Below, piece by piece: positions 1-64,000 of a stretch of DNA of 64,000 bases. How positions within the stretch are numbered: position 1 is the stretch's first letter; the number at the start of each line of letters is the position of its first letter. The position numbers and the translations under genes are program-made. The notes beneath the pieces are model-generated. The model made no database searches. It worked only from the letters and a program-made list of their open reading frames with translations, and was not told where the DNA came from. The stretch is from Halothermothrix sp. (GTDB taxonomy: Bacteria; Bacillota; Halanaerobiia; DY22613), in the NCBI GenBank assembly GCA_016841825.1, contig JAENYK010000004.1, positions 62,001 to 126,000 on the forward strand. Direction: 5' to 3'.

Positions 1-92
1 GATAAGAAAAGTTGAAAAATGTTAGAGGAAACCGGGCCAGCGACAGAGAATTATTTTTTAATACGAAATAAATTCTATCTGAGGTGATATAA

Positions 93-1190
93 ATGAAAGC
101 AAAACTAAAAGCTCTGCTGCAAGAGTTTGCTCCAATTCCAGGTGTTTCTGGTTTTGAACAACCTATTGTCAAAGAGATAGCAGATCGTCTCAAAGGTTTG
201 ACAGATCATCTGGAGATCGACCATGCCGGAAATGTCTATGCCAGAATTGATGGTGGTAAACCAGGTATCAACTTAATGATTGCTGCCCATAGTGATCAGA
301 TCGGATATGTAGTTAAAAGTATTGATGAACATGGTTATATCTGGTTTCATGGTCAAGGTGGGGTAATTCCTTCCCTGACGATTGGTAGAAAAGTGCTGGT
401 TAATGGTTATCTGGGGGTTGTTGGCGTAAAAGCAGGTCATATTCAAAAACCTGAAGAGAAAACCCAGGTCAAAGATATGAATGAACTATACATCGACCTT
501 GGAGTAAATAGTAAGCAAGAAGTTTTAGATTTGGGGGTTGATATCGGAACTCCGATTACTTATGCGGAGGGAATTGACGAGTTCGCCAATGACGACCTGG
601 TGGCTGGCCCTGCAGTTGATAACAGATTGGGTTGTGCCATCCTCTTTGCCCTCTTAGAAAAATTAGCCCAACCAGAGATTAGATCACAGATCGCCGGTTC
701 TATCTGGGGTGTCTTTACTGTTCAGGAAGAGGTCGGTTTACGTGGAGCCAGAATAGCTGCCCATAAGTTAAATCCCGACCTGGCAATCGCCCTGGATACC
801 ATCCCTGCAGGTGACACTCCCGAGACCAGAACAGCTATCGAATTACCCATCTATCTGGGCCAAGGGCCAGTCTTCCCGATCATCAGTGGTGGTGGAGTAA
901 GGGGTAACGTCATGCATCAGAGTGTGCTTAATCTATTAAAACAAAAAGCTGAAACCAATAACTTACCATACCAGGTCTCTATCTTTGTCGGTGGTACTTC
1001 CGATGCTTCTGCTATTCATTTAGAACAAGACGGAATCCCAACCGGAGCTATAACCATTCCCCGACGTTATTCCCATTCTCCTGTAGAGATGGCGAATCTC
1101 AATGACGCTGAGGCTGCTTATAAGCTCCTGGCTGCACTGGCACAGGATTTGCCAAATAAAGATGATCTAGCTTTTATCAAATTAGATTAG
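93..1190 (+). CDS. M42 family metallo-aminopeptidase
   Basis: Cytosolic dinuclear-zinc aminopeptidase of the M42 family (glutamyl aminopeptidase/TET type), which trims peptides from the N-terminus, usually as a large tetrahedral oligomer. The metal ligands and catalytic acids expected for the family are visible: H66 and D68 in AAHSDQIG, D176 in AVDNRLG, E212/E213 in VQEEVG, D235 in ALDT and H328 in YSHSPVE. The length of 365 residues is normal. The start is supported by GAGGTGAT a few bases upstream. The gene stands alone, followed by a repeat copy at 1214-1300. Some family members were once annotated as endoglucanases; the residues here fit a peptidase. Substrate preference cannot be read from sequence. 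Confidence 0.92.
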   Translation: MKAKLKALLQEFAPIPGVSGFEQPIVKEIADRLKGLTDHLEIDHAGNVYARIDGGKPGINLMIAAHSDQIGYVVKSIDEHGYIWFHGQGGVIPSLTIGRKVLVNGYLGVVGVKAGHIQKPEEKTQVKDMNELYIDLGVNSKQEVLDLGVDIGTPITYAEGIDEFANDDLVAGPAVDNRLGCAILFALLEKLAQPEIRSQIAGSIWGVFTVQEEVGLRGARIAAHKLNPDLAIALDTIPAGDTPETRTAIELPIYLGQGPVFPIISGGGVRGNVMHQSVLNLLKQKAETNNLPYQVSIFVGGTSDASAIHLEQDGIPTGAITIPRRYSHSPVEMANLNDAEAAYKLLAALAQDLPNKDDLAFIKLD

Positions 1191-1213
1191 TCGTGTTAAG
1201 TTAACGCGACCAG

Positions 1214-1300
1214 GTGAACTCGTTCAGCTAAAGCTGAACCTCGGGGCTTCGGATGGGGATTCAACTCCACCTGAAGTAGAAGTAATAGAACTTAGATATA
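1214..1300. repeat. Interspersed structured repeat, copy A (internally deleted)
   Basis: Shortened copy (87 bp) of the 116-bp element also found at 38996, 39733, 55405 and 60041. It keeps the first hairpin (GTTCAGC-TAAA-GCTGAAC), the second long hairpin and the terminal ATAGAACTTAGATATA, but lacks the third hairpin that the other copies carry. It lies between the M42 peptidase stop and the ribosome-binding site of the next gene, in the same orientation as all other copies. Confidence 0.85.
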
Positions 1301-1310
1301 GGAGGATATT

Positions 1311-2210
1311 ATGGTTTTTTTCGAAATAATCTTTCCAGTGATCTTTATTATTGGTCTGGGTTATCTGGTAGGTCGATTTATCAGTGAATTGGATATCAAA
1401 ACTCTTTCTAAAACTACAATATATATTCTATCTCCCGCTTTGATCTTTACCTCTTTACTCAACACTACTGTTACCGCAGCCGATGCAGGTACTATGTTTA
1501 TCTTTACTCTGATACTAACCGGAGCTATCTTCGTAGTCTCATGGTTAACAGGACGAATTATGAACTTATCTCGACCAGAACAGAATGGCCTCTATTTATC
1601 CACCATCTTTTTAAATGCAGGTAATTTTGGAATTCCGATAGCTCTATTCGCTTTTGGAAATGCCGGAATGGAACGGGAAATATTAATGCTAGTCTTTCAA
1701 AATCTCCTGGTTAGTACATTGGGAGTATATTTTGCTTCTGCCAGTCAACTGAATTGGAAGTTAGCCCTGAAAAAGATCTTTCAGCTTCCACCTTTTTATG
1801 CAGTTACCGCCGCATTTCTCCTCCGGGGCTTACAGATCGAAATCCCCGAACCATTATTTAACGCTCTATCTCTTTTAGGTCAAGGAGTTGTTCCATTGTT
1901 CCTCCTGGCTCTGGGAATTCAGTTAAGCAGAACTAAACTGGGAAGTCATCTTGGATTTATCAGCGCAGCCAGTATGATCAGGTTAGTCATATCACCACTA
2001 TTAGCCTGTGGACTAGTATATCTTCTGGGTGCACAGGGAGTTACAGCAAAAATAATGATTCTGGCCGCCTCTACCCCAACAGCAGTTACAGCTACGCTGT
2101 ATTCCATTGAATTTGGTGCTGCCCCTGACCAGGTTTCTGCAGTAACTCTATTCACCACTGTACTCAGCATGTTGACTATCACGGTTATTCTCTGGGGATG
2201 GCTATTATAA
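1311..2210 (+). CDS. AEC family transporter (auxin efflux carrier family)
   Basis: Integral membrane secondary transporter of the AEC family, which in bacteria includes malate and other organic-acid permeases. About ten hydrophobic segments run through 299 residues in the 5+5 arrangement usual for the family. The segment LNAGNFGIPIALFAFG near residue 100 is the conserved asparagine/glycine-rich stretch of the first repeat, and GQGVVPLFLLALGIQL near residue 190 is its partner region. AGGAGG sits just before the ATG. Repeat copy A lies upstream and a bidirectional terminator downstream. The substrate is unknown. Confidence 0.85.
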   Translation: MVFFEIIFPVIFIIGLGYLVGRFISELDIKTLSKTTIYILSPALIFTSLLNTTVTAADAGTMFIFTLILTGAIFVVSWLTGRIMNLSRPEQNGLYLSTIFLNAGNFGIPIALFAFGNAGMEREILMLVFQNLLVSTLGVYFASASQLNWKLALKKIFQLPPFYAVTAAFLLRGLQIEIPEPLFNALSLLGQGVVPLFLLALGIQLSRTKLGSHLGFISAASMIRLVISPLLACGLVYLLGAQGVTAKIMILAASTPTAVTATLYSIEFGAAPDQVSAVTLFTTVLSMLTITVILWGWLL

Positions 2211-2223
2211 CATAAACAATTAA

Positions 2224-2254
2224 GGGGCAATCGCAAAATAATTGCAATTGCCCC
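2224..2254. terminator. Bidirectional terminator
   Basis: Hairpin GGGGCAATCGCA / TGCAATTGCCCC with one mismatch, followed by TTTCTT. It lies between convergent genes and can serve both. Confidence 0.75.
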
Positions 2255-2259
2255 CTTTC

Positions 2260-2652
2260 TTAATTCATCAAAGTCTCAGCGTACTCCAAAAGCAATTCTA
2301 CCAGATTGGCACAGAATGGACGATAATCTTCTGCGGGACGCATCTCATCACAATTGCTGGAATTATACACTTCTTCAGCATAATTAACCAACATCTTAAC
2401 CTTTTCCCGTAAGAGTTCTGATCTCTCTTCACCCATGTTACGCCCATATTTACGACCCAAACTTAATACAATCCCGGAGATGGCTCCACAGAGTTTTCCT
2501 GAAGCCAGTCCACCACTAAAACCTCCTGCCAGATGTAATCCAAAATTGAGCATCTCCTCTGGCAAATCTTCATTTAATGCTAACCAGGTAGATTCTGAAC
2601 AACTATAACCTGCTTCAAATAATTCCCGTCCCCGTTGAGCGATCTTTGACAT
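2260..2652 (-). CDS. C_GCAxxG_C_C family putative redox protein
   Basis: Small cytosolic protein (130 residues) with the spaced cysteines that define this family: C18 in GYSCSES, C55 in GKLCGAISG (the CGAxxG core), C101 in SSNCDE and C114 in PFCANL. The family is thought to be redox-active or to bind a metal or cofactor; no reaction is established. A longer in-frame start exists at 2673, but AGGAGG lies 7 bases before the ATG at 2652, so the shorter form is preferred. It converges on the AEC transporter and appears to be a single-gene unit. Confidence 0.82.
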   Translation of the reverse strand: MSKIAQRGRELFEAGYSCSESTWLALNEDLPEEMLNFGLHLAGGFSGGLASGKLCGAISGIVLSLGRKYGRNMGEERSELLREKVKMLVNYAEEVYNSSNCDEMRPAEDYRPFCANLVELLLEYAETLMN

Positions 2653-2771
2653 AATATTACCTCCTATATCCATTTTGCATCTATCGTCTGAGTATATAAT
2701 ATCATAAAATCAGAAATTTGTATGTACAAAATAAAAAAATTCAACATTCTTGACTGTAATATTGTAATCAA

Positions 2772-3653
2772 CTATAAAAGTAAGTCCCAAAACTCCCCAG
2801 ATAAATACTCAATCTCTTCCTGAACTCCTTTCTCTATAGAGGTTAACCATTCCCCGGGAATATTTGTCAGTCCGTAATAGACTCCGGCAAGCCCACCGGC
2901 AATGGCACCAATCGAATCAGCATCTCCTCCCAGGTTAACTGCCCTAATAAGACAATCCGCAAAGTTCTCAGTTAGAATAAAACTCATCAGTGCGTGATAT
3001 AGACTATCCCGAACATAACCCGAGGGAGGTATATTCTTCAAATCTAATAAATCTGAGAGATCAGGATATAGAGCTAACACCTGTTGAATCAGATTTTCTT
3101 TATCCCTCTGACCCTTAAGATAGGCCAAAATTAAAATATTATACACCTGACAGGCATGATCTGCCAATTCATCCCAGTGAGTCATCTTGCTGACAGAAGA
3201 GGTTATCTTTAGCATGAGCTCTAATTTTGAGCGATACGCTAAAGCGATAGGCAGAGTGCGCATTAGACTCCCATTACCACCGCTTTTACCCAACAGAATA
3301 TCAGCTTCTTTACTGGCAGAAAACCAGTCTCCTTTCTCCACATATAATCTAATGCTCTCACGACAACTATTCCCTATATCAGGTGGATCTGTTTCATACC
3401 ATTTGACAAATTCTCGACCGATCTCAGCTATTGGATCGGCAGGATTACGTACAATTCCTCTGGCAATACATAATGACATGTTCGTATCATCAGTAATCTG
3501 ACCGGGTTTCAGATTCAACCATCCTCCACCAATCATTGTCTCTACCTGTCCATACTGTTCCTCTATCTCTTCTGCGGTCATAAATTCAAGAGGTGCACCT
3601 AATGCATCACCTATAGCCAATCCATAGAAACCACCTGTAATTTGGTCTATCAT
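2772..3653 (-). CDS. ADP-ribosylglycohydrolase (DraG-like) family protein
   Basis: Binuclear-magnesium hydrolase of the DraG/ARH fold, which removes ADP-ribose from proteins or small molecules. The diagnostic motifs are in order: GDALGAPLEF (residues 15-24), the metal-binding TDDTNMSL (53-60), NGSLMRTLP in the centre and GGDADSIGAIAGGLAG near residue 245. Length (293) is normal and all metal-binding acids appear intact. No partner ADP-ribosyltransferase is visible nearby, so the target is unknown; free ADP-ribosyl metabolites are a possible alternative. Confidence 0.9.
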   Translation of the reverse strand: MIDQITGGFYGLAIGDALGAPLEFMTAEEIEEQYGQVETMIGGGWLNLKPGQITDDTNMSLCIARGIVRNPADPIAEIGREFVKWYETDPPDIGNSCRESIRLYVEKGDWFSASKEADILLGKSGGNGSLMRTLPIALAYRSKLELMLKITSSVSKMTHWDELADHACQVYNILILAYLKGQRDKENLIQQVLALYPDLSDLLDLKNIPPSGYVRDSLYHALMSFILTENFADCLIRAVNLGGDADSIGAIAGGLAGVYYGLTNIPGEWLTSIEKGVQEEIEYLSGEFWDLLL

Positions 3654-3748
3654 TACATCCCTCCTCTTGCCGACTTCTCCCTCTATTGATATTCTGCATT
3701 ATTGAATAGTTTTCCTTTATTATCCTTACCGCTTCTCTTTTTGCAAAT

Positions 3749-3780
3749 ACAGAAACCGATCCCCCAGGATCGGTTTCTGT
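3749..3780. terminator. Terminator hairpin
   Basis: Perfect 14-bp stem with a 4-nt loop (ACAGAAACCGATCC / GGATCGGTTTCTGT), seven bases past the stop of the outer-membrane-like gene on the minus strand. The T-tract is weak on both sides. Confidence 0.7.
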
Positions 3781-3786
3781 ATAATT

Positions 3787-4281
3787 TTAGAAATGATAAC
3801 CAAGACCTAATTCCACTGCTGGTACTCCAACCGAAGAATTAATTGAACCGATAAGACCACCGCGAATGTCAACCAGCTGGGACAACTTATACCTGGCACC
3901 TACTTCATAGATGATACCCAGACCAGCTCCTTGCATAGTTACATCCAATTCGTAAATTCCGGTGACATTATTGGCAAGTGATGCCGCGCCATTAACCCCA
4001 ACGAAAGGTACACTATTATAAAAACCGGCTAATACTCCTGAAGAAGGGTTTATCTCATACTTACCCGCCAATTTAAGTCCATTAGCACCAACTCTGCCAG
4101 TGAATCCAATATCAGGAGTAAAACCAAATTCTCCACCAAGCATGATATTATTGCCACCAACAAACATTCCCAAAATTACTCCATGCCCCTCAGTGACCAT
4201 TGGAGTATTCAGTGCATAGGTAGGCACAGAGATAAGGACAAGCATAGCAAAAACCAGACAAAATAATGAAACTTTTCTCAT
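3787..4281 (-). CDS. Exported beta-rich protein, probable outer-membrane protein
   Basis: A 164-residue protein with a clear signal peptide (MRKVSLFCLVFAMLVLIS, cleavage probably after PTYA) and a mature part made of alternating hydrophobic/polar short strands rich in Gly and Asn. It ends in LGLGYHF, a terminal phenylalanine on a final amphipathic strand as in outer-membrane beta-barrels. I do not recognise a named family. The start at 4281 is chosen because GAGGAGG precedes it; an upstream ATG at 4323 has no such site and would spoil the signal peptide. If it is a barrel, eight short strands would fit the length. This is one of the hints that the cell is diderm. Confidence 0.7.
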   Translation of the reverse strand: MRKVSLFCLVFAMLVLISVPTYALNTPMVTEGHGVILGMFVGGNNIMLGGEFGFTPDIGFTGRVGANGLKLAGKYEINPSSGVLAGFYNSVPFVGVNGAASLANNVTGIYELDVTMQGAGLGIIYEVGARYKLSQLVDIRGGLIGSINSSVGVPAVELGLGYHF

Positions 4282-4530
4282 AAATAGTAACCTCCTCTTC
4301 GATAATATTATAATACTCTTCAATGTTATTCTAGATATTTTGAGAATATCCTTTTCATTTTAAATTTTAATTTAAAAGAAATTTTACCTATTTTTTTAAA
4401 TATTTTAGATTTTATATACTGGGAAATATTACCTTAAAAATATTTAGACTAGCGAACTATTTTTATTTCTGATATAATAGTTTTACAAATAAGATTCTAG
4501 CTTCACAATTATTAAGGAGGATTTCCAGTT

Positions 4531-5094
4531 ATGAACAAAGTGATCGGTTTTGATATTGATGGTGTATTGACTGATGGTGACGGAACAATCTGGGAAGAAG
4601 AGCTAATTGCCTACTTTGATCTGAAACCTGAAACAAATGTTAACAACGAACCAATGAAAGTTCGCTATAATATAAGTAATGATGAGATGAACACCTTTTT
4701 CGAAAATCGCTCCCATTTTGTTTTCCCCCAGCTAATTATGCGTCCAGGAGCTAATACCCTTTTACAAGAGCTAAAAGAGATTGGCTATACAGTTATTCTG
4801 ATTACCGCCAGAACCATAAGTCCCGAAACTCCCAGATGGTTAAAAAATAATAATATACCATACGATCTGTTAATTAATCAACACGATAAATTAGACCCAT
4901 GCGTAGCCAATAATCTTCAACTCTTTGTGGAAGACACAGTTAGTAATGCCCTGGAGATCTCAACCGTTATGCCCGTTCTATTGATGAATACCAGTTATAA
5001 TCAAGGCGTTGAACTGACTGACAATATCTATCGCATGGACAATTTCAATGATATCAGGACGTTTATCTTAGAGTACTGTGAGAAAACAGCATGA
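4531..5094 (+). CDS. HAD-superfamily phosphatase, NT5C/nucleotidase-like
   Basis: Cytosolic HAD-fold hydrolase of 187 residues. Motif I is FDIDGVLTD, with nucleophile and acid-base aspartates near residues 8 and 10. Motif II is the ITAR threonine near residue 91, and the late acidic motif is FVEDTVSNALE. The small size and the arrangement of a short helical cap resemble 5'(3')-deoxyribonucleotidase-like and YqfW-type proteins, but the substrate is not certain. AGGAGG lies before the ATG. The gene is flanked by an AT-rich upstream region and a bidirectional terminator. Confidence 0.75.
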   Translation: MNKVIGFDIDGVLTDGDGTIWEEELIAYFDLKPETNVNNEPMKVRYNISNDEMNTFFENRSHFVFPQLIMRPGANTLLQELKEIGYTVILITARTISPETPRWLKNNNIPYDLLINQHDKLDPCVANNLQLFVEDTVSNALEISTVMPVLLMNTSYNQGVELTDNIYRMDNFNDIRTFILEYCEKTA

Positions 5095-5117
5095 CAGTCG
5101 GATCGGATCTCTATCGA

Positions 5118-5160
5118 ACCAAGAAAGCCGCTGACAGTATCTTCAACGGCTTTCTCTGGT
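5118..5160. terminator. Bidirectional terminator
   Basis: Stem AGAAAGCCG / CGGCTTTCT, extended by outer ACCA/TGGT, placed between the convergent HAD and Spy-like genes. Confidence 0.65.
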
Positions 5161-5163
5161 AAA

Positions 5164-6012
5164 CTATCTAGCTTCTCTCATCTCTTCTAGAATTGTAATT
5201 ATAAAAGTCAGATCGGTTTGTCTATCAGATAGTCTAAAACCTGCAGGAAAGATGAAATGCCTTTGACTTATATTCCCAATTATAGCTACTGCCTGTTGAC
5301 CTTTTTCCCGGAACTTTTGACCTAATCCTGTGTTATAATCTTTAATCTGTGCATCTAATTCTTCCAGATTCTGGAGAATTTCAGTCTGTTCTGCTTCTTC
5401 AGCAGTCTGCAGCTCTTCCAGTAACTCCTGACGTTTTTGAACCAGCTGCTCAATTTTTTCTCTGGCCTCTGCTAACAATTGTCCTCCCAGTTCTGTATTT
5501 ATCTTGCCAGCAACAATTTTTCTTACTCCAGGTTTATTATGTAAATAAACCTCATCTTTTTTTCCACTCTGAAGTCGCATACCCATCCCAATTCTCATCA
5601 AGCCCGAACCTTCAGTAAAATTACCAATCATCTCTTTCTGTTCCGGAGTCAAAATTAACTGCAGATCGATAAGAATGGTCATCGCCTGTAAATTAGCCTT
5701 TTCGATTAATACCCGTTTCTCAGCACGAATATTCCCAGCTTCTTCTGCTTTACCTGCTAAAAGTAGTTCTTTCTGCTTGATGAGCAGGTCTCTATATTCT
5801 GAATCCGTTTGTGCATATATATTCTGAATTTCTTTAAAAGTAGAGATCATGCTATCCAACTGATCATTAGTCAGGTCAAGTTTTGTCAGATATTCGAGAA
5901 CCAGCACTTCTCTCTCCAACTGTTTTTCATCTATTGCTGCAATCACTGTACCAGCTAAACAAATCACAATCAATCCAACTACCAACATGCTTAGCCAAAC
6001 CCGTTTATTCAT
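5164..6012 (-). CDS. Exported Spy/CpxP-like (LTxxQ) helical protein
   Basis: A 282-residue exported protein. It has an N-terminal signal sequence (MNKRVWLSMLVVGLIVI, cleavage probably near VIAA) followed by an almost wholly alpha-helical, Glu/Gln-rich body. Two stretches resemble LTxxQ repeats, LDLTNDQLDSM and LILTPEQKEM, as in Spy/CpxP envelope chaperones or stress sensors. A coiled-coil region around residues 180-230 is rich in E, Q and L. The start at 6012 follows AGGAGG; an upstream in-frame ATG at 6042 lacks one. It is directly downstream of a sensor-kinase operon, so it may be that system's target or accessory factor; this is inference from position. Confidence 0.65.
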   Translation of the reverse strand: MNKRVWLSMLVVGLIVICLAGTVIAAIDEKQLEREVLVLEYLTKLDLTNDQLDSMISTFKEIQNIYAQTDSEYRDLLIKQKELLLAGKAEEAGNIRAEKRVLIEKANLQAMTILIDLQLILTPEQKEMIGNFTEGSGLMRIGMGMRLQSGKKDEVYLHNKPGVRKIVAGKINTELGGQLLAEAREKIEQLVQKRQELLEELQTAEEAEQTEILQNLEELDAQIKDYNTGLGQKFREKGQQAVAIIGNISQRHFIFPAGFRLSDRQTDLTFIITILEEMREAR

Positions 6013-6090
6013 CCAGATAACCTCCTGTTTAATATTGTTCAAGTTAATCTTAACAAATAATTATTACATTTTTATTACAGAATGAAAATA

Positions 6091-7839
6091 TTATACTGGA
6101 AGCTGAATAGTAAATAACGCACCACCCCCGGAATGATTTGTCACCCAGATTTGACCGTCATGCTCTTCAATAATACTTTTAACAATAGCAAGACCCAGAC
6201 CGGTTCCAGAATCGTTAGTAGAACGGGCTTTTTCAATTTTATAAAACCGATCAAAGATCATCTCATGCTCATTAATTGGAATACCCGGGCCCTGATCCCT
6301 AACCTGAATCTCCACTTTAGTCTCCTCTCCTTTTTGCAGACATGCTGTAACTTGTATCTGGCTACCCGCTGGAGAAAACCGAATACCGTTATCCAACAGA
6401 TTATAAAAAACCTGTTCCATCCGGTCTGAATCGATGATTAGTTTGTCCGGAAGTGAGATATCCAGGCAAACTCCCACTTCTGCTTCCTGAAGTTTTAAAG
6501 ACAGTCCTTCCACCACTTTTTCAATCAAGCTCTGTAAATCAACCGGTTCTTTGTGTAAACGTTTGGACTCTATTCTGGCCATCCTTAATAGTCCTTCGAC
6601 CATCCTAATCAAACGTGCAGTTTCCTGATAGATCACTTCTAATGAACTTTTAACCACTTTTTCATCCTTTATCTTATTATCTAACATTAGTTCTGCAAAA
6701 CCTTTTATTGAAGTTAGAGGTGTCTTGAATTCATGAGAAACATTTGCTACCAATTCTTTCTGTAACTGAACCAGACGCCAACGGTTGGTTATATCCTGTA
6801 AGACGATTACCACCCCTGCCAGCTGGTCTTCTCCTGTTGAGATCGGCGAGACAATAGATAACAAAATTTTCCCATCATGCTCTATCTCCCTAATCAGAGG
6901 TCTTTCTTTCTCCATCACCTGATTGATCTGATCCTGCATACCTGGTAATGTTCCCAGAACACTACCAATATCTTGATGATCATTAGTCAGATGCAGAAGG
7001 TGTCTGGCAGCAGGATTAAGTACCAGAACTTCTCCAAATTCATTTAAGGAGATAACACCCTCAGACATACTGTTAATAATTCGTCTAGTCTGCTCTTTCT
7101 CTGCTTGTAAGAGATCGATCGTCTCATCTAAATCCAGACTTAATTTGTTAAAATGTTGAGCCAGTGCTCCTAATTCATCACCACTGGAAATCTCTATCTG
7201 TCCAGTAAAATCTCCACGACGCATTCTGGCAATCATCATCTGCATCGCCTGAATTGGTCTAGTTAATTTTCGAGAAAATAAGTAAGCCATGATCACAGCT
7301 ACTGCTGCACCGATCCAGGCAGAAGTGATAATTATTCTCCTGAGTCGAGATTGAACTAGATATATATCTTCCATCGGAGTGATTATTAATAGGCCTCCCA
7401 ATACCTGCTGATTGACTTTTACAGGAAGAACCACAGCCAGAATAGGTCTGTTCAGTTCATCACCCCAATTATATTTGGTAATTATTTTTCCTTGTAACAA
7501 TTGTTCCAACTCATTATCGGTTAACTGTCGAACCGGATTGGCTTCCAGGTAAATCCGACCTTCCCGATCCATCGTCCAGATTCTTGCTCCTAAGACCTCC
7601 TCTAATTGTTTAATCATCCCCCTAATAGGGATAAACCATAATACGTTTCTTTCAACCATCTGACTTTGACGGACAATGGTCTGAACTATTCGCTCTCCCT
7701 GACGAATCATCTCCTGTGTTTTACTCTGCAGAAAATATTTCTTAAGAAAATAATTAGTAAAAACTCCACTTACTCCGGAGACTAGCAAAATGATAACCAG
7801 AGTCACTAACAAAATTTTCCCAAATAAAGTCTTAGTCAA
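6091..7839 (-). CDS. Membrane sensor histidine kinase, PhoR/WalK type
   Basis: Inner-membrane sensor kinase of 582 residues. In order: TM1 (about 8-30), an extracytoplasmic sensor domain (31-168), TM2 (169-188), HAMP (189-241), PAS (about 255-355), HisKA with H369 in NVSHEFKTPLTS, and HATPase_c with N-box YNLLDNGIRFSP, DQGPGIP and GTGLGLAIVK. All catalytic motifs look intact. Its first codons overlap the end of the response-regulator gene by 8 bp, so the pair is translationally coupled. The layout is that of PhoR, WalK and ResE-type kinases. No pst genes or other clue to the stimulus are nearby. Confidence 0.92.
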   Translation of the reverse strand: MTKTLFGKILLVTLVIILLVSGVSGVFTNYFLKKYFLQSKTQEMIRQGERIVQTIVRQSQMVERNVLWFIPIRGMIKQLEEVLGARIWTMDREGRIYLEANPVRQLTDNELEQLLQGKIITKYNWGDELNRPILAVVLPVKVNQQVLGGLLIITPMEDIYLVQSRLRRIIITSAWIGAAVAVIMAYLFSRKLTRPIQAMQMMIARMRRGDFTGQIEISSGDELGALAQHFNKLSLDLDETIDLLQAEKEQTRRIINSMSEGVISLNEFGEVLVLNPAARHLLHLTNDHQDIGSVLGTLPGMQDQINQVMEKERPLIREIEHDGKILLSIVSPISTGEDQLAGVVIVLQDITNRWRLVQLQKELVANVSHEFKTPLTSIKGFAELMLDNKIKDEKVVKSSLEVIYQETARLIRMVEGLLRMARIESKRLHKEPVDLQSLIEKVVEGLSLKLQEAEVGVCLDISLPDKLIIDSDRMEQVFYNLLDNGIRFSPAGSQIQVTACLQKGEETKVEIQVRDQGPGIPINEHEMIFDRFYKIEKARSTNDSGTGLGLAIVKSIIEEHDGQIWVTNHSGGGALFTIQLPV

Positions 7840-8521
7840 TCGGTATCACCTCAAATTTGTAACCTACACCCCAAACTGTCTGAACATAGCTATATCTGGT
7901 CTGATCCTTTTCCAGTTTGGAACGCAATCGTTTAATATGAACATCTACGGTTCGGGTAGTTCCAATATAATCTAATCCCCAGACCCTATCCAATAATACA
8001 TCCCGATTATAAACTTGACCAGGTCGATGAGCCAGTTCCCAGAGCAGGTCAAACTCTGTTGGTGAGATCTCTATCTCTTGACCTCCCACTGTCACAATTC
8101 TCCTCGTTTGATCGATTATTAATCCGGGGAAAGTAAGTAGAGCATTGGAGTCTTCGCTTTGACGATTGGTTCGCCTGAGAACGGCTTCTATTCTGGCAAC
8201 TAGTTCCCGGGGACTGAAGGGTTTACTAATGTAATCATCAGCTCCGATCTTCAAGCCCATGATGGTGTCTATCTCATCATCCTTGGCAGTTAACATAATG
8301 ATCGGCAAGTTACTTTTGGCTCTAATCTGTTTACACACCTGCCATCCATCTATCCCGGGTAACATCAAATCCAAAATCACCAGATCTATTGGATGAGCAG
8401 CCTCTATCTCCAGAGCCTTCTTACCATCTTCTGCAAGAATAACCTCATAGCCCTCGACCTGTAAAGTTATCTGGAGTAGTTGACGAATACCAGGATCATC
8501 ATCGACAACGAGAATTTTCAT
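7832..8521 (-). CDS. OmpR/PhoB-family response regulator
   Basis: DNA-binding response regulator of 229 residues: receiver domain (D8, D9, phosphoacceptor D51 in VILDLMLPG, T79 region, K100 in ISKPFSP) followed by a winged-helix OmpR-type effector domain with the recognition-helix stretch TRTVDVHIKRLRSKLE. It is the partner of the overlapping kinase. AAGGGGG precedes the ATG. A perfect inverted repeat at 8547-8570 lies in the leader and could be an RNA hairpin or an autoregulatory site. Confidence 0.92.
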   Translation of the reverse strand: MKILVVDDDPGIRQLLQITLQVEGYEVILAEDGKKALEIEAAHPIDLVILDLMLPGIDGWQVCKQIRAKSNLPIIMLTAKDDEIDTIMGLKIGADDYISKPFSPRELVARIEAVLRRTNRQSEDSNALLTFPGLIIDQTRRIVTVGGQEIEISPTEFDLLWELAHRPGQVYNRDVLLDRVWGLDYIGTTRTVDVHIKRLRSKLEKDQTRYSYVQTVWGVGYKFEVIPID

Positions 8522-8546
8522 GATAATAGCCCCCTTTATTAAAGTC

Positions 8547-8570
8547 GAATTAACAGCGAGCTGTTAATTC
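8547..8570. promoter_or_regulatory. Perfect inverted repeat in the response-regulator leader
   Basis: GAATTAACAG-CGAG-CTGTTAATTC, 10-bp arms with a 4-nt loop, about 26 bases upstream of the response-regulator ATG. It has no T-run, so it is more likely an operator or a leader hairpin than a terminator. Confidence 0.4.
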
Positions 8571-8859
8571 TTTAGTTTAACAACTTCAGAAGGAGTTTGT
8601 ACCTCCACTGCCATTTAGTAATTATTATCCCCACATGTAAAAGCCAGGAAGCTTCCCTTCCGAAATGTCATTAAATAAGTACAAATCTATTATATCTAAT
8701 TATAACAAAAATGTATTACAAAATTATTACGGTCAAGATCAGAAGTCTGCATCTACCTCTTGAATGAAATGATCTATTGACAGCGAGTAGAGCCAGAATG
8801 GCAGGATGAAAGGAAGGCTTTTAGCTCTACCATTTCACAAAAGTTAATTCAAACATGCA
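8571..8859. other. Intergenic region upstream of the two-component system
   Basis: No gene seen. AT-rich stretches around 8690-8740 could carry the promoter. The segment 8785-8829 begins GTAGAGC and ends GCTCTAC, a possible 7-bp closing stem, but I cannot match it to a known RNA. Confidence 0.4.
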
Positions 8860-8893
8860 AAAACCACTTGAGTCAAAAGTCTCCAGTGGTTTT
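8860..8893 (-). terminator. Terminator of the ABC-2 operon
   Basis: Stem AAAACCACT / AGTGGTTTT with a partially paired loop, followed on the minus strand by TTTTTGC. It lies about 55 bases past the stop of the last permease. Confidence 0.75.
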
Positions 8894-8947
8894 ACGAAAA
8901 AATTGTTCCGAAAATAATATTGGCAAATCTTCAAGCCATCGTATGAA

Positions 8948-9793
8948 TTAATGCATACCTGTTGTTCCTAAGCGGCGGCAATAACGCTCCAACCAGATGA
9001 ATACCCAGGCACCGAAAACAACCATAACCACCATAAAAATCACTAAGATTAGTTGTTCCTGATGTAAAGGTAAAAGAGTCCTGGTTCCCAATAGTAAACC
9101 TCTTACCGCATCATAACCATAGGTTAATGGAAGACTCAAAGAGATCACCATTAAAAAACGGGGAAAAACTGTAACGGGGAAATTCGCCCCTGTCAACGTA
9201 TTTACGATAAAGTTACCGGCATCCACCAATGTATTGGCCTCTCTCATTAACATTACCAGTGCTGCAAAAGCAAATCCAAATCCATATATTGAAATCAACA
9301 TAGGCACAATAGTCAATATCGCCGCACCAATACTGGTTAGATCAAAGTTAACCCCAAAGAAAACCATCATTATCACAAATACCCCTATAGAATTAAAAGT
9401 AGTTATTAGTACATTAAATAAAGTCTGACCAACCAAGTGAGTTATTCGGGGAATCGGGGTCAACCAGTTAGACTCTAATACTCCTGTAGTCATCTGATTC
9501 TTCAACGAAAACCCTATTCCCCAAAAGACTGAGCTAACGTAACTGGAAAGAATAGTTCCTAACAGGAGGAATGAAACAAAATCACCTGTCCCTGTATAAG
9601 CCTGAAAACCAACATTTTGACCATCTACCGCAAATCCCTTTCCCATAAAAAATACAGGAGCAAACCAGAGGACTGGTTCAATAATCCGAAATAATGCATT
9701 CAATGGATAACGCAGAAAAATCTTAAAATCTCGTTTGAAAATGCCTGCCATTGCTCGCAATTGATGTCGCAGAAAATCAAACATTCTATTCAC
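8948..9793 (-). CDS. ABC-2 type transporter permease
   Basis: Integral membrane subunit (281 residues, six predicted membrane segments) of an ABC-2 exporter. Following the usual N-terminal amphipathic region (FKRDFKIFLRYPLNALFRI) comes the conserved segment TTGVLESNWLTPIPR. It is the last gene of a three-gene operon (ATPase, permease, permease), separated by 9 bases from the second permease, to which it is clearly related: both share the E-S-(N/T)-WLTP-(I/M)-PRI loop. The two probably form a heterodimeric channel. The exported substrate, drug, lipid or polymer, cannot be told. Confidence 0.88.
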   Translation of the reverse strand: MNRMFDFLRHQLRAMAGIFKRDFKIFLRYPLNALFRIIEPVLWFAPVFFMGKGFAVDGQNVGFQAYTGTGDFVSFLLLGTILSSYVSSVFWGIGFSLKNQMTTGVLESNWLTPIPRITHLVGQTLFNVLITTFNSIGVFVIMMVFFGVNFDLTSIGAAILTIVPMLISIYGFGFAFAALVMLMREANTLVDAGNFIVNTLTGANFPVTVFPRFLMVISLSLPLTYGYDAVRGLLLGTRTLLPLHQEQLILVIFMVVMVVFGAWVFIWLERYCRRLGTTGMH

Positions 9794-9802
9794 CCCTTAC
9801 CA

Positions 9803-10717
9803 TTAATATACTCCCAGATTACCTTTACCTCTTACTGACTTTTCTACCATGATAAAAGCGAAATATCCAATGGTAAAGAGTCCAATTCCAAAGGCAGCCA
9901 GAATCAAGAGATCATCTTTTATAGCTCCCAGTCCACCATCTGTTAGATACGCGTTACGAAACGCTCTAATAGCATAAGTCATCGGAATAAACCTGGATAT
10001 CGACTGCATCCAATCTGGTAGGACTGCTAAAGGATAGGAGATCCCACAAAAAATCATCACCATTCCCCTGACCAAAAAGACCATTACATTCACTTCTTTG
10101 GCCCAGACTACCAAACTGGCGAAAAGAAAACCAACTCCATAGATGGTCGGAATAGTTAGCAAGATAACCGCCAATACCAATAAAGGATCACCTACTAATC
10201 TGATATTCAAAATCAAATAAAATTCCAGCAAACTGATACTAAAAACTGCGCACTGTTGTAGACAGTCTCCAATTCCCGCTCCGATTAACATTATAATCCT
10301 GGGCATCGGGGTCAACCAGGTGGATTCCAGAGTCCCCCGCAATTGCTCATTCCGCAAAAAGTTCCCAAAGCTCCATAAAACCATATTAATCCACATATAG
10401 AGCAATGACCCCAGTGCCATAAACCCGATATAATCTCCGGTCCCTGTTAAATTAGCAAAAGTACTCACCCCGGCATTATCTGGACCGGCAAAGGCTTTAC
10501 CATTAAAAATATAAACCAGAGGAAATAAGACTGGCCAGATTACCACTGCTACTACCCATGAGGGATATCTGATAAAAATAGTGACCTCTTTTCTAATTAC
10601 CGCCCACAAAGAACGTAATTTACAGATCAAACCATACTCCTGAAGAATAACTCTCCTTTCACTCTGCGAATCTGCTGCTAGACCAGACTGTTCACTTGCC
10701 AGAAAACGTTCACTCAT
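9803..10717 (-). CDS. ABC-2 type transporter permease
   Basis: Second membrane subunit (304 residues from the chosen start) of the exporter. It has a polar N-terminal tail of about 50 residues, six hydrophobic segments and the conserved loop LRGTLESTWLTPMPRI. The ATG at 10717 is preceded by AAAGGAGG; an earlier in-frame codon at 10747 overlaps the ATPase gene and has no ribosome-binding site. It is paralogous to the following permease. Confidence 0.88.
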   Translation of the reverse strand: MSERFLASEQSGLAADSQSERRVILQEYGLICKLRSLWAVIRKEVTIFIRYPSWVVAVVIWPVLFPLVYIFNGKAFAGPDNAGVSTFANLTGTGDYIGFMALGSLLYMWINMVLWSFGNFLRNEQLRGTLESTWLTPMPRIIMLIGAGIGDCLQQCAVFSISLLEFYLILNIRLVGDPLLVLAVILLTIPTIYGVGFLFASLVVWAKEVNVMVFLVRGMVMIFCGISYPLAVLPDWMQSISRFIPMTYAIRAFRNAYLTDGGLGAIKDDLLILAAFGIGLFTIGYFAFIMVEKSVRGKGNLGVY

Positions 10718-10743
10718 CTCATATCCTCCTTTATTTCCATTGA

Positions 10744-11814
10744 TCACTTCTCACGTAAGGATTTGCCTGTCAAATGAATAAATACATCCTCTAAACTGGG
10801 GTCTTTGACATTAACATTCTGAATTTGTATTTTCTCACTGGTTAACACCTGGATAATCTCGGCAATAGTCTCCTCACCATTTGATGAATGAATAGTAATC
10901 TGCCAGGTCTCATGGCTATCATCATAGTAAGTCAATACCTTTTGGATATTACCTATAGCTGCAATCTTTTCTTTAATCGCCTCGGTAAAACCCCGTACTG
11001 TCAGTTGAATTATCCGCTCTTCGGATAGTTCAGCCTTAAGTTCTGTAGGTGAAGCCAGAGCAATTATCTTCCCCTGATCGATGATGGCTATCCTATCTGA
11101 AAGAATGTCTGCTTCTTCCATATAATGTGTTGTCAAAAGAACCGTTCTACCTTCCCCTTTTAACTCCAAAATGATCTCCCGAAGCCTTCTCGCTGCCTGG
11201 GGATCAAGACCAACTGTAGGCTCATCCAGAAGTAAGATCTGAGGATTGGCCATCAATGCCTTGCCCAGGGCAATCCTCTGCTTCATCCCTGATGAGTAAC
11301 TCTCCACTAACTCATCTCCACGTTTACTCAACTCTAACCTCTCTAACAGATCTGCTGCCCTAACTTTCGCCTTCTCTCGACTCATTCCATAAAGGGCTCC
11401 AAAATATTCTAAGTTCTCACGTCCAGTCAATTTCCAGTAAATACTCCGTTCACCGGATAATACTGTTCCCAATGTCTGACGAACCCTTCTCGCATCTTTG
11501 ACCGCATCCATTCCATTAACCAATATTTTACCCCTGGTTGGTTCCAGTAGTGTAGAGATCATCTTAATTGTAGTCGTCTTACCTGCACCATTAGGACCCA
11601 ACAGACCGAAAATCTCTCCCTGCTGTATGGAAAAATTTACACCATCTACTGCTACAAAAGTCTTACCTCCATTAATGACCCGCTCTTCCTTACTCTGATC
11701 GCTTTTAGAAGGTTGATTTCTATGTAGTATATTGTTAAACCTCTCTTTAATTCCTATTTTTTGACGACGGGGAAATTCTTTGCTTAATCCTTCAATAATT
11801 AAAGCTTGGGACAT
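10744..11814 (-). CDS. ABC transporter ATPase (ABC-2 exporter, NatA/DrrA-like)
   Basis: Cytosolic ATP-binding subunit of 356 residues. Walker A GPNGAGKT (73-80), signature SSGMKQRIALG, Walker B ILLLDEPTVGLD and the H-loop TTHYMEE are intact. A 30-residue basic/polar insert (about 16-50) separates the first strand from the core, and the C-terminal 90 residues form the DUF4162-type tail common in drug and antibiotic exporters. AAAGGAAG is correctly spaced for the ATG at 11814; a GTG three codons earlier is too close. First gene of the operon with the two permeases. Confidence 0.9.
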   Translation of the reverse strand: MSQALIIEGLSKEFPRRQKIGIKERFNNILHRNQPSKSDQSKEERVINGGKTFVAVDGVNFSIQQGEIFGLLGPNGAGKTTTIKMISTLLEPTRGKILVNGMDAVKDARRVRQTLGTVLSGERSIYWKLTGRENLEYFGALYGMSREKAKVRAADLLERLELSKRGDELVESYSSGMKQRIALGKALMANPQILLLDEPTVGLDPQAARRLREIILELKGEGRTVLLTTHYMEEADILSDRIAIIDQGKIIALASPTELKAELSEERIIQLTVRGFTEAIKEKIAAIGNIQKVLTYYDDSHETWQITIHSSNGEETIAEIIQVLTSEKIQIQNVNVKDPSLEDVFIHLTGKSLREK

Positions 11815-12094
11815 GTAAATCACTTCCTTTTGTCATGTAATATCTATATTATAACTGTCCAAATTAATAATGTCAATAGAAATATTAATTTATTTAATAA
11901 CATTATAAATATTTTTAATTATAGTCTGCTGAATACCCATTCAAATTAATAATCTATTTGAAATAGCCTATAACATCTACATTTTATTGAACATTTTCCT
12001 TATTTTAGTTTAATATTAAAACTATCTATTTTTTAAACAGAACATATTGATCTATCGCATCCTTCCTTTCGCAAAAGATTCTCCAGACATAAAA
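11815..12094. other. AT-rich intergenic region
   Basis: Very AT-rich spacer between ileS (convergent end) and the start of the exporter operon; it presumably carries that operon's promoter. No gene or conserved RNA seen. Confidence 0.4.
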
Positions 12095-12119
12095 AAAGAG
12101 ATCCGCAACGGATCTCTTT
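12095..12119 (-). terminator. ileS terminator
   Basis: AAAGAGATCCG-TTG-CGGATCTCTTT on the minus strand, 11-bp stem followed by TTTTT, 18 bases past the ileS stop. A canonical intrinsic terminator. Confidence 0.9.
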
Positions 12120-12136
12120 GAATAACCATATTCAGC

Positions 12137-15100
12137 TTAAACTCTTTCAACTTTGATAAATGCCTGATGACCATTAATATCCCATTCTTCAAAATCAACA
12201 CCTGGCTCAACATGATGTTTGATCTCAATAGCCAGAGTCTCATCTTTGATATATTCTCTAAAAACATTCACAGCTTCAACTACATCTACATCACTGACAT
12301 ATTTGATCTTGATCTGATCCATGATCTCAAAATCTGCATTCTTCCGCATTGTCTGAATCTTGGAGATCATCTCCCGGGCCAGCCCCTCTTTAACCAGTTC
12401 TGCAGTTAACTCGGTATCCAGGATCACAAAGTTATCATTATCCATCTCAACAGTAAAACCTTCCCTTTCCTGAATTCTGATATCTAAATCCTGCCCGGTC
12501 AGTGGAAGTTCCTGATCATCGACCTGCAGGTTTAGTACACCCTGGCTGCGAATAGTCCGCACAACTTCACCAGGATTTGCTTTGGCCAGCGCACCGGAGA
12601 TAGATTTCATCATCTTGCCATATTTTGGACCAAGAACGGGAAAGTTAGGTTTGACCTGATAATTCACATACTGGTCAAGGTTTTCGATATAGTGAACATT
12701 TTTGATGTTCAACTCCTCTTTGACCAGATTCTCCATAGGTTCTAACATTTCCCGTCTCTGACCATCAACCATAATTTCATTTAAAGGCTGACGAACCTTG
12801 ATCTGAACTTTATTCCGACAGGCACGACCCAGAGATACTATACTCATAACCAATGCCATGTGTTCTTCTAACTCCCGATTAACCATTGAAGCATCATAAA
12901 CTGGATAATCTACAAAGTGCACTGACTCTGCTTTCATCTCATGGGTCAGATTTAGATAAATCTCTTCTGATATAAATGGTGCAAATGGAGCCATCAGTTT
13001 GACCACTGTTAAGAGAACTTCATACAGAGTCCGATATACAGCTTTCTTATCATCAGTCATCTCCGGAGCCCAGAACCTTTCCCGACAGCGGCGGACATAC
13101 CAGTTAGAGACTTCGTCAACAACAAAGTCCTGAATCGCCCGAACTACCTTAGTCAGTTCAAATTCAGCCATATTTTCTTTGACATACTTAACCAAAGTGT
13201 TTAATCTGGAGATGACCCATTGATCTATCTCTTCCCTTGCATCCACTGCCATCTCAAATTCAACCGGATCAATATCGTCAATATTGGCATACATAGTGAA
13301 GAAAGAGACCACATTTTGCAGTGTGCCAAAAAATTTCAGGAAAACTTCCTTAACCCCATCTTCATCGAATTTTGTGGGTGTCCAGGCTGGTGAGACCGCT
13401 AATAAATACCACCGGGTAGCATCTGCACCATAATTGGCTAACATTTTCCAGGGGTCTACTATATTACCTTTCGATTTAGACATTTTTTGACCATGCTTAT
13501 CTAAAATCATATCATTTACCATAACATTTTTATAAGCAGGTTCATCAAACAGAAAAGTTGAGATAGCCAGTAATGAATAGAACCATCCTCTGGTCTGATC
13601 AATTCCTTCACAGATAAAATCTGCCGGGAATAATTTATCAAAGGTGTCTTTGTTCTCAAATGGATAATGCCATTGAGCATAAGGCATCGAACCAGAATCA
13701 AACCAACAATCGATCACTTCCGGAGTTCTGGTCATTGTATGACCACACTTACACTTAAGATGTAGATCATCCACATAGGGGCGATGAAGTTCGATAGTTG
13801 TAGGATCAACCTCTTCAATCGCCAACTCAGCTAGTTCCTCACGGGAACCGATTGATGTCAACTCCCCACATTCTTCACATTTCCAGATATTTAATGGTGT
13901 ACCCCAGTAACGATCCCGGGATAATGACCAGTCAACCATGTTCTCCAGCCAGTTACCAAAGCGACCTTCACCTACATATGCAGGATACCAGTTAATCTTC
14001 TTATTAGCTGCAATCATCCTATCTTTATAGGCTGTAGTCTTGATATACCAGGATTTCCGTGCATAGTATAAAAGTGGCGTCGAACATCTCCAACAGTGGG
14101 GATAAGAGTGGGTCATTCGCTCTTTTAAGAAGAGAGAACCCTGTTCTTTCAAATACCGGACGATCTGTGGGTCTGCCTCTTTCACAAATAAACCTGCCCA
14201 GGGAGTAATCTCTTCGGTAAATTTACCCTCTTTGTCAACAGGCTGACGTAATGGTAGGTCATATTTCTGGCCTATCTGGTAATCATCCTCACCAAATGCC
14301 GGTGCAATATGCACAATACCGGTACCATCATCAGTGGAGACAAAGTCGCCACCAACCACAAACCAGGCTTTTTTATCTACAGTGACGAAAGGTAGTAGCT
14401 GCTCATATTCAGTTCCTTCCAGATCTGTCCCCTTCATCTCCGCAACAATCTCATAGTTTTCCGGATCTCCTAACAGAGCACCAACCCGCTCTTTGACCAG
14501 AATATAGTACTCTTCAGAATCTTCTTTAAGTGTAACTTTGGCTTTGACATAGGTAAATTCAGGATTGACACATAAAGCCACATTAGACGGCAGTGTCCAG
14601 GGAGTTGTCGTCCAGACAAGGAGATACTCATTATCTTTGCCTTTAAGCTTCATCTTCACATAGATGGAATCAATTGTCTCATCTTTATAACCTTGAGATA
14701 CCTCATGAGATGCCAGCGGAGTTCCACAGCGTGGACAGTAAGGCATGATCTTATGCCCTTCATAGATCAGACCTTCATCGAAAAATCTCTTTAAAATCCA
14801 CCAGACAGATTCAATATAATTATTATCCAGAGTGATATATGGATTATCTAAATCCATCCAATAAGCTATTCTCTCTGTCATCTCCCGCCATAGACCTTCA
14901 TAGGTCCAGACAGATTCACGGCATTTTTCATTAAATTCTTTAAGTCCATACTCCTCAATCTGCTGCTTTGAAGAGAGACCCAGTTGTTTCTCTACCTCAA
15001 TCTCCACAGGTAAGCCATGAGTATCCCAACCTGCCTTCCGTTTGACCTGAAATCCTTCCATGGTCTTATAGCGACAGACTGAGTCCTTTAATGTTCGGGC

Positions 15101-15286
15101 CAGTATATGGTGAATTCCCGGTTTACCATTGGCAGTAGGTGGACCCTCAAAGAAAACAAATTCAGGTTTTCCATCTCTGGTCGTCACACTTCTGGTAACA
15201 ACATCTTTCTTTCGCCAGGACTGCAGAATCAAATCTTCCCGCTCACTGACAGAACTTTTAGTATTTACTTCTTTGAACTTTGACAT
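12137..15286 (-). CDS. ileS: Isoleucyl-tRNA synthetase
   Basis: Class Ia aminoacyl-tRNA synthetase charging tRNA-Ile in the cytosol, 1049 residues. The HIGH-type motif is GKPGIHHILAR (around residue 57), the KMSKS loop is QKMSKSKGN (around residue 600), and the CP1 editing domain lies between them. Two zinc-type clusters are visible (CPRCG, and CEECGE with CKCGH). The length, motif style and long C-terminal extension resemble the eukaryote-like (type 2) IleRS rather than the roughly 930-residue bacterial type; this classification is inference. The ATG at 15286 follows GAGGAGG; the upstream in-frame extension runs into the T-box terminator. Controlled by the T-box leader at 15332-15590. Confidence 0.96.
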   Translation of the reverse strand: MSKFKEVNTKSSVSEREDLILQSWRKKDVVTRSVTTRDGKPEFVFFEGPPTANGKPGIHHILARTLKDSVCRYKTMEGFQVKRKAGWDTHGLPVEIEVEKQLGLSSKQQIEEYGLKEFNEKCRESVWTYEGLWREMTERIAYWMDLDNPYITLDNNYIESVWWILKRFFDEGLIYEGHKIMPYCPRCGTPLASHEVSQGYKDETIDSIYVKMKLKGKDNEYLLVWTTTPWTLPSNVALCVNPEFTYVKAKVTLKEDSEEYYILVKERVGALLGDPENYEIVAEMKGTDLEGTEYEQLLPFVTVDKKAWFVVGGDFVSTDDGTGIVHIAPAFGEDDYQIGQKYDLPLRQPVDKEGKFTEEITPWAGLFVKEADPQIVRYLKEQGSLFLKERMTHSYPHCWRCSTPLLYYARKSWYIKTTAYKDRMIAANKKINWYPAYVGEGRFGNWLENMVDWSLSRDRYWGTPLNIWKCEECGELTSIGSREELAELAIEEVDPTTIELHRPYVDDLHLKCKCGHTMTRTPEVIDCWFDSGSMPYAQWHYPFENKDTFDKLFPADFICEGIDQTRGWFYSLLAISTFLFDEPAYKNVMVNDMILDKHGQKMSKSKGNIVDPWKMLANYGADATRWYLLAVSPAWTPTKFDEDGVKEVFLKFFGTLQNVVSFFTMYANIDDIDPVEFEMAVDAREEIDQWVISRLNTLVKYVKENMAEFELTKVVRAIQDFVVDEVSNWYVRRCRERFWAPEMTDDKKAVYRTLYEVLLTVVKLMAPFAPFISEEIYLNLTHEMKAESVHFVDYPVYDASMVNRELEEHMALVMSIVSLGRACRNKVQIKVRQPLNEIMVDGQRREMLEPMENLVKEELNIKNVHYIENLDQYVNYQVKPNFPVLGPKYGKMMKSISGALAKANPGEVVRTIRSQGVLNLQVDDQELPLTGQDLDIRIQEREGFTVEMDNDNFVILDTELTAELVKEGLAREMISKIQTMRKNADFEIMDQIKIKYVSDVDVVEAVNVFREYIKDETLAIEIKHHVEPGVDFEEWDINGHQAFIKVERV

Positions 15287-15331
15287 AGTTCTTCCTCCTC
15301 TCAAATTAGCTTTAAAAATTTTTGATAAATA

Positions 15332-15590
15332 AAAAAGTCTCTCATCCACACAAAGGGACGAGAGACTATAAGCTCACGTGGTACCACCCTGATTGGGAAT
15401 ATTTTTAAAATACTTCCCCACTCATTAGGCCTATTAACGATAGCCATCCCGGGTACACTTACTAATCTTTCAGTGTCCAGCTCAGGAGTGATCTTCAACC
15501 CTCAATCTCCACCAGGCTTCCACCATCCCTGGCTCGCTATCGGAGGCATAATGCTAATGAGAAGTCTACTCTCTCCATCAATGCCTTTAC
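15332..15590 (-). promoter_or_regulatory. T-box leader of ileS (Ile specifier ATC)
   Basis: The antiterminator T-box sequence AGGGTGGTACCACGTG is at 15375-15390 (minus strand), followed by the terminator hairpin AGTCTCTC...GAGAGACT (15336-15367) and a T-run. Upstream, the specifier loop reads GAAGATCACT with the isoleucine codon ATC at 15490-15492, and the AGTAGACTTCTC stem I base lies near 15560-15575. Uncharged tRNA-Ile is expected to stabilise the antiterminator and let transcription enter ileS. Confidence 0.95.
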
Positions 15591-15663
15591 CAATTAAGTA
15601 AGCTCATCACTCACTTAACTAAGTTTACATAAATCACACAATCGCATAACTTAACTTCTTCTC

Positions 15664-15692
15664 ATTATGCCATAATATGTTACAGGTGTCAA
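15664..15692 (-). promoter_or_regulatory. Sigma-A-type promoter of the ileS T-box leader
   Basis: TTGACA at 15687-15692, 17-base spacer, CATAAT at 15664-15669, reading on the minus strand into the T-box leader. Confidence 0.75.
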
Positions 15693-15750
15693 GACAGTGA
15701 ACGGTAAAATTTTTATTACATTATTACATGAGTAACAATCAGAATAAGTG

Positions 15751-15936
15751 CTAGTGCAGTCGCATAATGTGATCTCTAAGTTTTTTCGTTTCTTTCATAA
15801 ACCGCCGCCGACTGAATTCATCTGTTGAGGTCAAATCAACCTGAATCCCATTGCCTTCATCTAACCAGTGCCATTCCATTCCAAATTCATCACATAGATC
15901 GATTAATGCAAATATGAGTGATTGATAAAGTGACAA
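15751..15936 (-). CDS. Small conserved-looking hypothetical protein (TTG start)
   Basis: Protein of 61 residues, hydrophilic and probably cytosolic, rich in acidic and aromatic residues in the N-terminal half (CDEFGMEWHWLDEGNG) and basic towards the C-terminus (RRRFMKETKKLRDHIMR). I do not recognise it. The TTG start at 15936 is supported by AAAGGAG at 8-9 bases spacing; the nearby ATG is out of frame and soon stops. It lies between the ileS leader promoter and the hutP-like gene and seems to be a single-gene unit. Confidence 0.6.
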   Translation of the reverse strand: MSLYQSLIFALIDLCDEFGMEWHWLDEGNGIQVDLTSTDEFSRRRFMKETKKLRDHIMRLH

Positions 15937-16147
15937 TGTTTCATCTCTCCTTTCTTTTTTAGTTTGTGATAGGAGAAACCATTTATGCTAATTGATTTGA
16001 AAATTAATATTCCTTTTATCGCTAATTTCAAAAATTCAGATTTTCAACGTCTACCAGCGAATATTTTTCTGTCATCTCATTATCCGTAACCAGTAATTCT
16101 ACCTTAATTCTATCATTCTTTCAGTCCTGGCAAAATCTACTTTCTGC

Positions 16148-16177
16148 TTGACAGTTTTTACCGAACTAGATTATAAT
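16148..16177 (+). promoter_or_regulatory. Consensus sigma-A promoter of the hutP-like gene
   Basis: TTGACA (16148-16153), 18-base spacer, TATAAT (16172-16177), ending 29 bases before the ATG. Both hexamers are perfect, suggesting strong expression. Confidence 0.85.
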
Positions 16178-16206
16178 GAAAAAAAGTCTGAAAGGAAGTG
16201 CTATTT

Positions 16207-16623
16207 ATGGCTGTACAAAGTCTGGATGTTGCAAAAGCTGCGATAAGACTGGCCCTCTCTTCCAGGGATGAAGAGAACATCTTGAAGGCTGATTTTAAAA
16301 ATCTTGGGATTAAGGCTGCTGCCGTTGATTTCGGTGGAGATTACATAAGTTCAATTAGAAAAATTATCGAACGGGCCATTGTTGCCGCCAAACGGGAAGG
16401 TGTAATCCCCGAGACCCATCTGGGAGAAGGTGCGGTCGCCGGTGCAACCAAGGAAGCACTGGCCCAGGTCAGCCCCAAAGCTGAAGGGTTTAATGTGGGT
16501 GGTAAAGTCGCCATTACTTTTTCGGGTGAACACCTGAGTGTGGCTGTATTCTTTGGAATTGGACTGGTTCACCTCAACGATGTGGTCATTGGTCTGGGAC
16601 ACCGCTCTTTTAAAGCAGAATAG
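16207..16623 (+). CDS. HutP-like RNA-binding antiterminator family protein
   Basis: A 138-residue protein that follows the HutP pattern. It has an N-terminal helical part (LALSSRDEENILK), a central helix ending GAVAGATKEALAQV and a C-terminal strand region with AVFFGIGLVHLNDVVIGLGHRS. HutP of Bacillus binds histidine and Mg2+ and antiterminates the hut operon. Compared from memory with B. subtilis HutP, the two metal-ligand histidines of the central helix (SHALYHATMEAL) appear to be glycines here (EGAVAGATKEAL). The effector or metal site may therefore differ. No hut genes are nearby. The ATG at 16207 follows AAAGGAAG; the preceding GTG overlaps that site. Confidence 0.72.
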   Translation: MAVQSLDVAKAAIRLALSSRDEENILKADFKNLGIKAAAVDFGGDYISSIRKIIERAIVAAKREGVIPETHLGEGAVAGATKEALAQVSPKAEGFNVGGKVAITFSGEHLSVAVFFGIGLVHLNDVVIGLGHRSFKAE

Positions 16624-16646
16624 AGTATTGGAACCATACAGTGCAA

Positions 16647-16700
16647 AAAAGGTTATCCTCGAATGATTTCTCAAGATAAATCATTGAAGGATAACCTTTT
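16647..16700 (+). terminator. Terminator of the hutP-like gene
   Basis: Long hairpin: AAAAGGTTATCC / GGATAACCTTTT with further pairing GAATGATTT / AAATCATT inside, ending in TTTTCTTC. Confidence 0.85.
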
Positions 16701-16825
16701 CTTCTGTTTGTAAAAGAGGCCTCTAATCAGACAAATCTCACCATAAATTTTTATCAGCCACTATATTCAGTAAGATAAAACAATATCTATATCACTCAAA
16801 TTGAGCAAACCTTCTGCCAGATCAT

Positions 16826-18046
16826 CTAAAATTTGGAATCATCCACCTGCTCTAACCAATGCTCAATCTCCCCAATAATTGATTGAATACAGCCATCATC
16901 AAAAGGTGAGATTAGATTGGCCATCATTATTCCCTCTGTGAAGGAAACACTTCCACCAAGTTGACAGAGTTTTAGATAATTTTGCCATGCAGATTCCCAA
17001 TTAGTCTGAAGACGTGTCCAGAACTGTAAAGCACAAATTTCAGCCAGTGCATAATCGATATAATAAAAAGGTAACTCAAAGATATGCTCCTGCTGATGCC
17101 AGTAGTTTCCCTCTTCCAGATACTGATTATCCCGATAATCCAAATATGGCAGATATTCTTTCTCTAATTTACGCCAGAGTGCCTTTCTCTCAGCAATTGA
17201 ATTTTGCGGATTCTGATAAACCCAGTGCTGAAATTCATCTACCATTGCAAAGTAAGGAAGATAAGCCATCATCTCAATCAGCTTAGAAAATTGATATTTC
17301 TCTGCACCCTGTCCAAAGAATAATTTTAACCAGGGCCAGGAAAAATATTCCATGGACATGGCATGAACTTCCATCAGTTCAGTTGGAGCATAGTTGTATT
17401 CGGGGATCTGATAATTTTCAATCAAATATTTTTCAAAAGCGTGTCCTGCTTCATGGATAAAGTCCTGAATATCTGCAGCTGTTCCATTAAAATTCGCAAA
17501 GATAAACGGTGACTTATACTTACTAAAATATTTAGAATAAGCTCCACCAACCTTACCTGGCTTACTGGACAAATCCATCAGATGATTCTCACACATAAAG
17601 TCAAAGAACCTGTTTGTTTGCGGAGACATCTGGGTAAACATTACTTTACCCTGTTCAACTATCCAGGCTTCATCTCCTCCAGGAGCTGCATTCCCCCCGG
17701 AAAACAGACACTTATCATCATAGTAACTGAGATTCTCTAATCCCAGCCTGAGCCGCTGCCGATCTTTGAGTTTCACAACCAGGGGTACAATGTATTGCTT
17801 AATCTGTTTTCTAAAATTAGCCACCATCTCAGCATCATAATCGGTTCTTTTCATTCGACGATAGCCTAATTCCACAAAGTTAGTATATCCCAGTTTATGT
17901 GCCATTCGTGTCCGAATTTGAACCAATTGATCAAATATTTGATCCAATTGTTCCCGATGCTCTGCAAAAAAGCATATTTGACTTGATGCGCTTTTTGGCG
18001 AATATGGCGATCGACCTCTTTTCATTTTTAACTTCAAATCAAACAT
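16826..18046 (-). pseudogene. M3 family oligoendopeptidase, N-terminally truncated
   Basis: The body matches a zinc oligoendopeptidase of family M3 (PepF-like): catalytic HEAGHAFEKYL and, downstream, the third zinc ligand in MEVHAMSMEYF. Typical relatives are about 560-570 residues. Here the family-like sequence begins only at FFAEHREQLDQIFDQL, about 25 residues into a 406-residue frame, so roughly 150-170 N-terminal residues are missing. The first 20 residues (basic, KMKRGRSPYSPKSASS) look unrelated. No ribosome-binding site precedes the ATG, and a perfect 13-bp inverted repeat (18060-18117) lies just upstream. I read this as a gene truncated by a rearrangement; a shortened functional enzyme is less likely. 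Confidence 0.7.
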
Positions 18047-18059
18047 CTAAAATCATTCT

Positions 18060-18117
18060 TTTGGCGGAAAGGAAATAAAAGTTTTCTACAAATTTTTCAT
18101 ATTACCTTTCCGCCAAA
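18060..18117. repeat. 13-bp inverted repeat at the truncated peptidase junction
   Basis: TTTGGCGGAAAGG (18060-18072) and CCTTTCCGCCAAA (18105-18117), perfect arms 32 bases apart, 14 bases upstream of the truncated M3 peptidase. It may be a small mobile-element scar or a stem-loop. Confidence 0.6.
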
Positions 18118-18133
18118 CACATACTTTACTAAT

Positions 18134-18157
18134 AGTATGTCAGCTTCCTGACATACT
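18134..18157. repeat. 10-bp perfect inverted repeat
   Basis: AGTATGTCAG-CTTC-CTGACATACT. Just upstream, CATACT...AGTATG forms a second overlapping symmetry. It lies in the spacer between asnA and the truncated peptidase; it may be an operator or a terminator lacking a T-run. Confidence 0.45.
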
Positions 18158-18316
18158 GCCAATTTGCTAGACATGAACAAAAGACAGATTCTGTTTTACA
18201 AAATTACTATTGATCAACCCTATAGTCAATCACTGTTATTCCCTTTTTCTTCCTAAAAATAGAAAGTCCTGCATATTCAACTATTTTTTCGAAAGATTCA
18301 CTCTATGCTCAGCCTA

Positions 18317-19387
18317 TTATAACAGCTGTATCCCTACCCGTTGGCAAGCAGTAACCATCTCAGCAGGCCAGATAGCTGCCTGAACCTCACCAATATGGGC
18401 TTTTCGCAGAAAGAACATACAAATCCTGGATTGACCAATTCCTCCACCGATAGTATAGGGTAACTGCTGATCCAGCAAAAGTCGATGAAACTCAAGCTGC
18501 TTCCGTTCTTCACAACCTGCTATCTGCAGTTGTTTTTGCAATGCATCTTCATCTACCCGAATTCCCATAGAGGAGAGTTCAAAGGCACTCTGCAGTACTG
18601 GACTCCAGAAAATGATATCTCCATTAAGTGTCCAATCATCATAATCCGGTGAACGTCCATCATGGCTGATTCCCGACTCTAAAGCCCCACCAATCTGCAT
18701 CAAAAACACTGCTTTCAACTCTCTGGTGATAGCATCTTCCCTTTCTTTGGGTGTCAATTGTGGATACCGATCTTCCAACTCCTGAGTAGTGATAAATTGA
18801 ATCTCTTCTGGAAGAGTTGGTTCTAATCCATAGAGATCGAAAACTAGCTTTTCAGCTGCCTTAAAAACCTGATAGATCTCTTGTACAATAGCTTTAAGAT
18901 ATTCACAGGTTCTCTCCTTTTTCTCAATAACCTTCTCCCAATCCCATTGGTCAACATAGATCGAATGCAGATTGTCCAACTCCTCATCCCGCCTAATAGC
19001 ATTCATATCTGTATATAAACCTTCACCAGTACTAAAGTCATATTTAGATAAAGCCAACCTTTTCCATTTGGCCAGAGAATGGACTATCTCTACCTGTTCG
19101 CCACCTATACCTTTTACATCAAAACTTATCGGTCTTTCAATTCCATTCAGGTTATCATTTACCCCTGTCTGAGATGAAACAAAAAGTGGTGCAGACACTC
19201 TGGTAAGGTTTAGAACCTCTGCCAGCTTCTTCTCAAAAAAATCTTTGACCTTTTTAATCGCAATCTCTGTCTCCCGGATACTCAAAGCTGGCTGATACCC
19301 TGATGGAATCGTTAATTTATCTAGTTTTACTTCTTCACTACCAACCTCTACTCCACTATCCATACTTTTGTCTGTTAATGTTTTCAT
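18317..19387 (-). CDS. asnA: Aspartate--ammonia ligase (asparagine synthetase A)
   Basis: Cytosolic enzyme making asparagine from aspartate, ammonia and ATP (AMP-forming), related to class II aminoacyl-tRNA synthetases. Family stretches seen include [51 protein letters not shown] and the C-terminal [18 protein letters not shown] (motif 3 region). It has 356 residues, slightly longer than the 330 usual because of a polar N-terminal tail of about 25. AAAGGAGG precedes the ATG. Expression is controlled by an asparagine-specific T-box, fitting its role in replenishing Asn. Confidence 0.95.
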
Positions 19388-19465
19388 CAGATTATTCCTC
19401 CTTTGAAGTTTAGATCTTCTGGACTACTCTTTGTTTATCCATGGCCATGTTAACAAAGAAAATAA

Positions 19466-19750
19466 AAAAGCCTTCCATCCCGATCTTTTAGATCTGGGAC
19501 GAAAGGCTTTGCTTCCGCGGTACCACCCAAGTTAGCATTAATCTGCTCTGCTCATAAGTACGGAATGACTGTCCTAATGGAATTCATTCGATACTCTTCA
19601 GAGGTAACGGTCTGACCCCGTCTAAATCTACTCTCCCATTTAGGGTTTTCGGTTAGCAACTCAGAGATGTTCTTCAAAATAGGCTTCCATACTGGTCTCT
19701 CACCCTCACCAGCTCGCTAATATTTCATCCTAAATCTACTCTTCTCGTCA
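19466..19750 (-). promoter_or_regulatory. T-box leader of asnA (Asn specifier AAC)
   Basis: The T-box core GGGTGGTACCGCGGAAGC lies at 19511-19528 (minus strand). The terminator AAAGCCTTTCGTCCC...GGGATGGAAGGCTTTTT (19466-19510) ends in a T-run. The specifier loop GAAGAACATC holds the asparagine codon AAC at 19669-19671. Stem I starts near the GAGAAGAGTAGATTTAGG segment around 19730-19748. Confidence 0.95.
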
Positions 19751-19790
19751 TCGTTTTTGCATAATCATTCAGGTAAATATTATTTTTATT

Positions 19791-19819
19791 ATTATATAGC
19801 AAGTGATGCTCCCTGTCAA
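19791..19819 (-). promoter_or_regulatory. Consensus sigma-A promoter of the asnA T-box leader
   Basis: TTGACA (19814-19819), 17-base spacer, TATAAT (19791-19796) on the minus strand, directly upstream of the T-box leader. Confidence 0.85.
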
Positions 19820-19911
19820 TAGGTAGTTAGTACATATTACTAAATTTTTTTCGATCTGGCCCAAAAGATAGCCCGTTTACTCTGAGGAGTATACAATCTG
19901 CCTTATTTAAA

Positions 19912-19937
19912 AAGACCAGAGATCACTCCCTGGCCTT
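19912..19937 (-). terminator. Terminator of the Bce-type ABC genes
   Basis: AAGGCCAG / CTGGTCTT stem (one G-T pair) followed by TTT on the minus strand, 12 bases past the permease stop. Confidence 0.75.
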
Positions 19938-19948
19938 CTTTTGATCTT

Positions 19949-21880
19949 TCACACAGACGAATTCACAATCCTGGTGTACGAGTTTACTGTCAGATAATAA
20001 TAAACACCATAGATCAGTGAATAAACTGCAACTGTTACAGTTACCGGAACCAGCAGATTAGTATCCAAAAGCTTATTCAACATCGAAAGTGCCACCAGAC
20101 TATGAACAACTCCTACCCCCAGAGGAAGAGCAAAGACGAAGAATAATTGTCTGGAGATTGTGACCCTGACCTCCCGCCTGTTAATACCGATATTTTTCAG
20201 GATTCGATATCTGCTTACATCATCACTGGCTTCTGAAAGTTGCTTAAAAAAGATAATACTCCCTGTAGATAATAGGAAGACCAGACCCAAAAAAGTACCG
20301 ATAAAGATTACTAATCCATTGGCTATTAAGCCATCACTGCGTTCTAAATAATAAGAAGAGAATCCTAAGCTCTCATACGTTCCACCCTCACGCAGTTCGG
20401 TAACTAACCCTTCCAGTTCTTTAGACAATCCCTCACTCCTTTTCTCATCTTTGACAACAACGGCTTTCATTTTGATAACCTCTCCCCCGGTTACCTCTGC
20501 AAATAGCTCGTCACTTATCACGATAATGTTAAACAGCATATAGCTATTCACCAACGGTCTGGTTCGATAATCAACAAATGTCAGACTCTTTGATTCTCCG
20601 GGTAGAGAAAGATCTACAGTTTTACCAATATAGCTTTCATCTAAAGCTGCCGAAAAGAATTCGTCAACAATCATCGCCTCATCTGAACCAGTCAAAGTAA
20701 CAGGCTCCATCTCTTTGGTAACAGCTACCAGCTGATTATATTTGCTCTGAGAGATCAGATTTACATAGGTTTCTCTATCTGCCTTAAAGCCGGACTTAAC
20801 AGAAAATCGACCTTTGGTCTGAATAAAATCAATCTCCAGAGAATCGGTTATTTCGTTCTCCGGGTGTCTAGCAAAAATCTCTTCCATCCGCTGATCTACA
20901 CTTTTATCCGGAACTCTATAAACATAAGAGAAGGGATGCTGACTATCAAATTTGGTCTGAAAATCATAATAAAAACTGAAACAAATCCCCATAGCAGTAA
21001 TTGTAGTTGCCGAGAGAACAGCAATTGTCGCCAAAGTTCGGGCATGTCGTTTGATCCGATACAACAGATGTGAAGTTCCAATCATGTTAACCCCAGAATA
21101 GTAGCGTTTTTTATTCTTTCTGGACATTTTAATTAGATATATAGTAACAGAGGAGAAAAGAAAATAGGTCCCCACTACAACCGTAATCAGAGTATATAAT
21201 AAAGAGTGCAGAGAATATATTTTAGCTGTTACATAATAAAAATAACCGCTACCGATCAGTAAAACCCCCAAAATAGCCGAAATTATTGATGCCCTGGGCT
21301 CTTTTTCTCCCTGCTGATCAGCTTGAAATAAATCGATCAATTTATATCGATAAATGATCATATATCCATGAATTGAAGTGATCACAAAGAGTATTGCAAA
21401 GGTAATCACTGTATCCAAAATTGCCCGCGGGATAAGAACAAATTTAACGTTGACAGTAAAGCCCATTAATTTCAATAGTAACATAACAGATAATTTTGAA
21501 AAGATGTTTCCCAGTAAGATACCAATGATCAAAGCACACAATCCCATCAAAAGATTCTCGTAAAATAACATAGCCCCGATCTGTCTCTTTTTCACACCCA
21601 TCAAAGAGTATAATCCTACCTCCTTCTTACGTTTACGGGTAAAAAAAGAATTAGAATACCAGATAAAGATAGCAGCAAAAAGTGCAATTACTGTCGAAGC
21701 CATCGTAAAACCTATTTTAATCTCTTCTTTCACATTAGCTAAATTTAAGACCTGTTGATTATATTTGAGTGAAGTAAACATATAATAAATCATTATACTA
21801 AAGACCATTGAGACCAGATAGAGAAAATAACTATAAAAGTTTCGCTTGACATTCTTCCAGGCGACACTAAATAAGGTCAT
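19949..21880 (-). CDS. BceB-type ABC transporter permease (antimicrobial-peptide sensing/resistance)
   Basis: Large FtsX-domain membrane protein of 643 residues with about ten membrane segments. TM1 is in YSYFLYLVSMVFSIMIYYM, then comes the FtsX motif RKRKKEVGLYSLMGVKKRQIG, then a long extracytoplasmic domain of some 200 residues (about 315-520) between TM7 and TM8. The last is the hallmark of BceB permeases that bind and sense cell-wall-active peptides. The second FtsX motif is RYRILKNIGINRREVR. GGGGGGTGAG precedes the ATG at 21880, which overlaps the ATPase gene by 14 bp; a longer in-frame extension lies entirely in that gene. It works with the adjacent ATPase and probably forms a sensory complex with the upstream BceS-like kinase. 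Confidence 0.9.
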   Translation of the reverse strand: MTLFSVAWKNVKRNFYSYFLYLVSMVFSIMIYYMFTSLKYNQQVLNLANVKEEIKIGFTMASTVIALFAAIFIWYSNSFFTRKRKKEVGLYSLMGVKKRQIGAMLFYENLLMGLCALIIGILLGNIFSKLSVMLLLKLMGFTVNVKFVLIPRAILDTVITFAILFVITSIHGYMIIYRYKLIDLFQADQQGEKEPRASIISAILGVLLIGSGYFYYVTAKIYSLHSLLYTLITVVVGTYFLFSSVTIYLIKMSRKNKKRYYSGVNMIGTSHLLYRIKRHARTLATIAVLSATTITAMGICFSFYYDFQTKFDSQHPFSYVYRVPDKSVDQRMEEIFARHPENEITDSLEIDFIQTKGRFSVKSGFKADRETYVNLISQSKYNQLVAVTKEMEPVTLTGSDEAMIVDEFFSAALDESYIGKTVDLSLPGESKSLTFVDYRTRPLVNSYMLFNIIVISDELFAEVTGGEVIKMKAVVVKDEKRSEGLSKELEGLVTELREGGTYESLGFSSYYLERSDGLIANGLVIFIGTFLGLVFLLSTGSIIFFKQLSEASDDVSRYRILKNIGINRREVRVTISRQLFFVFALPLGVGVVHSLVALSMLNKLLDTNLLVPVTVTVAVYSLIYGVYYYLTVNSYTRIVNSSV

Positions 21881-22631
21881 TTCTCTCACCCCCCATGGTA
21901 GCCAGGACATCCATGATCTTCTGGAAGAATTCTTTACGATTCCCCCCTCTGACCAGCTCAGTAAATAATCTTCCATCTTTAATAAAGATTATCCGTTTAC
22001 AATAACTGGCTGCAAAAGGATCATGGGTAACCATCATAATCGTCGCCTTGTCCTTCTCGTTAAGATCACTTAAACACTGCAGTAGTTCGGAAGATGATTT
22101 GGAATCCAGTGCACCTGTAGGCTCATCTGCCAGAATAAGTTTAGGCTTGTGAATAATAGCTCTACCAGCCGCTGCCCGCTGTTTTTGCCCTCCAGATACT
22201 TCGTAAGGATATTTATTCAACATCTCCAATATTCCCAGATTGACAGCTATCTGTTTGACTCTATTCTCAATCTCAGTATGCGACACCCTGGCCAATGCTA
22301 AAGGTAAAATAATATTCTCTTTAATAGTCAATGTATCTAAAAGATTAAAATCTTGAAATAAAAATCCCAGTTTATCCCTGCGAAAAGCAGACAACTTGTT
22401 ATCTTTCATCTTGACCACATCATCACCATCAATAATAACTGTGCCAGCTGTCGGTTTGTCAATTGTTGAGATCACATTTAAAAGTGTCGTTTTTCCAGCT
22501 CCAGATGGACCCATAATTCCCACAAACTCTCCCTCTTTGATTTCAAAACTAATATCTTCAAGAGCCAGATAATTATTACCTCTCGATCCATATACTTTCT
22601 TTACATTTTTCGTTGTTAAAACCACACTCAT
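21867..22631 (-). CDS. BceA-type ABC transporter ATPase
   Basis: ATP-binding subunit of 254 residues, MacB/BceA subfamily. Walker A GPSGAGKTT (about 39-47), Q-loop LFQDFNLLDTLT, signature VSGGQKQRAAAGRA, Walker B LILADEPTGALD and the H-loop VTHDPFAASYC are intact. AAAAGGAGG supports the ATG at 22631. It is transcribed with the permease and lies downstream of the kinase gene, separated by a hairpin and a probable own promoter (see 22670-22714). Confidence 0.92.
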   Translation of the reverse strand: MSVVLTTKNVKKVYGSRGNNYLALEDISFEIKEGEFVGIMGPSGAGKTTLLNVISTIDKPTAGTVIIDGDDVVKMKDNKLSAFRRDKLGFLFQDFNLLDTLTIKENIILPLALARVSHTEIENRVKQIAVNLGILEMLNKYPYEVSGGQKQRAAAGRAIIHKPKLILADEPTGALDSKSSSELLQCLSDLNEKDKATIMMVTHDPFAASYCKRIIFIKDGRLFTELVRGGNRKEFFQKIMDVLATMGGERNDLI

Positions 22632-22669
22632 TGCTCTACCTCCTTTTAATTTCAGCAATTAATTTAAAT

Positions 22670-22714
22670 AAGGTTGAAAACTCTTGATCTCCAGGAGCTT
22701 TCAACCTTATTATA
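22670..22714 (-). promoter_or_regulatory. Hairpin and -10 element between bceS-like and bceA-like genes
   Basis: A 14-bp stem (22670-22708) could terminate the regulator/kinase transcript. Immediately upstream on the minus strand is TATAAT (22709-22714) without a recognisable -35 at 17 bases. That pattern fits an activator-dependent promoter for the ABC genes, as in other Bce modules. Activation by the linked regulator is inference. Confidence 0.5.
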
Positions 22715-22774
22715 CAGACAAATTACGAAGATAACCATTTGATTAGCTAACAAAATCCGTTTCAAACCTTACAT

Positions 22775-23803
22775 TTATGTCACATTCATGTAATCGTTCA
22801 ATTTAGGGAAGTGAATAATTACTTTAGTGTACTCACCAAAGACAGATTCAATGCTAATATCATGTTTTAACTTTTGCGCAAGCATCCTGGCCAGATATAA
22901 ACCCAAACCTGTTGATTTGTAATCCTCTCTCCCAGTATACCCTGTAAACCCCTTATCAAACACCCGGGCCAGATCCTCAAATTTAATCCCTATCCCATTA
23001 TCTTCAATGATTAACTGTTTTTCATTGGTCTCCAGTTTAGTGTACACCTTAATTCTACCAGCGTAAGCAGTGTACTTCAACGAATTAATCAAGATCTGAT
23101 CAATTATAAACAGTAACCATTTTCTATCAGTTAGCACATTTAAGTCGAGATCTTCTAAATCTAAACCAATCTTTTTATGAACAAAAGTTTTGGCATTCTT
23201 TTTAACAGCTGTTTTGACCACCTGTTCTAGACAGACTTCACTGATAAAGTAATCTTTGTGAAAAGCGTCAATCCTGGCGTAATATAGTGCCCTTTCTACA
23301 TGGACCTCGATCTTATCTAACTCTTCTTCCAGACTTTCTAAAATATTAACCATCGGCTTTCCAGTATTATTTTCAATAACCAGTCTGGATGCTGCGATAG
23401 GTGTCTTGATCTCATGCACCCATGATGTCACAAAATCTAGATTATCCCGCTTATCCTGATACAATCCCTCCAATTGCTGATTTTGTCCATCCCAGATTTT
23501 TTCTAACAGCCGAAGATACAATTTCTGTTCACAATTATTCGGCTGGGGCAAACTATAGATTTGATCTTTCTCTATCTCATCTGCTATATACTCGATAGTC
23601 TGGTAAAAGCGCCTATGTATCAGGTATTCTCCAACCAGATAAATCAACAACAAAACCAGAGATATAAAGTTTAGATAAATAAGATTCTGGACATCAATCC
23701 GTCTAGTAGGATCTAAATAGAGTATTAACGAGATCAAGCTCATCAGAACCAGATAAAACAAGAACATATATTTTTTATCGCGGATAAATTCACTGAATTT
23801 CAT
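22775..23803 (-). CDS. BceS-type intramembrane-sensing histidine kinase
   Basis: Short sensor kinase of 342 residues with two N-terminal membrane helices (about 13-30 and 41-60) and almost no extracytoplasmic loop, typical of kinases that sense through a BceB permease. HisKA holds H130 in SWVHEIKTPIAAS; the ATPase domain has NSLKYT, EDNGIGI and STGLGLYLAR. It overlaps the regulator gene by 4 bp (ATGA), so the two are translationally coupled. Confidence 0.92.
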   Translation of the reverse strand: MKFSEFIRDKKYMFLFYLVLMSLISLILYLDPTRRIDVQNLIYLNFISLVLLLIYLVGEYLIHRRFYQTIEYIADEIEKDQIYSLPQPNNCEQKLYLRLLEKIWDGQNQQLEGLYQDKRDNLDFVTSWVHEIKTPIAASRLVIENNTGKPMVNILESLEEELDKIEVHVERALYYARIDAFHKDYFISEVCLEQVVKTAVKKNAKTFVHKKIGLDLEDLDLNVLTDRKWLLFIIDQILINSLKYTAYAGRIKVYTKLETNEKQLIIEDNGIGIKFEDLARVFDKGFTGYTGREDYKSTGLGLYLARMLAQKLKHDISIESVFGEYTKVIIHFPKLNDYMNVT

Positions 23804-24474
23804 TGGATAATATACCCCTGTCCCCGTTTGGTTTTAATCAAATCATCCAGACCACTATCAGCCAATTTTTTGCGTAAACGGTTGATATTAACTGTTAGTG
23901 TATTATCATCAACAAAACTTTCATCTTTCCACAGGTTTTCCATAAGCTTATCCCGACTAACTATCTGACCACAGTGTCTCATAAGAATATGCAATATTTT
24001 AAATTCATTCCTCGATAAATATATCTTCCCATCCTGATAGATTAATTCATTATCTTTCAAATTCAAAATAACACCTTGATGTTCAATAATATCCATATCA
24101 ATAGTGACATAAGAATACACCCGCCGAATCAACGCATTAATCTTGGCCATCAATACCTCTAAAGAGAAAGGTTTTTGAATAAAATCATCACCTCCAAGAT
24201 TAATTGCCATAATCAGATCCATATTAGTATTCCGTGATGAGATAAAGAGAATAGGTACTTTAGACACTTCTCTAATCTTACCACACCAATAAAAACCATC
24301 AAAGGTGGGAAGATTGATGTCTAACAAGACCAGATGAGGCTGATATTCCATAAAACTCTGAAATACCTGAGTAAAATCATCAACAACCAGTCCAGTATAG
24401 CCCCATTTTTCTAAATTTTCCAGGATAATCTCTCTAATCTTCACATCATCTTCAACAACCAAAATCTTAAACAT
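23800..24474 (-). CDS. BceR-type OmpR-family response regulator
   Basis: Response regulator of 224 residues: receiver with phosphoacceptor D52 in LVLLDINLPTFDG and K in FIQKPFS, then a winged-helix DNA-binding domain with VDDNTLTVNINRLRKKL. The start at 24474 begins the receiver fold (MFKILVVEDD) behind a modest GGGGA site; a longer frame to 24513 adds residues not expected in the family. First gene of the Bce module; the likely target is the promoter before the ABC genes. Confidence 0.92.
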   Translation of the reverse strand: MFKILVVEDDVKIREIILENLEKWGYTGLVVDDFTQVFQSFMEYQPHLVLLDINLPTFDGFYWCGKIREVSKVPILFISSRNTNMDLIMAINLGGDDFIQKPFSLEVLMAKINALIRRVYSYVTIDMDIIEHQGVILNLKDNELIYQDGKIYLSRNEFKILHILMRHCGQIVSRDKLMENLWKDESFVDDNTLTVNINRLRKKLADSGLDDLIKTKRGQGYIIQ

Positions 24475-24683
24475 GAAAATTCCCCATTTCTGTCCGATTT
24501 TTCGTTCAACCATAAGGAAATTAACTATAATAAGTATACTTCATCAACCAAAAACTAGTCAAGCTCCCCTGATGAGCATTGACCAAAGTTTTTCTTTGAG
24601 AAAGTTAATTTTTTATTGCAAAATAACCCCCAACCTTTTCAGATCAGGGGTTACATGTGTTATTTGTGATATTAATACTAACG

Positions 24684-25613
24684 TTATTTTGCCACATGAT
24701 ATTCAAAGATTGTAGAAATAATTTCTTCCACCACAAATCCATATCGTAGATATAGTCCATATGCCCGTTCATTAGAGCCAATGACGATTAATTTTAAATC
24801 ATCAATCTCCTCAACACTCAATTGTTCTATGCAGTGATCTAAGACCATACGGGCCAGACCTTTTCCCTGAAAATCGGGATGTACCCCTAACCCTTCAATC
24901 CACCCTATCTTACGTGATGCTTCCTCTCTAACCTCTAATTCATACATCGCTGCAGGCTGGCCCTGATAATAACAAATACCTACCAGAGGATCATCTTTTC
25001 TCTCCGTCAGAAAATTATCCATCTCCTCTTCAGTCATCTGCCCACCATTAGGTGAGTTACAGAATGCACGATTATGAATCTCCAAAAAGTCATCCCGATT
25101 GGTTAAAGATAATGGAACAAAACTTATCTCATCTCTTTGCTGAGCTTGAAATGTTCCTAAGTCATTGACATATCTCATCCTAATCGCCTGATCACATAAA
25201 CTAAACCCACATTGTTGAACCACAGATACTAGATAAGAATTTGCAGCCCGCACACCCATTCTGATAGTCTCGGGACAGTATTGACTGCAGACCTCTATGC
25301 CGTAAGTTAATAAATTCTCAAAACTATCAAGATTAGACTCAGAACTATAAAGGGCTGTAATATAAGCATGATCTGTTTGCTTGACATCTTTAGTAATACA
25401 GGCCAGTGTCGCCACTACTTCTCCGCCTACCCAACTTGAAAAATACTCATTCCCATGGGCAAACACAGGGGCAGTATAGTTTTCAATAAATTCTTCATAG
25501 TTGTCAAAAAAAGGATTTTTGTCAGACAATTCAGTAACGAATTCGTAAATCTGTCGTCTTTCTTGATCATTCAATTGACAAAATGTCTTAATCAGCTTCT
25601 CCTTTTTGACCAT
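24684..25613 (-). CDS. GNAT family N-acetyltransferase (two-domain)
   Basis: A 309-residue protein whose C-terminal half carries the acetyl-CoA-binding GNAT core (GLGVHPDFQGKGLARMVL, with the Q/G-x-x-G loop). The N-terminal half looks like a degenerate second GNAT domain (CITKDVKQTDHAYITALY...). GNATs transfer acetyl groups to amines of small molecules or proteins; the substrate is unknown. AGGAGA precedes the ATG. It follows the HTH-peptidase fusion gene in the same direction with a 32-base gap and may share its transcript. Confidence 0.8.
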   Translation of the reverse strand: MVKKEKLIKTFCQLNDQERRQIYEFVTELSDKNPFFDNYEEFIENYTAPVFAHGNEYFSSWVGGEVVATLACITKDVKQTDHAYITALYSSESNLDSFENLLTYGIEVCSQYCPETIRMGVRAANSYLVSVVQQCGFSLCDQAIRMRYVNDLGTFQAQQRDEISFVPLSLTNRDDFLEIHNRAFCNSPNGGQMTEEEMDNFLTERKDDPLVGICYYQGQPAAMYELEVREEASRKIGWIEGLGVHPDFQGKGLARMVLDHCIEQLSVEEIDDLKLIVIGSNERAYGLYLRYGFVVEEIISTIFEYHVAK

Positions 25614-25645
25614 CAAGTATATCTCCTCTCATCATATCAAATCCC

Positions 25646-28207
25646 TTACACCTTCTTTTCATGCATTTCAATTGACCCTATTTCCTTTAATAATCTAAAA
25701 TAATCTCTCAGAAGTTCTGCATCCCGTACCCCTGTCTCCATCTCAACCAATTCCATAATCTCAAAGAGATTCCGTTTACCATCTACCCAAAATTGAGCCA
25801 GGACAGTAACATCCCCTTCAGCCTCAATTAATCGCCATACTTCCTGAAGATTATCTCGACCCAGGTGGAAACGACCTGCATTTAGTGAACTAAACCCCCA
25901 ATATTTACGTTTCGGAATCATGTTAGACAATTCCCGATCCATTTGATTTAAAATCCGGGGGCCCGAGGTACTTAGGTCAGGTTTGACCTTGATCAACTTT
26001 CGTAAAGCTTCATTCATCTCCTTCATCAGTTGACTTCTCTCTTCCTGACAGCGTCTTTGCCACTCGGTAGATACTCTCTGGAAATAAGTCAACTCTTCAG
26101 GTTGAATAAATTTTTTAAAATACTCCATAACCCGTACATAGCGATCTGACACTCTTACTACCCAACGGTTACAATATGCCAGTACATTATTGGGTAGATC
26201 ATCTTTAGCTGAACGTTTCATCACTTCTGCAATCTGATCTTTAACCATTTCAGCAAAGCCCTGCAGATAGATATCGAGTATCTCCTCAATCTCTGAAAGA
26301 TGAGCATTTGCCAGATAATAGAGGTAGACTGCCGTTCCCAAAGTTACATCTTTTAATATCACCGGATCAAGCTTATCAATCGTATCCTGATCTGTATGAT
26401 AAAATTTATCAGGTTCCTGGTTTAACATCGCACAGGGTATCCCTACCGCCGGATCTGACAAAATAGCATGATCGCTACCACCCATAAAGGGTACTTTAGA
26501 CAATCGGAAATTATGCTCAGCCATCACCTGCTTTAGAATGTAATAGATCAGATCACCGGTTAATCCAATCATACTCAAAGGTGGAGAGATAATCTGCAAT
26601 ATGCTGCCACAGATAGCCTGATCCTCCCCAACCATATCCAAATTAATTCCTGCCAGATACTTACTATTGGCCAAATACCTATCGAGAAAAGCAAAAGTTC
26701 CACTATATTCAGGTACTAGAATCAGCTCAATCCCCCGTTCTGGCTGCGGCAAAATATTCTTTTGAATTAACTCTTGTAAAAACAGTAAGACCTCAACACC
26801 TGCTGCTGCACCGGAAGCATTATCATTAACCGATGAATAGGGGTGACAGATATGTGCAACCATTAACAGATTCTCTGCAGATTTGCCGGGGATTCTGGCA
26901 CGCAGAACCTTCAATGGATTGTCGATAAATTCTGCCTCAACTTCACAATCAACCACTACTTTATCACCCTGCTGAATCTGTTGACGAATCTGACGTCCCA
27001 TCTCCGGGGTAATGACAAAACCAAAGGTCGGAGTATCATCCTCTCTCCACCAGAAAGATGTATATTGTCTGGCTGTTTTCATCTCTGACAAGTCCCGTCC
27101 GATGACTTTTCGCAGACCGTCAAAGATAATCCCCCGGGCATTACAGGGGTCATGAACCAGATCCTTGATCTTGTGGACATTTTGATCTGTTAACAGAATC
27201 TTCCCGGTCAGATCAGGTTTCTCCGCCAATAACTCTTCTATATCTTCAACAACAAATACTTCTAATCTCTCCACTCCTTCAGTAGAACAACTTCGCTGCA
27301 GGAGTTGAATCGGATCTATCAGATGATCTGCTAATATCTGACCAGTCTCCACTAATCGAAGCTGCCCCTTCCGGGCTACCCAACCACCCGGTGTCAGATA
27401 ATCCTGATAATAGGTATAGTCATCAGATTTGAAACATTCAACACTAGTACTAATCCCTGCTGCCAGAAGCTGATTAGCCATCTGATTAATAGCCTGATCA
27501 ATTCCAGGTGAGTTCTGGATTCGATGATATTTAGCTATCTCTCGCACCTTCTCTTCGGGTTTTAATCGACTAATTTCAGCCATCATTACCTCTAAAAGAT
27601 CTTTCAGATTGAATTCTTCCCTTTTTTTATTCATCTCATTATTCACCCTCCTATAATATCCATCTTTTCGTCTCATTAACTGATAGCCTACCATCTCTCT
27701 TCTCAGTGTACAAAAATCCTCATGAAAACCAGCCAGGATCAAATTTACTTCCATCTCCGAATATTGACGTCCTGGTTCAAAAGATTCAGCTATCTTCTGT
27801 AATATAACCTTTCGCTTCTTACGCTGACTGGGAATAGACCTCAAATTCCCCTGTTGGTCAAAAAAATCTTTGATAATCTTCTGCTGATACTTAACATAAC
27901 GATCTACAGCTTCTCTGGCCCGTTCATCATCCCGTCTCGTCTGACTATAAAAGATATCTGCCTGCAAAATGTTAGATAGAATATCTTCATTCACATAATA
28001 ATTAGTGTAATATTGCTCCTTTTTTGAAAATATAATCCCCGTTTCATCCAATTTTTTCATATGATGGGATATAGTAGCTGAAGTCAAGTTCATCATCCGG
28101 GCCAGTTCTTCACCACAGTAACTCTTCTCCAACAATAACTGTAATATTCTCAATCTAGACTCATTACCCAGGACTTTAAAAATATTCTGTAATCTTTCCA
28201 CATCCAT
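25646..28207 (-). CDS. Fusion protein: ArsR-type HTH + DUF2087 + M28-like zinc peptidase
   Basis: Single open frame of 853 residues. Residues 1-95 are an ArsR-like winged helix (LGNESRLRILQLLLEK, SATISHHMKKLDETGII). About 125-190 matches DUF2087, often found after ArsR domains (KRKVILQKIAESF, GYYRR). About 200-640 is an M28-type aminopeptidase: first zinc His near 451 in VAHICHP, NDNASG, VPEYSG, LDMVGED and FYHTDQDT, so the ligand set H/D/E/D/H looks complete. The C-terminal 90 residues are helical and possibly winged-helix-like (FEIMELVEMETG). A Shine-Dalgarno AGGAGG (27647-27652) inside the gene precedes ATG at 27634 (Met192), exactly where the peptidase part begins. It may yield both a fusion and a stand-alone peptidase. 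The start at 28207 follows GGAGGTGG. Confidence 0.82.
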   Translation of the reverse strand: MDVERLQNIFKVLGNESRLRILQLLLEKSYCGEELARMMNLTSATISHHMKKLDETGIIFSKKEQYYTNYYVNEDILSNILQADIFYSQTRRDDERAREAVDRYVKYQQKIIKDFFDQQGNLRSIPSQRKKRKVILQKIAESFEPGRQYSEMEVNLILAGFHEDFCTLRREMVGYQLMRRKDGYYRRVNNEMNKKREEFNLKDLLEVMMAEISRLKPEEKVREIAKYHRIQNSPGIDQAINQMANQLLAAGISTSVECFKSDDYTYYQDYLTPGGWVARKGQLRLVETGQILADHLIDPIQLLQRSCSTEGVERLEVFVVEDIEELLAEKPDLTGKILLTDQNVHKIKDLVHDPCNARGIIFDGLRKVIGRDLSEMKTARQYTSFWWREDDTPTFGFVITPEMGRQIRQQIQQGDKVVVDCEVEAEFIDNPLKVLRARIPGKSAENLLMVAHICHPYSSVNDNASGAAAGVEVLLFLQELIQKNILPQPERGIELILVPEYSGTFAFLDRYLANSKYLAGINLDMVGEDQAICGSILQIISPPLSMIGLTGDLIYYILKQVMAEHNFRLSKVPFMGGSDHAILSDPAVGIPCAMLNQEPDKFYHTDQDTIDKLDPVILKDVTLGTAVYLYYLANAHLSEIEEILDIYLQGFAEMVKDQIAEVMKRSAKDDLPNNVLAYCNRWVVRVSDRYVRVMEYFKKFIQPEELTYFQRVSTEWQRRCQEERSQLMKEMNEALRKLIKVKPDLSTSGPRILNQMDRELSNMIPKRKYWGFSSLNAGRFHLGRDNLQEVWRLIEAEGDVTVLAQFWVDGKRNLFEIMELVEMETGVRDAELLRDYFRLLKEIGSIEMHEKKV

Positions 28208-28493
28208 TAATTCCCACCTCCATATTCAACTCCCAAATTATCGTTGTATGTATTTTTGATAATTATCTAATTGCTTTTTTAAAATTTATTTTTATATTTA
28301 TCTAATCAAAATTATATATGCTAAATAGAGGTTTGTCAACCGTAAATTGCATTTAATATCCAGTATATTAATCATTATTTCGCCAATTTGGTGTCACATA
28401 ACTACCGACAATGTAATAAAATAATTTGTAAATAATTACGTATTCATTCTGATCAATTATAAAACATAACCTATAGTATAAGGAGGTGCTGCA

Positions 28494-28754
28494 ATGAAAG
28501 AAGATCGAACAATCTGGACATACACCAATGTTTCTCCAACTAAATGGCAAAATATTCAACAAATTTGTCAGGAGAAATATGGCTTTAGTGTAACCGGAAA
28601 TGCTGGAATAACCCATTTCATCGGCGTTAAAGTCAAATATCACTACGATCCCAAAACAGCTATTGGACAGATTACATTATTAGAGAAACCACTAATCTTC
28701 CCCACTTCTGTTATTAAAGACAAAATTGATAGCGTTTTTAATGACATTGATTAA
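28494..28754 (+). CDS. Small hypothetical protein
   Basis: An 86-residue soluble protein with a strong ribosome-binding site (AAGGAGGTG) and its own terminator. The sequence (KYGFSVTGNAGITHFIGVKVKYHYDPK in outline) suggests a mixed alpha/beta fold with no membrane segment, signal peptide or cysteine cluster. I do not recognise a family. It is divergent from the HTH-peptidase fusion gene, and expression from the shared upstream region is likely. Confidence 0.6.
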   Translation: MKEDRTIWTYTNVSPTKWQNIQQICQEKYGFSVTGNAGITHFIGVKVKYHYDPKTAIGQITLLEKPLIFPTSVIKDKIDSVFNDID

Positions 28755-28785
28755 TTGAGAAGAGAATAATTCGAAAATGTAAAAA

Positions 28786-28822
28786 AGGGCTATCTCCAGA
28801 GTAATTCTCCGGAAGTAGCCCT
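28786..28822. terminator. Bidirectional terminator
   Basis: AGGGCTA / TAGCCCT stem with further inner pairing (CTCC / GGAG), between the small plus-strand gene and the end of the YtrA-type operon; A- and T-tracts flank it. Confidence 0.65.
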
Positions 28823-28896
28823 GATACTCATTTTTTAGTTTAAAGATAAAATTCTGCTCAGTGGTTCACAAAATTCGCTAACAATACTGGACAAGC

Positions 28897-29289
28897 TTAC
28901 TCGTACTGCACCACAGCCAGCAGCGAAAAGTTACCCTTCTTCGCATGATCTGATTCGACCTTTAATGCCCACTCTCCTCTGGTAACCGGAATTGTGACCA
29001 GATCATAAACCTTCTTTCCCGCTTTCTCATATACCACAATATTATCAGGAGAAATCAACCTGAAAATCAAACTACCTTCTTTCACATATGAAGCTATCTT
29101 TAACTTCAATTCAGTATCTTCATTAATTACAATCGGTTTCGTCTCTTTTTCCTCGTAAAGATCATCAAACATATTAGTATTCGAAAAACTGCTCACTCCC
29201 TGGGGCGGTGTATTAAAAACTTGAGTCACCGCATAGATAAAGATCAACAGGGATAAAATGAAAAATCCAACTCCTTTTCTCATCATCAA
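28897..29289 (-). CDS. Membrane-anchored or exported small protein of a YtrA-type ABC operon
   Basis: A 130-residue protein with one N-terminal hydrophobic segment (FFILSLLIFIYAVTQVF) and an extracytoplasmic beta-rich domain (IASYVKEGSLIFRLI, GEWALKVESDHAKKGN). It is the last gene of the GntR-ATPase-permease operon, 7 bases after the permease. I do not recognise a specific family; the position suggests an accessory extracytoplasmic component of the transporter. Confidence 0.55.
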   Translation of the reverse strand: MMMRKGVGFFILSLLIFIYAVTQVFNTPPQGVSSFSNTNMFDDLYEEKETKPIVINEDTELKLKIASYVKEGSLIFRLISPDNIVVYEKAGKKVYDLVTIPVTRGEWALKVESDHAKKGNFSLLAVVQYE

Positions 29290-29296
29290 TCACTCC

Positions 29297-29986
29297 TTAT
29301 TCCAAGATCTCAAATCTCAAAGTAAATAACCAGGATAAACCATTAACTATCACAATTATTAAAAACATACTGATGAAAATTCCGGAAGTCAGAGCACCCC
29401 AGCGTATAAACCCAACTATTCTACTGAAAAACAACAATAAAGAACTAATCACCAATAAAATTATTGATAGACCGTAATACATACCAGCAGTATGACGTAC
29501 TGCACAAATTAACAATGTAAGGGAAGATAAAATAGCGAAAATACCAAAATACAATAAGATTGACACAGATATTGTTCCAAATCTATGATCGAGAGAAGCA
29601 ATTCCACAATAATATAAATGCTGCATCTTAAACCCATATAGAAGATTCTGCCCAAAATAAGTCAAGTTCACAATTATAGACATGACCAGACTCATCACCA
29701 GATTAAACACAACACAGTTGAAGATAAACTCCTTCCTCGTGATTCCAAAACTCATAAATGGTGATAGCATTTTGAAATTTGAGATAGGTATAGCTATCAA
29801 TGAAATAAAAGCAAAACCTAATACAAGAATTAACGGAGTATTAAAATCTGAATAATGATAAGATCCATGCCCATTCATCCTGATCACCAGAAATACGATA
29901 CTCATAAACAAGACTAATGGCACCCAGACAAAGACCCGTTTAAAATTCCGTACATATGTACTAAACTGCAGCTGCATTAAATTCAT
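29297..29986 (-). CDS. ABC transporter permease (ABC-2-like membrane protein)
   Basis: A 229-residue protein with six hydrophobic segments, organised like the small membrane subunits of YtrA-regulated ABC transporters. The GTG at 29995 is possible but overlaps GGGAGGTG, which is correctly spaced for the ATG at 29986. It overlaps the ATPase gene by 26 bp, indicating translational coupling. It has no sequence similarity that I can see to the ABC-2 pair at 8948-10717. Confidence 0.75.
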   Translation of the reverse strand: MNLMQLQFSTYVRNFKRVFVWVPLVLFMSIVFLVIRMNGHGSYHYSDFNTPLILVLGFAFISLIAIPISNFKMLSPFMSFGITRKEFIFNCVVFNLVMSLVMSIIVNLTYFGQNLLYGFKMQHLYYCGIASLDHRFGTISVSILLYFGIFAILSSLTLLICAVRHTAGMYYGLSIILLVISSLLLFFSRIVGFIRWGALTSGIFISMFLIIVIVNGLSWLFTLRFEILE

Positions 29987-30866
29987 GATAGTCACCTCCC
30001 TGGTTTGAAGTCAAATAAATAAACAACTTTTGCAAGGGTAATGATTGTAGCTCAATCTCATCTCTGGTCATTTTTCTCTGTTCTTCCAAACTAATCTGAC
30101 CAAACACAGCTACCGAAACTACTTTTCCAATCTCCTCTTTATGCAGAACCCTTTTGTCCTGCAAATATGCTGCCAGTTTATCTTTTCTCCCGGCAATTAA
30201 AAAAGCACGTTCTCTTAACAGATCTGCATCTTCAGTTAATAGAACTTTCCCTTTATTCAGAATGATTACTTTCTCCAGAAGACTGCTGCATTCATCAATC
30301 AAATGACTCGAAAATATAATAGTTCGAGGATGTTCATCATAATCTTTCAATACAATCTCATAAAACAGCTCCCTTTTTGGAGCATCCAGACCTAGATATG
30401 CTTCATCATAAATTGTAATCGGAGCCCTACTGGCTAAACCGATAATAATAGCCACTGTTGACTGCATACCTTTAGAAAGTTGATAAAATTTTTTATTGAT
30501 ATCCAACTCAAAATATCCTATCAGTTGTTTTGCCATTGTTTCATTCCAATTGGAATAAAATGATCTTCCCAGATTTAAAACCTCACTTACTTTAAATCCT
30601 TTGGGACAAAAAACATTCTCCCTCACAAAACAAACCTCTTTTAAAACTCTCTCATTTTCATGAGGATTTTCACCATATACCTCAACAGTTCCCTCTGTTA
30701 AAAACATCTGATCAGTTATGATTTTCAATAATGTAGTTTTACCTGCTCCATTACGCCCCAAGAGACCATAAATACTATTCTCAGTTACTTCAAAACTTAC
30801 TCCATCCAGCACCCTGATCCCATCAAACTCTTTCACGATGTTTTGACAGCTTATTACTGAGTTCAT
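29961..30866 (-). CDS. ABC transporter ATPase (YtrB-like)
   Basis: ATP-binding protein of 301 residues. Walker A GLLGRNGAGKTT (about 34-45), signature QLSKGMQSTVAIIIG, Walker B-like TIYDEAYLGLD (Asp-Glu present) and H-loop FSSHLIDE. The signature LSKGM and the tyrosine before the Walker B acids are typical of the YtrB/EcsA-like branch associated with GntR (YtrA) regulators. It overlaps the GntR gene by 4 bp (ATGA). Confidence 0.88.
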   Translation of the reverse strand: MNSVISCQNIVKEFDGIRVLDGVSFEVTENSIYGLLGRNGAGKTTLLKIITDQMFLTEGTVEVYGENPHENERVLKEVCFVRENVFCPKGFKVSEVLNLGRSFYSNWNETMAKQLIGYFELDINKKFYQLSKGMQSTVAIIIGLASRAPITIYDEAYLGLDAPKRELFYEIVLKDYDEHPRTIIFSSHLIDECSSLLEKVIILNKGKVLLTEDADLLRERAFLIAGRKDKLAAYLQDKRVLHKEEIGKVVSVAVFGQISLEEQRKMTRDEIELQSLPLQKLFIYLTSNQGGDYHEFNAAAV

Positions 30867-31234
30867 TCTAATCCCTCCATACTGTTAATCATCTCGATAA
30901 TCTCTTCTTTTGAGATATTTAATTTTTCCCCTTCACTAACCGTTTCTAATATATAATCCTCAAAAAATTTCTTTTTGCGTTTCTTCTTAATATAAGTCAA
31001 TGCACCTTTAGCAACAAACATGCCTACACCACGTTTTTTATATAATACCCCTGCATCTACTAGAATATTGACCCCTTTACCGGCAGTAGCTGGATTAATA
31101 TTATAAAGTTTTGCCAGTTGATTAGTTGAGAGAACCTGTTCTTCTTCCTCAATATTCCCTTTCAAAATTTCATCTTCTATGCCTTCTGCAATCTGAAGAT
31201 ATATCGGCTTTGTGCTGTCATTAGATAATAACAT
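30863..31234 (-). CDS. GntR-family transcriptional regulator (YtrA subfamily)
   Basis: A 123-residue regulator: N-terminal winged-helix GntR domain (PIYLQIAEGIEDEILKG, LAKLYNINPATAGKGVNILVDAGVLYKKRGVGMFV) and only a short helical C-terminal tail (KKKRKKKFFEDYILETVSE), the YtrA-type organisation without an effector domain. First gene of its operon. The promoter and an adjacent perfect inverted repeat at 31267-31314 make autorepression likely. Such operons usually respond to cell-envelope antibiotics; the signal here is unknown. Confidence 0.9.
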   Translation of the reverse strand: MLLSNDSTKPIYLQIAEGIEDEILKGNIEEEEQVLSTNQLAKLYNINPATAGKGVNILVDAGVLYKKRGVGMFVAKGALTYIKKKRKKKFFEDYILETVSEGEKLNISKEEIIEMINSMEGLE

Positions 31235-31266
31235 ATCATCACCTCACCTGTTAGTTAGTTAAGGGG

Positions 31267-31314
31267 TTAATTACTATTGTAATTAAGTATATAACAAACG
31301 AGGTTGCATGTCAA
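31267..31314 (-). promoter_or_regulatory. Promoter and operator of the YtrA-type operon
   Basis: On the minus strand: TTGACA (31309-31314), 17-base spacer, TATACT (31286-31291). Directly downstream, touching the -10, is the perfect inverted repeat TTAATTAC-AATA-GTAATTAA (31267-31286), well placed to block RNA polymerase. The binding protein is inferred to be the GntR product. Confidence 0.8.
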
Positions 31315-31340
31315 GCTTTTCAATATTATTTTAAAAAAAA

Positions 31341-31364
31341 GAGTTACTAAATAATAGCTAACTC
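31341..31364 (-). terminator. Terminator of the DUF445 gene
   Basis: GAGTTA / TAACTC stem with inner CTA/TAG pairing, followed on the minus strand by eight T residues. Confidence 0.75.
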
Positions 31365-31379
31365 CCTTAGATTGCTTAT

Positions 31380-34300
31380 TCAAATTTTCAACACCAATCG
31401 TAATAACTCAATTAAACCAAAGACACTCCCCACCCAACCATATGACTCTAGTTTCCGGAAATACCGTCCAGCAAAAGATTCAAAAAGTTCTTCTATCTTC
31501 TCTGCCCCCATACTATTGATCTCTCTCTCAGTCACATCTTTAATATTCACACTGTTAACCAGGTCCATAAAATTACCTTCAACTGAGTCGAGAGCACTCC
31601 CGATAACCAATGTCAGCAGATAATCTTTCGTCCTGACATCAACAATTTCCTTCAGATTTTGTAATACCTGAACTACCACTTCACCGAGTACTTCGCCTAA
31701 CTCGATCTGAATCTGAACATCCTTCAATAAATAATCAAAGGTCATCAGCAAATCCACCTGTAGATTCTGTAGATTGACTATCTCTACAAATTTTTTATCT
31801 TTAACCCGTTTACCCAATTCTCCGATCCCTGAAATCAAAATAGTATCAAAAGCCCCGGCCTGTTGAATAATCTTTACACTCTTCGATAAGGATTGCAAGA
31901 TATGTGTAGAATTTATACCAGCCAATAAATCTTTAACAGGTAAAGTCAAAATTAGTTCATCTATAATTTTTCTGATTACCCGGGAAGTCTCAGTACTAAC
32001 CATGTCTTGCCCGGCAGCTAAAGATGTATAAAAACTAGTCTGGGTCTCAGCAATCTCTTCCGCAAAGATAGCCCAAATTTTCTCTAACTCATTTAACTCG
32101 AGAATCTCCATAAACACTCCAAAACGGACCTGCAAAATCGAATTCAGAATCCCTTCCACCAATTTGGTTAAACTTGTTTCGACAACTGGATTGTTCAACA
32201 ACCTTTCCACAACTTGACCCAGTCCCTCTCGACTCAAATCTATCCCCAGATCTCCTACCTTACTTCTTTCTATAGTGCCAATAAATTCTTGTACAACCCC
32301 CTGAAGTTCATCTCTTTTCAATTCTAGATAGGTAGGAACTTTCTCATCAATCAATTTATTTATAACTCCCGTAATAGTCGCATCTACTTTCAGAAATTTT
32401 CCCAGAGTAAACAAGATTCCTCCCTCTTTTTGGGCTGCTTCCAGTACTCCCTGAACTATTCTTTCTCTTTCACCACCAAGATACTCCAATATCTTGTCAA
32501 GCAACTTACCGATCATATTCTCAGAATTATCCCGTAAGGTTCCGATCAACATTCCATTGAACAATTCCCCAATGGTTTTATCCGGATCTAACTCGATTAA
32601 CAACTTGTCCTCAATAAAATCCAAAATTTTTTCAGTAACCTGAACTGATCTTATTTTTTCGATAATCAATTCCGGTATCTCTCTTCTCAACTTATCTCTC
32701 TGAGCATCAGAGATCAGTTCGGCAATCTTTTTATTCTGAAAATTAGCAAATTGCGGTTGCAAATTCTCTAACAGATCAACAATTCTCTGTTCATCTTTCA
32801 ACATTTCAATCAGATCAGCTATCTTATACCCGATACCTTGATCTAAGACCTGGTAGATCTTTTGCAGAAACAGATCAGGAATTAGATTACTCAAAATATG
32901 TTCACTTCTTAACAATTCATCCACTGAATTTTCCAGATATACAGGTAAATTCAAAAAAGTCTTCTCCCCTGCAGCCTTAATTTTTGACTCCAATCCTCCT
33001 GAATCCAATTTTGATAGATCTATATTCTGAAATTGATTAACCAATCTCTGAATCAAACTGACCTTGGTTTGGGGAGTGAGATTGACCAGACCTTCATAGG
33101 CTTTATCTGAAATAAAATCCAGGTTTGAATCACGTAACAAGAATTCTTCAATTCGCTGATAATCGTCTACCGCTACAGCCTGATAGAAATTATTATGAAT
33201 CACCTGCCGATTTGTCTTAAAGATCTCTTCAACAGTTTCCTTGTTTAAAAGACTTTCATCGACAAATTTGCCCATAGCTTGAGCAAAACGTGGTTTCTCC
33301 CTGGCAACTACTCCGGGAGTAAAGGGAATCTTCATTCCCAAAAATTTCTTCTCCCCATAAGGCCTGAAAATCATTTTTAAAGCAATCACATTAGTGATAT
33401 AACCAACAAACCCATATGTAAAAATTGATAGCGGAATCTTGAGAAGTTGATTCTCACCAAGAAGACCTTGAGACAAGTAAAAAACTACCGCAGCCACAAG
33501 TCCCAAAAGACCCCCAAAATATGTAATTGGCTTAAGTTCTCTCCCCATAAAATCTTCAACCAGTGACAGAACATCTTCATCAGCCAGTTGAGACAGATTA
33601 TTCTCCACAACCTCCTGAATTCTGCCTTCCAGAAGAATATGCAAATTCTGCTGAACCAACTGTAAAATAATATTGCTAATATCTTCAGCTACATTTTCCT
33701 GATCGTTAAGCAGATCATAATACATGTTCACTCTGGATTTTTTAAACTCCTCACTCCAGAATTGAACCAGAGTCAGACTGCCATCCCCCAGACTCTTCAC
33801 CATCTTCCCCTGTAAATCTTGATCAATAATATCGACTAACTGTTTGCCTTCCAAAAATTCACTGATAGAATGAGAAATTTTCTCTACCAGGAACTGTTGA
33901 TGTGTTTTTAGCTGCGCTTTAATCCCCACTTTAAATGATTCACGGTTAGCCAATATATCCTCTTCTTTCACTAGTTCAAACACTTTAGACTGCACCAGTT
34001 TCATAAATTTATCAGTTAATTCCCTATGTAGCAGCTCTGTCAAATCGCCTGAATAAATAAACTCTGTCTGTAACTTGTGAAATAAACTGTCTTTCAGGTG
34101 ATTTTCAAAGTATTGAGTAAGATCAAAATCCACGATCTCTCCAATCCTGTTAGCAAAATAATTATCTCCAGCTGACAGATCAACATTATTCACTAAATAG
34201 TTCAGATTTCTCCCGATTAGTTTAGATAGTTCCCTGACATTGATAATTCCGTTGTCCTCCAGGATTTCTATCATCTCTCCAACCTGTCTGGTCTTGAGGA

Positions 34301-35513
34301 AAAATAATATCTCCTGAGATATTTCTTTACTCAAAGTCTGGATATCAGCCTTCTCTTCCAGTCCTTCAATGATTTTTGAAATAATTTTAAAGGCACTGAC
34401 CGCTTTCCCTTTTAAAAACATATCATACAGATACTTTTTTAGTTTTCCGGCGAAAAACCCTGCAGACTCTTCACCCAGTGTATCCTCAATAGCCTCTTCC
34501 AGAAGAGTCTCAAGTTCTGATCTGTTTTCTTCAATCCACTGAATAATTCCCGTCAAAACCTGGGGCAATCTGTCTTCAATAAAATCCTCCAAATTTTTCT
34601 GCAAACCAGAGTCAAGCAACTCTATTAATAATATATCAACATCTTTAAGCATTAGTAAAATATCGTTTAAGAAAAATAAAATTAAATCTCTTCCTTCGCC
34701 TGTCCGTAAAAAACCTACAAATCTCCGCCACAACTTATTACTAATATCTTTACCTTTCTGCTCACCTAAAATCTCTGCCAGGGATCTGCTCTTAACCTTT
34801 GACTCGAATTCTTTAATAATTTTCCTAATCTTTAACTCCGAATAAATATTTTTAAAAGCCTGATCTATCTCAGCCTCAAATGACTCTAACTTAAGATGAA
34901 AATCCTCAGTAACCACCAGCAGATTATGGTGTAATTTATCCCAAATTGTTCTAGAGACAAAATCTGTGACATTATGTTCCCCATTCTCCAAAACACCATT
35001 AAGCATAAATTGTTCCAGTATCTCTGTATCCTCAAGCATCTCTATAAATAAATCAAAGAACTGGTTAGTAAGATAATTAATCTGACCATCACTGAGAATA
35101 TCTTTAATTGAGACATTTGGTAATAATAGATGTAAAACGTCTTTTACATATGTATCTCTATGTTGGGCATAGAATTCAGCAAAATTATCTAATGAGTCTC
35201 CCATACCCGGGATGTCTCCAATGGTTATCTCGCCTGTATTCTGATAAAGGAAGGAATCCAATATATCTGAAACTATTTTTTGAAAAACTTCTCTAAATTC
35301 CGGTCTGATTAATTCCTGTTCAATGGTTTGGTGGTTAATAATATCTCTCTCTACCAGAACACTCGTATTATGAATAAACTCCTCTCTGGTCTTCAAGATT
35401 ACTCCACCAAAAGGACCATACTTCTTAAAAAGCATTTTTATGGCCAAATTATTGGTCAAATACCCTGTGACCCCCCCACTTAACATCTTTACTCCCATAT
35501 CTAATAAATCCAT
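31380..35513 (-). CDS. Giant tandem DUF445 membrane-associated protein
   Basis: A 1377-residue protein with two DUF445 (YheB-like) modules; a normal member is about 380-420 residues. The signature GGVTGYLTNNLAIKMLFKK is at the N-terminus. A second signature, GYITNVIALKMIFRPYG, lies near residue 700, directly after the only clear internal hydrophobic stretch (YFGGLLGLVAAVVFYLS) and followed by PFTPGVVAREK. Long regions between are helical and repetitive (many ...ILD-IV-DLL... heptad-like segments), suggesting a long amphipathic rod. The C-terminus ends in a hydrophobic helix. AAAGGAG precedes the ATG at 35513. The function of DUF445 is unknown; membrane or spore-envelope association is a guess. 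Confidence 0.82.
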   Translation of the reverse strand: MDLLDMGVKMLSGGVTGYLTNNLAIKMLFKKYGPFGGVILKTREEFIHNTSVLVERDIINHQTIEQELIRPEFREVFQKIVSDILDSFLYQNTGEITIGDIPGMGDSLDNFAEFYAQHRDTYVKDVLHLLLPNVSIKDILSDGQINYLTNQFFDLFIEMLEDTEILEQFMLNGVLENGEHNVTDFVSRTIWDKLHHNLLVVTEDFHLKLESFEAEIDQAFKNIYSELKIRKIIKEFESKVKSRSLAEILGEQKGKDISNKLWRRFVGFLRTGEGRDLILFFLNDILLMLKDVDILLIELLDSGLQKNLEDFIEDRLPQVLTGIIQWIEENRSELETLLEEAIEDTLGEESAGFFAGKLKKYLYDMFLKGKAVSAFKIISKIIEGLEEKADIQTLSKEISQEILFFLKTRQVGEMIEILEDNGIINVRELSKLIGRNLNYLVNNVDLSAGDNYFANRIGEIVDFDLTQYFENHLKDSLFHKLQTEFIYSGDLTELLHRELTDKFMKLVQSKVFELVKEEDILANRESFKVGIKAQLKTHQQFLVEKISHSISEFLEGKQLVDIIDQDLQGKMVKSLGDGSLTLVQFWSEEFKKSRVNMYYDLLNDQENVAEDISNIILQLVQQNLHILLEGRIQEVVENNLSQLADEDVLSLVEDFMGRELKPITYFGGLLGLVAAVVFYLSQGLLGENQLLKIPLSIFTYGFVGYITNVIALKMIFRPYGEKKFLGMKIPFTPGVVAREKPRFAQAMGKFVDESLLNKETVEEIFKTNRQVIHNNFYQAVAVDDYQRIEEFLLRDSNLDFISDKAYEGLVNLTPQTKVSLIQRLVNQFQNIDLSKLDSGGLESKIKAAGEKTFLNLPVYLENSVDELLRSEHILSNLIPDLFLQKIYQVLDQGIGYKIADLIEMLKDEQRIVDLLENLQPQFANFQNKKIAELISDAQRDKLRREIPELIIEKIRSVQVTEKILDFIEDKLLIELDPDKTIGELFNGMLIGTLRDNSENMIGKLLDKILEYLGGERERIVQGVLEAAQKEGGILFTLGKFLKVDATITGVINKLIDEKVPTYLELKRDELQGVVQEFIGTIERSKVGDLGIDLSREGLGQVVERLLNNPVVETSLTKLVEGILNSILQVRFGVFMEILELNELEKIWAIFAEEIAETQTSFYTSLAAGQDMVSTETSRVIRKIIDELILTLPVKDLLAGINSTHILQSLSKSVKIIQQAGAFDTILISGIGELGKRVKDKKFVEIVNLQNLQVDLLMTFDYLLKDVQIQIELGEVLGEVVVQVLQNLKEIVDVRTKDYLLTLVIGSALDSVEGNFMDLVNSVNIKDVTEREINSMGAEKIEELFESFAGRYFRKLESYGWVGSVFGLIELLRLVLKI

Positions 35514-35707
35514 AACCCGACTCCTTTCCAAAACCGGATAATCATCTTTCTCCTGTCTTCTTTTTATAAACAATACTTACTAGTTCTATACCAGCAAAAT
35601 AAAACCTCTCTCAAAACATATTATATGCAAAGTTGTCTTAATAAAAAATAAAATCCCATACTCTGCATATACTATTTACACAATATCTGCGTATGGGAGG
35701 GGATTTT

Positions 35708-35899
35708 ATGTCCAAAATCTTAGTATCTGTGTTGGTTCATTTCTTTCTTGCCATGATCTGCTGGTATGTAATCAACAGTTTACAGATCAAAAGCGTATCA
35801 ATGATGCTAATCATCTCAGTTACTGCCTTGGCCTTTATTGCATTTGTTGGGAATTTCATCATATCCAAATTAGATAGTGAACGACTATTTGACAAATGA
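35708..35899 (+). CDS. Small two-helix membrane protein
   Basis: A 63-residue protein with two hydrophobic helices (LVSVLVHFFLAMICWYVI and MMLIISVTALAFIAFVGNFI) and a short charged tail (SKLDSERLFDK). GGGAGGGG precedes the ATG at 35708. The leader can fold so that CCCATAC (35655-35661) pairs with GTATGGG (35691-35697), partly covering that ribosome-binding site. No family is recognised. It resembles small membrane proteins of DUF2651-type in form only. Confidence 0.6.
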   Translation: MSKILVSVLVHFFLAMICWYVINSLQIKSVSMMLIISVTALAFIAFVGNFIISKLDSERLFDK

Positions 35900-35917
35900 A
35901 ATATCAACTCTTCTGCT

Positions 35918-37299
35918 CTAATTGAGTCTATTGACCTTCCTCTTTCCAACTATGAACACTCCTATCAACGCCAAAACAAGTTCCGCCACCAGGGCTGGAA
36001 AGACAGGATCAATTCCCTTATCTCCAAAGATAAACCACAATATACTAGTTCCTGCCCCGACTACCAACAGACCAAAACCTAACCAGGGCTTAATCCATCT
36101 ATTAAAGAAGAGTGCACCCATTAATGGCATAAAGATAGCCGCTCCCCTGAGACCCATGGACAAATATGTAAGTTCATTCATCAAAACCTTTTGTTCACCA
36201 AGCAGTGCGTAAACTGACAACCCAATAATCATTATAATGGTTATTCGGGTAACCCAGAGCTTCCTCTTTTCCGATGCCCGGGGATGCACCATTCTGACAT
36301 ACAGATCATTACTAATAACTGTGCTAATCCCCAAAGTCAGCCCGGCACCTCCACCAACTACTGACAATAACAATCCTGCAAACATCACCCCACCAACCCA
36401 GGGCGGTAGGTAAACATTGGCAAAGCCTGGGCAGAAGCAATATCCGGATGATGTAGTCTCATATAGATTCCAACCAGAAAACCCATCAACCCCACAGGAA
36501 TTATCAAAAAACCTGCTAAAAAAGCTCCATTCCTGGAAGTTTTGACATCTTTCCCTGAAAAGATAGCCTGCAGATAAGTCTGAGTTGAAAGTACTCCGAT
36601 TATCAAAGATATCCCTCCGGCTAACTCTTTACCAACTCCCCGTCCAACAGGATTCAAACCTCCCCCAACTTTTACCATCTCCACCATTCCCCCAAAACCA
36701 CCAGCGGCAATCATCACAAATCCGATAGAGATAAAAATTAACGAGTAGATCAGAGCAGTTTTGAACAACCCAATCCAACTACCGCTCCAGATTCCCCCAA
36801 ATATTATATAAAAGATCATAATCAGTCCAGCACCTGCTGTCAACAAGTTAGGTGTAATCCGGGTCATCGTCTCCAAAAGAGACCTGGCCGCCAGCAAATT
36901 TGAAGCTACATTTATAGCCATTCCGGCAACCACAAAAAGTGAAGCCAGAGGAATAATCTTCTCCCCATATCTTCTTCCGAGAATCTCAGAGACAGTGTTA
37001 TAAGGAACATCTTTCAATAATCTGGATAACACTCCTAAAACTAATACTGCACTACCCAAAATCAGAGTAAACCAGAATGCACTAATGCCATAGAGAAATC
37101 CCAACTGAGTTGTTCCGATAGTTGCAACTCCACCAATCAAAGTACCAGTCAAAATTCCCGTTACCGTTAAAGCACCTGCCTGATGATTCCCGACCATAAA
37201 GTCACTACTATTTTTGACCCTTCTCGTACTCAACCAGCCCAAAATAATTATAATACCTAATGTGATAAATAATGAGCTTAGATGAATCAATGTGAGCAT
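35918..37299 (-). pseudogene. Sodium:solute symporter family gene, frameshifted
   Basis: Two adjoining frames together make one SSS-family transporter. The first (36385-37299) gives about ten membrane segments with the family stretch GNHQAGALTVTGILTGTLIGG and ends abnormally after SAQALPMF. The second (35918-36388) begins FAGLLLSVVGGGAGLTLGIS, the normal continuation. Around 36410 the sequence resumes in another frame as LPPWVGGVMFAG, so a small deletion that is not a multiple of three (about ten bases compared with the usual spacing) removed the link. The full protein would be about 460 residues. Either it is a recent pseudogene or there is a sequencing error. GGGAGG precedes the ATG at 37299. 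Confidence 0.82.
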
Positions 37300-37520
37300 C
37301 TTCAAACCTCCCAAATATCAATAAATCTCTCAGCCATAGTCTTCATTCATACCAGGAGAATTATACACATTGCCCCAAAGGACAACCTTACCATACAATG
37401 ATTGATTTATCCTTACTAACCATAGTTTAATTCTTCCCAGTTCCTGCTCTTATTCTGTATTTTCTACCTAAATTCCTGCCTCATCCTAATTCTCTTTTTT
37501 TCCGACTCAATATGATAACT
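37300..37520. other. Intergenic region between the symporter and the M23 gene
   Basis: No gene seen; probably contains the symporter promoter. The remainder to the M23 stop holds a terminator (37521-37553). Confidence 0.4.
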
Positions 37521-37553
37521 AAAAGCTGAAGGGGAACGTAGCCTTCAGCTTTT
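37521..37553 (-). terminator. Terminator of the M23 peptidase gene
   Basis: AAAAGCTGAAGG / CCTTCAGCTTTT, perfect 12-bp stem. Confidence 0.75.
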
Positions 37554-37622
37554 AACCAAATATTTGTAATTTATTAAGTTTAAATTTATATCATCCACAT
37601 AAGTTGCTACCATACATACCCT

Positions 37623-38519
37623 TTAGGGGATTACTATCTCTGCATCATGTATCAGATCTCTACCGACAAAGTAATCAGGATTTAAGTATGCGCTGCCAAT
37701 CCTCATTACCCAATGCAGATGACTTCCTGTTGAAAATCCAGTACTCCCCATCTTTCCAATGAGTTGTCCTTTCTGAACAACATCCCCTGCCTGCACCAAC
37801 AGCTCACTTTGATGAGCATAACTGGAAAAAACTCCCCCACCATGATCGATAATAGTAGTGTTACCAGTTACCAACAGGTTTTCTGCCAATCGTACAATAC
37901 CATTATTAACTGCATAAATAGGAGTGCCTGCTGCATTAGCTATATCCAGCCCAGAATGCCGATTATTTACCTTTCCATTCACATATCTAGTAAACCCATA
38001 ACCTGTGGTCACATGACCTTCAACAGGGCGAATGAAAGGTTCGCTCCACAAAGGTACTGGTTCACTTTGACTATAAGCCTGGGCAATCAGCTCATTATCT
38101 GCCTCCTTGCGTTGAATAATCTCCTGATCAGCTTCAGTAGGCTGCACAATCTTCTGCTGCTCTTCAGTAACTGTCAGATAACTCTCTTTAAAATTACCTT
38201 TAGTTATGTTAATAGTTTGTGAAATCTCAGTTCCATTGACAAATTTAATGTTTATTGGATATTCACCGGGTTCTGTCCAATAGGATATACCAAAAAAGAC
38301 TAGCCAACCATTTTGATATTTACTAAATTTCAAACTTTGATCCAAAAAAGTCCCTTCAGGTCGACTTGCAGCATTCTCTATCTTAACAATCAATGTCTGT
38401 CCCTGTGACAGGCTCGGTTGATTAATTTTTACCACAGGGTTATCTGCCATTTCACCAGTAGGACTGGTAAAAACCACCATAACTATCATTAACAAAGCCG
38501 TGACCAATTCACGCAGCAT
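37623..38519 (-). CDS. Exported M23-family peptidoglycan endopeptidase (LytM/Gly-Gly type)
   Basis: A 298-residue exported zinc peptidase. The N-terminal signal peptide is MLRELVTALLMIVMVVFTSP. A beta-sandwich-like N-terminal domain (about 30-120) is followed by a polar linker and then the M23 domain (about 175-285) with HSGLDIANAAGTPIYAV (zinc H and D), the LytM core GNTTIIDHGGGVFSSYAH, and SHLHWVMRIG (catalytic HxH). The ligands are complete, so it should cleave peptidoglycan cross-links. GGAGGTG precedes the ATG. No LysM or SPOR domain is present. A role in growth or sporulation-related wall remodelling is possible. Confidence 0.9.
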   Translation of the reverse strand: MLRELVTALLMIVMVVFTSPTGEMADNPVVKINQPSLSQGQTLIVKIENAASRPEGTFLDQSLKFSKYQNGWLVFFGISYWTEPGEYPINIKFVNGTEISQTINITKGNFKESYLTVTEEQQKIVQPTEADQEIIQRKEADNELIAQAYSQSEPVPLWSEPFIRPVEGHVTTGYGFTRYVNGKVNNRHSGLDIANAAGTPIYAVNNGIVRLAENLLVTGNTTIIDHGGGVFSSYAHQSELLVQAGDVVQKGQLIGKMGSTGFSTGSHLHWVMRIGSAYLNPDYFVGRDLIHDAEIVIP

Positions 38520-38709
38520 TCTTAATCACCTCCATTTAATAAATACCAATTCGCCGACAGGGAGAGAATTCCCTCCAGTACTCTACTGGTAAATAATAGA
38601 TTTTAATAGCTCAGAGTTATTAACGATAATTATTTCTCCCTAAATCCATGAATTATTTTGATTGAATTTGAAAAGCCTAACTAACAAAAGAACAAAGGAG
38701 TTGATCTAG

Positions 38710-38889
38710 TTGCAAGCTAACAGAGCACAGGAGATCTTGAATTCATCTCAGGAGATTGAAGTAACCTATCAGGGAACACCTATCTGGATCACCAATGTAG
38801 ATACAACAAACAATAAAGCCCAGGTCAAGATGCCCAGTACATCAAATAATCTTGTTGAAGTATCTGTAAATGACCTTATAGAACTATAA
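38710..38889 (+). CDS. sspH: H-type small acid-soluble spore protein
   Basis: A 59-residue protein starting at TTG, with AAAGGAG nine bases upstream. It begins MQANRAQEILNSSQEIEVTY, continues through QGTPIWITNVDTTNNKAQV and ends VEVSVNDLIEL. This is the SspH pattern: an N-terminal xxxRAxEIL-SS--I-VTY-G-PVWI, then a short strand region ending in V-VxxLxE. SspH proteins are packed in the forespore core. The gene is monocistronic, ending in a very long hairpin terminator. Sigma-G dependence is expected from the family, but I could not place a convincing promoter. Confidence 0.88.
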   Translation: MQANRAQEILNSSQEIEVTYQGTPIWITNVDTTNNKAQVKMPSTSNNLVEVSVNDLIEL

Positions 38890-38909
38890 CAAAAAATCAT
38901 AAATCCAAT

Positions 38910-38984
38910 AAACAGCCACCGGAAAATATGTGTTAATAGGTTACCCTACTAAATCTATTAACACATATTTCCCGGTGGCTGTTT
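38910..38984 (+). terminator. Long hairpin terminator of sspH
   Basis: Arms AAACAGCCACCGG plus AAATATGTGTTAATAG pair with CTATTAACACATATTT plus CCGGTGGCTGTTT, about 29 bp of stem around a 15-base loop, then TGTTTATTTC. Unusually long for an intrinsic terminator. Confidence 0.8.
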
Positions 38985-38995
38985 GTTTATTTCTA

Positions 38996-39110
38996 GTGAA
39001 CTCGTTCAGCAAAAGCTGAACCTCGCAGCTTCAGATGGGGATTCAACCCTATCTGAAGTAGAACAGGGCGATTCCCACTTATAAAAGTGGGAATCATAGA
39101 ACCTAGATAC
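38996..39110. repeat. Interspersed structured repeat, copy B
   Basis: 115-bp copy starting GTGAACTCGTTCAGC and ending ATAGAACCTAGATAC. All three hairpins are present. The third reads TTCCCACTT...AAGTGGGAA where other copies have CTCCCACTT...AAGTGGGAG, a compensatory pair change. Confidence 0.88.
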
Positions 39111-39210
39111 GATAATTCAGTCAGAAGAAAAATATTTTCCCCTGATATTTGAGTATAATATATTACCTATTGGAATAACTATTATTGGAAAAAATAAGAG
39201 GAGGATTATT

Positions 39211-39750
39211 ATGCCAATAGATAGATTATTATTATGGGAATTGGTAGGAATTTTGGTAATCACTATTGTCGGCTCACTGCTTCACTTTTGTTTTGAATGG
39301 AGTGGTCATTGGCAGCCAGCAGCCCTATTCTGTGCAGTAAATGAAAGTGTCTGGGAACATATGAAGATTGCTTTTTGGCCTGCCTTTATTTATGCACTCG
39401 GTGAGTTTTTATTGCTAGCTCATCGCCCCGATAACTTCTGGTTTGCCAAAACCTTTAGTTTTTACTTTCTCTCTCTAGCCATTCCGATTTTTTACTACCT
39501 GTACACAGCAATTCTTGGCAAACATATACTGTTTCTCGACATTCTAATTTTTGTCATTGCCATAGCCCTGGCTCAATGGATCAGTTATCAAATTATGAAA
39601 AATAGTATTATTCCTCCAGAAAATCTGACCACTGCTGTTTTATTAATTAGCATCGTTATGGTCTATTCACTATTTACTTATTATCCACCACATCTGGAGA
39701 TATTCAAAGACCCAGTGACTAATACCTATGGAGTGAACTCGTTCAACTAA
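39211..39750 (+). CDS. DUF6512-like integral membrane protein
   Basis: A 179-residue membrane protein with about six hydrophobic helices. The stretches SLLHFCFEWSGHWQP and NESVWEHMKIAFWPAF carry the conserved polar residues I associate with DUF6512 (H, W, N-E-S-x-W-E-H). The function is unknown. The C-terminus FKDPVTNTYG is family-like, but the last five residues (VNSFN) and the stop codon come from repeat copy C, which begins at 39733. AGGAGG precedes the ATG. Confidence 0.75.
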   Translation: MPIDRLLLWELVGILVITIVGSLLHFCFEWSGHWQPAALFCAVNESVWEHMKIAFWPAFIYALGEFLLLAHRPDNFWFAKTFSFYFLSLAIPIFYYLYTAILGKHILFLDILIFVIAIALAQWISYQIMKNSIIPPENLTTAVLLISIVMVYSLFTYYPPHLEIFKDPVTNTYGVNSFN

Positions 39751-39848
39751 AGCTAAACCCCGGGACTTCAGATGGGGATTCAACCCCACCTGAAGTAAAA
39801 CGAGGCAGCTCCCACTTATAGAAGTGGGAGTCATAGAACTTAGATATA
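39733..39848. repeat. Interspersed structured repeat, copy C
   Basis: 116-bp copy starting GTGAACTCGTTCAAC and ending ATAGAACTTAGATATA. Its first 18 bases form the 3' end of the DUF6512-like gene, including the TAA stop. All three hairpins are present, the first with two mismatches. Confidence 0.88.
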
Positions 39849-39862
39849 AGCTTAACAGCAAA

Positions 39863-39895
39863 AAACAGCCCAACAGATTCTTAGCTGGGCTGTTT
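39863..39895. terminator. Terminator
   Basis: AAACAGCCCA / TGGGCTGTTT, perfect 10-bp stem between the convergent DUF6512-like and TPR genes. Confidence 0.75.
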
Positions 39896-39980
39896 CTAAT
39901 TTAATTAACCCTCTCCAACCGTCGGAATCAGAGGAACACCCGACTGAAGTATCATCTGTCAAGCAGATAATTCTAAAAAC

Positions 39981-41096
39981 TTAACTAATCTGACCGACGA
40001 TCTTCTTTAAGTTAAATTTGCCATTCTGTCTTAATCCCTTAACTAATTCAGTGGTCTCATTAAAATTCATCTCCTCTTCAGGTTGACAATATTTTTGGAA
40101 GTATGAATACACTTCATTCCAGTGGTCTTCCATTCGGTATTTCTTATAAATCTTCAAACTCTCCTTCAAAAACAACAACATATTTTTGCGATCATTCTTC
40201 TCTTGAGAATACTGGCCCATCAGAAAGAATAGTTGGGACAGTTGTTTTTCTTTCCCCAGATTAAACCGATAAGCCAACCCTTCTAACAAAAGTTCAATCG
40301 CTTCTTTGCATAATCTCCTACTCTTCTCCAGATCAACTTTCAGATAAATCTTACCTAATTGATATAGAGTACCGGGCAACTTATCTGTATTATATTTGCG
40401 TTGAATCTGACAACTATATGTAAAAGCACTAATCGCTCGCTGTTCATCTCCCAGTTTGTAGTGCAGATAACCCAGATCATCCAGAACCAGTCCAACCTGA
40501 AGCTCTTCTTTTAAATGCCGCCATTTAGGCAGGGTTTGGTAATAGTTCTCTTTCGCTTTATTTAATTCACCCATCTGTAAATACATCTGAGCTAACGCTT
40601 GCATACTTAAGGTCTCTTGATAGATAAAGCCACTAGATCTAGCTTTCATCATACCTTCTTCCAGATAAAATCTGGCCAGATCTTCTTTATCTAACCCGCG
40701 CAAACACACCCCAAGCTGATAATAAATCTGACATTTAAGTTGAATCTCTTCATCCCTATCCTCAAATATTAAAGATAATGCTTCCTCAAACTTCTCTCTG
40801 GCCTTGAGTAATTTTCCCTCCTCAATCAACAAGATCCCCTGATAATAATAAGAAAGTGACAGATCTAAAGAATCTTTTACATCATTAAAATATTTCATTG
40901 CCTTTTCCAACGCATCATAAGCCAGTGGATAATTTTTAATCTTCTGGTATATCTGACTCTGGTTCAAATATAACCTACCAATAAGTTGTGGATTAGATTT
41001 GTGTTCCAAATGCCGATATAATAAAGTTTTGATTTTTGATAAATTTCCCACATCTGGATCATCAGCAAATTCTAACCGATACGCATCCCATCTCAT
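39981..41096 (-). CDS. TPR-repeat protein
   Basis: A 371-residue cytosolic protein made of about eight tetratricopeptide repeats. Examples are NYPLAYDALEKAMKYFNDV, LDKEDLARFYLEEGMMKA, GELNKAKENYYQTLPKW and GDEQRAISAFTYSCQ. There is no HTH, signal peptide or catalytic motif. The start at 41096 (MRWDAYRLEF) follows GGGGAGG. TPR proteins of this form occur as Rap-like regulators or as scaffold proteins. It shares the general style of the TPR protein at 57126 but I see no close sequence match. The role is unknown. Confidence 0.75.
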   Translation of the reverse strand: MRWDAYRLEFADDPDVGNLSKIKTLLYRHLEHKSNPQLIGRLYLNQSQIYQKIKNYPLAYDALEKAMKYFNDVKDSLDLSLSYYYQGILLIEEGKLLKAREKFEEALSLIFEDRDEEIQLKCQIYYQLGVCLRGLDKEDLARFYLEEGMMKARSSGFIYQETLSMQALAQMYLQMGELNKAKENYYQTLPKWRHLKEELQVGLVLDDLGYLHYKLGDEQRAISAFTYSCQIQRKYNTDKLPGTLYQLGKIYLKVDLEKSRRLCKEAIELLLEGLAYRFNLGKEKQLSQLFFLMGQYSQEKNDRKNMLLFLKESLKIYKKYRMEDHWNEVYSYFQKYCQPEEEMNFNETTELVKGLRQNGKFNLKKIVGQIS

Positions 41097-41451
41097 CTGT
41101 GTGACCTCCCCTATATTCTCTCTATACAATCATAATATTAAATATATTTTTTTGGTTTCCTGCATGAATATAGAAATAATTTTATGAGCTTTCTACTTTT
41201 TTGACAATAGACAAAGAATTCAATTCTATATCCCTTTCCAGAGTATAAGAATTTATAAAACTTTAACTGAAGGTTAATTTACATCCTATTACCTTAGCCC
41301 TTAACGAAAAACTTTTAAAAAATTTCCCAGGACATGTTTAAACACATCCTGGAGAGGTGATACTTATATCAGAGACATTGACCAGGCTGGCAGTTTTCCT
41401 ACCGAATAAATTGCTAGTTTGGTGAATATAAATTTATAAGAGGTGAGTAAA
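41097..41451. other. Divergent intergenic region
   Basis: Separates the TPR gene from the plus-strand hypothetical. It contains an imperfect palindrome CCAGGACATGTTT / AAACACATCCTGG (41328-41353). A GGAGAGGTG further on has no convincing coding frame after it. No gene seen. Confidence 0.4.
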
Positions 41452-41829
41452 ATGATTATAACCAAAACTTTCGATGAGGTTTTTGACCAACTATATTATT
41501 CATTCAAAGGAAAGTGGATTCAAATACAGATCAAAAAAGAAGGACTTATCTTATCTGATTTCACCGTATGTGTTACAGACCTGGAGATACGTCCATTAGA
41601 AGACAGAACACTACTTAAAAAGATGGGCTTATCCCGTAAAGATAAACTTGGCTCAATGGTTATCAAAGGGACTAATACTCCGGGTGGAAAGGTTATTGAC
41701 TGTCTGAATATCCCCTTTAAGCTGGGATTTGATACAGTTAATGCCCGTTTTACCAAAGCCAATGTTTCAATTGGAACCTGCGGTTTTGAATTTAAGATTA
41801 AGCAAGTCTCTAGAGCAAAGATCTCCTAA
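41452..41829 (+). CDS. Hypothetical protein
   Basis: A 125-residue soluble protein, predicted mostly beta-strand (IQIQIKKEGLILSDFTVCVT, GSMVIKGTNTPGGKVIDCLNI). It has no membrane segment or known motif. GAGGTGA supports the ATG at 41452; the GTG at 41443 overlaps that site. I do not recognise a family. Single gene with a strong terminator. Confidence 0.6.
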   Translation: MIITKTFDEVFDQLYYSFKGKWIQIQIKKEGLILSDFTVCVTDLEIRPLEDRTLLKKMGLSRKDKLGSMVIKGTNTPGGKVIDCLNIPFKLGFDTVNARFTKANVSIGTCGFEFKIKQVSRAKIS

Positions 41830-41903
41830 ATAACTTTAGTGCATACTCCACGTTTACAATATATCTCATTTTTCGCCTCCTTTTGGATAAATAAAATTAA
41901 CAC

Positions 41904-41945
41904 ATGAAAAATCCCACCATTTTTTGTAATGGTGGGATTTTTCAT
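41904..41945. terminator. Bidirectional terminator
   Basis: Perfect 18-bp stem ATGAAAAATCCCACCATT / AATGGTGGGATTTTTCAT with a 6-nt loop, between convergent genes. Confidence 0.9.
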
Positions 41946-41962
41946 CAAATTTAAAGCTTAAA

Positions 41963-42448
41963 CTAATCCTGTATATCTTCAAAATCCACATCTATGGACC
42001 CATTTCCACCATTACTTTTATGCTTTTGATCATGACTTCTGGATTGGTCACGATATTCTCCATAACTGACATGGAACTTACCACGATCAATCCACTGCTT
42101 AATTCGATTTTTAGCTATCCGGGCTACCATATGACGGGAAACAGGTATAATCAGCAGGAATCCTGCAGTATCAGTCAACAATCCAGGTGTTAACAGCATG
42201 ACCGCTCCGACCAAAATTAACAGACCTTCAATCAAATGGTCTGCCGGAATTTGACCATTTTCCAGGGTTTTTTTCACCTCTTTAAATAGTTGAAATCCAT
42301 ATTGTCTTGCTAAAGATATACCTATAATCCCTGTCCCGGCAACCAGAATAATCGTCGGTAACACGCCTAAATATTCCCCAATTTTGATCAATAAAGCCAG
42401 TTCAATCAATGGTACGATTGAAAAAATCAATATTAGTCGAAGAAACAC
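41963..42448 (-). CDS. FxsA family membrane protein
   Basis: A 161-residue protein with the FxsA pattern: N-terminal hydrophobic helix (ILIFSIVPLIELALLIKIG), YLGVLPTIILVAGTGIIGI, then LLILVGAVMLLTPGLLTDTAGFLLIIP, followed by a charged, probably cytosolic tail rich in H, D and S. FxsA of E. coli affects phage T7 exclusion when overproduced; the cellular role is unknown. The gene follows no operon partner and ends at the strong bidirectional terminator. Confidence 0.88.
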   Translation of the reverse strand: MFLRLILIFSIVPLIELALLIKIGEYLGVLPTIILVAGTGIIGISLARQYGFQLFKEVKKTLENGQIPADHLIEGLLILVGAVMLLTPGLLTDTAGFLLIIPVSRHMVARIAKNRIKQWIDRGKFHVSYGEYRDQSRSHDQKHKSNGGNGSIDVDFEDIQD

Positions 42449-42547
42449 AACTCACCCCTCCTTCCCAAACTAACCTTTTCATCCCATTTTATGCAGCTGT
42501 TCATTCAGATAGAATATTAGTTAATTTCTCAGATAGATGCAAAAGCA

Positions 42548-42571
42548 GCCCTCCCCGAATTAGAGGAGGGC
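42548..42571 (-). terminator. Terminator after pyk
   Basis: GCCCTCC / GGAGGGC stem followed by TGCTTTT on the minus strand; likely the end of the acc-pfk-pyk transcript. Confidence 0.75.
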
Positions 42572-42582
42572 AAAATAAAAAT

Positions 42583-44328
42583 TTATAGGACTCTAGCTTT
42601 ACCCTGGTAGATTTGACCACGGAGAGCGTCAACTGTTACAACAGAATTTTCCTCCAAAATTGATAGGGCATCTTCCACTCCTACGACAACCGGAATATTC
42701 TTATTTAATCCAACAATAGCTGCATGAGAAGTCAAACCGCCATGTTCAGTGATAATCGCACTTGCCTTTTCCATAGCAGGCAGCCATTCTTTGTCGGTCT
42801 CATATGTCACCAAAATATCGCCTGTTTTCATCTTCTCTTCAGCTTCAGCAGCGCTGGTAGCCAATACGACTTTTCCTGTTTTGGCTATCTTGCCAATCCC
42901 AGTACCTCTTAATAAGACTTTACCAGCTACATGAACCTTTAACAGATTAGTAGTACCACGTACTCCTACAGGGGTTCCGGCAGTGATAACAACCAGATCA
43001 CCGGACTGGATTAAACCTTTATTCAAAGCACTGGCAACAGAAACTTCAATCATTTCATCAGTATTATTTGACTCACCGACAATAATTGGGAATACACCAA
43101 AAGATAATAATAATTTTCGCAACACTGATTTTAATGGAGTCGCAGCAATGATCGGTGCCTGTGGACGATATTTGGATACCGCCCGTGCTGTATAACCTGA
43201 ACGCGTTGCAGTTAAGATCGCTGCCGCTTTTAACTCCAAAGCAATATTACAGGTAGCATGACTAATAGCATCAGTAGTATTAGCTTCAGGTGCATCGAAT
43301 TTAGCTAAAATCTCCCGAAAGCTCAGACAATCCTCGGTATTTTCAGCAATCTTGGCCATCATCTTAACAGCTTCCACTGGATAAGAACCGTTAGCCGTCT
43401 CACCAGAGAGCATGGTAGCATCTGTGCCATCAAAGATAGCATTAGCTACGTCACTGGCTTCTGCCCTGGTAGGACGTGGATTACGGATCATCGAATCCAA
43501 CATCTGAGTAGCAGTAATCACAGGTTTTCCTTCTTTATTACATTTGCGGATCATCATCTTCTGCTCAATTGGAACCTGTTCAGCAGGTATCTCCACACCT
43601 AAGTCCCCTCTGGCAACCATAATGCCATCAGAAACTTCAATAATTGCATCAATATTTTCTACACCCTCGGCATTTTCAATTTTGGAGATGATATGAATGT
43701 CTGCCCTGGCTTCTTCCAATACTTTGCGAATTTCCAATACATCTTCTGGTTTACGTACAAAAGACGCAGCGATAAAGTCCACTCCCTGCTCGATACCAAA
43801 TTTGAAGTCACTCAAATCTTTTTCAGTTACTGCAGGTAAGTTAACTTTAATCCCCGGCAAATTAACGCTTTTTCTAGAACTCAGCGGTCCACCATTCAGG
43901 ACTACTGTATGAATTTGATTATCACAAACCTTTTCTACAGACAGTTCAATCAGACCATCATCAATCAAAATCCTGGCGCCTACATGTAAATCTTCAGGCA
44001 GCTCTTTATATGTTACACTTACTCTTTCAATATCTCCCTCAATATCTTCAGTTGTCAAAATAAATTTCTGACCTTTCTGCAACTCTACCTTCTCTTTCAT
44101 CACGCCAATACGAATCTCTGGGCCTTTAGTATCTAGCATAATTGCTACATCTATCCCTGTTTCAGCTGAAGCCTGTCGGATATTGGCGATTCTGTTCCCA
44201 TGTTCCTCATGATTGCCGTGAGAGAAATTCAGGCGAGCTACATTCATTCCATTTTTCAACAACTCTTTCAAAATCTCAACAGATTCACTGGTTGGTCCTA
44301 TAGTACAAACAATCTTAGTCCTTCTCAT
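42583..44328 (-). CDS. pyk: Pyruvate kinase with C-terminal PEP-utilising-type domain
   Basis: Glycolytic enzyme converting PEP and ADP to pyruvate and ATP. The barrel holds [20 protein letters not shown], the active-site [14 protein letters not shown] and [10 protein letters not shown], and [19 protein letters not shown]. The C-terminal 100 residues carry an extra PEP-utilisers-type swivelling domain with [14 protein letters not shown], as in Bacillus-type pyruvate kinases (581 residues against about 475 for the short type). GGGAGGG supports the ATG at 44328. It is 18 bases after pfkA and cotranscribed with it. Confidence 0.96.
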
Positions 44329-44346
44329 AAAATACCCTCCCAACAT

Positions 44347-46345
<1,999 letters not shown>

Positions 46346-46349
<4 letters not shown>

Positions 46350-47266
46350 CTAACTTCACCTACCATTCTGTGTATACGTAATATTCTGGATAGTTCGTCC
46401 TGCAGCTCATGACGATGAACAACCCGATCAACCATTCCATGCTCAAGTAAAAATTCTGCAGTTTGAAATCCCTCTGGTAACTCCTGACTAATCGTCTGCT
46501 TAATTACCCGGGGGCCAGCAAAAGCGATTAACGCTCCAGGTTCTGCAATATTTATATCACCCAACATAGCATAACTGGCAGTAACGCCGCCACTGGTCGG
46601 ATCTGTTAAGACAGAGATATATAATAGCCCCGCTTTCGCATATCTGGCAAGAGCCGCACTGGTTTTGGCCATTTGCATTAGAGATAACATCCCCTCCTGC
46701 ATCCTGGCACCTCCAGCTGTGGAAATAATCACCAAAGGCAAACGTTTGCTCGCGGCATATTCGATCAGAGAAGTTAACTTTTCCCCTACCGCAGATCCCA
46801 TACTACCTCCGGCGAAACCGAAATCCATAACTCCCAGGGCAACAGGAGTCCCACATAATTTACCTCTTCCAGTGATAACTGCATCCCGTAGATTAGTTTT
46901 TTTCTGATTTTTCTCCAACTGTTCTGCATATCCCTTAAAATTCAAAGGATTGGTTGAAGTAACCTCAGAAAAAAGTTCTATAAAAGAATCCTCATCCAGC
47001 AGAGAGTTTATTCGATCCCTGGCTGAAATTCTAAAATGATAATCACAGACAGGGCAGACCATCTGGTTTTCTGCCAGTTTTTTATTATAAATAATCTCCT
47101 GGCATGATTTACACTTTGTCCACAGATGATCTCCCTCTTTTTCTACCTTTACCCTTTCTCTTATCTCGGGAACTTTTTCGGTTTCATGCTCTGACCTATC
47201 AGAATATTGTGGATCGCGATTAACAGTAACATATTTATTTTTGCTTCTAAAAAGTTCTCTAAACAT
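46346..47266 (-). CDS. accD: Acetyl-CoA carboxylase carboxyltransferase subunit beta
   Basis: Partner of AccA, 306 residues. The N-terminal zinc ribbon has two CxxC pairs ([12 protein letters not shown] and [11 protein letters not shown]). The crotonase-like core has [28 protein letters not shown], and [19 protein letters not shown]. The first 25 residues are a polar lead. Operon order accD-accA-pfkA-pyk is common in Clostridia and Halanaerobiales. Confidence 0.96.
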
Positions 47267-47291
47267 ATCTAACCTCCCTTAGGGTCCTATC

Positions 47292-47486
47292 TTATATAAA
47301 GTCATATCCCTGATTTAAGAACTCAGCAACCTCCAGAGCTTCTCCTTCAGGAACCAGTAATTGATATCCATCATTCTCCTTTGACCCCATTGGCTCTATT
47401 TTAACTAAAAAACCTTCGTCTGTGAGGATGTTCTTCATTTTCTCGGCTTGTCTTTTGTTCGCTGTAATAAACACAACCTGCCACAA
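47292..47486 (-). CDS. Small protein upstream of accD (DUF2007-like)
   Basis: A 64-residue protein of ferredoxin-like pattern (QVVFITANKRQAEKMKNILT, GYQLLVPEGEALEVAEFLN) resembling small proteins encoded next to acc genes in other Firmicutes, sometimes labelled DUF2007. The TTG start is supported by AAGGAAGG nine bases upstream. A 10-bp hairpin lies at 47511-47543 between this gene and mtrB. Function unknown. Confidence 0.68.
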   Translation of the reverse strand: MWQVVFITANKRQAEKMKNILTDEGFLVKIEPMGSKENDGYQLLVPEGEALEVAEFLNQGYDFI

Positions 47487-47510
47487 AGCTAAACACCTTC
47501 CTTTAGATAC

Positions 47511-47543
47511 TTCTCTTTAGTATTAAGTATTCACTAAAGAGAA
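47511..47543 (-). promoter_or_regulatory. Hairpin between mtrB and the small acc-linked gene
   Basis: TTCTCTTTAG / CTAAAGAGAA, 10-bp stem with a 13-base loop and no T-run; perhaps an mRNA processing or stability element in the leader of the accDA part of the operon. Confidence 0.4.
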
Positions 47544-47558
47544 TATTACATTCCAGGT

Positions 47559-47783
47559 TTATTCTTTACCACTCTTAATAACACCATGCCTTGTCTGAAT
47601 GTCTGCTTTACCGCGAACTTTAATCGCAGAAGTGTTACTGGTGAATTGAGCAATCATAACTTCACCCTTGTCCAATTTTTCAGAATGATGAAAACGGGTT
47701 GCATCCCCCCGGGTGAGTCCAATAATTGTCACACCATCCTCCAGAGCCTTGATTACCACGTATTCAGCTAACAGTTCATCCAT
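47559..47783 (-). CDS. mtrB: Tryptophan RNA-binding attenuation protein (TRAP)
   Basis: A 74-residue protein that closely follows Bacillus TRAP. The stretches [55 protein letters not shown] and HGVIKSGKE cover nearly the whole protein. TRAP forms an 11-mer ring that binds tryptophan between subunits and wraps (G/U)AG-repeat RNA. RNA-contacting K and R residues (EKLDKGE, KVRGKA) are kept. It sits among aspA and acc genes rather than next to folE (mtrA) as in Bacillus. No trp genes and no obvious GAG/TAG repeat target are in this window. Confidence 0.95.
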
Positions 47784-47794
47784 ACTCTCTCCTC

Positions 47795-48448
47795 CTATCC
47801 GGTTAATTGTCGTAAACTCTCCAAATCACCATATACTAAAAGTACATCACCATCAAGAATTCGGTCAAAACTTCTTGGCATATGTATAAAATGCCCATCC
47901 CGCTCAATGGCTAATACTAAAATATTCTTCTCGGTCAGGCCAGCCTGAGCCAGAGTCAATTGATAAAGATCCGAATTCTCATCAATAGTAATCTCCGCGA
48001 TTCCATATGTATCGCCCAGATGTAAAACCTCTTCAACCGTCTTCTTTCTAATCAAAAGCTGGTGTTTTTCTATAGTAGCCTCAATTCTCTTATCCAGAGC
48101 ACCAATTAACCACCGATCAGTTATCAATCTAATTAATGCTACCAGAAGAACCAGCGAGACAGCAATTTGAACAAAGGTCAACTCCCTCCTACTGGTTGTC
48201 ACAATAGTGAAGATGATGGATACAAGACCAGCATTACCAATAATCATCAAAGTCATGATCACTTTACGCCGTAATGGATGATTCATTATCGATTCAGCTT
48301 CACGAGTTGTATAACCCGTGCTGGTAAGGGCAGACAGTGCCTGGAATCTGGCTTTTTCTATCTCCAGGCCTGTCATTTTCAAAATAATTGCACCGATCTC
48401 CATAAAAAACGCCAGAGCAGCAATAATTAAAATTACAGCGATAAACAT
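47795..48448 (-). CDS. Membrane protein with C-terminal TrkA-C (RCK_C) domain
   Basis: A 217-residue protein: three membrane helices (about 3-24, 65-85 and 95-112) followed by a cytosolic TrkA-C/RCK_C domain ([32 protein letters not shown]). The N-terminal part between helices ([23 protein letters not shown]) resembles the pore/filter-like repeat of Trk/Ktr potassium transporters in outline (STGYTT). It may be a shortened ion-transport or ligand-sensing membrane protein. It is 3 bases from the upstream small-exporter gene. Confidence 0.75.
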
Positions 48449-48451
48449 GAT

Positions 48452-48931
48452 TTAAAACACCCCACTGGAGATAAGGGTCATCACAAGACCTGCAATCAAA
48501 ACTCCTAAAGTAATTGCAGGGAAAGCCTTTCGAAAAGGAATTTGAAACAAAATTGCGGCAACACATGCGGTCCAGGCTCCTGTTGTCGGGAGCGGAACAG
48601 CCGTAAAGATCACCAATCCTAAAGAACCGTATCTTTCCACTTTATCACTTCTGCGTAAAGTTCTTCGGTGTAACCAATCAAAGAATCTGGCAAAAATCTT
48701 AAAATGACGGGTCAAAAATTCAGATACTGGCTGAAGTAACAATAATAGGGGAGCAATAGGTATTAAATTGCCCACAATCCCCAGAACGAATGCCTTACCA
48801 GCCGACATCCCCAGAGCCATTGCCAGAGGTATAGCTGCCCTTAATTCTACAATGGGAAAAGCAGCGGTCAACAGAACTGCCAATTCCTTTGAAAAATACT
48901 GATTAAACAGATCAAATATAAAATCTTGCAT
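48452..48931 (-). CDS. Small multidrug export family membrane protein (COG2426-like)
   Basis: A 159-residue membrane protein with about five helices. It carries the signature AAFPIVELRAAIPLAMALGM, KVERYGSLGLVIFTAVPLPTT and TGAWTACVAAIL, matching the Sm_multidrug_ex family (YtkA-like exporters). The name reflects an old annotation; transport of drugs is not demonstrated. It lies 12 bases after aspA. Confidence 0.82.
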   Translation of the reverse strand: MQDFIFDLFNQYFSKELAVLLTAAFPIVELRAAIPLAMALGMSAGKAFVLGIVGNLIPIAPLLLLLQPVSEFLTRHFKIFARFFDWLHRRTLRRSDKVERYGSLGLVIFTAVPLPTTGAWTACVAAILFQIPFRKAFPAITLGVLIAGLVMTLISSGVF

Positions 48932-48943
48932 CTCTTTACCTCA

Positions 48944-50386
48944 CTAACTACCTCCACCTTTAATGGCAGGGTCTTTAATTTGAAAAAGTTGCTTACCAGC
49001 AATACCTGGTTGGGTCATCTCATTTGCATTCAGGATAACATCTAATTCTTCCCCTGTTAAAACTCCTTCCTGCAGAACAATCTCCCGAACAGGTCGCCCT
49101 GTCTCGATAGCTTTTTTCGCTATTTGAGATGCCTTTTCATAACCTACATGAGGATTAATTGCTGTGATTATTCCAACACTATTCTCCACCAATGATGAAC
49201 AACGTTCTACGTTGGCTCTAATACCTTTAACACATTTCTCCGTAAAAGCTGTCAAAACATTTTTTAAGATATCTATCGACTGAAGCAGGTTGAAGACAAT
49301 TACCGGCCCCATAACATTCAACTCTAACTGACCCGCTTCAGCGGCCAAAGTAATTGTCAGATCATTTCCAATTACCTGAAACGCTACCTGATTAACCAAT
49401 TCTGCCATCACCGGGTTAACCTTCCCCGGCATAATTGAAGAACCAGGCTGCATTGCTGGTAGTTCGATCTCTCCAAAGCCACATCTTGGTCCTGAAGCCA
49501 TTAATCTCAGATCATTGGCAATCTTGGAAAGGTTGACTGCACTCCCCTTTAAAGCGCCTGAAACCTCCAGCAGAACATCAATATTCTGAGTAGCATCCAC
49601 CAGATCTTCTGCCTGTATCAAATCCAGATCAGAGACCCTACTCAAAGTCTGAGTCACGATCTCCACATATTCCTGATCAGCATTTAGACCTGTGCCTATA
49701 GCTGTAGCTCCCAGATTAATCACTCGCAGATGGTCAAGAGTCTGACTGAGCCGTCCAATATCTCGCTGAACTACAGCAGCATAGCCAGCAAACTCCTGCC
49801 CTAACCTGATCGGAATAGCATCCTGAAGATGAGTACGCCCAATCTTCAAGATCTGGTCAAACTCCTCTGCCTTTTTCTGTAAGGCTATCTGCAGGTTTTT
49901 GAATTCTACTAATGCTTTATTCAAGATATTGATTACAGCAATTCTAATACCAGTGGGCACTACATCATTGGTTGACTGGCCCATGTTAACATGATTATTG
50001 GGATGAATCAGACGATAATCGCCTTTCTCTTCACCCAGAAGTTCTAAAGCCCGATTTGTGATAACTTCATTGATATTCATATTAATCGAAGTACCAGCTC
50101 CACCTTGAATCGGATCAACAATAATCTGATCATGAAAATCTCCAACAACCAATTCATCGCAAGCCTGTAAAATTACATCCCCAATCTTCTGACCCATAAG
50201 CCCAACCCGCATATTGGCCTCAGTGGAAGCCTTCTTAACCATTGCCAGGGCACTAATTAACTCTGAATGAATACTATAACTAGTTATTGGAAAATTCCCT
50301 CTGGCCCGCAGACTTTGTATCCCGTAATAAGCTTCAATCGGAACTTTCATCTCTCCCAGAGAATCATATTCCCTTCTCCATTGCAT
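48944..50386 (-). CDS. aspA: Aspartate ammonia-lyase
   Basis: Fumarase/aspartase superfamily enzyme interconverting aspartate with fumarate and ammonia, 480 residues. Signature GSSIMPGKVNPVM near residue 325, with the catalytic serine in the mobile loop; STNDVVPTGIRIA and GRTHLQDAIPIRLGQE are also conserved. The N-terminal REYDSLGEMKVPIEAYYG is typical of AspA rather than fumarase. GGGAGG supports the ATG at 50386. A longer frame to 50455 has no ribosome-binding site. Confidence 0.93.
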   Translation of the reverse strand: MQWRREYDSLGEMKVPIEAYYGIQSLRARGNFPITSYSIHSELISALAMVKKASTEANMRVGLMGQKIGDVILQACDELVVGDFHDQIIVDPIQGGAGTSINMNINEVITNRALELLGEEKGDYRLIHPNNHVNMGQSTNDVVPTGIRIAVINILNKALVEFKNLQIALQKKAEEFDQILKIGRTHLQDAIPIRLGQEFAGYAAVVQRDIGRLSQTLDHLRVINLGATAIGTGLNADQEYVEIVTQTLSRVSDLDLIQAEDLVDATQNIDVLLEVSGALKGSAVNLSKIANDLRLMASGPRCGFGEIELPAMQPGSSIMPGKVNPVMAELVNQVAFQVIGNDLTITLAAEAGQLELNVMGPVIVFNLLQSIDILKNVLTAFTEKCVKGIRANVERCSSLVENSVGIITAINPHVGYEKASQIAKKAIETGRPVREIVLQEGVLTGEELDVILNANEMTQPGIAGKQLFQIKDPAIKGGGS

Positions 50387-50536
50387 TTTTAGTCCTCCCT
50401 TATCAGCAAAAGACCATTTTTTTACCATCTCATAAGATTTGACACGTACACTCATTATTCCTGCACAGCACTAAAGTATCTTTGAAAATTTCCGCCCTAA
50501 TACCCGTTAAAATCGCGTTAAAGTTCCGGCAAGATA

Positions 50537-51010
50537 TTAGTCTTTTTTTCTGCCATGGGCCAGCCTGGCAGAAGCAGCCGAAGCAATACCTGCCACCAGA
50601 TCATCCAGAAAACAATGGACTTCACCCGTAGATTTATCATCTAAGCGAGCCATCAATCCCATCTTATTTTTGTCCAGATAGCCAAAACTGGTAAACCCAA
50701 TAGTTCCATACATGCTGGCAATAGATACAGCCAGCGATTCATCAACCCCATAAAGTGGTTCATCGGTTTTAATAATACTCAGTAATGGTTCTGGAAGAGC
50801 ATCATTCTCAGCTGCTACATCCAATGCGATTCCTGTCAAAACAGTATGGTGAACTTCACGCTTATCCATTACCCTTTCCACGCTTTCTAAACATTCAGCC
50901 ATGGTCAAATCAGGATTAAATGGACTCTGAAGTGTATACACAATATCTGCAATCTCAGACAATTCGACACCCCGTTCTTTAAGTAAATCAATAACTACGT
51001 CTCTTAACAT
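50537..51010 (-). CDS. Phosphatidylglycerophosphatase A-like (YutG/PgpA family) protein
   Basis: A 157-residue protein with the PgpA-fold stretches typical of the YutG branch: ERGVELSEIADIVYTLQ, TGIALDVAAEN, GTIGFTSFGYLDKNKMG and CFLDDLVAGIASAASARL. In these, the aspartates of FLDDLVAG correspond to the PgpA metal-binding motif. PgpA dephosphorylates phosphatidylglycerophosphate in phospholipid synthesis; the YutG branch lacks the PgpA membrane helices, and its substrate is less certain. Downstream of dnaE by 29 bases. Confidence 0.8.
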   Translation of the reverse strand: MLRDVVIDLLKERGVELSEIADIVYTLQSPFNPDLTMAECLESVERVMDKREVHHTVLTGIALDVAAENDALPEPLLSIIKTDEPLYGVDESLAVSIASMYGTIGFTSFGYLDKNKMGLMARLDDKSTGEVHCFLDDLVAGIASAASARLAHGRKKD

Positions 51011-51039
51011 CCCAAACTCCTCCCTACTCTTATTATGTT

Positions 51040-54000
51040 TTAAGCTAGATAAAAATTTTCTCTCCCCAGTACTTTTTGCAAAAAATCCAGCGCAACTTCA
51101 TCTTTCCGCAACCAATATTTCTCATCAGTGATGATAACAATTTTTTTACCCCGATTAATCACCTGCAAGATAACAGGTAAATGACCATTATACTTCTGGA
51201 AACCCTGTTCTAATTCCTGCATTGTGTTGGATTTATATTCTTCTTCATTCAGAGAAATGACTACAAATTCCTGATCTAACGGAATAATCTGTTCAATAAT
51301 CAGACTAATATCTTCCTCCCTTTGATCAACTTTTCCAATAATGATTATCGGTTGATCTTTACGTAAGAGGTATTGATATCTGGCATATTGAGCCGGGAAA
51401 ATTACGCCGTCAACAGAGCCAGACCAATCTTCTATCGTGATAAAAGCCATCAACTGACCTTTTTTAGTGGTGTGTTTTTTGAAGTCACTAATAATCCCAC
51501 CAACCATAACCTGATTCCCATCTTCAATCTCTGGTAGATCCACTATTTTATCCTGAATCCATTGTGCATAGCGTTGACGATAGGGGTCTAAAGGATGCCC
51601 TGTCAGATAAAGTCCCAGGAGCTCTTTCTCCATCCTGAGGATCTCTTCAGGAACATATTCATCCAGATCTGGCAGTTGATCTTTCAGATGATTTTCCGCA
51701 TAACCTTCTATATTTTCCACCAGTGAAATCTGGCCCTTAACTTCCTGACGTTGAACATATTGAGCTCTCTGGACTACATGTTCCAATATATTTAGATACT
51801 GAGAGCGATAACCCACAAAAGAATCCAATGCGCCACAGCGGATAAGACTTTCTAATACCCTGACATTAACTTTACTGACATCAATCCGTTGACACAGATC
51901 AGTTAATGAATGGTACGGCTCTTTCTCTCGACCCTGGATAATCTCAGCAATCGCTCCTGTCCCCACATTTTTAACTGCAGCCAGACCGAATCGTATCTGA
52001 TTAGAACTCACCACAGTAAAATCAAAACCACTCTGATTGATATCAGGTGGGAGTACTTCTATCCCCATTTGCCGACACTCCTCAATATAATAGGCTACCT
52101 TACCACTGGAGCCCATCACACTGGTCAGAGTAGCAGCCATAAACTCTACAGGATAGTATGCCTTGAAATAAGCGGTCTGATAAGCTATCAGAGCATAAGC
52201 AGCACTATGACTTTTGTTGAATCCATAACCACCAAAGTATTCCATCAGATCGAAAAGTCGATTGGCTATATTTAGCGGTATCTTATTCCGAACTGCCCCA
52301 TCTACAAAACGTTGACGATGACTTTGAATTAACTCTTCCTTCTTCTTTCCCATACCCCGCCGCAGAATATCTGCTTCTCCCAGCGTGTACCCCGCCAATT
52401 GACTGGCAATCTGCATAACCTGTTCCTGGTACAGAATCACACCATAAGTTTCTTTCACAATTGACTCCAGAGTTGGATGGATATATTCCACTTTCTTCTC
52501 CCCATGTCGACAAAGCATATAATCTTCTACCATACCACTCTGAAGAGCTCCCGGTCTACCTAGAGCCATCATGGCAATAATATCTTCAAAATTCTCTGGT
52601 TGAAGATCTTTACACAATCTCTGGTACAGTCTTGACTCCATCTGAAAGATCCCCGCAGTTTTGATCTCCCGTAACAATTGGTATGGTCTGGGGTCATCCA
52701 GGGGAATATTAGTAATATCTATTTGAACATTACGTTTATTCAACATCTGGATAGTATCGTTAATCACAGTTAAGGTTCGCAATCCCAGAAAATCCATCTT
52801 CAAAAGACCGATAACCTCCAAATCTTCCATATCATATTGGGTGATCACTTCGTCCTTATTCTTTTGAATAGGTGTATAAACATCAAGGGATTTCTGAGAG
52901 ATTACCACTCCGGCTGCATGGGTTGAGACATGCCGGGGTAACCCTTCCAGTTTTTGTCCGATTCGCAACACTTCCTGAGTTTCCGAATCTTCTACCGACA
53001 GTTTTTTCAACTCTGGAGAGTATTGCAAAGCCTTCTCAATGGTGACTCCCGGTCCTCTGGGGATTAATTTGGCGATCTTATCTACTTTAGAGTATGGAAG
53101 TTCCAAAACCCGACCTACATCACGGACAACAGCTCTGGCAGCCATTGTACCGAAAGTAATAATCTGAGCAACATGGTCTTCCCCATATTTAGAGGTCACA
53201 TAATTTATCACTTCATCCCGCCTGACATAACAAAAATCTATATCAATATCAGGCATGGTAATCCTCTCAGGATTTAAAAATCGTTCAAATAACAGATCAT
53301 ATTTTAGCGGATCTATGTCAGTGATCCCCAGAGTGTAGGCAACCAGACTGCCGGCAGCAGAACCTCTACCGGGTCCTACAGGAATATTCCGTTTTCTGGC
53401 ATAATCTACAAAGTCATGTACAATCAGAAAATATGCCGTGAATCCCATCTTTTCAATAGTCTGCAGTTCATACTCTATTCGTTCACTAATCTCCGAATTC
53501 AATTCATCATATCTGTTAGTGGCTCCTTCAAAGCAAAGTCTGTACAGATAATCTTTCGGATTTTCCCCAGTAGGTACAGAAAAATCCGGTAAGTGAAATG
53601 TATCAAAATCAAAAGTCACATTACATCTCTCAGCTATCTTTAAAGTATTTTCAATCGCCTCTGGTAGATTGTAAAATAATTCAGCCATCTGTTCAGCAGT
53701 TTTTAAGTAAAACTGATCTGTAGCAAAACGTAAGCGATCGGGATCAGATACCGTCTTTCCGGTCTGGATACAGAGCAAGATATCATGTACATTGGCATCC
53801 TCTTCATCTAAATAATGAACATCATTAGTCGCTACCAGCGGAAGATCCCATTTTCGGGCCAGTTGGATCAGTTTCGGATTAATCTGACGCTGTTCTTCCA
53901 TACCGTGGTTTTGAATCTCAACAAAGAAATTCTCCTTACCAAAGATCTCAACCATTGTTTTTAACGTATATTCGGCCTGTTCTAACTGATTATGTAGCAG

Positions 54001-54438
54001 ACTGGTCGGTATCTGACCTGCCAGACAGCCACTGAGAGCTATCAGGCCAGCACTATGCTCCTGAAGTAACTCCAAATCAACCCGGGGACGATAATAGAAT
54101 CCTTCTACCGACGCTTTCGAAACCAGAGTCAGCAGGTTTTGATACCCCTGGTTATTCTCTGCCAGGAGTGTTAAGTGAAAAGAATGTTCATCTATCCTGG
54201 CCTGTTTGTCAAATCTGGTACGGGCAGCCACGTAAACTTCACAACCGATGAGGGGCTTAATTCCCGCTGCCACAGCTTGACGATAGAACTTAACCGTCCC
54301 ATGCATTACACCATGATCTGTAATCGCCACAGCCGGCATACCATATTCTTTTACACGCTGGATTAATCTCTCTATTCTCACCGCCCCGTCTAAAAGGCTA
54401 TACTCTGAATGTAAATGCAGATGAACAAAATTACTCAT
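51040..54438 (-). CDS. dnaE: DNA polymerase III subunit alpha
   Basis: Replicative polymerase of the C family, 1132 residues. In order: PHP domain (HLHSEYSLLDGAVRIERL, TDHGVMHG), polymerase palm with PDIDIDFCYVRRDEVI (catalytic aspartates), GFNKSHSAAYALIAYQTAYF (fingers/active site), an HhH region and the C-terminal OB fold (GGIISDFKKHTTKKGQLMAF). No proofreading exonuclease insertion, so it is DnaE rather than PolC. Divergent from ytrHI as in Bacillus, where ytrI-ytrH lie beside dnaE. Confidence 0.96.
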   Translation of the reverse strand: MSNFVHLHLHSEYSLLDGAVRIERLIQRVKEYGMPAVAITDHGVMHGTVKFYRQAVAAGIKPLIGCEVYVAARTRFDKQARIDEHSFHLTLLAENNQGYQNLLTLVSKASVEGFYYRPRVDLELLQEHSAGLIALSGCLAGQIPTSLLHNQLEQAEYTLKTMVEIFGKENFFVEIQNHGMEEQRQINPKLIQLARKWDLPLVATNDVHYLDEEDANVHDILLCIQTGKTVSDPDRLRFATDQFYLKTAEQMAELFYNLPEAIENTLKIAERCNVTFDFDTFHLPDFSVPTGENPKDYLYRLCFEGATNRYDELNSEISERIEYELQTIEKMGFTAYFLIVHDFVDYARKRNIPVGPGRGSAAGSLVAYTLGITDIDPLKYDLLFERFLNPERITMPDIDIDFCYVRRDEVINYVTSKYGEDHVAQIITFGTMAARAVVRDVGRVLELPYSKVDKIAKLIPRGPGVTIEKALQYSPELKKLSVEDSETQEVLRIGQKLEGLPRHVSTHAAGVVISQKSLDVYTPIQKNKDEVITQYDMEDLEVIGLLKMDFLGLRTLTVINDTIQMLNKRNVQIDITNIPLDDPRPYQLLREIKTAGIFQMESRLYQRLCKDLQPENFEDIIAMMALGRPGALQSGMVEDYMLCRHGEKKVEYIHPTLESIVKETYGVILYQEQVMQIASQLAGYTLGEADILRRGMGKKKEELIQSHRQRFVDGAVRNKIPLNIANRLFDLMEYFGGYGFNKSHSAAYALIAYQTAYFKAYYPVEFMAATLTSVMGSSGKVAYYIEECRQMGIEVLPPDINQSGFDFTVVSSNQIRFGLAAVKNVGTGAIAEIIQGREKEPYHSLTDLCQRIDVSKVNVRVLESLIRCGALDSFVGYRSQYLNILEHVVQRAQYVQRQEVKGQISLVENIEGYAENHLKDQLPDLDEYVPEEILRMEKELLGLYLTGHPLDPYRQRYAQWIQDKIVDLPEIEDGNQVMVGGIISDFKKHTTKKGQLMAFITIEDWSGSVDGVIFPAQYARYQYLLRKDQPIIIIGKVDQREEDISLIIEQIIPLDQEFVVISLNEEEYKSNTMQELEQGFQKYNGHLPVILQVINRGKKIVIITDEKYWLRKDEVALDFLQKVLGRENFYLA

Positions 54439-54546
54439 CCCCTCACCTCCTCCGGTTTATCAAAAAAACAACATTTATCTATTAAGAATATACTATATTT
54501 ATTCCTTTATCAAGGCTTAAATTCCTGCTATCTAGCTCCATGAGTG

Positions 54547-54575
54547 TTATATTCCTATAGTTTCCACCATATCTT
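54547..54575 (+). promoter_or_regulatory. Candidate sigma-E/F-like sporulation promoter of ytrHI
   Basis: TTATATT (54547-54553), 14-base spacer, CATATCTT (54568-54575), resembling the sigma-E pattern (roughly ATA(A/T)T at -35 and CATAnnnT at -10) with one or two mismatches. It lies 30 bases before the ytrH ATG, which itself follows GGGAGTGG. Confidence 0.5.
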
Positions 54576-54604
54576 ATAATGATATCATTATGGGAGTGGT
54601 TTTT

Positions 54605-54919
54605 ATGATCAACAGGATGGTAACAGTTTTCTTTATCGCTTTAGGTGTAGTGATCGGAGGTACTTTTATTGGAGGTTTAGCTGCTTTTATTACCAAAGAG
54701 TCACCTATTAAGATGATGGACGACATCTCACAACGAATCAAACTATATGCTGTCGTCAGTTCTATTGGGGGGACCTTTAAAAATTTACGGTTACTGGAAG
54801 GTAGTATTTTTCAGGGAGAATTATCTGTTGTTTTTCAACAGGCGTTAGTATTACTAATCGGTTTTATTGGAGCCAATATTGGAGTCTTCATCATCAAAGG
54901 TTTGACAGGTGGGTATTGA
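54605..54919 (+). CDS. ytrH: Sporulation membrane protein YtrH
   Basis: A 104-residue membrane protein matching YtrH: MINRMVTVFFIALGVVIGG, GAFITK-type motif GLAAFITKESPIKMM, AVVSSIGGTF, and a C-terminal hydrophobic helix. In Bacillus, YtrH is sigma-E-dependent and needed for efficient spore cortex formation. The ATG at 54605 is chosen over 54590 because the ribosome-binding site lies between them. Stop and next start overlap (TGATG). Confidence 0.85.
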   Translation: MINRMVTVFFIALGVVIGGTFIGGLAAFITKESPIKMMDDISQRIKLYAVVSSIGGTFKNLRLLEGSIFQGELSVVFQQALVLLIGFIGANIGVFIIKGLTGGY

Positions 54920-55404
54920 TGAAGTTTCTCGTTATCAGTAAAGAAGATTTGATTCGCATGATTGCGTGTCTCCTATTGGGAATCCTTCTGGGAGGAATCA
55001 GTACCAATATACTGATGGGCAAACGTTATGATGAACTACTCTTGACCAACCAGACCTTACTCATTCAACTAGAAGAAGATAAACAACGACTAAAACAACT
55101 TGAGAAAGATACCAATGGTACACCGATAGTTAAAAAAGTTGTCCTCAAACTATTCACCAAAGAAGATATCCATACCGAAACAGATTTAGAGGAGAAGATC
55201 AAAGAACTGTTAACAGGTCTAGTTGGTCTGGAGATAAATCAACTGGACACTACCATTCTGCGAGATATTCTTCATGAGCGCAGCGTAATCCTGGGAGAAG
55301 ATGCCTTTATTTTGGCAGTTGAGACGATTATCGTTGATGATGAGCTGACCTTTATAGTCAGAGCAGAGAAACAGAATAAGAATCGACTGGTGGAAGAGGA
55401 GTGA
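54919..55404 (+). CDS. ytrI: YtrI-like sporulation membrane protein
   Basis: A 161-residue protein with one N-terminal membrane helix (MIACLLLGILLGGISTNIL), a coiled-coil stretch (ELLLTNQTLLIQLEEDKQRL) and a C-terminal mixed domain. The partner order ytrH-ytrI and topology fit YtrI; sequence similarity to the Bacillus protein looks low from memory, so the name is positional as much as sequence-based. Its stop codon directly abuts repeat copy D. Confidence 0.68.
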   Translation: MKFLVISKEDLIRMIACLLLGILLGGISTNILMGKRYDELLLTNQTLLIQLEEDKQRLKQLEKDTNGTPIVKKVVLKLFTKEDIHTETDLEEKIKELLTGLVGLEINQLDTTILRDILHERSVILGEDAFILAVETIIVDDELTFIVRAEKQNKNRLVEEE

Positions 55405-55520
55405 GTGAACTCGTTCAGCTAAAGCTAAACCTCGGGACTTCGGATGGGGATTCAACCCCACCTGGAGTAGAACAAGGCAGCTCCCACTTATAGAAGGGAG
55501 AGTCATAGAACTTAGATATA
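55405..55520. repeat. Interspersed structured repeat, copy D
   Basis: 116-bp copy beginning GTGAACTCGTTCAGC immediately after the ytrI TGA stop and ending ATAGAACTTAGATATA. The third hairpin is partly broken (CTCCCACTT against AAGGGAGAG). Confidence 0.88.
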
Positions 55521-55555
55521 CATCCTAAACTAAACAACAAACTCATTGACAAAAG

Positions 55556-55591
55556 AAGTCGAGTGAGTCAATAATCTATCTTACTCGACTT
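55556..55591. terminator. Terminator
   Basis: AAGTCGAGT / ACTCGACTT, 9-bp stem with an 18-base loop, after repeat D; flanked by A/T tracts. Confidence 0.6.
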
Positions 55592-55663
55592 TTCTGATAT
55601 TCCAAACTTAATTTTTTCAGAAAAAATTAATATGATCTACTCCAATGCAGGGAAATAAAGTCA

Positions 55664-56701
55664 TCACCTGTTTTTAATAATCTCTAACACTGCATCCAGC
55701 ACCTGATCTTCACCCAAAGTCAATTTTAATGGATCTACATCAACTCCAACAACACTAACTCCATTAATACTAAAAATTTCTGTACCCACAGAAATCCTGG
55801 TTTCACCAAAATTATTCGCAACAAATAATTGATCCCCCTTAATGATCACATCTAAAGGAAATATCTTCCCGACTTGTTTCGGATAATTAGTATATTCTTT
55901 ATAAATCTCCAAAGATGTATGACCATCTTTAAAACTAGCAACATACGGAGCTAATAGTTGATATAATTCTAATGTAGAAATTTCTGTTTTTTGGCTTATT
56001 TCTTCGATGATTTGATGATAATATTTATGTGCTTCTTCTTTACTATAGTGATTATATAGATTTGGATGCACTTCTTCCAATTGTTCAAACAAATACTGTG
56101 CATCTGCTAAAGCTTCTTCTAAAGTTAATTTTCTACCCTGTACTAATTTAGTTTCCTTTTTTGTATCTTCAGTCTTAAAATCATTAAATCGGAATGAACT
56201 AATTATTTCCTCGACAATTTTGGAATTTTTCAAATGCTCATTTTCGGTTCCAGTAAAAGTTAATTCAAAAGCTGTCTTATCTTGATACACACAAATTATA
56301 ATAACTTTTCCTTGATACAATGAATTAGTCGCAATTATTTTATAAGCAGATTGACTATCAATCTTAATTCTTTCCATTTTAATATCAGAAGCATCACTAC
56401 GTAGGATTTTAGTCTGACTGTATATTCTATTTTCAAATAGTTCCAATGTAGAAACATCTTTTGAATCATCAATTTCAATATCAAATCCAAAATAATCACC
56501 ACTAATTGGAGCAAATCCCACTCTGTTACCAACCTGAACTAGATTCCACTCTTCTGGATATTTAATTTTAAAATATTTATTAGAAAATTCTTTCCACACT
56601 AATTTGCTAGCAGCTTCAGAACTGCTATATAAAAGCACTGATATTCCTAGTAATAACAAAACTAAAAAGCAAAAAAACACTTTAAAACTACTAATATCCA
56701 T
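55664..56701 (-). pseudogene. PsbP-like/S41 peptidase with the catalytic core deleted
   Basis: A 345-residue exported protein. The signal/anchor is FFCFLVLLLLGISVLLYS. A PsbP-like lipocalin-type domain follows (about 30-180; KYFKIKYPEEWNLVQVG), then the N-terminal part of an S41 processing peptidase (LFEQLEEVHPNLYNHYS, SFKDGHTSLEIYKEY) and the start of the PDZ-like segment (GTEIFSINGVSVV). Straight after this comes DVDPLKLTLGEDQVLDAVLEIIKN, which looks like the extreme C-terminus of the same family. The region with the catalytic Ser/Lys is absent, so the gene seems to have lost its core in frame, leaving a readable but probably inactive protein. GGAGG-type site supports the ATG at 56701. Confidence 0.62.
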
Positions 56702-56944
56702 AAATGTTTCCTCCTTTGAATATTTGCCTAGAATATTTTTACTGTTGGTATATTTATTCAAGTTGTAGTTACTTTGGTTGATTACAACCTATTGACTTAA
56801 TTCATAAAATTTTTTCACGTTAAAATGATGTTTGATGACTTAAATCTAAATAAAGTGTTCCGGAGGTTATAAACCCGAAAACTTAATGCCAAAATGTTGT
56901 CAATTAAAAATACATTTTTATCGTTCATAAACAGATGAAATAAA

Positions 56945-56968
56945 AGAGACTCCTTGAGTGGAGTCTCT
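56945..56968 (-). terminator. Terminator of the TPR-regulator/peptide unit
   Basis: On the minus strand AGAGACTCC-ACTCAA-GGAGTCTCT followed by TTTATTT; perfect 9-bp stem ending nine bases after the peptide stop. Confidence 0.88.
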
Positions 56969-56976
56969 TCATGTGA

Positions 56977-57111
56977 CTATCCAGTTATATCAATAATAAT
57001 ACTTGTAGGAGATCCCTGAGTTCCCGGATGCCCATTTGGATCTGCGAAAGCACTCCCCCCACCGATTACAAGAATCGCCAGCAGAACAATCAGACTAATT
57101 AATTTTTTCAT
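56977..57111 (-). CDS. Small exported peptide, candidate signalling pheromone precursor
   Basis: A 44-residue peptide. A strong signal sequence (MKKLISLIVLLAILVIGGG, cleavage likely after SAFA) leaves a 21-residue tail that begins DPNGHPGTQGSP and ends in the hydrophobic TSIIIDITG. GGGGGG is spaced well before the ATG. It starts 14 bases after the stop of the TPR gene and shares its terminator, so it is the second gene of a two-gene unit. The form (tiny exported precursor following a TPR protein) is that of Phr/RRNPP pheromones; the C-terminal IIIDITG also resembles in style the aliphatic SHP peptides. No family was recognised; a secreted peptide of other function is possible. Confidence 0.7.
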   Translation of the reverse strand: MKKLISLIVLLAILVIGGGSAFADPNGHPGTQGSPTSIIIDITG

Positions 57112-57125
57112 TCCATATCCCCCCT

Positions 57126-58103
57126 TTAAAGCCTTTTATATAACTCTGTACCTCTAAAATCCTCTTTTAAAGTATCTTTCAAAGATTTTAATCTATCTAT
57201 TTTATATTCATTTACAATCTCATTTATTTTTATTAGACAATCAAATGCCAGGTTCATTGCTTCTGCTTTTTTCAGAGACTCAAATGCTAAATAGAGGGTA
57301 TCCAATGCAGTAAACACCTGATCTGCTCGTAATTCTGCCATTGCTTGATTATAAAATGCCCATCCTAGCTCTAAGTTATCATTATATTTAGTGGCAATAA
57401 TTTCAGCTTTTCGAGTATATCCTCTAACTTCATCCAATACATCAACGTCTCTATTAAACTTCAAACATATTGAAGCTAAATTATTGTATATTTTGGGCAG
57501 GTCTTTTTCTTCAAAGTATTGTACAGCCTCTTTGGCAATATCAATAGCTTTATCAATCTCTCCAAGATAAAAATAATAAACACTTTGATTATCCAGAATC
57601 AAACCTTTTAAGTCATTTCTTACTTCACTGAAATTTTTCATACTAGAATCTAAAAATAGTTTTATTTCTTTAAAATACTTTTCTTTCCTTTCGATTTTAT
57701 ACAAAGCTAAATTAGCCCAAATTACATTCAAATACGTTTCTACTAACAAATTAACATCTTCAATCTGACTCAAATACTTCTTAAATATAGATCTGGCATC
57801 AACTAATCCCCCTCGATAACCGATCATCACACCCTTAAAATTATTCAGATAAATTAGTTTTTCTAGATTTCCGGAGTTATGTATCTCTGCATCATTCACA
57901 AATTCAAGTGCCTTTGAATATTGGTATAGTTTATATAGACCTCGAACCTTTAAAAATAAAACATCCGGTAAAAATTCTGTTTCACTCATTGCTAATAACT
58001 CTGCCTTACCTATGTTCGACATAAAATCTAACAAATCCTTCTTTTCTAGACATAGTTTTGCATCTTCGTAAAACTTTTCAGTGGACACCATAATATCTAT
58101 CAT
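57126..58103 (-). CDS. TPR-repeat protein, candidate RRNPP-like peptide receptor
   Basis: A 325-residue all-helical cytosolic protein of about seven degenerate TPRs (YQYSKALEFVNDAEI, GEIDKAIDIAKEAVQYFEE, DQVFTALDTLYLAFESL). It lacks an N-terminal HTH, a membrane helix or an enzyme motif. Start MIDIMVSTEK follows GGAGG. The downstream exported peptide gene and the upstream symmetrical promoter region make it look like a Rap-type receptor whose output might be protein binding. It could also be an unrelated TPR scaffold; the pairing with the peptide is the main argument. Confidence 0.72.
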   Translation of the reverse strand: MIDIMVSTEKFYEDAKLCLEKKDLLDFMSNIGKAELLAMSETEFLPDVLFLKVRGLYKLYQYSKALEFVNDAEIHNSGNLEKLIYLNNFKGVMIGYRGGLVDARSIFKKYLSQIEDVNLLVETYLNVIWANLALYKIERKEKYFKEIKLFLDSSMKNFSEVRNDLKGLILDNQSVYYFYLGEIDKAIDIAKEAVQYFEEKDLPKIYNNLASICLKFNRDVDVLDEVRGYTRKAEIIATKYNDNLELGWAFYNQAMAELRADQVFTALDTLYLAFESLKKAEAMNLAFDCLIKINEIVNEYKIDRLKSLKDTLKEDFRGTELYKRL

Positions 58104-58154
58104 CCTGTTACCTCCATTTTATATTTTTCTAAATACATACATTAATTACTATTT

Positions 58155-58217
58155 ATTATATCACTCATGTAAGTTAAATTCAATATATAATTTGCCTTTT
58201 TTATAATTTAACTTACA
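58155..58217 (-). promoter_or_regulatory. Promoter with 13-bp inverted repeat upstream of the TPR gene
   Basis: Minus-strand promoter TTGAAT (58178-58183), 17-base spacer, TATAAT (58155-58160). A perfect inverted repeat TGTAAGTTAAATT (58168-58180) / AATTTAACTTACA (58205-58217), 24 bases apart, overlaps its spacer and -35 and flanks the region just upstream. A regulator binding both arms would control transcription of the TPR/peptide unit. Confidence 0.72.
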
Positions 58218-58647
58218 TTTTTGATATTATGTCCACATAGCACCAACTGATCTTAAATTTATTTTAGATGAACAGTAAAAAAACCCAAATTACCCTTTAT
58301 AACTAAATTCTGGTTTAGAAAAATCTTCCGTTGGATTAGAAATATTCACCTTTTAATTTTTTGCATCGTCTTTCCTTTGACCATTCCACTTTAAAACAAC
58401 AGCTCTCAATTAAAGCTAAATTTTTGATCAAAAGCCAGGCAATACATGCACATTATTTTTTTCAACTAGGGAGAATTTCGGAGAAATGCCAAAAAACAAA
58501 ATTGGCGTTATTGACATTGGAGTAGTCAAGATCAAATTGCAAGCTGTACACACCAATGTCCAATATCGCAGATGATCTTAAAAAATGGAATTGAGCATCT
58601 ACTAATAGCAGAAATTTTAAAGTACAAAAGTATTGAAGGATGAAAAG
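58218..58647. other. Non-coding stretch, possible gene remnant
   Basis: No intact gene. A 29-codon frame at 58486-58575 (plus strand) begins MPKNKIGVIDIG, reminiscent of an actin-fold or Ppx/GppA N-terminus, and soon stops; it may be a remnant or chance. The rest is AT-rich. Confidence 0.3.
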
Positions 58648-58698
58648 AAGGAGCTGTCCTTCAATGGTTTGTGAAAAACCATTGAAGGACAGCTCCTT
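58648..58698. terminator. Very long perfect hairpin
   Basis: AAGGAGCTGTCCTTCAATGG plus TT pairs perfectly with its complement across a short loop (about 22 bp), ending CTCCTTTC. It lies in non-coding DNA with no clear gene upstream on either strand; it could be the relic of a terminator or a regulatory stem-loop. Confidence 0.6.
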
Positions 58699-58899
58699 TC
58701 AAGCTTTTATTCCATTTTTCAATATCTTTTGATCTAACCCTTAATCCGAAAACTAACATAAAAAGAGCATCGTTGTCAATCGATTACACAAGATCTCTTC
58801 ACAACTTATAGGACAGATTTTTGATATTCCTGCAATGTTATTTTATTAAAATCTCTCAATGTTATAACTTAATGAATGTAGAGTTCACCTGTAATTGTG

Positions 58900-58932
58900 G
58901 TCCTCTGGGCAGATATTACTCTCCCAGAGGAC
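58900..58932 (-). terminator. Terminator overlapping the Rpn-family gene end
   Basis: GTCCTCTGGG / CCCAGAGGAC 10-bp stem spanning the stop codon of the Rpn-family gene. Confidence 0.6.
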
Positions 58933-59860
58933 ACCCTAACTGCTCAGCCATTTTTGATATCTCTTCTGCGGATAAATCGGTAAACTTAACTATCTTGCTG
59001 ACAGATATCCCATCCTCAATCATTCTCCTGGCAATATCTAGTTTACCTTCCTGTATCCCCTCTTTTTTTCCCTCTATTATACCTTCTCTTCTACCCTCAA
59101 TCCTACCCTCTTTCCGTCCTCTTAACTGATAGGAAGTAACAAAACCCATTACCTTCTCACTCTCCTTTCGACCAAACTCAGCCTCTAATCGTCTCTCAAT
59201 GATCAGTTCTTCTTGCTCAGTAAGTGTCATCCCAGAATCGAAATAAGCTATAATCAATTCCACCTTCTCTGCTGGCAGCTCAAGATTAGCTATAATTCTT
59301 AAGTGAGCTAACTTGACATCTATCCGCTCCGCAGGACTATACTTCATTCGGCTTAACATAGCAGCAGCAACGGGATTTAGACAATCTCGATAAGCTCTCC
59401 AGTCCTGCTTTTTTAACTGAACCTTCAAAAACTTGAACCTTAAGGTTTTTAAAAAAGGAAACTCCATTCTGTATTCATCCGTCTCCCGAATCTTCACCCC
59501 CGATGAAAAGACCACTACAGAGAGAATCTTCATCAGCGGATACTTTTCATGCAGCCGGATGAAGTAACTGAACATCTGACGATTATAATCCTTAATCCGC
59601 TGTTCTTGCCCTTCAATATGCAAGATAACCTCTTCTTCCTCACCTCGCATCCGCAGTCGATAGACAAGGTCCGCAATTTTGGTTCTTACATCACCCCTCA
59701 GCCGTAATTCACAGTTCTCCTCCTTAATACTATCCTGCTCAATCAGCAAGGCGATATCTGCAAAACATAAATCCATGAACTCTAACAAAAAATCACCCAT
59801 CAACTGCTTGAACATCCTGTCATAATCGGTATAAGTACCTGCTGAACTATTATTCACCAT
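58916..59860 (-). CDS. Rpn family recombination-promoting nuclease / PD-(D/E)XK transposase-like protein
   Basis: A 314-residue protein of the Rpn (YhgA-like, transposase_31/DUF4351-type) group. It starts DRMFKQLMGDFLLEFMDL. Its PD-(D/E)XK core has ADLVYRLRMRG (D), then VILHIEGQEQRIKDYN (E-x-Q), the acids spaced as expected of the nuclease. The C-terminal third holds charged helices with repeated GRKEGRIEGRREG-like units, commonly variable in length in this family. These proteins cut DNA and promote recombination in E. coli; they lack inverted-repeat ends and are not true insertion sequences. Repeat copy E lies upstream. Confidence 0.82.
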   Translation of the reverse strand: MVNNSSAGTYTDYDRMFKQLMGDFLLEFMDLCFADIALLIEQDSIKEENCELRLRGDVRTKIADLVYRLRMRGEEEEVILHIEGQEQRIKDYNRQMFSYFIRLHEKYPLMKILSVVVFSSGVKIRETDEYRMEFPFLKTLRFKFLKVQLKKQDWRAYRDCLNPVAAAMLSRMKYSPAERIDVKLAHLRIIANLELPAEKVELIIAYFDSGMTLTEQEELIIERRLEAEFGRKESEKVMGFVTSYQLRGRKEGRIEGRREGIIEGKKEGIQEGKLDIARRMIEDGISVSKIVKFTDLSAEEISKMAEQLGCPLGE

Positions 59861-60040
59861 CTGTTTATACCCCCTTATAAGAAATAAGGTGGTTGGTTTA
59901 GTTAAGTTAGCATTGTAAGATAAGGACTTCGTAGGTCAAGAGGGAGTTCTAAGAAGGTTATTTCGTCAAGATGAGTTATTACAGTCGGGGTATCTCGTGA
60001 TGGTAAAAAGTAGGGAAGTCAAAACATATCCTGCCTATCA

Positions 60041-60156
60041 GTGAACTCGTTCAGCTAAAGCTGAACCTCGGGGCTTCAGATGGAGATTCAACCCCACCTG
60101 AAGTAGAACAAGGCAGCTCTCACTTATAGAAGTGAGAGTCATAGAACTTAGATATA
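60041..60156. repeat. Interspersed structured repeat, copy E
   Basis: 116-bp copy from GTGAACTCGTTCAGC to ATAGAACTTAGATATA. The third hairpin reads CTCTCACTT...AAGTGAGAG where copies C and D begin CTCCCACTT, a second compensatory pair change relative to copy C. Confidence 0.88.
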
Positions 60157-60339
60157 TAACTATAATATCATTAAAGGATTTAATTGGCAAGATTTATTTA
60201 GCATAATTTCATATAATTTAATATTTTGTCATAGGACAATATTAACGGATTAAATTATTGCGGTATCATTTAGATAAATTGCTAAAACCATAATCTCCTA
60301 AACAGTAACAAAAATAAGCCCTATATTATTAATTCTATG
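60157..60339. other. AT-rich intergenic region
   Basis: Between repeat copy E and the end of the nonribosomal peptide cluster. No gene or clear terminator seen. Confidence 0.4.
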
Positions 60340-61068
60340 CTATAGTATCTCTTTAAGAAAACTACAGATTTCATCCGCTGCTTTTTTCCAATTTGGATCC
60401 AACATCATGTTATGACATAAATCCCTCAGTATAACTGTTTTTGCTTTGAAAAATATTCCATTATTGATTACTACACTCACCGGAACACATTGATCGTTCA
60501 AAGAACCCATAACCAGGCAGGGGAAATTTATCTCACGGTTCTTCGGCACAAAATTTTGCATGGTAGCCATTTCAACTTTTTTGGATTCAGTTTGCAGCTG
60601 CTGCAAATATTTTTGCGTTTCAGCTTCAGAAAGCCGATTGGAATAAAAAGTTTCTGATTGATTTTTCGAGGTCTGCCAGATACGAATCTTGATTAATTCA
60701 AATAGAATGTGTTTTACAGGCATAGGTGCTAATAAAACCAATGCTGAAAGGTTGTTTTTATATTTTGATAAATAAAGCTGAACTACTTTACTACTTAGTG
60801 AATGAGCGACTATAATTGGTTTGGCAGGAAGAACTGAGATTAGCCAGTGCAGATCGTCAACATAATCATCAATGGTAATTGCGTGGACATTTGAAACACT
60901 ATCACTATTTCCATGGTTACGATAACTAAGGGCATACAGATTATACTCTTGCTGATGAAGATACGGAAGAAAATGTACATCCCAACACCAGGCTGCATGT
61001 CCCGCCCCATGAAGAAACACAATATTATTTAAGTAATTATTATCATACTCAATAACTTCAAGTGTCAT
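60340..61068 (-). CDS. Alpha/beta hydrolase, probable thioesterase-type editing or release enzyme
   Basis: A 242-residue alpha/beta hydrolase. FLHGAGHAAWCWDV carries the oxyanion HG, the nucleophile elbow is VAHSLSSKVVQ (serine near residue 105), the acid is in GSLNDQCVPV and the catalytic histidine in LRDLCHNMML near the C-terminus. The triad is complete. AGGAGG precedes the ATG. It lies nine bases after the reductase/methyltransferase gene and so belongs to the nonribosomal peptide cluster, where a stand-alone hydrolase could act as a type II thioesterase or release the product. Lactonase/esterase activity is an alternative. Confidence 0.8.
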   Translation of the reverse strand: MTLEVIEYDNNYLNNIVFLHGAGHAAWCWDVHFLPYLHQQEYNLYALSYRNHGNSDSVSNVHAITIDDYVDDLHWLISVLPAKPIIVAHSLSSKVVQLYLSKYKNNLSALVLLAPMPVKHILFELIKIRIWQTSKNQSETFYSNRLSEAETQKYLQQLQTESKKVEMATMQNFVPKNREINFPCLVMGSLNDQCVPVSVVINNGIFFKAKTVILRDLCHNMMLDPNWKKAADEICSFLKEIL

Positions 61069-61077
61069 ATAAACCTC

Positions 61078-63288
61078 CTATTTTTTGACTATAAAGAGTT
61101 TTTGTCCTAACAAATTTAATGGATGATTATCTTTGGGATATTCCATGACGATTTCTTTTGCTCCAGCTGTCTGAAAAACAGTTCGCCACTGCCGCGTGGA
61201 AAGAAAAGTTGTATTATCATCCTTTCTAACATCTTCCCGATGCTCCATCATAAACGCCTGTGAGACAAGCATATCCAGCACTTCCGTCACTGTCTCCACT
61301 ACGAACAGCCATCCATTATCTGCTAACGTATCAAGAAGGTCCGCAACCGTACTGTCTGTATTTTGGGCGTTATTCAAGACTCCGACGGCAATGATGATAT
61401 CCGCGCTTCCACTTTCAATTCCCTGTTTTGATAAGCTACGATCAATATTGACCAGCTGATACGATATCGGTAAATTAGCCGAAAACTGTCTTTTCGCCTC
61501 TCGCAAAAAAAACGTTGAGAGATCTGTAAACATGTATGTAACACAGTTAAGATACGGGGTCTGTGATAAATGGTAAAAAACCGTTTCAGTAGTTGCTCCC
61601 GTGCCCGCTCCAATTTCAAGTATATTTAGTTTTTGCTGTGCTGACTTTTGAAAAACTCCTTTTTGCTTGCCGATAGAAATCACTTTTTTTGCGATAATAT
61701 AGTTAAAATATTTGAGGATCAACGTTTCTTTATAAAGACTATTAGCATAATCGGTACGACCTTCAGGAAATAAAAGCAAAGTTGCCTTCTGCTGCCCACT
61801 AATCAGCTCTGGCAGACTGTTGATGTTGTTTAATAGATATTCAGTTGTCAAAGGTGAGCCCAGGCGGTAATTCCACAAATAGGTTACCTGATCCCATTTC
61901 GATTTCAACTGTTCTTCAGAGATCCTCTGGGTGCCGATGTATTTTCCATCTGCATTTTTTAAATACCTCCGCTGACAAAGCACCTTTAACCAACGCAGAA
62001 TAACATGAACCTGCTCTGGCGCTGCCTTCAATGCCGTAAGTATCTCAGCAGTATCATGCTCTGCTTCGTTTGATAAAAATAGGCCATTCTGTTGAAACAC
62101 ATGGAGCATTGTCTGCAAGATGGTTTGATCTCTTTTCTCCAAACAATGTAACAAGTATTCCTTATCCAGGGTTTCACAATAATCCTTGATTGTAATCTCC
62201 TGGCGACTGTCCTCCGAAATAAATTGCTGGACTGCCTGTTTTAAGTAATATGGATTACAGGCTCGATAAATCACTTTTTTAGTTGTTTCAGTGGTATTTA
62301 TCTCCTGAGCAAGCAGATTCCAATTTTTTGCACATAAAATTTCTCTCTGCGCGGATGCTGCATCCTGTCTGTTGGTAAAGATCTTTTCCCGCATTTTTGA
62401 TAGTTCAGTTTTTATTGCCTCTGCCCATTCCTGAGAAATAAACTCACGAAAGTTCATCTTTTTACTGTTCCTAATAGTCGTACATGGAGAATCAAAAGAA
62501 TAGCTGTATTGTTCGCTTTTTTGAAAAGGTGTGTTATCATATGGCATTATCATATATTGTTCCCAAGCAATCGTACCAGCAAGACCTGTAACAGAAAGAT
62601 TTCCATTACAAGTGCCTATAGTCAGACGGTGCAGTTGCGGAAACAACAATCCAGACTCTGGAGAACATCTACTCCGTATCCTAAACAGAAAGGGAATTCC
62701 ACCAAGCTCACCATTTACTATAGAGTTTTCATTTGATACAGATGTCTGAGATTTTATCGTAAACATCCTTGTCTGAGGTAAACTATCAATTAATAAATGG
62801 ATAATAGAATAAACAATACCAATATCCAAATCAATATCAATATGGGTAATTTTTGTTTGTTTAGTAAGCATCGCCATGCAATTACCAAAAGCAGCCAGGG
62901 AACTCAGATACACAAGGGGATTTCCCACTGCATAACAAAGATGATTTTTCCTGGCGATTTTCATCCACCTAATAATATCTTCATAATTAACAGGCTGTTC
63001 CTGCAGGACATGCAATCCATGTTCCAATAGCTTTTCGACCAATTCCGCAGACGCTTCCGGTGGTGTATTTATTACACTAGATGTTATCATTGCCAGCTGA
63101 ATATCATTTGGGAGCTCTGCTACATTTGAATACAATTTGATCTTGTAATACTGTGCACATTGTTGATTAACTTTGGTCTCCCTGGCCAATAATCCAACAA
63201 TTTCAAATTCTCCCTTTAAGCCCTGCAGTGCATCCAGGGTTATCTGGCATGAAGTATCTCCACAAACCAAAATTTTAAAGCACTCCAT
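61078..63288 (-). CDS. Thiazolinyl-imide-reductase-like / SAM methyltransferase fusion
   Basis: A 736-residue protein of two parts. Residues 1-360 resemble the Gfo/Idh-type thiazolinyl imide reductases of yersiniabactin/pyochelin pathways (Irp3, PchG): Rossmann start FKILVCGD, then HVLQEQPVNYEDII and VYSIIHLLIDSL. The glycine-rich loop reads CGDTSCQIT without the usual GxGxxG-like spacing, and the QEHPVH-type site is QEQPVN, so reductase activity is doubtful. Residues about 390-736 are a methyltransferase of the NRPS/PKS type: helical lead LLLFPEGRTDYANSLYKE, SAM-binding LEIGAGTGATTETVFYH and TLADNGWLFVVE. It should methylate C or N of a carrier-bound intermediate. A Shine-Dalgarno AAAGGAT precedes the ATG. 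Confidence 0.78.
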   Translation of the reverse strand: MECFKILVCGDTSCQITLDALQGLKGEFEIVGLLARETKVNQQCAQYYKIKLYSNVAELPNDIQLAMITSSVINTPPEASAELVEKLLEHGLHVLQEQPVNYEDIIRWMKIARKNHLCYAVGNPLVYLSSLAAFGNCMAMLTKQTKITHIDIDLDIGIVYSIIHLLIDSLPQTRMFTIKSQTSVSNENSIVNGELGGIPFLFRIRSRCSPESGLLFPQLHRLTIGTCNGNLSVTGLAGTIAWEQYMIMPYDNTPFQKSEQYSYSFDSPCTTIRNSKKMNFREFISQEWAEAIKTELSKMREKIFTNRQDAASAQREILCAKNWNLLAQEINTTETTKKVIYRACNPYYLKQAVQQFISEDSRQEITIKDYCETLDKEYLLHCLEKRDQTILQTMLHVFQQNGLFLSNEAEHDTAEILTALKAAPEQVHVILRWLKVLCQRRYLKNADGKYIGTQRISEEQLKSKWDQVTYLWNYRLGSPLTTEYLLNNINSLPELISGQQKATLLLFPEGRTDYANSLYKETLILKYFNYIIAKKVISIGKQKGVFQKSAQQKLNILEIGAGTGATTETVFYHLSQTPYLNCVTYMFTDLSTFFLREAKRQFSANLPISYQLVNIDRSLSKQGIESGSADIIIAVGVLNNAQNTDSTVADLLDTLADNGWLFVVETVTEVLDMLVSQAFMMEHREDVRKDDNTTFLSTRQWRTVFQTAGAKEIVMEYPKDNHPLNLLGQKLFIVKK

Positions 63289-63369
63289 AGTTTTATGTCA
63301 TCCTTTCCTTAAATTGTCTTAATCTGCCCCTTGCGAAAATATCCAGGTAGGCAAAGTATTTTCAGCCTG

Positions 63370-64000
63370 TTAATTTGATATGTTTATTTCAGTGTCCCAT
63401 GTCTCTGCCTTGATGATGGTCTTTAACAGCTCAATATGAGATTGGTACACTGGCTTAAGATCCTGATTTATGAATGCCTCTGCGACATAATCCCAGTTAA
63501 TAGATATATTTCCTGTAAAATCTGTAACTTGATAATCCAATGCCACCTGGGGTGTTTGACTTATCGCATATAGTTCACACATATCCTGCGGCAAATAGTC
63601 TAAATTCGCTGTTTGGCCCTGTAATACTCCCGTAAAGACGACTGGCATAATCGCCTTACCTGGCTGTTTTTTTGCCAGTTTCTTCAAAATATCAACACCT
63701 GGATAATTTCTGTATTTAACCAGATCCCACATCTGCTTCTGCGTACTTTGAACCTCCTGAAGAAATTTTTTTCCATAGCTTTCATAGGTTACAAGACCAT
63801 TATTGGTAAAATCGCCCAATATCCTCTGCACATCTTCATTCAGGGGAAGTCTATTATATAATGTTATGTTAATTGTTAAATCATGACTTCGGCTATACCC
63901 TGATAAGGTCTTCATATACGCAGTACAGATAACTGCTGCAGGTGTCAGACGATATTTTCTGGATTTTTCATACAGACATTTTGTTTCGTCTTCTGATAAA
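63370..64000 (-). CDS. Nonribosomal peptide synthetase heterocyclization (Cy) domain protein, 5' part beyond the window
   Basis: The open frame continues through the right edge, starting before 64000 with LSEDETKCLYEKSRKYRLTP. It covers the C-terminal half of a Cy domain: YRLTPAAVICTAYMKTLSGY, then LTINITLYNRLPLNEDVQRI, GKAIMPVVFTGVLQG, AISQTPQVALDYQVTDFTG and a final INWDYVAEAF. Cy domains condense and cyclise Cys/Ser/Thr to thiazolines or oxazolines. The frame ends soon after the domain, without an adenylation or carrier domain. So this is either the last domain of a longer synthetase or a stand-alone Cy. It is first in line of the operon with the fusion protein and hydrolase. Confidence 0.85.
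   Translation of the reverse strand, partial: LSEDETKCLYEKSRKYRLTPAAVICTAYMKTLSGYSRSHDLTINITLYNRLPLNEDVQRILGDFTNNGLVTYESYGKKFLQEVQSTQKQMWDLVKYRNYPGVDILKKLAKKQPGKAIMPVVFTGVLQGQTANLDYLPQDMCELYAISQTPQVALDYQVTDFTGNISINWDYVAEAFINQDLKPVYQSHIELLKTIIKAETWDTEINISN

Follow-up and report, generated by a model that had tools for sequence, protein, structure and literature searches.

Does a gene for a TPR protein without a DNA-binding domain, followed at once by a gene for a small exported peptide, form a peptide-signalling unit of the RRNPP type, and through which partner would such a pair act? The question is raised by a locus close to one end of the window, the 64,000-nt stretch of DNA analysed here. 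We compared this locus with its paralogues in the same genome (G000; 5.08 Mb in 43 contigs) and with the genome of a second genus of the same bacterial family (G001; 3,557,532 bp in a single contig), the only close relative in the comparison.

The TPR-peptide unit of the window

The unit is compact and encoded on the minus strand. A sigma-A-type promoter with an extended -10 element (TTGAAT-17-TATAAT, 58155..58183) precedes the receptor gene (57126..58103), which has an AGGAGG-like RBS and encodes a 325-aa TPR protein with neither an HTH nor a signal peptide. The propeptide MKKLISLIVLLAILVIGGGSAFA/DPNGHPGTQGSPTSIIIDITG (56977..57111, minus strand, 44 aa) starts 14 nt downstream. It has a Sec-type signal—a basic N-terminal end and a hydrophobic core, as judged by hydropathy—followed by a mature part of about 21 aa. 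An intrinsic terminator on the same strand (56943..56970; 11 bp with a T-rich tail) closes the unit, in a region where terminator-like sites number five against the 1.1 expected from shuffling. Every element of the compact unit outlined in the preliminary description was recovered, and sigma-A-type promoters with an extended -10 are also found some 70–100 nt before most paralogues.

Taken on its own, the window protein gives a weak TPR match (E 0.019). In a Pfam scan all 14 aligned paralogues match TPR_12 (best 4e-10), and the predicted TPR nature of the window protein is supported as a property of the family. No HTH family is among the Pfam matches of the window protein or its paralogues, and RNPP_C is matched by one paralogue only (E 0.0012). 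A profile search of the PDB showed generic TPR proteins only, and no RRNPP chain, among the 60 matches listed, and single-sequence prediction gave an all-helical, low-confidence model of the window receptor (pLDDT 45).

The promoter had been placed inside a perfect 13-bp inverted repeat. The repeat is real, and repeats of at least 13 bp were reached in none of 1,000 dinucleotide shuffles of the 300-nt upstream region, but it measures 14 bp and does not enclose the promoter. Its proximal arm (58167..58180, 14 nt, perfect) overlaps the 3' half of the -35 element and the spacer, and its distal arm (58205..58218) lies upstream of the -35. We regard it as a candidate operator. A regulon defined by this palindrome was rejected because, in the comparison with the paralogues, the repeat is unique to the window unit and because its half-site is not enriched genome-wide (17 sites with up to one mismatch vs 21 for the reversed control).

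Several other features lie around the unit. Upstream, a perfect 20-bp inverted repeat forms a hairpin with a 7-nt loop (58650-58696) that reads as a terminator or as the end of a small mobile element. The unit also adjoins a gene for an Rpn-type recombination-promoting nuclease (58916-59860, weak TIGR01784 match), a close copy of which (L086:1553-2629) flanks another unit, L004. The latter (L086:4500-9890, contig C41 of G000) adjoins a CRISPR array whose Cas1, Cas2, Cas4, and Cas7-like genes resemble type I-C on visual reading. The window further holds a second TPR protein (39981-41129, about 370 aa), behind which there is no peptide ORF, and two T-box leaders on the minus strand (Rfam RF00230; 15351-15590 and 19492-19760).

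Linkage and spread of the family

The pairing recurs across the family. G000 encodes about 20 receptor paralogues (25–48% identity), and 15 of them have a correctly oriented signal-peptide ORF of 37–61 aa behind their stop codon, at distances from a 4-nt overlap to a 52-nt gap. In G001, all four receptor homologues have a downstream peptide. When more distant TPR clades are included, the count rises to about 24 units in G000 and 10 in G001. In a comparison that took in all fetched regions, a downstream signal-peptide ORF was found behind 22 of 40 TPR genes vs 2 of 260 other genes of at least 200 aa (Fisher p=2e-20), and one of the two exceptions is itself a TPR-like protein with four GPTAPIE[VA] repeats in its propeptide. 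A profile of the peptides had 19 matches at E≤2e-8 over both genomes, all of them immediately downstream of a receptor gene; as the profile was built from these same peptides, the informative point is the absence of other strong matches, since in neither genome did one lie away from a TPR gene. The best candidate for an orphan pheromone (C22:377630) follows a TPR-like gene and has a propeptide with four repeats.

These results uphold the proposal of an RRNPP-like TPR receptor with an exported peptide. Homologues followed by a small signal-peptide ORF with a varying C-terminus, which the preliminary description had suggested searching for, occur in both genera. It had also named three findings that would speak against it: homologues lacking the peptide, conservation confined to the signal sequence, and membership of a known unrelated peptide family. 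None of them applies, because the homologues carry the peptide, its C-terminus differs among them, and a conserved motif lies within the mature part.

The paralogues of G000 that lack a peptide are L010–L013 and L019. L010–L013 are monophyletic in the tree and stand in tandem behind the receptor-peptide pair L003, a possible one-signal-many-receptors arrangement for which ‘eavesdroppers’ are a comparison case (PMC9765709). Two units stand back to back in this region (L085:3533-11592, contig C14 of G000): in one, five consecutive receptors (L003, L012, L011, L010, L013) surround a single peptide and an XRE gene is convergent with them, and the other is a TPR-peptide-XRE module. Elsewhere, one receptor of G001 is followed by two different tandem propeptides (L104:5876-6300). 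A number of receptors (L005, L014, L015, L016, L018, L147, and C30:168126-168335) are truncated or carry a stop or frameshift with their downstream peptide ORFs intact, as if receptors decay while signals persist.

The family was present in 2 of 398 genomes of the phylum and in none of the other 396 sampled, which restricts it to one bacterial family. Searches of genome contigs, viral contigs, plasmids, and phages returned no close relatives, and we therefore consider it private to this lineage and not carried by known mobile elements.

The likely signal

Two stretches of the mature part could be the signal. Directly after the predicted AFA cleavage site lies DPNGHPG (57022..57042, minus strand), and the C-terminus is the hydrophobic tail TSIIIDITG (56980..57006, minus strand), from which the preliminary description had drawn its candidate, the last 5–9 residues. 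Beta-rich tails of this sort are also seen in paralogues (TQVVIFG, SVVIPPEDNPV). Pro/acidic cores are common to the mature parts of the paralogues (DPHGEPD, GPWGDPG, PDPEPG, PHPEPG, GPWPDPD, NNWPDPDE) and are found at the XRE-linked units (DPVWDDEPD, DPAWDDEPS, NPNWADEPD, DPGYIDEPN), the motif patterns having been chosen after viewing the sequences; in some paralogues the Pro-rich core is C-terminal (NWPDPDEN). The likeness of the mature parts exceeds that due to composition (42.7 vs 28.2, sd 0.9; 0 of 300 composition-matched shuffles) and co-varies with receptor identity (Mantel r=0.385, p=2e-4). The signal part is also correlated with receptor relatedness (Mantel r=0.33, p=0.006). The orthologous TPR genes L182 (contig C5 of G000) and L105 (G001) both have multi-copy propeptides, and a repeated core is kept across the genera: GPIQKPV/GPIQRPV in L182 vs about eight GPIEQP-like units (GPIEQP[ML]) in L105. 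Because the mature parts surpass their shuffles and track the receptors, and because this orthologous pair keeps its repeated core, the Pro-rich segment that directly follows the signal peptide—DPNGHPG here, DPHGEPD in a paralogue—is more likely to be the pheromone than the last nine residues.

Multi-copy propeptides are not confined to that pair. A 391-aa TPR-like protein of G000 (L100:5210-6385, contig C22) is followed 1 nt on by a propeptide in which the octapeptide GPTAPIE[VA] occurs four times, likely a multi-copy pheromone. Tandemly duplicated Phr propeptides (PMC11343458) similarly hold several pheromone copies each, as in some relatives here, but the motifs (GPTAPIEV, GPIEQPM) and the receptors are different, and the window peptide is single-copy.

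Partner, output, and described systems

Judging from the genes, the window locus very likely encodes a pheromone and its receptor, and it is probable, with somewhat less assurance, that this RRNPP-type pair acts through a separate DNA-binding partner. The 44-aa propeptide would leave the cell through Sec and then be processed extracellularly to a short Pro/acidic peptide, our best guess being DPNGHPG(T). Import through an oligopeptide permease is plausible because Opp-type binding proteins are abundant (11 and 9 copies of SBP_bac_5 in the two genomes). Once inside, the peptide would bind the groove of the cytoplasmic TPR protein and, since the latter has no DNA-binding domain, alter its hold on another protein, for which an XRE repressor is the likeliest candidate, in the manner of Rap-Phr-Rco of pLS20.

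A protein of about 175 aa with two HTH_3-type domains recurs around the units, and its gene is mostly convergent with the TPR-peptide pair. A unit is found within 600 bp of 7 of the 14 double-HTH XRE genes in G000 (P 6e-10) and of 9 of the 18 in G001 (P 3e-15); these P values are optimistic because the XRE profile was seeded from unit neighbours. In TPR clade A5, which belongs to the same superfamily as A1 (hhalign 99.3%), the module consists of the TPR gene, an overlapping peptide, and a convergent XRE gene (L143, L145, L146, L149, L144); L159 has the order XRE-peptide-TPR, all on one strand. Other double-HTH members—L157 and L151, at flagellar genes, and L158 and L153—stand without TPR or peptide genes at positions conserved in both genera. 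No XRE gene was found beside the window unit or within the window, and most of its close paralogues are also without an adjacent one. Since the unit has none, its partner would be an XRE protein encoded elsewhere, perhaps acting at the 14-bp repeat. Whether the output is an XRE protein rather than a response regulator is, to us, an even call.

The system of the conjugative plasmid pLS20 (PMC3814332, PMC7430634) also has an HTH-less TPR protein with a 44-aa propeptide directly downstream (rap 75-1181, phr 1178-1312) and a convergent rco (1483-1968), and the sister units with XRE genes share its gene order and its convergent repressor of about 160–175 aa. There, Rap binds Rco directly without the peptide, and the peptide releases Rco to repress (PMC7430634). 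Unlike in pLS20, the family described here lacks RapH_N, is chromosomal and multi-copy, and has an XRE partner with two HTH domains. In sequence it has next to nothing in common with Rap of pLS20 (hhalign probability 4%), and the XRE family and Rco match in the HTH only. RapI-PhrI/ImmR of ICEBs1 likewise combines an HTH-less TPR protein and a peptide controlling an XRE repressor, as proposed here, but its ImmR is cleaved by the protease ImmA, and no such protease gene was noticed at our units. NprR, PlcR, Rgg, PrgX, and AimR are TPR receptors of imported peptides encoded adjacently, as is proposed here; they carry their own HTH, whereas here the HTH, if used, would be a separate protein.

An NRPS cluster (condensation, adenylation, methyltransferase, thioesterase), which continues upstream on contig C43, has its 3' end next to the unit. 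The cluster end in the window (60340..63288, minus strand) comprises an alpha/beta hydrolase and a thiazolinyl-reductase-like/methyltransferase fusion (thiazolinyl-reductase-like gene, 61078-63288), which are possible target genes. The sister unit L002 is located immediately upstream of a PKS/NRPS cluster that includes a thioesterase, and L006 adjoins a large multi-domain ORF whose sequence reads as an NRPS. HTH-bearing RRNPP receptors are reported to control neighbouring biosynthetic clusters (PMC10075063). The adjacency of our units to NRPS/PKS clusters may be chance, and the neighbouring cluster is a tentative candidate for the target.

The same pheromone-receptor pair might instead work as Rap proteins do, on a response regulator (by dephosphorylating a Spo0F-like protein or blocking a ComA-like one) and not on an XRE protein. 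The HTH-less, TPR-only architecture is that of Rap, the many solo units without XRE genes recall the many Raps that act on few targets, and Spo0A is present in both genomes. However, RapH_N, the N-terminal three-helix bundle that is the Rap effector domain, had no match above the cut-off in either genome (the B. subtilis control was positive), and Rap membership was rejected. A classical phosphorelay is not expected because Spo0B is absent from both genomes, and the recurrence of XRE genes beside the units also weighs against a response regulator. A Rap-type phosphorelay role is thus less likely, and we consider the Rap-like output improbable.

Much further down the scale is an antimicrobial or toxin-like peptide, with the TPR protein regulating it or conferring immunity. 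Such a product would fit the small size, the export, and the fast-changing tails of the peptides, as well as the NRPS/PKS clusters adjoining some units. Yet, unlike pore formers, the mature parts are short and rich in proline and acidic residues, and some contain repeated 7-8-mers; the units share no recurrent gene for a dedicated exporter or for peptide modification, and we know of no precedent for immunity by a cytosolic TPR protein. Slighter still is the chance that the exported peptide is merely co-transcribed with a housekeeping TPR protein. Some peptide-less TPR relatives are conserved one-to-one between the genera, as this would predict, but it is at odds with linkage in some 24 units here and 10 in the other genus vs about 1% of other genes, with the co-variation of peptide and receptor, and with the repeated motifs inside propeptides. 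A pheromone and its receptor, probably with a separate DNA-binding partner, remain our preferred reading.

G001 is tentatively taken for an Anoxybacter, and for this reason units of this kind have very probably been catalogued computationally. Two accounts (FoldTree PMC12700828; RRNPP_detector PMC10075063) already list, among the RRNPPA receptors without an HTH, a ‘subfamily 17 of Anoxybacter fermentans’; like the window unit, it has an HTH-less TPR receptor adjoining an exported propeptide. From this description, subfamily 17 is very probably the family of the window unit. ‘RRNPP-like’ was apt, but ‘undescribed’ was therefore too strong. The operational definition of RRNPP_detector is a conserved pair of a TPR receptor of 250-500 aa and an adjacent propeptide of 10-100 aa with a Sec signal and an RBS. 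The window pair falls within it, with its 325-aa TPR protein, its 44-aa propeptide 14 nt away, and its conservation across homologues. The parts of the subfamily 17 accounts considered here do not describe the XRE module, the peptide motif, the expansion, or receptor decay before intact peptides. The size of the family, at about 24 units, looks new, as do its pheromone core and motif and the double-HTH XRE module.

A bolder reading, which we hold only tentatively, is that a Halanaerobiales-like anaerobe runs some two to three dozen pheromone channels as a signalling network private to its lineage. The network would be built from three separate genes (HTH-less TPR, propeptide, double-HTH XRE), with the sensor and DNA-binding halves, which other RRNPP proteins fuse, split and mixed, and would have arisen independently of Rap from TPR proteins of the lineage. 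If true, this would be among the larger peptide-signalling repertoires of any one genome, and it would come from a lineage in which signalling of this kind has hardly been studied. Several pairs adjoin the gene regulator they probably switch, and the recurring convergent XRE gene makes it possible to ask directly whether anti-repressor circuits like that of pLS20 are in general use on chromosomes. It is also conceivable, since some units abut NRPS/PKS clusters, that synthetic peptides could switch on silent natural-product genes. With many pairs of the same family in one cell, some decayed and some with several receptors for one peptide, the organism would be a good system in which to study how signal specificity diverges.
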